IMG/VR virus record: IMGVR_UViG_3300025174_000099
Span: 1 to 25,986 of that record
Source of the DNA: a virus
Length of the DNA: 25,986 nucleotides
Reading direction: 5' to 3' (one strand)
This document shows positions 1-25,986 of the stretch, piece after piece. The position numbers and the translations under genes are program-made. How positions within the stretch are numbered: the first letter of the stretch is position 1; every line of letters starts with the position of its first letter. Below the pieces are notes generated by a model, which was not told where the DNA came from, searched no databases, and was given only the letters and a program-made list of their open reading frames with translations.

Positions 1-365
1 TTACCTTTGAATCCAAGATACATTCTTTCGCCGAAAAGGAAGCTGACAGGCATGGCGACAAGCTCAAAGCCCAAGACCTCCAGTTCGGGCGTGGTGGCCT
101 TTAACATCATCCCCGCCCCTACCCCCACGGACAGGATGACTGCGACGTACCTGGAGGCCCCACGGAGGTTTATAACCCATTGAGAAGGTGTTCCGTTGGG
201 ATTATCCAACAGCGCCAGGGCTTTCAGCCTCTCTATATTAGCGTTCTCTAATTTGATCTGATCGTCCACCGATAACCCGATCCATTTGCGGGAAGCTGAC
301 GCGAATAGATTTTTGAGCATATCAACAGCAGCGGGGGCGACAAGTGACGCGAGAATAGTTTCCAT
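1..365 (-). CDS. Holin-like small membrane protein (3' end outside window)
   Basis: The reading frame starts with ATG at 365, one base after the endolysin stop, and is still open at base 1 after 121 codons, so the C-terminus is missing. The N-terminal half is mixed and helical (METILASLVAP...). The C-terminal half has two hydrophobic stretches, roughly residues 70-87 and 96-110, followed by FGERMYLGFKG. That closing pattern and the short length recall the three-TM holin family seen in gene transfer agents and many phages (GTA_holin_3TM). Its place directly behind a GH108 endolysin supports a lysis role, presumably in the inner membrane. The family call rests on pattern memory; an unrelated membrane protein remains possible. 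Confidence 0.6.
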   Translation of the reverse strand, partial: METILASLVAPAAVDMLKNLFASASRKWIGLSVDDQIKLENANIERLKALALLDNPNGTPSQWVINLRGASRYVAVILSVGVGAGMMLKATTPELEVLGFELVAMPVSFLFGERMYLGFKG

Positions 366-366
366 C

Positions 367-834
367 CTAGGCCTCCATAGCGATCCGGAATATACGGATC
401 AACCAGTTTTCACCGAAACGATCATAGTTGCGGGTGCCTTGATACCTCATGGTTCGGAAGGCCATGAAGCGCGCCCAGTGCCATTTCCGAGATTCCCCGG
501 CGAGCCTTAAAGTCACGGAACCGATAATGCCGTCTTGATTGGTCTGTAGCGTATGTTGCAGCATCTTGATCGCCGCGTCAGTTCCTTGATTGACAGCGGC
601 ATCGAAAACAAATAAGGACAATGGCCAAGGCAGACTGTCGCACTTACATGGCTCCCAATAATCGCGCATGTAGATAGTCTTCGCCTGATCCAAAGTCAGG
701 CTGCCGATGTTGATTTCAGGATACGCGCGTTTGGAAATTCCATATTTTGTTTCTCCGCCAGGATCAAGCGGATCTATTACATATCCTCCTTCCTCGGCCA
801 AAATAAGATCGATTGCCCTATCGAATTTGTTCAT
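367..834 (-). CDS. Endolysin, GH108 N-acetylmuramidase type
   Basis: About 155 aa. The N-terminus has the GH108 (TtsA/ZliS-like) signature: LAEEGGYVIDPLDPGGETKYGIS, shown here as EEGGY (residues 14-18) and then DPGGETKYGIS. The Glu before GGY is the expected catalytic residue. The C-terminal half (from about residue 85, with NQDGIIG and FMAFRTMRY) matches the small peptidoglycan-binding domain usually fused to this family. The role is cleavage of cell-wall glycan at lysis. No signal peptide is visible, so export would depend on a holin. ATG at 834 gives an ATGA overlap with the upstream gene; an ATG at 840 would add two residues. The gene sits between two membrane-protein genes, which is typical of a lysis cassette. 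Confidence 0.93.
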   Translation of the reverse strand: MNKFDRAIDLILAEEGGYVIDPLDPGGETKYGISKRAYPEINIGSLTLDQAKTIYMRDYWEPCKCDSLPWPLSLFVFDAAVNQGTDAAIKMLQHTLQTNQDGIIGSVTLRLAGESRKWHWARFMAFRTMRYQGTRNYDRFGENWLIRIFRIAMEA

Positions 835-1127
835 TTCCATGGCGGTTTCATTCCGATTGCGATAGCGACCAGTCCGAGCGCGCCGACGATCATCAACCCG
901 ACGAACGCCGCAAAGAATAGCTTTCTTCCCCTGCGATACGCCTTGAGTAGATCGCGCAAGGTCTGTAATGTCTCCATGTCAAGACACTCGGCGAATTGGT
1001 CCATTACGATGTGCGCCCTGAAATGGTTCTCCGGGTCTATCCAGAAATCATGCTTTGATTCGCGGATGGACGCGATGATTTGTGGTGCCAGCGTCGCCGC
1101 CAGCCGTTTGATTTCTTCCTGGTTCAT
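831..1127 (-). CDS. Small C-terminally anchored membrane protein of the lysis cassette
   Basis: About 98 aa. The start chosen is ATG at 1127, because GGAGGA lies seven bases upstream; an ATG at 1166 would overlap the preceding gene and has no comparable site. The first 65 residues are charged and helical (MNQEEIKRLAATLAPQII...). They are followed by the basic stretch KAYRRGRK and one strong transmembrane segment, about residues 69-91 (FFAAFVGLMIVGALGLVAIA), with a short tail. This topology gives a cytoplasmic N-domain with a single membrane anchor. It overlaps the endolysin start by ATGA, so a part in lysis (holin, antiholin or regulator) is likely from position alone. I do not recognise a named family. 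Confidence 0.75.
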   Translation of the reverse strand: MNQEEIKRLAATLAPQIIASIRESKHDFWIDPENHFRAHIVMDQFAECLDMETLQTLRDLLKAYRRGRKLFFAAFVGLMIVGALGLVAIAIGMKPPWK

Positions 1128-1149
1128 CCACCATTCCTCCTCAATCGGT

Positions 1150-1638
1150 TCACCAGCTAATAGCATTTATCTCTGCTTCGGTCGCTGCCGTTGTCACCGC
1201 CGCCGTCTTAGCGAGCAGACTGCTTAAATACGCCTGCGCTATGGCTTCGGCATTGTCCAACACCTGGAGCATCTGCGCGGGAGTATGAGCACGAATGGCG
1301 CCGATTCCGGTGGCGACATCAGTGCAATAATAATTCTGTGTCAACCCCCGAAACGCGCGCAAGGCTCCTGCGGTCAGGATCGCCTTGCGGTCATCGTCGG
1401 TGGCGTAGATATATGCGGCACCGAGGGCGGAGGAGGTGAATCCGGAGGACATCTTTAGATCATAAACCGCTTGCAATTGTTTCTTCTTAGAAGCCTTTGC
1501 CGCCGCGAGGACGGCGGCGGCCAGACCGGAAATGTCCAGATTGTCCGGCGCATAACTGGTCTCAAAATCGGTGGATGTGACTATCGTGGCTCCGAGTGCA
1601 TGCAGAGCGGCATGGTTGCTTAGAAAGCCTAGCGACAT
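1150..1638 (-). CDS. DUF4376-like protein, probable tail-fibre-associated
   Basis: About 162 aa. The preferred start is ATG at 1638, which shares a base with the tail fibre stop (TGATG) and has GAGGAAA upstream. The C-terminal half has the features of DUF4376-type phage proteins: an YIYATDDDRKAIL segment, a VLDNAEA helix and a closing AAATEAEINAISW motif. These proteins usually lie directly after tail fibre genes and are thought to act in fibre assembly or as small tail components. The N-terminal part (LGFLSNHAALHALGATIV) is not recognised. There is no signal peptide and no membrane segment. The match is by motif pattern only. Confidence 0.65.
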   Translation of the reverse strand: MSLGFLSNHAALHALGATIVTSTDFETSYAPDNLDISGLAAAVLAAAKASKKKQLQAVYDLKMSSGFTSSALGAAYIYATDDDRKAILTAGALRAFRGLTQNYYCTDVATGIGAIRAHTPAQMLQVLDNAEAIAQAYLSSLLAKTAAVTTAATEAEINAISW

Positions 1639-3041
1639 CACGTTGCAATTTCCTCGACTAAAAACCTGACGTTGTTTAAGCCACCCATGAGCCGCGCAGT
1701 GTTGTTGCCGTTTACATACATTTGACCAGAGTTCGGACCCAGGCGGAATTTAAACATCGTTTCGGTTATCTGGTTTGCAGCCATTTCATGCGTGACCACT
1801 AGTTGTATCGGTGCGCCAACAGCGGACGATTGGACATTCCCTACGGCCAGGGCATCCGCCGTGGCATCCTGGAATATCGCACCTAGAAGCATTCCGGCGC
1901 CGCTGTGACTCAGGCATGTACAACTAGCTCGGATGACCAGGCGATTGTTGCTGTTCGTCGGTGTGATGGACACCGTCTGCATTTCGGCGCCTTCGGTATT
2001 TTGCGGAATTGTGTCGTCGCCCGGGATGGCTGTGTTTATGGTCGTATACGCCGTATACGGAGTCGCCTCGACGCGCTGAATGAGCTTGCCAGATCCGGCC
2101 TTTCTCCGAGGATGCACGGTGGTTACAGTCGTGGATTTGGCGCGGAGCAATACCCTATCTCCCACCGTCGCTATGTAATTGGCATTCCCATCCACCTCAA
2201 GGTTGGCGTTATTCGTCCAGGTGTGCGCGGCATTCATGTATATCTCGACTTCGGCCCCGGCTTGCGGGGCATCGGCGAGATCGGTGAAAGTTACAGCCGT
2301 GCCGGTAGCGGTTACATAGTTACCTAGACTCCACGGGTTCATGGTCGTGGCGTGAGCGGCGATGGAAGCATTGGCCTCGATGATAGACTTCCCGGACATG
2401 GTAACTACGTCGGACATGGTAACTGCCTTGATGAAAGTCCATCCAGTAGAAGCGATTTTGGCCCACGGAACCGCCGCATCGGAAGCAGTTAAAAGCCCAT
2501 AACTAACCGCGCTTAATCCCGAATCCAAGGACCCAGAATCGTTGACTACTGTGACCGTAGTCAACGTCGTGTAAGCCGTGGTTGTGATCGTGCTATAAAT
2601 TGATCCGCCGGTGTTAGTCGTTTTTAATCTGCGCCCAACGTGAAATGTTGTTGTCTGATCTCCGACCAGGGTGAATTGCGTGGCATTGATATATGTCGGA
2701 GATGGCCCAGTCAACCATTGATCCAGCAGTGTATTGGCGTCATTTATCGGCGTGATATTATCTATGGTCCAGAAAGACGCGGCGGGAGGATCGGAATCGG
2801 TGGATGGAGATAAGACTAATTTATAAGATATTCCAACTGTTCCCCATATCGCATTGGCGGGTTCTCCCCTGGAATTGAGAATAATGGGATTGGCGTGTGC
2901 GACTGTTCCAGCGGAAGTCGTATAAGTATTTTGTTTGGTGCTGGAACCGGCGGCATAGGTGAACAACTTACCGCCGTTGAGCGGGTCGCCGTTGGAATCG
3001 AAAAATGCCGGGATGTCGTTGAATAATAATTTGACGGCCAT
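1638..3041 (-). CDS. Tail fibre / tailspike-like protein with podovirus head-binding N-terminus
   Basis: 467 aa. The first 100 residues carry a pattern common at the N-terminus of short-tailed phage fibres and spikes: FDSNGDPLNGGKLFTYAAGS, then TYTTSAGTVAHANPIILNSRGEPA and SFWTIDNI. This module normally attaches the fibre to the virion. The middle is rich in Thr, Ser, Ala and Val with short beta-type repeats. The C-terminal 140 residues (from RVEATPYTAY to LNNVRFLVEEIAT) look like a compact beta-sandwich. It would bind the host surface; the receptor cannot be told. No depolymerase catalytic motif was recognised. It is followed by a DUF4376-like gene and the lysis cassette, the usual late-operon order. 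Confidence 0.8.
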   Translation of the reverse strand: MAVKLLFNDIPAFFDSNGDPLNGGKLFTYAAGSSTKQNTYTTSAGTVAHANPIILNSRGEPANAIWGTVGISYKLVLSPSTDSDPPAASFWTIDNITPINDANTLLDQWLTGPSPTYINATQFTLVGDQTTTFHVGRRLKTTNTGGSIYSTITTTAYTTLTTVTVVNDSGSLDSGLSAVSYGLLTASDAAVPWAKIASTGWTFIKAVTMSDVVTMSGKSIIEANASIAAHATTMNPWSLGNYVTATGTAVTFTDLADAPQAGAEVEIYMNAAHTWTNNANLEVDGNANYIATVGDRVLLRAKSTTVTTVHPRRKAGSGKLIQRVEATPYTAYTTINTAIPGDDTIPQNTEGAEMQTVSITPTNSNNRLVIRASCTCLSHSGAGMLLGAIFQDATADALAVGNVQSSAVGAPIQLVVTHEMAANQITETMFKFRLGPNSGQMYVNGNNTARLMGGLNNVRFLVEEIAT

Positions 3042-3049
3042 GTTTTATC

Positions 3050-5083
3050 CTATTCTCTCAATCTGTTCGTGCCCTGAATGGCGGCGGTTTTTGCTATTTC
3101 GGTTTTCAGGAATTCATCCAAATCGGATAAAAGATTTTTGCCCATAGTTTGCAATCTGGAAGGAAGCCTGCTGATTACTTCGGCCGCGCGAGATGGATTG
3201 GCGGCGATGTCAGCGGCAATTTTGTTTACTTCCTTATCGCCTTCCCTGCCGCTGATTCGCATGACCCATTTTGCAATCATATTTGGGGTCCACAACATCT
3301 GCGGCAAACTTTCCATTTTCCCCGTTACTGGGTTGACTGCGCCTGGAAGATTAACTTCCTTCGCCATTCTCCCTGCCATGGCTTCTCTTTCCAATTCACG
3401 GGTTACTTTATTGACCAGCATCGTTTCATTCGGCAATAAAATATCTTCCAATTTCGCGTATCGTTGCGATCCCGTTGCTTTCTTGAAAGTCTTCGGAATA
3501 TCTCTGGTAGCATTCAAGAATTGTGTCGCTCTTTCTTCCCCTTTTGGCCCCGTAAGAATATTCGCCAGTGTATCCCTGGCCTTAGTGCGATTCAGAATCT
3601 CCGAAAGCCGCTTGTGTTCCTGCCGGGCAAAATCATAAGCCTTGGATTTGGCTCCAATCCATTTTACAAGTTCCCCTTGCGTTCTTGCCAAGGCTCTGGC
3701 CTCGGAAGCGCCGATGCCGAATTGTTCTGGATTTTTTATCACGTCATCGAGCGCCATTTTTGTAAAATGGAGAGATTCAATAGGATATTTCGCGCCAATT
3801 TTGAATTGTTTGCCGTCTTTGACAGCCAAATCCTTGGCGCGACCAAGAATTTTAGGCGTATCGTTTCCAAATTTATCGAAAATTGTTTGCAATTCTCGGT
3901 CTGGAGTTGCCGTATGAGGAATTTTCTTTCCATCTATAGTTCTATAAAACGCCTTGTCGTAATTCTTCGCCGCCGCAATTGTGCGCTCTAGCAGCGCCGA
4001 TTCCGCCGATGTGCCCTTGGCGATATTCTCAATAGCACCTTTTCGGATTTGTTCTTGTGCAGCCTCGATACTACGAAGTTTGGTGGTTGTCTCCGGCAGG
4101 CTTGCAAGTTCTTCCTGCAAACGCACCACCGGTCCACCGAATCTTTCGCCCTTGCCGATATTCCCCGCCGCTATCGCCTCGGCAGAAGTCGGTTTATTTA
4201 ATATCTTCTCTGCTTGTAACAGTGATTTAACCGTCTTTCCCGTGGCTTCTTCTCCGCCTTCCTTGGCGATGGATTGGAAATGAGCTTCGGCTATTTTTTG
4301 CGGACCTGTCTTAGTATGAAGACGCGCGGCGTCTCTCAAAGTCGAATAAATCTTACCGCCGATCTTTCCCGTCCCCTTGAGAAGTGAAATTAGTGTAGAC
4401 GCCGCCACGGGGACAGCCGCGCCGATCCCGGTCTGAATTCCTTTCTCATTAAAGAAATCCTCGCCACCTGAAGTTACTGGGATAGTAAGCGCCGCCGTGC
4501 CGCCGCCCGTAAGCATCCTCCCGACAGTGCGACCTGTCAGGGAAGGGGCTTGTTCTGAAATGACCTTAGGCAAAGCTCCGGCTATGCTTTTATAGGCCAT
4601 CGTTCCAGGATACAAAGAACCAAGAAGCCCGGCTATATCCCATTCCTCTCCCACCGGCCTTCCCGATCTTGCCGCCATGGCTTGGCGTTTTGCGGCCTCC
4701 AATCCACCTAAAGTTTGATTAAGCCCCCCCGCGCTCAGAAGAGGCTTCCCGCCGGTATGTATGCCCAGCTTCTTTTTAACCAGCCGACTTAAATCGGTAG
4801 CTCCGGATATATCAGCCAGTTTTTCACCTACATTCGCCCCCAGTTGGATGGGGGCCATAAAGGCTTGATAAGCCCCCAACCCCGCGCGAGCGATGGGGGA
4901 AGCCAGAACAGGATAATCGTCAACCGGCTTCCCCCCCTTAAAAAGGGACATGACTTGAGATGACGTTATCTGGGGACGCATCTTCATCAAGTCCTCGGTG
5001 GACATGGAAGATAGCTCTGTCAGCGATGCTTCCTCGCGCATCTTCATCAAGTCCTTGGTGGACATGGAAGATAGGTCGGTCAT
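3050..5083 (-). CDS. Large internal / DNA-ejection virion protein candidate
   Basis: 677 aa. The start overlaps the preceding stop (ATGA). The N-terminus holds two copies of a short motif, LSSMSTxDLMKM, at residues 4-15 and 24-35, encoded by a 60-bp tandem duplication. Residues 70-250 are rich in Gly and Ala with moderately hydrophobic helices (for example ARAGLGAYQAFMAPIQLGAN). The remainder is a long, charged, helical region. Large helical proteins in this position, between the head-completion genes and the tail fibre, are generally ejected with the DNA and form the trans-envelope channel (as P22 gp7/gp16/gp20 do). No lytic transglycosylase motif was found. The role is inferred from position and composition. 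Confidence 0.6.
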   Translation of the reverse strand: MTDLSSMSTKDLMKMREEASLTELSSMSTEDLMKMRPQITSSQVMSLFKGGKPVDDYPVLASPIARAGLGAYQAFMAPIQLGANVGEKLADISGATDLSRLVKKKLGIHTGGKPLLSAGGLNQTLGGLEAAKRQAMAARSGRPVGEEWDIAGLLGSLYPGTMAYKSIAGALPKVISEQAPSLTGRTVGRMLTGGGTAALTIPVTSGGEDFFNEKGIQTGIGAAVPVAASTLISLLKGTGKIGGKIYSTLRDAARLHTKTGPQKIAEAHFQSIAKEGGEEATGKTVKSLLQAEKILNKPTSAEAIAAGNIGKGERFGGPVVRLQEELASLPETTTKLRSIEAAQEQIRKGAIENIAKGTSAESALLERTIAAAKNYDKAFYRTIDGKKIPHTATPDRELQTIFDKFGNDTPKILGRAKDLAVKDGKQFKIGAKYPIESLHFTKMALDDVIKNPEQFGIGASEARALARTQGELVKWIGAKSKAYDFARQEHKRLSEILNRTKARDTLANILTGPKGEERATQFLNATRDIPKTFKKATGSQRYAKLEDILLPNETMLVNKVTRELEREAMAGRMAKEVNLPGAVNPVTGKMESLPQMLWTPNMIAKWVMRISGREGDKEVNKIAADIAANPSRAAEVISRLPSRLQTMGKNLLSDLDEFLKTEIAKTAAIQGTNRLRE
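4976..5083 (-). repeat. 60-bp tandem duplication at the 5' end of the large virion gene
   Basis: Two copies of a stretch of about 48 bases begin exactly 60 bp apart, at 4977 and 5037 (plus-strand landmark GCATCTTCATCAAGTCC). They differ at few positions over about 40 bases. Translated, they give two copies of LSSMSTxDLMKMR separated by 20 residues. The near identity at nucleotide level points to a recent in-frame duplication. Confidence 0.9.
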
Positions 5084-6063
5084 TTTATGACCTTTCTGCG
5101 ACGTAATTCAGCCTCGATTTGCTCTCTGCTGTAACGAGGCGGCGAAGGCGATTGAGGCGGCGGGGACGTTGGCGCTGGAGATAGGGGGACATTCGTTGGT
5201 TTTGATCGAGGGGATGTTGTTGATGGATATATTCTTATATTCCCAGTTTCAAACTGCGGATAATTCTCGAACTTATTTTCATAAGTTCTGTCATACGAAT
5301 CTTTTATTCTTTCCGACGCGCCCATCGCTTGTGCTTCTATATTTGAAAGTTGTTCTTCCAAATTTCCCGCTGTTGGGTCTATTGCATTTATGGCATCAGC
5401 GACGATTTTCCATTCTTGGACCGCCATTGGTCCTATTGCGCCGGACATCGTGGCCATGGCTTTCCCCATTTGGGTAACTTTCCCCTTGAGTGTTTCGATG
5501 CGATTTTGGGCGCTCATGGCTTCCGGGCCCTGAAGGAGGGAGGGAATATATCCGGTATAACCTTCTCTCGCCGATAATCCTTTGGATGCACGGACTGTCT
5601 TTATGGCGTTGGTTATTTCCGCCATTGTCTGCATCGCTTGTCCCGTTGATTTAAAATCATCAGAAATTTGTTTATCGAATTTTCTTTGTTGCATGGGAGA
5701 TGACCCAGATTTCTGAGGCTTCATTGTCAATTCATAATACTTTTCCAGCCCAAGGGCATTTCGTTTTATCCAGTCGGCGAATCCTTTCGGGTCTTGAGGG
5801 ATTCGTGAAATTATTTCTTCCGGGGAGCCGGCTTTTTGCAGAATAGGACTTAGATTGCGATCATTGAACCCGTCCCTTATCCATTTGGCGGCTTGGGTCG
5901 GATCAGTTACGTTGACAAGCGCCTCCCTATGAAGGGCAAGTGAGCCGGCGACCGACTTCTGTTGCAAGGCGGTATTTGCCAGCCTGTCTCTTTCCAGGTC
6001 CATCGGGTTCAATGGAGCCCGAGGCATTTCGAGTTGATTAAAAATTGATGGATCAAGTGGCAT
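5080..6063 (-). CDS. Putative ejection / internal virion protein, proline-rich tail
   Basis: 327 aa. The start at 6063 has AGGA seven bases upstream. The protein is mostly helical and charged, with Met/Gln-rich segments (residues 120-220). A low-complexity linker of Pro and Ser (SPAPTSPPPQSPSPP, about residues 290-308) precedes a short basic tail ending in REQIEAELRRRKVIK. Similar short basic helices close many phage internal proteins. The gene overlaps its downstream neighbour by ATGA and follows the p7-like gene, so it is probably one of three co-expressed ejection-apparatus proteins. I recognise no enzyme motif. Function is inferred from position only. Confidence 0.6.
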   Translation of the reverse strand: MPLDPSIFNQLEMPRAPLNPMDLERDRLANTALQQKSVAGSLALHREALVNVTDPTQAAKWIRDGFNDRNLSPILQKAGSPEEIISRIPQDPKGFADWIKRNALGLEKYYELTMKPQKSGSSPMQQRKFDKQISDDFKSTGQAMQTMAEITNAIKTVRASKGLSAREGYTGYIPSLLQGPEAMSAQNRIETLKGKVTQMGKAMATMSGAIGPMAVQEWKIVADAINAIDPTAGNLEEQLSNIEAQAMGASERIKDSYDRTYENKFENYPQFETGNIRIYPSTTSPRSKPTNVPLSPAPTSPPPQSPSPPRYSREQIEAELRRRKVIK

Positions 6064-6072
6064 GGCTAGTTC

Positions 6073-7053
6073 CTATGGATACCAAGTTGATGTCGCTGAA
6101 GATTGGCTTCTATCGAGGGAACCATCATCGTTATAAGATTTTTGGGTGTACCAATCTCCTATATTCTGCGCCATCCCGCCGTAGATATTTCCTTGTCGGA
6201 TCGCCGCCGCGCCCCTGACAGAACCGGCATTAGTCAAAAGATTACCGATGTTTGCGCTGGTACGACCGCCCGTATCGCCAAGATATTGCCCGGTTGTCTG
6301 CCCAGTGCCGGAGATGCCGGCCAAGCGATTCAAAGTCCTTTCTTGATCGCCGTAGAATCTATTATAGGATTCCCCGGCTTTCTGTCCGGTATAGTCGGTT
6401 CCGAATCGTGACAGTTCTTTCAGCGTCGCGCCGGATTTTCGCGTGCCCCTGGCTCCGGTCATACGATCAATGGCTTCGGTTCCCAAGTCCAATCCCGATT
6501 GATAAGACGACTTGGTTATCGGATCATCCCAAAAATCCGCCAGGGTGAATTTCTTGTTCAGTGCGCCGAAATCGGCTTCATCTTTAAGGCTCTCAGCAGC
6601 GGTCCTTTTATAATTCCAGTCCTTCAGTGCCGCGTCGTATCCAGCTTGGTCAAATTTTCTTTCATAATCTGGGGCGGCATAATTCATTATAAAGCGACCG
6701 TGCTGCCGGTTATATTCTTCCTTTGCCGCTTGATCCAAAATATTCCAATGTTCGGGGGAAATTCCTCCTCCCGCGCTGGTAAACGATTCCCGTGATGGCT
6801 CCCCACCCAAGGCGGTCAAAGCCTGATCCTTGGCGGAAAATCCAGGAAGACCGAGAAGTTGAGACATTCGCGTAAGGCCCGCCCGTCCGGAAGTCAACCA
6901 TGGGGCGAGATTCGCTTGTGTCTGGTCGTATTGTCGTCTTTGTTCCTCGATGGCTTCCTTGGAAGCGCCCGTCATCGCCGACGAAGCATCATCGGCGGCG
7001 TCGCCCGCGATCATCCCGCCGACGATTGTTCCTACCAATGAACCCCAAGGCAT
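6073..7053 (-). CDS. P22 gp7-like DNA transfer (ejection) protein
   Basis: 326 aa, with AGGAGG eight bases before ATG. The N-terminus is a short Gly-rich hydrophobic stretch (SLVGTIVGGMIAG, residues 5-17), followed by a charged helix (EAIEEQRRQYDQTQ) and LAPWLTSGRAGLTRM. The central and C-terminal parts carry a signature I associate with short-tailed phage DNA transfer proteins: FWDDPITKSSYQSGLDLG, ARGTRKSGATLKELSRFGTDY and FNRL/NRLAGISGTGQT. These proteins leave the virion with the genome and help form a channel across the envelope. It is first in a run of three putative ejection-protein genes. The family call is from conserved pattern, the mechanism from knowledge of P22. Confidence 0.75.
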   Translation of the reverse strand: MPWGSLVGTIVGGMIAGDAADDASSAMTGASKEAIEEQRRQYDQTQANLAPWLTSGRAGLTRMSQLLGLPGFSAKDQALTALGGEPSRESFTSAGGGISPEHWNILDQAAKEEYNRQHGRFIMNYAAPDYERKFDQAGYDAALKDWNYKRTAAESLKDEADFGALNKKFTLADFWDDPITKSSYQSGLDLGTEAIDRMTGARGTRKSGATLKELSRFGTDYTGQKAGESYNRFYGDQERTLNRLAGISGTGQTTGQYLGDTGGRTSANIGNLLTNAGSVRGAAAIRQGNIYGGMAQNIGDWYTQKSYNDDGSLDRSQSSATSTWYP

Positions 7054-7054
7054 A

Positions 7055-7564
7055 TCAGCATCCTCCTGTTGCGATCTTATTCAAGAATCGCCGCGTTACA
7101 TCGTGATTCACGGTAAGTTTGTCGAATTTCGGTTGCATTTCAATTTCCTTCAACAGGGCATGCCGTTCAGCATCGAATGGCAATTGTAAAAGTGTTTCGT
7201 GGATGAAATCAGGACGATCAAATAAATCAGTCCATGGTAGATGAATGGCTTCGATGGATTCCAGTTTCAAGATAAAATCAATGTCCACTTCGGGGAACCC
7301 CAGATCAGAGAGAGATTCGTTGATTTCGTTTATATCACGATGCAGCACGATTTTTCGCGCCGGATGTTTATTCACCCATTCCGGAAATAAAGCCAACCCG
7401 GTGCAAGAAATTCCAAGGTGTTTTTCTGTCTGGATTTCATCCAATTCCGTATAGTGTCTGGTGAACAACGGGTCGTGTAGACACAGGGTTGTGTCCGTAG
7501 TCAACCAGTTAGCACACCATGTACTGCCGCATCTCGGCGCACTCAATACCATAAATTCAATCAT
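7055..7564 (-). CDS. Small sulfotransferase-like P-loop protein
   Basis: About 169 aa. The protein opens with MIEFMVLSAPRCGSTW; residues 9-16 form a PAPS-binding 5'-phosphosulfate loop typical of the sulfotransferase fold. A second expected element, the 3'-phosphate-binding Arg...Ser pair, appears as LHRDINEINESL (R76 and S84). The protein is shorter than cellular sulfotransferases (usually 250-300 aa), as are related small phage proteins. ATG at 7564 is chosen over 7576 because the first 16 residues align with the remnant at 8159. The start overlaps the HNH stop at 7557 by eight bases. The likely reaction is sulfo-group transfer from PAPS to an unknown acceptor, possibly a surface polymer or host metabolite. 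The substrate is unknown. Confidence 0.75.
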   Translation of the reverse strand: MIEFMVLSAPRCGSTWCANWLTTDTTLCLHDPLFTRHYTELDEIQTEKHLGISCTGLALFPEWVNKHPARKIVLHRDINEINESLSDLGFPEVDIDFILKLESIEAIHLPWTDLFDRPDFIHETLLQLPFDAERHALLKEIEMQPKFDKLTVNHDVTRRFLNKIATGGC

Positions 7565-8078
7565 GTTTTTTAACATTTTCGTGATATTGCTTATTGTAAT
7601 GAGAAACGCAAAGACCTAGTTTTCTAGATGAATTTTCACATCCATTTATGGAGCACATACTGGCATATTTTCTATATTGCCTTCCCTTGCTTACCTTATC
7701 GGCAACATTCTCACTATTTGATCCCAAAAAAAGATGATCAGGATTAGTGCATTTTCTATTGTCGCATTTATGTAAAACATGCATCCCAGGCAAAATACTA
7801 CTTATGTGTAATATCCAAGAAGCTCTGTTTCCTGTCATCCATTTCCCATCGAAAAAAAGTGCTGCATAGCCATTGCTATTAATTTTTTTAGACCAATCCC
7901 AACACCCATCTTTTACTATTACTGAATTATAAAAACGTTGCTTTAGAGAAAGCCCCTTAGCTTGTAAAACAATATCGGGATTCCCGTGTCGTTTAAGCCT
8001 GCGGTAATGCATATCGCACATTTTTAATCTTGATGAGTTCTTTTCGCATCCATAAACGCTGCATTGGTAATCTTTCAT
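7557..8078 (-). CDS. HNH homing endonuclease (free-standing) with two flanking zinc-finger-like motifs
   Basis: About 173 aa from ATG at 8078, chosen because AAGGAG lies six bases upstream; the frame is also open back to 8159, which would fuse it to a sulfotransferase remnant. The core is an HNH_3-type nuclease: GYAALFFDGKW, then VLHKCDNRKCTNPDHL (H103, C105, C110, N112, H115) and LGSNSEN. Similar finger motifs flank it: C6...C11...C21..H24 at the N-terminus and C142...C147...C157..H160 at the C-terminus. It would nick or cut DNA at a specific site and so spread itself. The gene is visibly richer in A+T than its neighbours, a sign of separate origin. Its stop overlaps the start of the intact sulfotransferase-like gene. 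Confidence 0.92.
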   Translation of the reverse strand: MKDYQCSVYGCEKNSSRLKMCDMHYRRLKRHGNPDIVLQAKGLSLKQRFYNSVIVKDGCWDWSKKINSNGYAALFFDGKWMTGNRASWILHISSILPGMHVLHKCDNRKCTNPDHLFLGSNSENVADKVSKGRQYRKYASMCSINGCENSSRKLGLCVSHYNKQYHENVKKHD

Positions 8079-8099
8079 GGCGCACTCCTTAGAAAGTAA

Positions 8100-8159
8100 G
8101 CCATTATTATACCAAGTCGTGCCGGAACGCGGGGCGGCGAGCAACATGAATTCAACCAT
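8100..8159 (-). pseudogene. 5' remnant of a sulfotransferase-like gene, interrupted by the HNH gene
   Basis: The first 16 codons from ATG at 8159 encode MVEFMLLAAPRSGTTW. This aligns with residues 1-16 of the intact sulfotransferase-like protein at 7564: 11 of 16 residues are identical and the others conservative. The similarity stops right after the P-loop Trp codon, and the HNH ribosome-binding site follows. A GAGGGG ribosome-binding site precedes this ATG, so the original late-operon start site seems to be kept. DNA identity between the two copies is about two thirds, so they are not a fresh duplication. The frame continues into the HNH ORF, so a 200-residue fusion could be made. Confidence 0.75.
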
Positions 8160-8165
8160 AGCCCC

Positions 8166-8540
8166 TCATTGTTGAAAAACGATGATTCGATAATTTTGCG
8201 ATCCAGGGTCAACCGCGCCGATACTATAGTTCACCGCCCTAATCGTCACGACATCATCAGCCGTCACGGATCCATCCAGAATGACCCCGTTTACCGCCGT
8301 GGCCGGTCTTACGATCAAAGCGTCTCCCGATCTTACGCCAGTGATCGTCGCCGTGGTGGTCGCCTGGGATTGTGCCGCTATTGACCCAAAATCATAAGTC
8401 AGGACGCCGGTATAAGTCCTGGTCCACCCAAACAGGGCCAAAAATACCTGTGTCATCCAATTCCCCCAGGGCCTCGGCCATATCACCGTTTCTTTCCTCG
8501 TCGAAATCTGACTCGCAAGGGGGGGGGCATTGATGGTCAT
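8166..8540 (-). CDS. Small beta-rich virion-type protein
   Basis: About 124 aa. ATG at 8540 overlaps the preceding stop (ATGA) and has GAAGG upstream; a longer frame to 8612 lies inside the gp10-like gene and is rejected. The N-terminal 50 residues include a WPRPWGNWM motif. The rest, from VLTYDFGSIAAQ to NYRIIVFQQ, has the alternating pattern of a beta-sandwich: TATITGVRSGDALIV, DDVVTIRAVNYS. This pattern is frequent in small phage structural proteins placed after gp10 homologues. No catalytic residues are evident. A run of nine C at codons 5-7 is unusual. Function unknown. Confidence 0.7.
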   Translation of the reverse strand: MTINAPPLASQISTRKETVIWPRPWGNWMTQVFLALFGWTRTYTGVLTYDFGSIAAQSQATTTATITGVRSGDALIVRPATAVNGVILDGSVTADDVVTIRAVNYSIGAVDPGSQNYRIIVFQQ

Positions 8541-9943
8541 CCGGATACCTTCATCGCCGCGTATGTAATTACCACCTTGATCGGATCGGTTATCCGTATC
8601 TTGAACAACCAATCACTTCCAAGTCCCAGCCGTCTCCATACGACCCTGGTTAGATATTTCCCAATAGCACCGATGGAGGTCCAAAGTTCATTCCCCCACG
8701 TATGGCCGTTATCGCGGCTTATTTGAAGCATGGCTTGGGGGTTCACGCCCTGTCCAGCCGCCAATCCCACGCCGGTTTCCATGTCAACAAACAATTCATT
8801 TATGATCATGGGATCGCCGTTCTTAAAAATATGCCGCCCAATGATCTCCCGCGCGATGGCGACGCCATTATCCGTATATGTACCTGGACTAAGTTCATAT
8901 ATATCGCCCGTGGCATAATCCGCGATCAGGGATTTATTCAAATAATCCAAACACATTTCCCCACGGTGCCTGTCTCCCGAAAGCCCATATTCCAATGCAC
9001 TCCACATTCCGGTGGATGCATCATAGAGCCAGGATTTTTCGGAGGTCGGGAAATTGAGCTGGTACATCGGATGACCGTTCAGCATGTAAGAATACCCAGT
9101 AGCGGCGGCGACATCGGAATAATTATTTATTATAAAATCCAATTCCTGAGTCGAAACAACCTTGGGAGCATATCCTTGAAAAAACATGACATGCGCTTGT
9201 CCTTGCTTGGATTTCATCAAGGCAATTAGACCGGAATTGAATTTTGCAAGCGACCATCTGGCGACCAGTCCGAATTCCTGCGTTGCCCCCTTAATGGGTT
9301 GAAATGGGAAATCAGACGCGCCGACATTCGCCCAAAATTCCGTCGTGCTTTTTCCAAAGAGAGGAATTTCACCATTGTCGGAAATGATCCGGACTATTCC
9401 GTCCGGATTTGATTCAGCGGTGGCAAAAGCCAGCGCATTCCAAGTCGCTCCATCCGCCGAGATGAAAAATTCATCAGATTCTCCGTCATCGGCGATAAAT
9501 TGCCCATCCAGCCAAGCACAGGTTTTTGCGATTTGCGGGAATCCCGCCGCCACGATTTGCGCGAACGTCGTGGTAGCGACGGTATATGTGTATCCATTGG
9601 TTCCGGTAGTCAATAAAATAACCGAACCGTTATAAGCCAAGTCCACTCGTCCGGTAGTGGTGCTAACAGTGCCTCTTGATGTTTTCGCTCCGGCATTATT
9701 GACTTCGTAAAACGTACCTTGATGAACAAGGTAATATAAATCACCGGCGGCAATCCAACCTCGAATCGGCGTATTCCCCAACGAACTCCCGGCCCTCAAA
9801 ATCAATCCAGGAGTACCATGAAAAATCAATCTGGATTTTTCCGCATCCGGGTCTATCTCGGCATATAAATTAAGATGTCGCTGAGCCGTGGAGACAACGG
9901 ATTTTCCTTCTTGATTGGCTCTAAAAAGCGGGACAATGGGCAT
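8537..9943 (-). CDS. P22 gp10-like packaged DNA stabilisation / tail needle-hub protein
   Basis: 468 aa, close to P22 gp10 (472 aa). The start at 9943 shares one base with the gp4-like stop (TAATG); GGTGGG precedes it. Recognisable segments are an N-terminal PLFRANQEGKSVVSTAQRHLNLYAE, a central LFGKSTTEFWANVG, QGYAPKVVS, and the C-terminal HTWGNELW and VVWRRLGLGSDWLFKIRITDP. In P22 this protein joins the tail machine below gp4 and closes the filled head so that DNA does not leak. Gene order (gp4-like then gp10-like) matches P22. It acts in virion assembly in the cytoplasm. Confidence 0.9.
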   Translation of the reverse strand: MPIVPLFRANQEGKSVVSTAQRHLNLYAEIDPDAEKSRLIFHGTPGLILRAGSSLGNTPIRGWIAAGDLYYLVHQGTFYEVNNAGAKTSRGTVSTTTGRVDLAYNGSVILLTTGTNGYTYTVATTTFAQIVAAGFPQIAKTCAWLDGQFIADDGESDEFFISADGATWNALAFATAESNPDGIVRIISDNGEIPLFGKSTTEFWANVGASDFPFQPIKGATQEFGLVARWSLAKFNSGLIALMKSKQGQAHVMFFQGYAPKVVSTQELDFIINNYSDVAAATGYSYMLNGHPMYQLNFPTSEKSWLYDASTGMWSALEYGLSGDRHRGEMCLDYLNKSLIADYATGDIYELSPGTYTDNGVAIAREIIGRHIFKNGDPMIINELFVDMETGVGLAAGQGVNPQAMLQISRDNGHTWGNELWTSIGAIGKYLTRVVWRRLGLGSDWLFKIRITDPIKVVITYAAMKVSG

Positions 9944-10659
9944 TATAGCCCACCACTATATATATTCCGCCTACCGCCCGATTGACCCAACGATGCAGCC
10001 CCACTATCTACTTGCGCGATCATCGAGGGACGATTCATGTTTTGTATGATTGCCCGTGCTTGCACGGCAATTTGTTCCACCTTCCCCGGAATTTCCACTC
10101 CGAATTCCGGCCCGAATTCCTCCGCCAAGCTGAATTCGATGGCGCGCTGATAACCCGGAGGCAGCGCAAGCTCAGTGGTTAATCCAGCGAACGATTGAAG
10201 TGTCTGCCAGGTATTGAGTTTAAGTGTGACCACAACGGAAGGAACGGGATAGAGATAAATTGAGGCCAGTGGATAGGCGGAATCCATGAACAGGTAATTC
10301 GGCAGGGTGCTTGTTACTGTCTTTGTGACGATGGCGTCATATTGATTGCGATCAGTCAAAACATCAACCGGATACCATTGAGAATTGGAATCCATGACAA
10401 AAGCGCCGTCTATTTTAACGGGGCGCTGTACGGCGAAATTTCCAATTCTCAAAATAGTGCGGAGAGATGTCGAGGCGGGCCATGTGTGCGAATTTTGGAC
10501 TATCTGATAAACAAACAACCGGCTTAGTTGCCATGAATCCAACATGGTGTTCAAGGCCACCAATCCATCGGTGGATTCATCGGAATCCAATGGTTCTCCC
10601 TTACGAAGAACTCTCGCAAGCCGCATGGCCCTGGTGATGATAGCTAGCGCAGTCGCCAT
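9943..10659 (-). CDS. P22 gp4-like head-tail connector / tail accessory protein
   Basis: 238 aa. The N-terminus MATALAIITRAMRLARVLRKGEPLDSDESTDGLVALNTMLDSW is characteristic of the P22 gp4-type tail accessory factors: a repeated helix, then a DxL-x-x-LNxMLxxW motif. P22 gp4 is about 166 aa, so this version is longer; the middle and C-terminal half carry beta-type segments (LNTWQTL, PPGYQRAIEFSLAEEFGPEFGVE). Homologues bind the portal ring as the first head-completion protein after DNA packaging. The gene lies three bases after a small AT-hook-like gene and overlaps the gp10-like gene by one base, so expression is probably coupled. Confidence 0.87.
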   Translation of the reverse strand: MATALAIITRAMRLARVLRKGEPLDSDESTDGLVALNTMLDSWQLSRLFVYQIVQNSHTWPASTSLRTILRIGNFAVQRPVKIDGAFVMDSNSQWYPVDVLTDRNQYDAIVTKTVTSTLPNYLFMDSAYPLASIYLYPVPSVVVTLKLNTWQTLQSFAGLTTELALPPGYQRAIEFSLAEEFGPEFGVEIPGKVEQIAVQARAIIQNMNRPSMIAQVDSGAASLGQSGGRRNIYSGGL

Positions 10660-10662
10660 CGT

Positions 10663-10851
10663 TTATTCCGCCTTGACTGCCCTTGGACGGCCGGGCCCGC
10701 GTCTCATCGGTTTAATCTCCTCAATCTCCTTAACCTCGGAGACTATTTTTGGCCCCTCATCAATAACCCATCCATGTTTTTTGTTCCAGTCCACTTCTGC
10801 GCCGACGGCATGGGTAGTGCCGTGGCGCGGGTGTGTCATTCTGATAGGCAT
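10663..10851 (-). CDS. Small basic protein with AT-hook-like C-terminus
   Basis: 62 aa, with AAGGA seven bases before ATG. The N-terminus MPIRMTHPRHGTTHAVG is followed by a WNKKHGWVID segment, an acidic stretch (EVKEIEEI), and a basic tail with RRGPGRPRAVKAE, where GRP within basic residues resembles an AT-hook. Small proteins of this layout are frequent between the head genes and the gp4-like gene in short-tailed phages. DNA binding by the tail is plausible but not shown. The spacing of ten bases to the gene before and three to the gene after fits the operon. Confidence 0.75.
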   Translation of the reverse strand: MPIRMTHPRHGTTHAVGAEVDWNKKHGWVIDEGPKIVSEVKEIEEIKPMRRGPGRPRAVKAE

Positions 10852-10860
10852 GTATGATCC

Positions 10861-11319
10861 TTATGAAACCGTGACACTAGGAGCCAGCGGAAGATAGGTC
10901 AAGTAATGCTTCCATGTTCCCGTGGTTGACCCAACACCGATGACAAGTTTGATCGTGCCGGGCTGAGCGGTAATTCGATTGGCGACGTTGGTCCCCAGTT
11001 GAACGCCGCCGGCCGCAGCCGCCACGACGACCGGAGCCGTCGTCAGAGCGGTCGGAGCCAGGCGAACCGTGGTTCCTGCCGTTGCCGATGTCAGGGCCGC
11101 CGAGGCGCCTGAAAACGTGGTCGCAGTTCCCACCGTGGGAACTGACTGATATTGCATGGTTGAAGCCGTTGCGCCGTTGGCCGTGATACATTCTGAGAGA
11201 AGATCAATAATCTCGATGGGACCATTGGCAATGGTAAAGATGGTATCTCCATTGACCATGACCGCCGTCGCTGAAGTCGCCGCCCCGATATTTTGAGAAA
11301 AACCGCCGCCCCTGAACAT
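10861..11319 (-). CDS. Ala/Thr-rich beta-type head protein, function unknown
   Basis: About 152 aa. ATG at 11319 is chosen: it gives a TAATG overlap with the gene before and has a GGGAGGGG site upstream; the frame further upstream lies inside the neighbour. The sequence opens with MFRGGGFSQNIGAATSATAV and contains many Ala, Thr and Val in alternating pattern, for example GDTIFTIANGPIEIIDLLSE and GTIKLVIGVGSTTGTWKHYL. This suggests an all-beta fold, as in head decoration or fibre proteins. No named family is recognised. It follows the terminator and precedes gp4, so it is probably a minor virion protein. Confidence 0.65.
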   Translation of the reverse strand: MFRGGGFSQNIGAATSATAVMVNGDTIFTIANGPIEIIDLLSECITANGATASTMQYQSVPTVGTATTFSGASAALTSATAGTTVRLAPTALTTAPVVVAAAAGGVQLGTNVANRITAQPGTIKLVIGVGSTTGTWKHYLTYLPLAPSVTVS

Positions 11320-11663
11320 TATTGGCCCCTCCCGACGTAAACTGATAATGTCGCAATTCCCGCCGCCCGGCAAATAGCCGAAATATAACGAGCATTCGGA
11401 GAAAGAGTTAGAATCATATCTTCACCAGCTAAAACAGCGTCACAAGTTTTTGCCGCTGTGGCCGTTGGCAGGGTCGCGGTAGCCGTTGTTTTGCCGACCG
11501 CGATGAAGGCGATATTCGGCCCTTCATTGACAACCCTTAGATGAGATTGTCCTTGGACAAGACTATCCAAAATGTCTGTCACTGGGAGCGCAACGGCCGT
11601 TGACGCCGTTGACGTTACTGAAATAGATATGCCAGGAGATTGTGTTTGAAAAAGTGTATCCAT
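11319..11663 (-). CDS. Small beta-rich virion-type protein, function unknown
   Basis: 114 aa. The gene begins about ten bases after the intrinsic terminator, so it is the first gene beyond the coat transcription unit. Only a weak GGTGA lies before its ATG. The sequence has the pattern of small decoration proteins: an N-terminal stretch of Thr/Ser/Val, then HLRVVNEGPNIAFIAVGKT, an acidic turn (LAGEDMILTL) and YISAICRAAGIATLSVYVGRGQ. Such proteins are widespread in phage head regions. It is translationally coupled by TAATG to the following gene. The specific role is unknown. Confidence 0.7.
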   Translation of the reverse strand: MDTLFQTQSPGISISVTSTASTAVALPVTDILDSLVQGQSHLRVVNEGPNIAFIAVGKTTATATLPTATAAKTCDAVLAGEDMILTLSPNARYISAICRAAGIATLSVYVGRGQ

Positions 11664-11672
11664 TTTTCACCC

Positions 11673-11704
11673 AAAAAAATCCCCGCCCCATTATCGAGGC
11701 GGGG
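11673..11704 (-). terminator. Rho-independent terminator after the coat/decoration genes
   Basis: Read on the minus strand, a seven-base stem CCCCGCC/GGCGGGG (arms 11698-11704 and 11681-11687) with a ten-base loop is followed at once by A and seven T. It lies 16 bases past the stop at 11720 and just ahead of the ATG at 11663. Because the operon continues in the same direction, it probably works as a partial terminator that lowers expression of downstream genes relative to the coat. Confidence 0.88.
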
Positions 11705-11719
11705 TTGTTAGTTAAACAA

Positions 11720-12214
11720 TCAAGTGGCGGTAAACGGAGTAACCATCGTGCCGGTCCCGATCACCATGCCCTCAATCGCCCACTGAGTAGCACTAATGGC
11801 CGTGAGGGTATAATGTTCGCCGATAAACCCGCCTTTGGTATCACCGTCACAAGTAATGGCGGCGATAGTCGTGCCATCAGCCGTGAAGACATCACCCGAA
11901 GTGGCAATAGCCGGATCGCCAGCCATTACTGCTCCGACCATGAACTGCGTGGTAATCGCAGCCGTGATGACTTTATAGGAGTTCGAGGTTCTGACGACTG
12001 TCGCCAGAAATTCGAACCGCATCCCCTCAACCGGGGTTGGCAAGGTATAAACGACGCCCGCCGCTCTATCGAGCAGGCAGAGAGCGCCGGATTCCTTTGC
12101 CAACAGAGTGCGGGTCGCCCCGACGCCCTGAATGACTTGACGATGTTCGCCGAGTTGCAAAGACCCCGTGGGGCCGCCATAGGAAATACGTTCAATATCC
12201 GTAGGTGTAGTCAT
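11720..12214 (-). CDS. Putative head decoration protein
   Basis: 164 aa, with AGGAG seven bases before ATG. It lies directly after the coat gene, with an intrinsic terminator behind it, so it is transcribed at coat level. The sequence is beta-rich: SGALCLLDRAAGVVYTLPTPVEGMRFEFLATV is a pattern found in small trimeric phage structural proteins, and the C-terminus ends in ATQWAIEGMVIGTGTMVTPF. High expression context and position suggest a capsid surface protein. I do not recognise a named family, and a fibre or minor head protein is equally possible. Confidence 0.6.
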   Translation of the reverse strand: MTTPTDIERISYGGPTGSLQLGEHRQVIQGVGATRTLLAKESGALCLLDRAAGVVYTLPTPVEGMRFEFLATVVRTSNSYKVITAAITTQFMVGAVMAGDPAIATSGDVFTADGTTIAAITCDGDTKGGFIGEHYTLTAISATQWAIEGMVIGTGTMVTPFTAT

Positions 12215-12239
12215 GTTTTAGCTCCTATAATAAGTTGTG

Positions 12240-13460
12240 TTAGCCGGCAGCACCGATCATGCGGCAAGCCCATGAAGGACGCAGCGCCGCCAAACCGTAT
12301 AGAATGTCCACCCGCATCAGCAACTCATTATTGCGAATATCGGACGCCATCCAGACGCGAAGACTAAGATTGTCTTTAGTAACCCTGACGCATTTTTGAG
12401 CATCGTCCAGAACCGGCAACGGAGCCGTGATGAACTGAAACGCCTCCTTGTGGTACATCAGGTTTTGGACATAGTTGGTGGATAAAGCACCCACAAATGT
12501 AATGTCGTCGTTATCTGTCGGAGCGCCGGAACAGTTCTGCTTGGGATTGGTCGTGTCGTAAATTACAGCCGGTGTGAACACAAGGTTAGTCGTGGTGCAT
12601 CCGGCGGAACATACGAATTGTTTCAGGTTAGAAAACGCCGCTTTGGTTTCAGGGTGAACGTCATACGTTCCTTCAATGGTAAAAACCATTCCTTCCACCG
12701 GCGCAGCGGTAAAACCATCAACGGTCAGTGAAGTAATGCCTGAAGTTAACGTACCGGCATTTATTTCACCAGCCACGTCAGCACTGTTAGGCATAGTCCA
12801 CATACGGTCATTTTCGTACCAATCCGCCATCGCGGTACGGCCCATCATGCCCTCACGATACTGTTCCTTGATTTGAGCCGAATCTTGGAAGAGACCCTTC
12901 AGGCCATTGACCATCCCACCCATCGTCACGGAATCGGCCATGATGTACCGATTGCCGTCTTTGGGGGCGGCATTCTGGTTCAGCTTGGCGCGCGCAGCAC
13001 CGGGGACGACAAGATCGGTGAGAGCGGTGCCGGCAGTCCCGGCGATATTCGCCGTGGCTTTTGTCCAGTACGCAATCGCATCCGATTCAATGCCGGAGCA
13101 AAGCCCCGAAATGGCCGGTTGGATATAGTTCTTGGACAAATCGTCGAACGCGCCGTCGTTATCAACCGATTGAATCAACTCAGACGCGGTAAACCCCATG
13201 TCCACGCCATCCAGGGTGGCGACGGTAATGGTCTGAGTGCTTTCCGCCTGAGTCTGAACCGCCATGGCGTTGCCCGTGCGGCGGGTATACTGGTTGGGAT
13301 CTTTGACGCGGAGAGTGGCCCCATGGGGCGAACTCCGGCCGTTCATTTTGAAATCTTCATCGTATTGGCGATCAACGGTGCCAATCATCTGAAGTTTTTC
13401 ATGGGCGATTCTGAGCGATTCTTTCGCTACTAAATCGGTAACTTTGAAAATATTTGACAT
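12240..13460 (-). CDS. Major capsid (coat) protein, P22 gp5-like
   Basis: 406 aa (P22 gp5 is 430). A strong AAGGAG site lies six bases before ATG, as expected for the most abundant protein. The N-terminus SNIFKVTDLVAKESLRIAHEKLQMIGTVDRQYD and the following GATLRVKDPNQYTRRTG match the P22 coat family N-arm and first beta segments. The C-terminus has the family pattern RMGFLY-like ending: LLMRVDILYGLAALRPSWACRMIGA. An HK97 fold with an inserted domain in the middle is expected. It follows the scaffold gene, the normal order. Two pairs of Cys in the inserted region (FVCSAGCTTTN, QNCSGA) are noteworthy. Confidence 0.88.
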   Translation of the reverse strand: MSNIFKVTDLVAKESLRIAHEKLQMIGTVDRQYDEDFKMNGRSSPHGATLRVKDPNQYTRRTGNAMAVQTQAESTQTITVATLDGVDMGFTASELIQSVDNDGAFDDLSKNYIQPAISGLCSGIESDAIAYWTKATANIAGTAGTALTDLVVPGAARAKLNQNAAPKDGNRYIMADSVTMGGMVNGLKGLFQDSAQIKEQYREGMMGRTAMADWYENDRMWTMPNSADVAGEINAGTLTSGITSLTVDGFTAAPVEGMVFTIEGTYDVHPETKAAFSNLKQFVCSAGCTTTNLVFTPAVIYDTTNPKQNCSGAPTDNDDITFVGALSTNYVQNLMYHKEAFQFITAPLPVLDDAQKCVRVTKDNLSLRVWMASDIRNNELLMRVDILYGLAALRPSWACRMIGAAG

Positions 13461-13482
13461 TATTTACTCCTTGGAATGCTAA

Positions 13483-14265
13483 TCAATGCCTTGCGGCGAT
13501 TTGCGCCCTTCTTCTTTTCTCGAATTCTTCCTGGCTGGAGATTTCAATCAACTTTTTTGGCGTAGCTGACTCATTTCCAGAGCCTGGTTTTATGGGAGAA
13601 GGCAGGGCGGATGGTGCTTGTCTTTTCGGTTCCGGCTTAGCCTCTAATTTGGCTTCCAGCTTGCCGATCTCGCGCACGGCGGAAGACGGTGAAAGCGCCG
13701 CGATGCGCTTGCAGTCTTTGGGGTTTCTTGCAAAGAAATCGAGAATATCCGGCCCGACATCGGATTCGGCGATGGCTCGTCCCATGCCCGCCGGCATGAC
13801 GACATCGGAGATTTCCTCCAGCCGCTCTTCCAAGTCCGGATACTTTTCTTGCGTCTTAGACCGAAATCCATCGAAGATTTTCTGCTGTTCTTCGATAAAT
13901 TTCGCTTCCATTGTCTGTTCGTCAATTCTTGCACGCTCTTCTTGTGCGGCCTTGCCGCCCATGAAGGCGGCTTTTGCATCCAGAAAATCTTCGTAGGTGC
14001 CATAATCTCCACGTTCCGGAGGTTTAGTTCCGTCGGCTTCGATTCTGGGCTCCGGTCTTGAATCACGACCCTGATAGAACGCCTCTATCTCCTTGCGAGT
14101 TTGATAGCGGGCGTTCTTTTTCACCTTCGCGGTGATGCGATCCAGTTCCTCCTGAGTATAAGTTCTAGGAGGAGGAATCTCCTTTTTTTCTTCCGGGACT
14201 TCTTTTATTTCAGGTGTTTCCGGGGGAACTCCAGCATCAGCTACAACTGCTTCTACTTCAGCCAT
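13483..14265 (-). CDS. Scaffolding protein
   Basis: 260 aa, with AGGAGA seven bases upstream. The sequence is highly charged and helical, without a hydrophobic core: an acidic N-terminus with many Glu and Pro, then TYTQEELDRITAKVKKNARYQTRKE, and a long Glu/Lys/Arg-rich middle. The C-terminal half contains DVGPDILDFFARNPKDCKRIAALSP and AVREIGKLEAKLEAKPEP, a pattern typical of P22-like scaffolds. The tail is basic (EKRRRAQIAARH), as needed to contact coat protein. Scaffold directs procapsid assembly and leaves before packaging. Position just before the coat gene supports the call. Confidence 0.85.
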   Translation of the reverse strand: MAEVEAVVADAGVPPETPEIKEVPEEKKEIPPPRTYTQEELDRITAKVKKNARYQTRKEIEAFYQGRDSRPEPRIEADGTKPPERGDYGTYEDFLDAKAAFMGGKAAQEERARIDEQTMEAKFIEEQQKIFDGFRSKTQEKYPDLEERLEEISDVVMPAGMGRAIAESDVGPDILDFFARNPKDCKRIAALSPSSAVREIGKLEAKLEAKPEPKRQAPSALPSPIKPGSGNESATPKKLIEISSQEEFEKRRRAQIAARH

Positions 14266-14284
14266 GAATGGTCTCCTGTTGGCT

Positions 14285-14860
14285 TTAATGTAATAAAAGT
14301 AATGCTACCGCCCGATTGCGTCTGGCTCTTTTTATTTCCGCCAGCCAGCGATCTTTGACGATTTCGGCTATATAGGCGTCTTTATACGCCCGCCTGTAAG
14401 CTTCGTCATAAGATTCCCACGCTTCCATCGCCTGAAGAAGATGCTCTCTCTCATCCGTCAAACATCCGTCAAAAAAAGACGCGCTAATCGAATCTTTTAC
14501 CGCTTGTTCGGCTACTTGCCTCAATTCGATTGGAAGCGCGAGATCATCTTCTTTTTTATTTCTGGATCGAAGGAGGTTTCTTTCCGCAAGAGTGGCGTGG
14601 ATGTATCCACCGCTGAATGTTTCCGTGATTTCTTCCGCGCTCTCAACGGTGAAAACCTCTCCGGAAACAAGAATCTCGGAAGAAAGAAAAACAATCGCCT
14701 CATCAATACTGAACGACGGAGAAGTAAGCGTCAGTGTCGCCGGATTGAATACAAACGCCTCATCAATCCCGAATGAGGGGGCGGTTAATGCGATTGTCGT
14801 GGCATTGAAATTAACCGTTTCCCCAGCCGCTCCGGTAGTGGCTAATATGGGGGTAAACAT
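14285..14860 (-). CDS. Unknown protein with N-terminal 20-residue repeat and helical C-terminus
   Basis: 191 aa. The N-terminal third contains two adjacent 20-residue units (residues 18-37 and 38-57) sharing 13 positions, with the shared core APSFxIDEA or SPSFxIDEA. After them a beta-like stretch leads, from about residue 85, into a charged helical half (RNLLRSRNKKEDDLALPIELRQVAEQAV, then EAWESYDEAYRRAYKDAYIAEI). No clear ribosome-binding site is seen before ATG at 14860. The two-part make-up suggests a fusion of a repeat module to a helical domain. I do not recognise a family. It belongs to the block between portal and scaffold. Confidence 0.65.
   Translation of the reverse strand: MFTPILATTGAAGETVNFNATTIALTAPSFGIDEAFVFNPATLTLTSPSFSIDEAIVFLSSEILVSGEVFTVESAEEITETFSGGYIHATLAERNLLRSRNKKEDDLALPIELRQVAEQAVKDSISASFFDGCLTDEREHLLQAMEAWESYDEAYRRAYKDAYIAEIVKDRWLAEIKRARRNRAVALLLLH
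14690..14809 (-). repeat. Two 60-bp in-frame repeat units
   Basis: Codons 18-37 and 38-57 of the gene encode two copies of a 20-residue unit with 13 identical positions. On the plus strand both begin with the phrase CGCCTCATCAAT. The DNA has diverged more than in the duplication at 4976-5083, so this repeat is older. Confidence 0.8.
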
Positions 14861-14872
14861 TTACTTACTGTC

Positions 14873-15145
14873 TCAGGGCGTATTAGGAATCGTCTGTGCC
14901 ACGTTCAATATAGAATTCCCTGCAATTTGCGCCCTATTGACGCCTATTCGTCCCAACACTATTTCTTGACACAAGGGGAACAAAACTTCATCACGCATCT
15001 GCGCCTGAGTCAGTCCTCTCACGCGGTCGCGCCCAAACACTAATGTTTCGGCCCACGAAAGCACGGGAGTAGTTACTGAAAATGAGCATGCGAACTCCAC
15101 GTGATCGTCTGTTTCAACAATGGATGTAATTGTTACGGTTGCCAT
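14873..15145 (-). CDS. Small protein of unknown function
   Basis: 90 aa. The start at 15145 shares a base with the preceding stop (TAATG). An N-terminal beta-like half (MATVTITSIVETDDHVEFACSFSVTTP) is followed by a helical part (LTQAQMRDEVLFPLCQEIVLGRIG) and a short polar end. There is no membrane segment. I do not recognise a family. As part of the coupled block between portal and scaffold it is probably a minor structural or assembly protein. Confidence 0.6.
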   Translation of the reverse strand: MATVTITSIVETDDHVEFACSFSVTTPVLSWAETLVFGRDRVRGLTQAQMRDEVLFPLCQEIVLGRIGVNRAQIAGNSILNVAQTIPNTP

Positions 15146-15873
15146 TAGACTCCCATCATCGGTAAAGTAGAGGCACGTATAAATGTAGCCGCCGCCTCGC
15201 GCAGCCGCATTATGTATGCCGAACCCGTGTGCGCAGCAGCCAGCGTCGAGGCATACACCGGCGCGGCGGTGGCCGTGCCCGCCGTGCAGGCGGCGTACCC
15301 ACCCGACATCGCCATGTCGCCGCCGGCAGTAGTCACCAGGTCAGCCGCAGGTGATTCCGTGAAAGCCGCTATGGTCGCACTGGTCGCGGTGACACCGATC
15401 GCAGACTGAGTAGCCGCGTCGGAGCGGAGCGCGGCGTAAGCCACGAGCATGTCCCCGACAGTAATACCGGGATTACTCCCGGCAGTCACCGAAAATCCCG
15501 TACCGGCGGTATTATCTCCACCTCCCGCTCCGGCTATCTCCCACGATCCTGTCGCATTTTGAAACACGATGATGACGCAGCCGGAAACGTTATTAGTACC
15601 ATTGGTGATCGTCGGGTTTGTCTCGCTACCGGTGTGCTTCTTCCAGAAAACCCTTACCTGCATCGAACCGACATCTACGCCTGCCGCCACCGTGCCGTCA
15701 GTCGCACTCCCATAGGTGTTCCAGGCTTGGTTTATAGTAGGCGCATCGCTGTAGGGCTTGGTGCCGTAGAAACATAGCATCATATCGCCGGTTACGGCAC
15801 CCGCAGGAATGCCCGGCGTGAGATTCGCCGTGCCGCTGGTATAGGTGCCTACTGCTCTGAGCGAGACCGCCAT
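15145..15873 (-). CDS. Gly/Ala/Thr-rich beta-type structural protein
   Basis: 242 aa. Start and stop both overlap neighbours by TAATG. The N-terminal part (AVSLRAVGTYTSG..., GDMMLCFYGTK) and the middle (QVRVFWKKHTGSETNPTIT, CVIIVFQNATG) follow a pattern common in phage and bacterial beta-sandwich proteins of unknown function. The C-terminal half is rich in Ala, Thr and Gly (TATSATIAAFTESPAADLVTT) and ends in YIMRLREAAATF. It resembles adhesion-type or fibre-associated domains, but no family is certain. The higher GC at 15170-15450 compared with neighbouring genes could mark recent acquisition. Confidence 0.6.
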   Translation of the reverse strand: MAVSLRAVGTYTSGTANLTPGIPAGAVTGDMMLCFYGTKPYSDAPTINQAWNTYGSATDGTVAAGVDVGSMQVRVFWKKHTGSETNPTITNGTNNVSGCVIIVFQNATGSWEIAGAGGGDNTAGTGFSVTAGSNPGITVGDMLVAYAALRSDAATQSAIGVTATSATIAAFTESPAADLVTTAGGDMAMSGGYAACTAGTATAAPVYASTLAAAHTGSAYIMRLREAAATFIRASTLPMMGV

Positions 15874-16121
15874 TACTTATGCCATTTCTGTTCGTAGACG
15901 TGCCATTTATAACCATCGGCAATCAAATTCGCATGATGCTCTATGATCTTAGCTAGCATCTGCGGAATATCTTTAATAATCTCCTCTTCGGTCATTTCCG
16001 GTGGATGACTGAACTCCATCGGCTCCACATGATCTGCGTTCAGGAAAAGATATTTTGCCATCCTATATAAAGGCACTCCTTTCTTTTTCAGGAGGGTCGT
16101 TCCAATCAGTTGTAGTTTCAT
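15873..16121 (-). CDS. Small acidic/basic protein of unknown function
   Basis: 82 aa. GAGGA lies seven bases before ATG at 16121, which favours this start over an internal ATG at 16061. The N-terminus MKLQLIGTTLLKKKGVPLY is followed by a central acidic helix (EMTEEEIIKDIPQMLAKIIEHHANLI) and a closing GYKWHVYEQKWHK rich in aromatic residues. No membrane segment or known motif is seen. It sits between two beta-rich genes in the portal-scaffold interval. Confidence 0.6.
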   Translation of the reverse strand: MKLQLIGTTLLKKKGVPLYRMAKYLFLNADHVEPMEFSHPPEMTEEEIIKDIPQMLAKIIEHHANLIADGYKWHVYEQKWHK

Positions 16122-16131
16122 TCGCTATTCC

Positions 16132-17358
16132 TCAAATATTTTTTACAGCAGCCGCGAAAATTCTTACGTCAGTCACCGCCGCCGACAGTTGCGCCGTCCA
16201 GTTGGTATTCACCGACGCTTGCTCTATTGGGTCGTTAGAATCCGTGAACCCCACTGGCTGTCCGGCCGGGACATACCATGAAAATCTTACTGCACCGGCT
16301 GTTGTATCTCGAAAATCCACGCGCACAGCCGTTGCCGATGTATTGCTAATCCAAAGTTTGGTGAGGTCATGGAAAGTCGAAGCTGCCGCCGCAAGTAGTG
16401 TTGTTTCCGTGGTTGAAGTCAGCGTGATGGTATTCGTGACTCTTAAACCGCGCGGGGCATTGGCTCTGACAATCTGACGGCCTTGAAGATCGAAAACAGA
16501 CTTGACGCGGTCAAGTGCGGCAACCGAGGTAAGCGCCGATCTGGCGATGCCACCCATGCTTACCGGATTGCCGGAGTCCGCCGCATCGTGAGCAATGTCT
16601 CCCGCCGAGACTGCCGCCACGGAATCGGACGCCGAGGTTAAATCCCTGACATCGAGATTTGTGGCCGTAACAACTACGGATTCGCCGTCGAGCGTAACGG
16701 CGGTGTCTCCCGACAGGGTGACTCTCGGGAGAACTACATTACCTTCTGTGTAGCTTGGTGCGGCCGCGTTGGCGATTGCTGACAAGACAAGCTGGGCGTC
16801 TGCGCCGGGAGCACTTCCGTTGTTTGTATAGTCTCCGGCAATTACGTTATCGGCTGGAGAAATGCCTACATTGTGTGGCGCGCCTACGACGCGACTGATA
16901 TTTTGGTGCCGGAATACCGTCTGCGCGACAGCGCCGTTTACGTATCTGATTCTTGAATACCGCGCACCGACAATATGGTGTTCATCGAACGGATCGTTTG
17001 CTATTACTGAGTCGGCGTCCAGAATATTCCAATTCACATCATTAACGGATTCCTCGAAATAATGAGTGCCATTCTGATCCGCAAAAATATGATGAGTTAC
17101 AAAAGCACCTTTACTGAACGAATCAAACGAGGCTGTGGTATACGATCCGCTTCCCGCGAGCGGAGTAGTAGTCAGGTCGGAATGAGTAGCGGCGTCGCGG
17201 AAGAAAGCCACGGGAATAGCATTGACCGGCGATGCATCGTTAGCCGCGCCATCCGCGCCAGAAGTCAGCTTTACCCTTGGATAGTGAATACCTCCAATGT
17301 CGTCGGAGGCTACCACCGCGCCGGCGTCCCACAGAGTTTTTGTTAGAGTATCAGTCAT
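16132..17358 (-). CDS. Large beta-rich structural protein of unknown role
   Basis: 408 aa. The start directly abuts the preceding stop (TAA then ATG), with AGGAAAA inside the upstream gene. It opens with a MTDTLTKTLWDAGAVVASDDIGG segment and a Val/Ser/Asp-rich beta region of some 120 residues. A central module with GDIAHDAADSGNPVSMGGIA and LDRVKSVFDLQGRQIV is one I associate with metagenomic phage proteins. The C-terminal 110 residues (LTSTTETTLLAAAASTFHDLTKLWISNTSAT...) look like a separate beta-sandwich. It is probably a virion surface or decoration protein; the exact role is unknown. Confidence 0.6.
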   Translation of the reverse strand: MTDTLTKTLWDAGAVVASDDIGGIHYPRVKLTSGADGAANDASPVNAIPVAFFRDAATHSDLTTTPLAGSGSYTTASFDSFSKGAFVTHHIFADQNGTHYFEESVNDVNWNILDADSVIANDPFDEHHIVGARYSRIRYVNGAVAQTVFRHQNISRVVGAPHNVGISPADNVIAGDYTNNGSAPGADAQLVLSAIANAAAPSYTEGNVVLPRVTLSGDTAVTLDGESVVVTATNLDVRDLTSASDSVAAVSAGDIAHDAADSGNPVSMGGIARSALTSVAALDRVKSVFDLQGRQIVRANAPRGLRVTNTITLTSTTETTLLAAAASTFHDLTKLWISNTSATAVRVDFRDTTAGAVRFSWYVPAGQPVGFTDSNDPIEQASVNTNWTAQLSAAVTDVRIFAAAVKNI

Positions 17359-17820
17359 TTATGTTTTCCTAAAGATACCGGTTGCGGCCCAGGAGAATGT
17401 CAGCGAACCGGAGACTATAGACTTATTCGCTCCCAAATCGCCAACCGCCAATAACGGCGAAGTCGAAGGAGTGCCTGTGTTTTTGAATATCACGAGCCGC
17501 CTTCCGTTCGTAAACCCGGTGGCGTCTTGGGCGATGACGATGTTATCTGCATCGAATACAGCTACCCCGCTGGATAACGTCACGGTTTTCGTGGCAAGGG
17601 CGATTGGTCCGGTATAAGCCGCTCCGGTCGCAACCTGATTGGCCGAGATGTCCCCCCAGTAGACTTGGGCGGATGAATCTCCGGTATCCGGTGAAAATGT
17701 ATCGTTCATCACCGCAACCGAGACTGTATCGGTATCGAGATCAACCGGCGTGGAAGTAAGCCCGGCGTCCCACTGGGCTTTTTTCCATTTATTATAAAAC
17801 GTGATGTCGCCGGCGGCCAT
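17359..17820 (-). CDS. Conserved phage structural protein, beta-rich
   Basis: 153 aa. It starts one base after the portal stop, with no clear ribosome-binding site, so translation may depend on coupling. The pattern is one seen in many phages: MAAGDITFYNKWKKAQWDAG, DLDTDTVSVAVMNDTFSPDTG, YWGDISANQVATGAAYTG, a LATKTVTLSSGVAVFDADN segment and RRLVIFKNTG, with a final FSWAATGIFRKT. These proteins occur near head or tail genes and are assumed structural. No catalytic motif is visible. Confidence 0.7.
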   Translation of the reverse strand: MAAGDITFYNKWKKAQWDAGLTSTPVDLDTDTVSVAVMNDTFSPDTGDSSAQVYWGDISANQVATGAAYTGPIALATKTVTLSSGVAVFDADNIVIAQDATGFTNGRRLVIFKNTGTPSTSPLLAVGDLGANKSIVSGSLTFSWAATGIFRKT

Positions 17821-17821
17821 T

Positions 17822-20092
17822 TCAGTTCAACGTGGACTCGGAAGCCACCGGATTACCGGCCTCGTCATAAATCAGCCGGCGGGGGGCCGTCACGACCTGA
17901 GCTACTCTATCCAGGGCTTCCAGAACTGCTTTTTGGATGGTTTCAGCGGACTGCGTGTTTTCCAGCGATTCTTTTTGAAGATCGTTTATTTCCTTCAGTT
18001 TGGCGTCCAGTTGCGCCTTCAGTAAATTGGCTTCCGCAGCCGCGATTTCTTTTTCGGATTCCAGCGTGGCGGATTTGATTTCGAATTCTTTTTCCGCAAG
18101 TTTCTTTTGCAGCGCGAACAGGGATTTTTCATTTTCGATTGAAGCCATGATCGTATTCAATTTCTCAACCTCTTGCTGGACCCTGGACATCGCGTCTTTT
18201 GCTTTTTGCTCCGCTTCCCGAGACTGTTGTTCTTGCCCCGCGATCATTTGGGACTGTTCTTGAATCTGTTGCATAGCGTTGTTTATTTCCGCCTCTTTTT
18301 GTCCCAGCATTTGAGTCGCCTGCTGAATTTGCCCTTTTTGTTTTTCCAGATTATTCGGTTCTTCGTCTTTCAATTCCGGAGGAAGCATTTTTTTGAATCG
18401 CTCGGAAATCTTCTCCGCGCCCGGCCAATCCTGAGCCTTGAAGATAATATCTCCGAATTGCGACATGAATTCCTTGTTCCCACGAGAAATCTCCATCATG
18501 GCATCGGCGGATTCGAGTCTTCGGGTCGTGTAGGAGGGACCGGCGACTATCGTCACGTCATATTTTCCGACTCCGAGATTATAGATTTTTTGAATCTTTC
18601 CGTTGATGGATTTTTCAGCGGAAGGGACTGGATTCCCGTTTTCGTCCGCGAGACTCGAATCAATCATGGCGTTGCTCAATTCACCGTCCTCGCCGATGAT
18701 GCGGGCGATTTTCTTGGTATCGTAAATCTTCGGAATGATGTCAACGATGTCCTGCCCGGTTCTCCGGAGGGTTCTCGCAAAATTATCCGAAAAATGGAAA
18801 CTTCCGGTATCCCCCTCGCGGTTTCTAGCCTGAATGGCCTTGCCGGAAGTCTCATTCGACGGCGCCCCAAGAGTCGCGTTATAGCGCCCCATCGAAGCCT
18901 GGATATTGTGTTCCGACTGCTCCATAACGGACAGCCATCCGGTACTGACTCCGGGAGGTGCTTCACGCCGTGGCGCGCCGACCAGAACGCCGTCCACGGA
19001 GACGGGCTTATACGGAAGAACCGAGATGTTTCTTCGATTCGCGGACTTCCATAAATCGGCGTTATCCTCCACCTGCCCGACGGCGGCGACATAGGACGCC
19101 CTCGGAGCTAAGGCGACGTTTTCAATGAAGGCCGAAACCGCGTAATTATCTGCCCGTTGCGCGTCCATCGCCGGCCGGATAAGGCCGGAACGCAAGATTT
19201 TGCCTTCGACATCCAGTTCGTTACCGATGACCTCATAGATGGGAATGGAGTCTCCTATCCATTCCCCATCTTCGAGGATTTTCGTGGCGGTCAGCTTTCT
19301 CCAGCGAATTTTTATCTTCTCGCTTTCACGTTCAGCCTTGATGGGGGCTCCGGGAAATTCGTGTTCTTCCCCTATTGACCCGTCTTCCAGAAGAACGATC
19401 TTTATTTTCGTTCGTTCTTTCCAGAAATATTCCGCGTAGATAACCCAGTCACCGCCATACCATTCGGTGAATTCTTTTCCCTCGGTCTCGAATCCCTGAA
19501 GGGCGTCCTTGCCTTTCACGCCGAATTCAACCTCGAAGTCTTTCTTCGGGACTTTGTAAAGAATGAAACCGTATTCCGCGTCAGAGCCGTCCGGCTCCTG
19601 TCTTTCCGGAGACAAATAGGTGGAAAACCTGTTTCTTATTCGCTTGATCTTGATTTCCTGATCAAAGGATTTCGGATCGCTGTACTCCGTCAGGATTCTC
19701 CAAAACCCGAAACCGCCGTCCACCGCGCATTCAAAGGCCGTGTCATAAGCAACATCCGCCCTCGACCTGTCCTGGATGTGTCTCAATATTCCGTCGTAAA
19801 TTCTGGCGACCTCGATGTCCCCGCCATCGTCAACGGGTCTGACCTTGATCTGTGGACGATTTTGCCGTCCGTCGTTGACAACCTGCATGATGTGTTGATT
19901 GAGCTTATCAACGACAAGGCACGGTCTTTTCCCCTCCGGGTCGTTTTCGCGCTCCGCTCTAACCTGTTCATCCCATTGCTTGAGATCGCGGAAATCGAGA
20001 GCCTCCCGCGCCCGCGCGTGATTCTCCCTGTCGGCCTCGACACAACGGCTGTATCGGTCACGAACAAGTTTCAGGAAATCTTCTTCTTCCAT
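17822..20092 (-). CDS. Portal protein, P22 type
   Basis: About 756 aa (P22 gp1 is 725). ATG at 20092 overlaps the terminase stop (TAATG) with GGATGGG just upstream; a TTG at 20104 is the alternative. P22-portal segments are clear: ALDFRDLKQWDEQVRAERE, RPCLVVDKLNQHIMQVVNDGRQNRPQIKVRP, AFECAVDGGFGFWRI, and the later GAPSNETSGKAIQARNREGDTG. The dodecameric ring forms the packaging and exit vertex. The C-terminal part, about residues 590-720, is Gln/Glu/Lys-rich and strongly coiled-coil, matching the barrel that projects into the P22 capsid and responds to DNA pressure. It follows the terminase gene. Confidence 0.95.
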   Translation of the reverse strand: MEEEDFLKLVRDRYSRCVEADRENHARAREALDFRDLKQWDEQVRAERENDPEGKRPCLVVDKLNQHIMQVVNDGRQNRPQIKVRPVDDGGDIEVARIYDGILRHIQDRSRADVAYDTAFECAVDGGFGFWRILTEYSDPKSFDQEIKIKRIRNRFSTYLSPERQEPDGSDAEYGFILYKVPKKDFEVEFGVKGKDALQGFETEGKEFTEWYGGDWVIYAEYFWKERTKIKIVLLEDGSIGEEHEFPGAPIKAERESEKIKIRWRKLTATKILEDGEWIGDSIPIYEVIGNELDVEGKILRSGLIRPAMDAQRADNYAVSAFIENVALAPRASYVAAVGQVEDNADLWKSANRRNISVLPYKPVSVDGVLVGAPRREAPPGVSTGWLSVMEQSEHNIQASMGRYNATLGAPSNETSGKAIQARNREGDTGSFHFSDNFARTLRRTGQDIVDIIPKIYDTKKIARIIGEDGELSNAMIDSSLADENGNPVPSAEKSINGKIQKIYNLGVGKYDVTIVAGPSYTTRRLESADAMMEISRGNKEFMSQFGDIIFKAQDWPGAEKISERFKKMLPPELKDEEPNNLEKQKGQIQQATQMLGQKEAEINNAMQQIQEQSQMIAGQEQQSREAEQKAKDAMSRVQQEVEKLNTIMASIENEKSLFALQKKLAEKEFEIKSATLESEKEIAAAEANLLKAQLDAKLKEINDLQKESLENTQSAETIQKAVLEALDRVAQVVTAPRRLIYDEAGNPVASESTLN

Positions 20093-22110
20093 TATCCCAT
20101 CCAACCGACGTGTTGATTGTTGTAACTGGGAGATTGTCTGCCTGTTTCTTTCTTTTTTTCCATCGGCCAGATCAGGGTCAGGTCGGGTTCGCAGATGCGA
20201 GACAGCGAATCCAGCCCGTCTTCGTGCATCCCCACCGGAAACGCCATGTATTCCTCCTCGATGAAGGATCGCACCAGATCAATCGGAGTGCGCTCCCAAT
20301 TGGTGACATACATGGATTCCGGCAGCCAGATTCTCCCGGCCACGAATAGCGGGATCAGGCGCTTGATGCGATCCGATTTGGATGTCTGGCCGCCGACTTC
20401 CGTGATTCCAAAGCGATAGTTTTCATACTCCATGCGTGAATGAAGATGTTCTATGTCCGCCATCATGCCATATTTTTCATAACGCACCTGTTTCGGTTTG
20501 TATTTTCTGTGGGCCTCGAAAACCCTGTCGCCGCGTTCCTTGAGATTCAATCGGTCCCGGACGATGGGGATACAATAATAATTTTCATCCCGTCCCAGCC
20601 CGACGGCCCAACCCGCCGTGTAATCACTAGATCGTTTCTTTGAATTGGCGGCGTCGAAAAGAAGATACCAATTCAATTCCTCCATCTTGATCGTTTGATA
20701 AGTTCTCAACCATTCCCGCTTGAACCCCTGCAAGGCGTCGGCCTTCGGTCGTAGAAGAACCTGCGCGCTATATACATATGGTCCCATGTCCCGTCTTTTC
20801 CGACGGTGTACATCTTCCGTCCAGAACACCGATTCGCCGTCTTCCGTCCCCCCGATACGTCCGGGATGCTCCCGCACAACGGCGGTTTTTCGTTCCGCAA
20901 TGGTCCCGTAGGCGTCGTTGAAGTGCCAGCGGGTGCCGGCGAATCTTCTTTTTCCGGTAGCCGTTCCAAGCGAATACGACTCCTCCAGGCGAGACATGGT
21001 TTTGGAGATCATCTCCGGAGTGCTGACCGACGCCTGCACCACGATGTCGTCATACAGCAACACCTTGAAATGTTTGGATACCGGCTGTCCGTCGACCAAC
21101 CCCCAGGCCTCGACCGTCGCCTCGTTCGGATTGGATTTCCTCCTGACGATGATTCCATCGTCTTCCGCCCACTTCGGAGATTCCTTCAAATTCTCCCCCC
21201 ACAGAATATCCGGGAAAGCTCCCTGCAAAACCCTATTGGTCTCCAGTTCGCGCATGATCTGTCTGAGAAAAGCCTTGGCTATGGGCCGAGTATGACTGAA
21301 AATCCCGAAAGTGATTTCAGGGTCTTTCAGAATATCTTGAATGGTCAGCCCAAACGTGATTATCGAGCTGTTATGCGTCGGGACCAATTCACGGCCGGCG
21401 ACGTACATCCCACCAACCACTTGGATGCAGCGAGTTGGCACAGAAGGTACTCGCTCGATCTTCTGCACCACACGATCGAGTAAATACGGATCAATGGAAA
21501 GATTCGCCCTGGCAAACTCCAGTGGGGCGCTTGTCCCAACGTCCAGCCTTCCACCGATTGCAATCATATCGGCGGTGCTCGCAATGTATTCCTCGAATTC
21601 AACCAAATCGTTGTTTGCAACGCGGCGCCTGATCTTGCGGCGCAATCTCCACAGGTGCCCCGCCCCGGCCACGATCCTGGCACCGTCGCTGAACGTAATT
21701 TCGTAACATTCCGATGTCGTGTATCTGTCCGAAAGCGCAATGACCGGAACGTCCTTGCCGCTCGGAGCGAAAACCCGGTCACCAATCTTCAATTCGCCGT
21801 GCGTTGTCCAACCGCGATTTGCCGTAAGCATTGGCGTGTAATCAGCTAGGTCCTTATAATGCTCCCGGGACCAAAGATCCAAATAACCATCCGGCCCCTT
21901 CTCAATCTCCCTGACCCGGCTAAAAGCGAAGTCATTCAACATATCCTTCCGGCCACAAACCCGAACCAGCAGATAAAACAAATCCGACAGACACAAGAAC
22001 CTTACCGCTTGCGGTAGTTTATTCGTCTTTCTTCCTTCCTCCTCCACAAGGTCCCAGTAGGAAATCACTTTCCCCATCGAAAGAGAACGCAAGCGAGCCG
22101 TCAATTCCAT
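20092..22110 (-). CDS. Terminase large subunit interrupted by a class 3 mini-intein
   Basis: 672 aa as translated; about 511 aa once the intein (residues 87-247) is removed, a normal size. Extein parts: DLWSREHYK before and SSIITFGLTIQDIL after the intein join to a WxREHYKS-type Walker A loop of the P22-like terminases. Walker B is VLLYDD (350-355). Nuclease-domain acidic residues are likely in LLFDAANS (D486) and HEDGLDSLS (D631/D634). The enzyme drives ATP-dependent DNA packaging and cuts concatemers. AAGG lies five bases before ATG. Because the intein splits the ATP-binding loop, the unspliced protein should be inactive. It is followed by the portal gene with TAATG overlap. Confidence 0.95.
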   Translation of the reverse strand: MELTARLRSLSMGKVISYWDLVEEEGRKTNKLPQAVRFLCLSDLFYLLVRVCGRKDMLNDFAFSRVREIEKGPDGYLDLWSREHYKDLADYTPMLTANRGWTTHGELKIGDRVFAPSGKDVPVIALSDRYTTSECYEITFSDGARIVAGAGHLWRLRRKIRRRVANNDLVEFEEYIASTADMIAIGGRLDVGTSAPLEFARANLSIDPYLLDRVVQKIERVPSVPTRCIQVVGGMYVAGRELVPTHNSSIITFGLTIQDILKDPEITFGIFSHTRPIAKAFLRQIMRELETNRVLQGAFPDILWGENLKESPKWAEDDGIIVRRKSNPNEATVEAWGLVDGQPVSKHFKVLLYDDIVVQASVSTPEMISKTMSRLEESYSLGTATGKRRFAGTRWHFNDAYGTIAERKTAVVREHPGRIGGTEDGESVFWTEDVHRRKRRDMGPYVYSAQVLLRPKADALQGFKREWLRTYQTIKMEELNWYLLFDAANSKKRSSDYTAGWAVGLGRDENYYCIPIVRDRLNLKERGDRVFEAHRKYKPKQVRYEKYGMMADIEHLHSRMEYENYRFGITEVGGQTSKSDRIKRLIPLFVAGRIWLPESMYVTNWERTPIDLVRSFIEEEYMAFPVGMHEDGLDSLSRICEPDLTLIWPMEKKKETGRQSPSYNNQHVGWMG
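21370..21852 (-). mobile_element. Class 3 mini-intein in the terminase Walker A motif
   Basis: 161 codons, residues 87 (Asp) to 247 (Asn) of the terminase ORF. Block A is YTPMLTANRGWTTHGELK-IGDRVF; block B is VAGAGHLW (H152, W154); block F begins RCIQV (C228); block G is PTHN followed by Ser. There is no Cys or Ser at position 1. W in B12, C in F4 and T in G5 form the WCT triplet that defines class 3 inteins, which splice through the block F Cys. No DOD or HNH endonuclease blocks are present between B and F, so this is a mini-intein. The start residue is placed by the block A spacing and by extein continuity. Confidence 0.9.
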
Positions 22111-22120
22111 AAAAGCCTTG

Positions 22121-22318
22121 CTACTGAATCATTTCGCCCACTGTTCTGGGGTCCCCGGGAGGAATTGGAGGAGTCGGGGCTGGTTTCGGAGGGGCTTGCG
22201 TTTTTCTCCACTCTCTCCATTCCGGCTTGGTCATGAGCTTTCCGGCAAACTCGCCCATTGCATGTCTCTCGACGTAATCGAGATACTCAAGATGTTCTTG
22301 TTCTCCAGGTATAGCCAT
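22121..22318 (-). CDS. Small protein between terminase subunits, proline-rich end
   Basis: About 65 aa from ATG at 22318, chosen because GGAGAG lies five bases upstream. The frame stays open to an ATG at 22465, with its own AGGGGTGAA, which would add 49 residues translated from the G-rich repeats (low-complexity PTPPHS-type sequence); that longer form is less likely. The body has a charged helix (EHLEYLDYVERHAMGEFAGKL) and a MTKPEWREWRKTQ segment, then a Pro-rich end (PPKPAPTPPIPPGDP). It ends ten bases before the terminase large subunit start. I do not recognise a family; it may be an accessory packaging protein. Confidence 0.65.
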   Translation of the reverse strand: MAIPGEQEHLEYLDYVERHAMGEFAGKLMTKPEWREWRKTQAPPKPAPTPPIPPGDPRTVGEMIQ

Positions 22319-22367
22319 GAATCTCTCCAATAGTTGATCAAAAAATTTTACGCGCCAAAAAATAGAA

Positions 22368-22422
22368 AGGGAATGTGGGGGTGTAGAGGGAATAGCGGGA
22401 GTGTGAGGATAGCGGGAGTGTG
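22368..22422. repeat. Three imperfect 17-19 bp tandem repeats, G-rich on the plus strand
   Basis: Units at 22368-22386, 22387-22405 and 22406-22422. The second and third share ATAGCGGGAGTGTG exactly, and the first has the related form ATGTGGGGGTGTAG. They lie between the terminase small subunit gene and the next gene. Head-to-tail direct units of this size resemble protein-binding iterons, so a packaging-start (pac) or regulatory site is possible. The clustered G runs could also form a quadruplex. Confidence 0.75.
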
Positions 22423-22450
22423 GGGGTGTGGGGACCCCTAAACACACCCC
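22423..22450. promoter_or_regulatory. Inverted repeat next to the iteron-like repeats
   Basis: Perfect eight-base arms GGGGTGTG (22423-22430) and CACACCCC (22443-22450) flank a 12-base loop that holds the second half of GGGGACCCC. No T run follows on either strand, so it is not an intrinsic terminator. It could be an RNA hairpin in the leader of the small gene or part of a protein-binding site. Confidence 0.6.
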
Positions 22451-22555
22451 TACGCTTTCTGCCATTTCACCCCTACCCCGCCCCCGCCAGCTACTGACCT
22501 AGCCTAGCTATGTGGATCGGAGGGGGCCTTGCGCTTGCTGGCCATGCGCTCGCGG

Positions 22556-23050
22556 TTACGTACCCTGTACCTGCACGGCATGTACGTCAGCGCTGGCGAT
22601 TATCTCGCTGTCGTCGGCGATTATCCCACCCTCGATGATTGCAAGCAGCTCGGCAGCACGAGCTGTCATCACCTGATCAAGTGCAATCGGGACTACGGCG
22701 ATCATCTGTTTTACGCCCCATCGGTGCGGGAATTCGCGCTCTGCGCGCCATTCCAGGCGGCGGAGTTTGACCTCTTCCATGCGGGCAATGTTAAGGTCCG
22801 GCGCGGAGTGCACTTTCTCCAACCCATCATCCAGTCGGATCTCCATGCCTATCTCGCGGCATAATTGATATTCAGGGTGGCCGCTAATCTTGTAATGCAA
22901 CGCGGGGCGTGAAACGTCCAGCTCACGCGCAATATTAGCGGGGTAATCACCATTGGCAATGCGGTCTAGGAGGCGCTCGGGGTCTATTCCTGCGAGTTTT
23001 CCGGGAGTGGACCGGCCAGGAATATATTTCCTCAATGCCTGCGCGCTCAT
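22556..23050 (-). CDS. Terminase small subunit
   Basis: 164 aa. ATG at 23050 has GAGGGAA upstream with long spacing. The N-terminal part carries a helix-turn-helix-like region (LLDRIANGDYPANIARELDVSRPALHYKI, about residues 27-56). The middle has NIARMEEVKLRRLEWRAEREFPHRWG, the pattern of paired helices found in P22-like small terminases before the closing aromatic-Gly. The C-terminus is long and Ala/Ile-rich. The small subunit recognises the packaging site and controls the large subunit. It is the first gene of the late operon and lies upstream of the terminase large subunit, in the normal order. The specific family is inferred from HTH plus position. Confidence 0.82.
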   Translation of the reverse strand: MSAQALRKYIPGRSTPGKLAGIDPERLLDRIANGDYPANIARELDVSRPALHYKISGHPEYQLCREIGMEIRLDDGLEKVHSAPDLNIARMEEVKLRRLEWRAEREFPHRWGVKQMIAVVPIALDQVMTARAAELLAIIEGGIIADDSEIIASADVHAVQVQGT

Positions 23051-23087
23051 GATATTAACATTCCCTCATATACCGTTTATCGGTTGG

Positions 23088-23093
23088 ATTATA
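23088..23093 (-). promoter_or_regulatory. Candidate -10 box of the late operon
   Basis: On the minus strand a perfect TATAAT lies 38 bases before the terminase small subunit start. No -35 box is seen at 16-18 bases upstream, where the sequence is GC-rich. A promoter helped by an activator, or readthrough from the Q-proximal promoter, would fit. Confidence 0.4.
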
Positions 23094-23242
23094 CCGCCTG
23101 CCTTGCCGGCTGGGGCGTTATCTCTGCCATACCCGCTAGCGTTGCCTGTCCCTGCCATTTTACAGACGCTGTAGGGCTTTACAAGCGGTCGGTTTGGACT
23201 GACGGATGGCTACGATGGGCTGACGAGCGGTTGATGCGAAGC

Positions 23243-23271
23243 TTGAACAGTAAAACGGCTTACACTACCCT
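23243..23271 (+). promoter_or_regulatory. Candidate promoter of the plus-strand accessory genes
   Basis: TTGAAC (23243-23248), 17-base spacer, TACCCT (23266-23271). The -35 box is good and the -10 poor. The start site would lie about 40 bases before the ATG at 23318. A small GC hairpin (CCGGG/CCCGG, 23281-23295) would fall in the leader. Confidence 0.3.
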
Positions 23272-23317
23272 ATGTAGATGCCGGGCGGATCCCGGTAAAC
23301 CTTGGAGGGTTAGGAAA

Positions 23318-23611
23318 ATGACACAGACAGCGGATAGCAGGCCAGGCGAATACTATGTCACTGTCATTGACGGCGACAGGTGGAACCGGCTCTTAGGACC
23401 ATTCACTAATAACCATCAAGCGGCGCTGGATATGGTGGACGCGGTGCGCAAGAAAGCATGCGAAATTGATCCGAAGGCACACTTTTATGCCTTCGGCACT
23501 GCGCGCATTCCCAGTGATGATTCAGTCCCTATCCGCGCCGGACTGCTCAACAGGTTTTTTGACATGCCCACGGAAAGGCCAGGAAAGTCTCTATCGGCTG
23601 GGATTTGCTAG
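23318..23611 (+). CDS. Conserved small accessory protein
   Basis: 97 aa. ATG at 23318 is chosen: it follows GGAGGGTTAGGAAA, and the protein-like sequence begins here, whereas the frame upstream (open to 23084) crosses the promoter region. It contains YYVTVIDGDRWNRLLGPF, HQAALDMVDAVRKKACEIDPKAHFYAFGTAR, a pattern I associate with a small conserved protein found in prophages and plasmids of beta- and gammaproteobacteria. No function is known. It is the first gene of a plus-strand block running against the late operon. Confidence 0.75.
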   Translation: MTQTADSRPGEYYVTVIDGDRWNRLLGPFTNNHQAALDMVDAVRKKACEIDPKAHFYAFGTARIPSDDSVPIRAGLLNRFFDMPTERPGKSLSAGIC

Positions 23612-23624
23612 CCACCGGCCCGGC

Positions 23625-23642
23625 AGACCGGACAACCGGTCT
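23625..23642. promoter_or_regulatory. Strong intergenic hairpin
   Basis: AGACCGG (23625-23631), ACAA loop, CCGGTCT (23636-23642): a perfect seven-base stem. It lies 14 bases past the stop at 23611 and has no T run, so it may be a mRNA-stabilising or processing structure between two plus-strand genes. Confidence 0.5.
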
Positions 23643-23710
23643 CCAAGCAACCGCGCCCCCCCGGTTATGCCGGCGATAGAGGGGCACTTATTCCAACGTG
23701 GAGGATGATC

Positions 23711-24004
23711 ATGAAAATTACACATACCCCTTGGCCGTGGAAAAACGAGACTGGGACCCAGTACATTACCAACAGTGCTGGGATCCTCGTGGCAACCGCA
23801 GCAACCCCGAACGATTCCTGCGCGGTGGATTGGGAGGACACCTACGCCAACGCCCGCGCTATCGTCCGCGCCTGTAACTCGCATTATGAACTACTGGCGG
23901 CACTTGAGGGAATGATCGGCATGGCGCGCTTTGAGACTGACAGCACGGCGTGGATTAAAGCCGCGATCCTGGCTGAATCAATCGTTAAAAATGCTAAGGA
24001 CTAA
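23711..24004 (+). CDS. Conserved small phage protein
   Basis: 97 aa. GGAGG lies six bases before ATG at 23711, which favours it over an ATG at 23705. The sequence has a pattern common in phage early or accessory genes: HTPWPWKN, YITNSAGILVATAA, and after an acidic stretch DTYANARAIVRACNSHYELLAALEGM, where homologues usually have AAPELLEAL. Function unknown. Its last codons (AAG GAC TAA) overlap the left copy of the IS target duplication. The AAGGA in them would have served as ribosome-binding site for the gene now at 25465. Confidence 0.8.
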   Translation: MKITHTPWPWKNETGTQYITNSAGILVATAATPNDSCAVDWEDTYANARAIVRACNSHYELLAALEGMIGMARFETDSTAWIKAAILAESIVKNAKD

Positions 24005-24010
24005 TCAAAT
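24003..24010. repeat. Left target-site duplication of the IS (AATCAAAT)
   Basis: The eight bases AATCAAAT directly outside the left terminal repeat are repeated exactly at 25459-25466 outside the right one. An 8-bp duplication is typical of the IS1595 family. Confidence 0.95.
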
Positions 24011-24062
24011 GGGACTTATATACATGACTCCCTACCGTTCGTCGGCTGGTCTGGTTAGGTAC

Positions 24063-24090
24063 TTGACTCCCCAAGGGAGTTATGTACAAT
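24063..24090 (+). promoter_or_regulatory. IS internal promoter overlapped by terminal-repeat-like half sites
   Basis: TTGACT (24063-24068), 16-base spacer, TACAAT (24085-24090). The spacer contains the palindrome ACTCCC-caa-GGGAGT (24066-24080). Its left half repeats the TGACTCCC of the terminal repeat, and its right half with ATGTAC mirrors the repeat in inverted form. Confidence 0.65.
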
Positions 24091-24131
24091 GTTGATTGTA
24101 GGTTAGGTAAATCAACCAAGGAGTTCAGATC

Positions 24132-24398
24132 ATGAAATTCATCATCACAGGCAAGAAAGGCGAATGCGAAATGTTCGAGTTTAAAGCCGATGCCGGTATT
24201 TATCTGCAAGAACAAGGCTTTGGCCAAGATGCGAACAGCGGGTATGACCTGCGTGATTTCTCGCCCGAAGAATTGTTTGACGCGGCAGTTAAGCAACCGC
24301 TGCGCAATCCCGGCAATTACTGGCACGCTGAGTCTGTTGAGGATGACGCAGCGGCGCAACGATTCTGCGATTTGCAAGACCTCGTGTCGCAGGACTGA
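24132..24398 (+). CDS. IS accessory protein of unknown function
   Basis: 88 aa, with AAGGAG nine bases before ATG. Sequence features: a short beta-like start (MKFIITGKKGECEMFEFKAD), an acidic centre with YDLRDFSPEELFDAAV, and an acidic end (VEDDAAAQRFCDLQDLVSQD). There is no membrane segment or DNA-binding motif, and no phage-protein pattern. It lies inside the IS ends, three bases before the transposase gene, and would be transcribed from the same promoter. It is either a passenger gene or a modulator of transposition. Confidence 0.75.
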   Translation: MKFIITGKKGECEMFEFKADAGIYLQEQGFGQDANSGYDLRDFSPEELFDAAVKQPLRNPGNYWHAESVEDDAAAQRFCDLQDLVSQD

Positions 24399-24401
24399 TT
24401 T

Positions 24402-25322
24402 ATGAACGACAGCCTGACTATCAGCACATTTCAGCTTTTCAAGCTGTTCCCCGACCAAGAATCGGCGCGGCTCTATTTGGAGTCGCGCCTTTGGCCGAAC
24501 GGCGTGAAATGCCCAATCTGCGCCAGTGGCGAACGTGTGACGAATCGCAAGGATGGCTATTACCGTTGCAATGCCTGCCGCGAGGATTTCACCGTTCGCA
24601 CCGGCACTATTTTCGAGCGGTCGCATGTTCCGCTGCAAAAGTGGGTTTATGCCATGTACCTGCTTGTAACGAGCCGTAAGGGCATTTCCTCGCTGCAACT
24701 GTCCAAGGAGATCGGCATCACCCAAAAATCCGCGTGGTTCGTCCTGCATCGCCTGCGTGAGGCGTGCGGCGATGATCTGGCCAAGCTGCAAGGCATCATT
24801 GAAATTGACGAAACCTATTTTGGCGGCAAGGAGGCGAACAAGCACACCGTAAAAAAACTCAATGCCGGGCGCGGCGCAGTCGGTAAGGCTGCGGTGCTCG
24901 GCATGCGTGAGCGCGGTGGCAAGACGATTGCCACGCCGATTGCCGACGTGAACCTGGACACCGTACACCGTGCAATTCATGCGCGTGTTGCGGTTGGCTC
25001 GACGCTGCACACCGACGAGGCGACGGCTTACAGTGGGCTTGATGGCCTGTTCTTCCGCCACGAAGCGATCAACCACAGCGGTGGGGAATACGTGCGCGGC
25101 AACGTCACGACCAACAGCATCGAGAGCGTGTTCGCGGTCATGAAGCGCGGGGTACTCGGCGTTTACCACCACACCAGCCGCAAGCACTTGGGCCGATACG
25201 TCAACGAGTTTGCGTTCCGGCTGAATGACGGCAACGTGAAGCGGCACACGCTGGAACGCCTCGATAGTTTCGTGTGTGCGACCGTTGGCAAGCGCATCAC
25301 CTACAAGGCGCTGACGCAATGA
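24402..25322 (+). CDS. IS1595-family transposase (ISXO2-like)
   Basis: 306 aa, a full-length member. Residues 37-59 form an N-terminal zinc ribbon (CPIC...CNAC, Cys 37, 40, 56, 59), followed by FTVRTGTIFERSHVPLQKW, a family hallmark. A helix-turn-helix-like segment (ISSLQLSKEIGITQKSAWFVLHRLR) precedes the catalytic domain. The domain has EIDETYFGG (D136), LHTDEATAY (D205) and VTTNSIESVFAVMKRG (N238/E241), then the C-terminal HLGRYVNEFAFRLN. It would cut and join the IS ends. No frameshift or stop is seen. The gene overlaps the small ORF behind it by ATGA. Confidence 0.96.
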   Translation: MNDSLTISTFQLFKLFPDQESARLYLESRLWPNGVKCPICASGERVTNRKDGYYRCNACREDFTVRTGTIFERSHVPLQKWVYAMYLLVTSRKGISSLQLSKEIGITQKSAWFVLHRLREACGDDLAKLQGIIEIDETYFGGKEANKHTVKKLNAGRGAVGKAAVLGMRERGGKTIATPIADVNLDTVHRAIHARVAVGSTLHTDEATAYSGLDGLFFRHEAINHSGGEYVRGNVTTNSIESVFAVMKRGVLGVYHHTSRKHLGRYVNEFAFRLNDGNVKRHTLERLDSFVCATVGKRITYKALTQ

Positions 25323-25453
25323 GCAAGAAGCCGCCCGCCGTACTTGACCGAATCGTGGACAAGGTTCTGTCCTATCGGCCGAAGCCCAAGAGCAAACCGG
25401 CCAAGAAGCGCGCACGCCGGAAGAAGAAAGCTCAGAGGGAGTCATCTATATAA
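25319..25453 (+). CDS. Small highly basic protein at the 3' end of the IS
   Basis: 44 codons. ATG overlaps the transposase stop by ATGA, so it can be translated by coupling. It starts MSKKPPAVLDRIVDKVLSY and continues into a run of Lys, Arg, Ala and Pro (roughly residues 20-40) with hardly any acidic residues. It ends inside the right terminal repeat. The composition suggests nucleic-acid binding. Its short length makes chance coding possible, but the coupling and the clean codon pattern argue for a real gene. Confidence 0.6.
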   Translation: MSKKPPAVLDRIVDKVLSYRPKPKSKPAKKRARRKKKAQRESSI

Positions 25454-25454
25454 T
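25449..25454 (+). promoter_or_regulatory. Outward-facing -10 box in the right IS end
   Basis: A perfect TATAAT lies in the right terminal repeat, pointing out toward the gene at 25465. No -35 box is seen 16-18 bases upstream, so the promoter would be weak or incomplete. Confidence 0.3.
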
Positions 25455-25458
25455 TCCC

Positions 25459-25466
25459 AATCAAAT
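25459..25466. repeat. Right target-site duplication of the IS (AATCAAAT)
   Basis: Exact copy of 24003-24010. Its last two bases are the AT of the ATG that starts the gene at 25465. Confidence 0.95.
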
Positions 25467-25695
25467 GACGCATATCGAATCTTGTCGAAAAATCTGGGAG
25501 CTACATCTCCAGGCGTGCGACCATTGCCACAATGCAGCTTATCTGGATGACTCGCCTTGTGAGCTTGGGCGGGCCTTCCACGGCGAGTATGTCCAGGCGT
25601 TTTACGCCTGCCCACACATTGAACATCTGGAAGCGACAACTTGCCCGGTAAGTGGGCAATCTCTAACGGCTATCATGGTAAGGTTAGGAAAATAA
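25465..25695 (+). CDS. Small Cys-containing phage protein, separated from its ribosome-binding site by the IS
   Basis: 76 aa. It contains CDHC near residue 19, further Cys at 32, 49 and 60, and an FYACPHIEHLEATTCPVSGQ stretch, so metal binding is possible; the family is not recognised. Before the insertion its ATG stood four bases after the stop at 24004, with AAGGA eight bases upstream. Now the bases before ATG (TATAATTCCCAATCAA) contain no Shine-Dalgarno site. The nearest upstream stop is that of the basic IS ORF, 11 bases away, so re-initiation could still give some translation. Confidence 0.7.
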   Translation: MTHIESCRKIWELHLQACDHCHNAAYLDDSPCELGRAFHGEYVQAFYACPHIEHLEATTCPVSGQSLTAIMVRLGK

Positions 25696-25708
25696 TAGAC
25701 GAGATGGG

Positions 25709-25986
25709 CTATATGTCAAGGCGTTTTACCGTGCGCTGTAAAGCCACTGCCTCCCAACGCCCTAGGAGCACTTGTATGGCTCGATAACGGTCTTGCCACA
25801 CATACCTCCAGGTTCCACGTGGAACATGCATCACGGCGGCTCTGGCGCGGTCAGAATGGCATTTACGGCCGGTCCCCCGGCAGGCGGCGCATTGATAAAT
25901 CTTGGAATCATTCTTGCTTGATCCAACCCCCTCGCACCATAGACAAATCTGCGGAGAGGCTGTTTCCTGTATAGCCAATAAACACA
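25709..25986 (-). CDS. Phage late antitermination protein Q-like (5' end outside window)
   Basis: At least 92 codons; the frame is open to the window edge and has no ATG near it, so the start probably lies beyond. Two zinc-knuckle motifs, CLWCEGVG and CAACRGTG, are followed by RKCHSDRARAAVMHVPRGTW, then WQDRYRAIQVLLGRWEAVALQRTVKRL. This combination (CxxCxGxG pair, then a W...W..RY......L..WE pattern) is that of the short Q-type antiterminators of lambdoid and related phages. They bind near the late promoter and let RNA polymerase read through terminators. Position upstream of the late operon on the same strand agrees. A DnaJ-like zinc-finger protein is the alternative. Confidence 0.68.
   Translation of the reverse strand, partial: CLLAIQETASPQICLWCEGVGSSKNDSKIYQCAACRGTGRKCHSDRARAAVMHVPRGTWRYVWQDRYRAIQVLLGRWEAVALQRTVKRLDI
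25811..25826 (-). promoter_or_regulatory. parS-like palindrome (ParB-binding site type)
   Basis: Read on the minus strand, TGTTCCACGTGGAACC contains the perfect 14-base palindrome GTTCCACGTGGAAC. It equals the chromosomal parS sequence known from Pseudomonas. It falls inside the Q-like gene (codons for Val-Pro-Arg-Gly-Thr). Whether it is bound is not known. Confidence 0.55.

What the first reader, a model, noticed from the sequence alone, without database searches (positions are those of the whole stretch)
7055..8159. HNH endonuclease inserted just after the P-loop of a sulfotransferase gene, with a second complete copy of the gene start behind it
The 5' remnant (MVEFMLLAAPRSGTTW) stops right after the conserved P-loop, a site a homing endonuclease would favour. 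The HNH gene, AT-rich and with its own ribosome-binding site, then ends across the start of an intact sulfotransferase whose first 16 residues repeat the remnant. The host gene is thus regenerated rather than destroyed. The two copies are only about 67% identical in DNA, so the element seems to have brought or replaced a gene 5' end from a diverged relative. This resembles intron-less homing with co-conversion.
Basis: partly seen in the sequence, partly recalled or inferred. Interest (0 to 1): 0.75.

Follow-up and report, generated by a model that had tools for sequence, protein, structure and literature searches.

The report
Phage homing nuclease leaving gene-start scar
A selfish DNA-cutting gene (HNH endonuclease) sits inside the start of a phage sulfotransferase-like gene but keeps the gene alive by supplying a second, diverged start; the same layout turns up in an unrelated phage helicase, where relatives show that the old start is a scar and the new one came from a donor.

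Summary
On the minus strand a 48-bp sulfotransferase start (8159-8112) runs into an AT-rich HNH gene (8078-7557), whose stop codon overlaps the start of an intact sulfotransferase (7564-7055). The two starts are 32/48 identical in DNA and 11/16 in protein. The nearest relative, L055 (about 76% amino-acid identity), has one uninterrupted copy in the same place. The stub matches it 15/15 residues and 37/45 bases; the intact copy's start matches only 10/15 and 30/45. None of 77 homologous loci has a second copy, a stub or an adjacent HNH, which argues against tandem genes.

An unbiased survey of flanks around about 190 related HNH genes found the same layout in one other gene, a phage SF2 helicase, where the mechanism is legible. 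The stub equals the native allele (56/56 bases in L234 versus L303). The nuclease plus the first ~1 kb of a diverged helicase form a foreign tract, and the native gene resumes after it. At least three nuclease types (HNH_3, GIY-YIG, Endo VII-like) show it there.

Best reading: intronless homing with co-conversion that leaves the recipient's 5' stub as a scar. For the sulfotransferase the extent of the foreign tract is uncertain, and cutting is untested. It is a new variant of a known kind.

The parts
8112..8159 (-). 5' stub (scar) of the native sulfotransferase-like gene: MVEFMLLAAPRSGTTW, ending after the TGG codon
   Evidence: 15/15 aa and 37/45 nt to the uninterrupted start in L055, at the native spacing behind the upstream gene
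8079..8111 (-). left end of the insert / HNH leader; RBS AAGGAG (8090-8085) inside a hairpin that also pairs the HNH start codon
   Evidence: -11.2 kcal/mol, z -2.56; similar leader hairpin in L232 (z -5.1) and L250 (z -2.5)
7557..8078 (-). HNH endonuclease (HNH_3 / His-Me finger, 173 aa) with N- and C-terminal Cys/His motifs
   Evidence: Pfam HNH_3 5e-8, PHROG HNH 1.8e-27; invariant H..C..C..H core; best fold matches I-HmuI and I-PpoI, weak
7517..7564 (-). regenerated gene start (MIEFMVLSAPRCGSTW) of the intact copy
   Evidence: 10/15 aa to L055; best aa match L118 14/15, a different lineage whose residues 17-42 match only 14/26
7055..7564 (-). intact sulfotransferase-like P-loop protein (169 aa; alternative start at 7576)
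   Evidence: (phrog_10855 1.9e-51); residues 17-45 match L055 27/29
7557..7564 (-). overlap of HNH stop and sulfotransferase start (ATGATTGA)
   Evidence: no clear RBS in front of the intact copy, so translational coupling is likely (inference)
8166..8540 (-). upstream flanking gene (124 aa), same order in L055
   Evidence: 68.5% aa to L055
6073..7053 (-). downstream flanking gene (PHROG DNA ejection), same order in L055 and L005

Best explanation
A free-standing HNH homing endonuclease cut the sulfotransferase gene of an ancestral phage about 48 bp into the coding sequence. The break was repaired from a donor that carried the HNH gene directly in front of a diverged copy of the same gene. The left edge of the donor tract is the break itself, so the first 16 codons of the recipient gene remain as a stub. 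The right edge lies in or after the target gene, so the gene is regenerated with a donor-derived start. SHOWN: the anatomy; the stub is the native allele; uninterrupted relatives have one copy; in the helicase loci the same layout has native flank, native stub, foreign nuclease, about 1 kb of foreign gene 5' part, and native gene again. INFERRED: the HNH cuts the native start; the diverged start is spared; the stub serves as left homology arm in further homing; translation of the new copy is coupled to the HNH stop.
For: Empty-site relative L055 with the same gene order and a single gene; stub 15/15 aa to it, new start 10/15. The body, residues 17-45, matches L055 27/29, and L055 is also the best body match of 77. 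No other sulfotransferase locus has a second copy, a stub or an adjacent nuclease. Flank survey: only this locus and the helicase loci stand out. Helicase: L234 stub 56/56 nt to uninvaded L303, upstream flank 94%, first ~1 kb of helicase 49-73% to L303 but 79-97% to the other lineage, then 92-94% to L303 through most of the rest of the gene; the same in L232 against L287/L282. All 17 stub-bearing loci have a nuclease between stub and gene; no nuclease-free locus has a stub. A-lineage helicases carry an adjacent nuclease in 37 of 46 loci, B-lineage in 0 of 25. Left junctions are identical within each nuclease type although stubs differ.
Against: In the sulfotransferase the 48-bp new start is short: 30/45 nt to L055 is not unusual for these genomes (35% of 15-codon windows are as low), and 3 of 10 close homologue pairs also show 10/15 or less at the start, so a donor origin of this start is not proved here. 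No donor phage was found. The window HNH is only about 35% identical to the helicase-site HNH, so the parallel is in architecture. Loci are related and not independent samples, and helicase loci were fetched by similarity to the A lineage. No cutting assay.
Confidence: 0.8

Rival explanations
1. The whole downstream sulfotransferase, not only its start, came with the HNH from the donor (module replacement); the native gene survives only as the stub.
For: GC of the intact gene (44.4%) is below the window (51.6%) and below the L055 orthologue (49.9%). In the helicase the donor tract covers about 1 kb of gene, twice the length of the sulfotransferase.
Against: The body is as close to L055 (74% aa over the gene, 27/29 in residues 17-45) as the flanking genes are (69-77%), as expected of a native body.
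Confidence: 0.3
2. The HNH insertion itself duplicated 48 bp of target (a long target-site duplication), and the downstream copy then diverged.
For: Direct repeats of the target flank the insert.
Against: Divergence is in the wrong copy: the useless stub is unchanged in protein while the working copy carries all five amino-acid changes. In the helicase, stub and new start belong to two old lineages and the difference extends 1 kb.
Confidence: 0.07
3. Tandem paralogous sulfotransferases, the first later destroyed by an HNH insertion that kept only its 5' end.
For: Two different starts lie in a row.
Against: 77 viral loci show one gene per locus, and 48 phage records have 50 places in all; L055 and L005 have one copy in this exact place.
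Confidence: 0.04
4. Intron, bypass or trans-splicing system joining the stub to a later part.
For: HNH genes often sit in group I introns.
Against: No Rfam match; the downstream copy is complete with its own start, so nothing needs joining.
Confidence: 0.02
5. No mobility: the stub is kept as a leader peptide or regulator for a resident HNH with another role.
For: The stub is in frame with the HNH and a hairpin covers the RBS.
Against: Sporadic distribution; at the helicase the stub frame runs into stops before the nuclease start for hnA and GIY-YIG, so fusion is not required.
Confidence: 0.05

Closest known systems
Intronless homing of free-standing phage endonucleases (T4 SegF, SegG, MobE; reviewed in PMC2988022)
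   Same: Free-standing endonuclease next to its presumed target gene; HNH-less relatives; replacement of target-gene sequence by the donor allele (co-conversion, marker exclusion); no intron.
   Different: In T4 the cut sites lie hundreds to thousands of bp from the endonuclease gene and the target gene is simply replaced; here the endonuclease sits at the inferred cut and a stub of the recipient gene stays behind.
Fungal mitochondrial mobile ORFs with a foreign C-terminus (Allomyces atp6; Glomus atp6, atp9, cox2, nad3; PMC3630166)
   Same: Endonuclease gene plus a diverged copy of the displaced end of the host gene; hybrid gene regenerated; native end left as a dead copy.
   Different: Mirror image: here the 5' end/N-terminus is supplied and the native start is the dead copy; phage, HNH, with probably coupled translation.
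T4 mobA / Aeh1 mobE insertions that split gene 39/60 and nrdA (PMC2988022)
   Same: HNH gene inserted inside a coding region of a phage gene.
   Different: There the host gene stays in two pieces; here it is restored as one complete copy.
Homing endonucleases at boundaries of phage genetic exchange (ICP1; PMC10448857)
   Same: HNH_3 nucleases at mosaic borders.
   Different: That study describes no 5' stub with a regenerated start in the passages read.

Membership tests
HNH (His-Me finger) homing endonucleases | HNH/His-Me catalytic core | tested here: met
   Pfam HNH_3 above cut-off, zf-His_Me_endon above cut-off; invariant H-C-C-H core among 8 relatives
HNH (His-Me finger) homing endonucleases | site-specific cleavage of the uninterrupted allele | not testable with these tools
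   needs a cutting assay; left junctions constant within each nuclease type at the helicase site are indirect support
intronless homing | no intron or intein around the endonuclease | tested here: met
   no Rfam hit at E<=5; separate ORFs
intronless homing | related genomes with an empty site | tested here: met
   L055, L005; helicase L282-L306
intronless homing | co-conversion of flanking target-gene sequence | tested here: inconclusive
   this locus: suggestive mosaic only; helicase loci: clear, switch at about 1.0 kb
intronless homing | donor's own target resistant | not testable with these tools
   inferred from diverged new start and from 37/46 versus 0/25 association
sulfotransferase superfamily | 5'-PSB P-loop and 3'-PB R(x7)S | tested here: met
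   P-loop and R75/S83 conserved; fold matches to sulfotransferases, TM about 0.5-0.58
sulfotransferase superfamily | curated family model hit | tested here: not met
   no Pfam sulfotransferase hit; PAPS-dependent activity not tested, so 'sulfotransferase-like' is used
group I intron-encoded HEG | self-splicing intron core | tested here: not met

The most novel reading that the evidence does not exclude
A general, unnamed mode of phage homing ('stub homing'). Free-standing nucleases of at least three folds (HNH_3, GIY-YIG, Endo VII-like) sit between a retained native 5' stub, which acts as the left homology arm, and a cleavage-resistant 5' part of the target gene, so that each invasion swaps the start of a host gene for a resistant version, builds a chimeric gene and leaves a datable scar. 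Recombination between stub and new start can later delete the nuclease and keep the resistant chimera (candidates L227, L229, L231).
Probability: 0.5. Interest if true: 0.72.

Novelty: new variant of a known kind. Interest (0 to 1): 0.6.

Why it matters
Free-standing homing nucleases are usually thought to lodge between genes because they cannot splice themselves out. Here one enters a gene without killing it, by bringing a replacement start, and the old start stays as a record of the event. The helicase loci show that this happens repeatedly, with unrelated nucleases, and makes chimeric genes with identifiable donor and recipient parts. This gives a readable molecular footprint for counting homing events in metagenomes, and a direct prediction (native start cut, new start spared) that a simple cutting assay can test. 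It is the 5' mirror image of the fungal mitochondrial hybrid genes.

Tried and rejected
Intron or other structured RNA: no Rfam match. Tandem paralogues: none in 77 loci. Another sulfotransferase locus with an adjacent HNH: none in viral contigs; three bacterial-genome loci were found, one (L225) with an HNH-like hit over 1 kb away. A donor phage for the new start: not found; L118 is the closest in protein (14/15) but has no nuclease of the types searched. Simple tblastx of 1.2-kb flanks was too noisy in GC-rich contigs; a scored ungapped search with shuffled nulls replaced it; one GC-rich hit there (L162, score 62) looks like low-complexity noise and was not pursued. In one search the ten 'hnB, no stub' rows L294, L297-L299 and L301-L306 are false, because the query contained the stub itself; corrected. 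A mosaic test by DNA identity alone is not significant for the 48-bp start. Cultured phages hold no helicase closer than 60%, so the A-lineage scar loci are known here only from uncultured contigs. The HNH AlphaFold model is weak outside the core.

Full report
WHAT IS THERE. The window is part of an uncultured tailed-phage contig (virus record). Its late genes lie on the minus strand: terminase, portal, major head protein, Hc3 head-closure protein (8537-9943), a 124-aa protein (8166-8540), then the finding, then a DNA-ejection-type protein (6073-7053). In the finding, codons 1-16 of a sulfotransferase-like gene (8159-8112) run in frame into an HNH gene (ATG 8078, stop 7557). The HNH stop overlaps the start of a complete copy of the same gene (7564-7055). 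The two starts agree at 32/48 bases and 11/16 residues. The HNH is AT-rich (35.8% GC against 51.6%), has its own RBS inside a hairpin, and carries an intact HNH_3/His-Me core. Three other contigs have the same structure at 99.9% identity.

WHICH START IS NATIVE. L055 is a relative with the same gene order and no HNH: Hc3 (76% aa), 124-aa protein (69%), one sulfotransferase, ejection protein. Its single start is VEFMLLAAPRSGTTW, identical in protein to the stub (15/15; 37/45 bases, all differences synonymous). The regenerated start, IEFMVLSAPRCGSTW, matches it 10/15 (30/45 bases). Just downstream the intact copy is again L055-like (27/29 residues). Among 77 homologues L055 is the best match to the stub and to the body, but ranks about 17th of 58 distinct starts for the regenerated start, whose best protein match (L118, 14/15) is a poor match to the body (14/26). 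This suggests a hybrid gene. I do not call it proved: the segment is short, its DNA identity is within the range of these genomes, and some close pairs of homologues also differ this much at the start.

TANDEM COPIES AND INTRONS. No homologous locus has a second copy, a stub, or one of the tested nucleases adjacent. No intron was detected.

A SECOND CASE THAT SHOWS THE MECHANISM. I scored, without choosing a target gene, whether the DNA before and after each of about 190 related HNH genes encodes a repeated peptide on the same strand. Only this locus and one other target, an SF2 (ResIII/DEAD) helicase behind a YqaJ/Cas4-type exonuclease, rose clearly and interpretably above shuffled controls. 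Eighty helicase loci were then fetched. Invaded loci read: exonuclease, stub of 16-20 codons, nuclease, complete helicase starting at the nuclease stop. Every stub is of the 'RTID[QE]L' type found in uninvaded B-lineage helicases; every helicase behind a stub is of the A lineage ('RAL.ML..WFEKN').

THE FOREIGN TRACT. In L234 the upstream flank is 94% identical to uninvaded L303 and the stub is 56/56 identical. Then come the HNH and about 1 kb of helicase that is only 49-73% like L303 but 79-97% like A-lineage L235. From about 1.08 kb the gene is 92-94% like L303 again through most of its remaining length. L232 shows the same against L287/L282, with the switch at about 1.0 kb. The helicase is therefore a natural chimera. 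The left edge sits at the stub end and the right edge is inside the gene.

SEVERAL NUCLEASES, CONSTANT EDGES. The left junction is constant for each nuclease type although the stubs differ: hnA after TGGTT (8 loci), hnB after TATGCG (6), GIY-YIG after GACCAGC (2), Endo VII-like (1). All 17 stub loci carry a nuclease; no nuclease-free locus has a stub. Adjacent nucleases occur in 37 of 46 A-lineage and 0 of 25 B-lineage loci. These loci are related and were fetched by similarity to an A-lineage query, so the counts are descriptive. L227, L229 and L231 have the A tract, one start that begins like the stub and ends like the new start, and no nuclease. They look like loci where recombination between the two starts removed the nuclease (inference).

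HOW IT WORKS. The nuclease cuts the native gene about 48-59 bp from its start. Repair copies the nuclease and a diverged 5' part of the gene from the donor. The left end of the tract is at the break, so the native start stays as a stub; the right end is placed by homologous recombination in or beyond the gene. The gene survives, and its new start probably resists the nuclease. Cutting, resistance and the role of the stub as a homology arm are inferred. In the window the new start has no evident RBS and overlaps the HNH stop, so it is probably translated by coupling (inference).

COMPARISON WITH WHAT IS KNOWN. It works like intronless homing with co-conversion (SegF, SegG, MobE; PMC2988022), but with the nuclease at the inferred cut and a recipient stub left behind. 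It is the 5' mirror image of fungal mitochondrial mobile ORFs that bring a foreign C-terminus (Allomyces, Glomus; PMC3630166). Of the papers searched and read, none describes the 5' form in phages; the library is incomplete. I rate it a new variant of a known kind.

CAUTION ON NAMES. 'Sulfotransferase' rests on motif and fold (P-loop, R...S motif, sulfotransferases among the best fold matches, TM up to 0.58), not on a curated family hit.

Noticed in passing
window 20092-22110 (-): The terminase large subunit ORF seems to carry an in-frame intein-like insert (DYTPMLTANRGW...VAGAGHLW...TRCIQV...VPTHNS) with no N-terminal Cys/Ser and a possible W-C-T motif, as in class 3 inteins.
   Followed up: no
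window 24402-25322 (+): IS1595/ISXO2-type transposase (Pfam DDE_Tnp_IS1595, E 1.9e-44) on the plus strand near the end of the contig.
   Followed up: no
window 4977-5082: 46-bp imperfect tandem repeat at the start of the 3050-5083 gene, duplicating 'LSSMSTxDLMKMR'.
   Followed up: no
L227, L229, L231 helicase starts: Nuclease-free helicases whose start begins like the native stub and continues as the donor lineage: candidate loci where the nuclease was lost by recombination between stub and new start.
   Followed up: partly
L243 1780-2510; L278 1700-2510; L274: Endo VII-like HNH and GIY-YIG nucleases at the same helicase site, also with native stubs: several unrelated nucleases target the first 20 codons of one phage gene.
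   Followed up: partly
window 8076-8104; L232 1865-1935: Hairpins covering the ribosome-binding site in front of the HNH genes, reminiscent of the RBS-sequestering hairpin reported for Aeh1 mobE (title cited in PMC2988022).
   Followed up: partly
phage records PP203295, JQ067089 and others: The same sulfotransferase-like gene occurs in Nipunavirus, Pamexvirus and Bradleyvirinae at quite different genome positions, mostly annotated as 'hydrolase'; its function in phages is unknown.
   Followed up: no

Follow-up and report, generated by a model that had tools for sequence, protein, structure and literature searches.

Does the segment that interrupts the large terminase gene of this phage splice itself out of the protein, and how did it come to sit there with no endonuclease of its own? 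The window, that is the whole stretch of DNA analysed here, is an IMG/VR record of 25,986 bp, in which the terminase gene (TerL) occupies positions 20092..22110 on the minus strand and encodes a 672-aa precursor. An earlier note on this DNA had read residues 87-247 as a class 3 mini-intein lying in the Walker A loop. On re-reading, its coordinates, the length of 161 aa, the boundaries and each of the residues it named were found to be correct, and the joined extein counts 511 aa. In our view the segment is very probably a class 3 mini-intein capable of splicing and derived from a full LAGLIDADG intein, and its removal would restore a 511-aa terminase.

The terminase gene and its record

TerL matches phrog_38 (terminase large subunit) from residue 260 onward, with an E value of 3e-48. 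Matches to termin_lrg_T7 and psiM2_ORF9 were both under the curated cut-off, and Pfam gave nothing above cut-off for a terminase or for an intein. The gene is followed by a P22-like portal gene (17822-20104). The N-extein (residues 1-86, 21853..22110, minus strand) ends in REHYK, where Lys86 is the Walker A lysine, a residue that precedes the site in 109/109 intein-free homologues. The C-extein (20092..21369, minus strand) starts at Ser248 and holds Walker B and the nuclease domain; the Walker B pair Asp354-Asp355 (21046..21051, minus strand) is the same in 5/5 precursors. The Walker A loop is non-canonical, W[AS]REHxK[ST], with the usual glycines missing and a Gly before the Lys in some homologues only; it has no GxxxxGK, and the name Walker A is based on position and conservation. 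A model of the 672-aa precursor, built on a five-row alignment, had a pLDDT of 45.7 and was set aside.

The same virus is represented by another record, of 39,924 bp, in which the terminase is identical. The stretch shared by the two records measures 25,740 bases and differs only at window positions 10444-10452, where 7 of 9 adjacent bases are changed and TILRIGN becomes TIGIGGN in a 238-aa ORF (9943-10659, minus strand). Window positions 1-246 extend beyond the end of the other record (L019/L020) and overlap its start by 127 bp. Joined in this way, the two records form a circular genome map of about 40,043 bp, on which genes of the NinB-like, NinG-like and Mom-like DNA-modification type were noted.

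A class 3 mini-intein with a complete signature

The insert (Asp87-Asn247, 21370..21852, minus strand) splits the sequence REHYK|SSIITFGL. Its first residue is Asp87, with no Cys, Ser or Thr nucleophile at that position, and Lys86 stands at -1. The WCT motif of class 3, as defined in PMC3196547 and PMC7664689, is complete: Trp154 in block B (His152-Leu-Trp154, 21649..21657, with the B:10 His and the B:12 Trp), Cys228, the predicted first nucleophile, in block F (F:4, 21427..21429), and Thr245 in block G (Thr245-His246-Asn247, 21370..21378), all on the minus strand and in the same columns as in the 72 class 3 inteins aligned. The C-terminal Asn247 is followed by Ser248 at +1 (21367..21369, minus strand), the putative second nucleophile, which would become the Walker A serine after splicing and which is Ser or Thr in every intein-free homologue. 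Solely T6, H66, W68, C142, T159, H160 and N161 (intein numbering) are invariant in the 72 relatives, that is the class 3 His-Trp-Cys-Thr set, the His-Asn pair and one block A Thr; the search patterns contained AGAGHLW and PTH, so that the invariance of His/Trp and of PTH is partly due to the way the 72 were selected, while Cys142 and Asn161 were absent from these patterns.

In a comparison with PDB sequences, the 161 residues aligned over their whole length to 6RIX, the class 3 intein of M. chimaera DnaB (E 5.5e-20), and the similarity is far above chance. The class 3 DnaB intein of M. smegmatis followed at 2.7e-17, and the next intein, a gp41-1 variant, came at 0.04. Mycobacteriophage terminase inteins were matched at 3e-16. 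An AlphaFold2 model of the intein, based on the 72-row alignment, had a pLDDT of 93.3 and superposed on 6BS8 over 123 residues at 1.3 A; Z scores were 22.1 and 21.3 to the class 3 structures 6BS8/6RIX/6RIY, versus 19.2 for gp41-1, the top of the class 1 inteins. Neither a LAGLIDADG motif nor a Pfam domain was found in the insert, which has 161 aa against 330-346 in its relatives. The class 3 mini-intein reading, with its WCT motif, Asp at position 1 and class 3 DnaB inteins as best PDB relatives, was thus borne out, as was the absence of an endonuclease.

Predicted splicing route and possible redox control

In the precursor as translated, the insert would separate Lys86 from Ser248 within the Walker A loop and would fold as a Hint domain. 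Following the route established for class 3 inteins (PMC5222942), Cys228, together with His152 and Thr245, would attack the Lys86-Asp87 bond to give a thioester, the chain would be transferred to Ser248 and Asn247 would cyclise, leaving a terminase of 511 aa with its REHYKSS loop restored. With its Walker A loop interrupted, the precursor itself is very unlikely to hydrolyse ATP; loss of this activity has been shown for a RadA intein inserted in a P-loop, as cited in PMC6195587. The intein would persist because packaging, which we presume to be essential to the phage, requires either exact splicing or exact loss of the intein. In E. coli reporters splicing has been seen for terminase inteins of mycobacteriophages, two of which also cleave the intein-free allele (PMC5050341).

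Cys135 (intein C49, 21706..21708, minus strand) and Cys228 (intein C142) are the only cysteines of the intein, and they align to Cys48 and Cys118 of Msm DnaBi1. In the latter a Cys48-Cys118 disulfide forms under H2O2 and splicing is reversibly blocked (PMC6195587). Msm Cys48 was described as non-conserved (PMC6195587); what is new here is that its equivalent is, judging from our alignment, common in phage class 3 inteins, since position 49 is Cys in 60/72 of them and in 28/34 clusters at 55% identity. The intein might then double as a redox switch, in which oxidation would pair Cys228 with Cys135 and stop splicing and packaging until reducing conditions return, an idea that supplements the splicing intein and does not exclude it. 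The placement of both cysteines and the frequency of Cys49 speak for such a switch, but in order of conservation position 49 comes no higher than 31st among the 161, some relatives have Ala, Ser, Thr, Met or Lys there (Met in L105 and L107), and a small residue could be kept at this place for packing. On balance we consider it unlikely. The broader proposal, that phage terminase P-loop class 3 inteins are as a group redox-gated through a conserved Cys49-Cys142 pair, with oxidation reversibly stopping splicing, which would delay packaging and so retain the copies without endonuclease, seems to us slightly less likely still. Redox control of packaging is nevertheless possible: the cysteine pair gives an anatomical basis to the suggestion of the earlier note that splicing could be a control point for packaging, and the common Cys49 makes it directly testable.

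Inteins that lack an endonuclease are expected to decay, and one class 3 intein pseudogene has been published (PMC3196547), which raises the question of a splicing-dead or cleavage-only relic within a defective terminase. We regard this as very improbable. The published pseudogene lacks the block B His and the block F Cys, both of which are present in the window intein; the catalytic residues, the reading frame of TerL and the terminase motifs of the extein are all intact, and the same sequence is found in two records. Moreover, the G001 record, which together with the window closes to the 40,043-bp map, holds one TerL match. The splicing-competent intein thus remains our reading of the segment.

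The insertion site in homologous terminases

Homologues were collected by a C-extein search, independent of the intein; the single 672-aa protein as query found few relatives, and an alignment of the C-extein did better. It yielded 114 loci, from viruses and bacterial assemblies, at which the C-extein start was present; 113 of them could be read at the site, and as the viral loci are the best 80 and include some near-duplicates, the counts that follow describe this sample and not frequencies. The Lys is joined straight to Ser (107 loci) or Thr (2 loci) in 109/113 homologues, W[AS]REHYK|S being the usual form. The placement of the insert between K and S of the Walker A loop, REHYK|SS, is thereby upheld, since K and S/T are universal in the intein-free proteins. 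Among the empty homologues whose C-extein is complete, the nearest is L181, found in a Gallionella assembly, with a C-extein identity of 75%; its phrog_38 match crosses the site without a break. That the segment is an ordinary lineage-specific domain of the terminase, kept as such by homologues, was the case set against the intein in the earlier note, and it has next to no chance of being right: the insert is in frame and has no stop, but it is missing from 109/113 homologues, its sequence and fold are those of class 3 inteins, and in other members an endonuclease lies within it.

Four of the 113 sites were occupied, in the window's own virus, L003 (=L027), L005 (=L036) and L188, and among these four the intein of the window alone is without endonuclease. 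In L188, an alphaproteobacterial assembly, the same-site intein (ORF from 3762, residues 92-413) reads PTFN for PTHN, the penultimate His being replaced by Phe.

Loss of the endonuclease

The earlier note had called the route of spread of this intein unclear, a question that its relatives and a remnant in its own sequence largely answer. Inteins of 330-346 aa lie at the identical site in L003, L005, L004, L101 and L006, and both LAGLIDADG motifs, GAWLGDG and RGLMDTDG, are found in the first four. The window sequence ANLSIDPYLL-D-RVVQKIERV aligns to AQLPIDPYVFGAWLGDG...TRLVRKIEGI of L003, and at IDPYLLD (21475..21495, minus strand) the relatives read IDPYV[FL]GAWLGDG. The window has thus kept the lead-in residues of the first endonuclease motif, after which the splicing domain picks up again, as expected from a deletion of about 170-185 residues. 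Taken together, the endonuclease in same-site relatives and the stump in the window indicate that the endonuclease was deleted. The ancestor would have been a complete, mobile intein whose LAGLIDADG homing endonuclease was directed at the conserved P-loop DNA, and an in-frame deletion would later have removed the endonuclease. A free-standing endonuclease acting in trans was also looked for: among 20 ORFs from the left part of the other record, Pfam found no LAGLIDADG or other homing endonuclease family, the only exception being a lambda NinG-like match.

Among the 12 class 3 mini-inteins recovered the stump is unique to the window, which suggests a fairly recent loss. The same-site mini-inteins of L105 and L107 have lost both endonuclease and linker, with end points that differ from those of the window, and at least two independent losses have probably occurred at this site. 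For the window intein itself, comparisons were either identical or saturated; in L105/L107, dN/dS was 0.28 for the sister mini-inteins versus 0.04 for the N-extein. Purifying selection thus seems to act on these mini-inteins, if less tightly.

Comparison with known inteins

Inteins in the P-loop of terminases are known from earlier publications, as are terminase inteins of class 3 and mini-inteins of this class. Among mycobacteriophage class 3 inteins, those of Redno2 and Baka (TerL1-b) also lie in the P-loop of the terminase and are about 43% identical to the window's, with WCT present in Redno2. They differ in having about 349 aa, a LAGLIDADG endonuclease and a site one residue further (QNGKG|D), and their terminases are not closely related to that of the window phage, which is P22-like. 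For TerL1-a, PMC5050341 describes a site flanked by the invariant Lys and Thr, and our site agrees in type with this description. Msm DnaBi1 (6BS8) and Mch DnaB1 (6RIX) are class 3 inteins without endonuclease and of the same fold (Z 22.1), and Msm DnaBi1 shares with the window intein the P-loop site and the positions of its two cysteines. Splicing of the mycobacterial DnaB mini-inteins has been demonstrated experimentally (PMC6195587, PMC5222942). Their host protein, however, is a bacterial helicase, and in the window intein the linker is longer and includes the endonuclease stump.

The closest counterparts come from the metagenomic phages L003, L005, L004 and L101, with the same K|S site, terminase family and WCT motif and an intein identity of 54-63%; they differ from the window in having retained the homing endonuclease (330-346 aa). 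L105 and L107 are, like the window, endonuclease-less at the K|S of a REHYK-type terminase. Unlike it, they have inteins of 145 aa, in which linker and stump are gone and position 49 is Met, the mark of a separate deletion. One insertion site in one terminase family is thus seen empty, with a full mobile intein and with an endonuclease-deleted one, and tree evidence of transfer is added to this.

Probable transfer between terminases

Identity to the window does not run in parallel for intein and extein: the respective values are 62 and 69% for L003, 55 and 63% for L005, 61 and 40% for L004, and 38 and 48% for L111. In the extein tree L004 groups with L006 (support 100/99), and the extein data reject L004 with window/L003/L005 (AU p 0.0015) while the intein data reject L004+L006 (p 0.028); the clades were picked once the trees were known, and both p-values are optimistic. 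This conflict between the two phylogenies of L004 points to transfer of inteins between terminases at one fixed site. The intein tree is weakly resolved, with most branches open, and is on its own too weak to place the window element, so that the path of transfer is uncertain. In L102:1-1800, a record frameshifted at several points and left out of the trees, the first 125 residues of the intein are 78% identical to the window's and the adjoining terminase only about 27%.

Class 3 inteins, held to be uncommon by the earlier note, turned out to be less rare at phage terminase P-loops, since 90 distinct ones were recovered, 77 of them directly between Lys and Ser/Thr and 61 of these after Gly-Lys. 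Phage P-loop class 3 inteins are common in viral metagenomes. Some proteins contain two. The nearly identical terminases of L105 (2298-2732 and 3024-3380) and L107 (1430-1864 and 2156-3172) each have a second class 3 intein, at GLVDGMPQ|A...THN|SKHYN, in which the endonuclease is kept in L107 (339 aa) and gone in L105 (119 aa), so that a polymorphism of endonuclease loss exists at one site. In the L153 ORF starting at 3236, class 3 inteins occupy residues 94-240 and 244-570, three residues apart, giving the P-loop layout PRQ|intein|CGK|intein|STTAV, and the first of them has Met before its last Asn.
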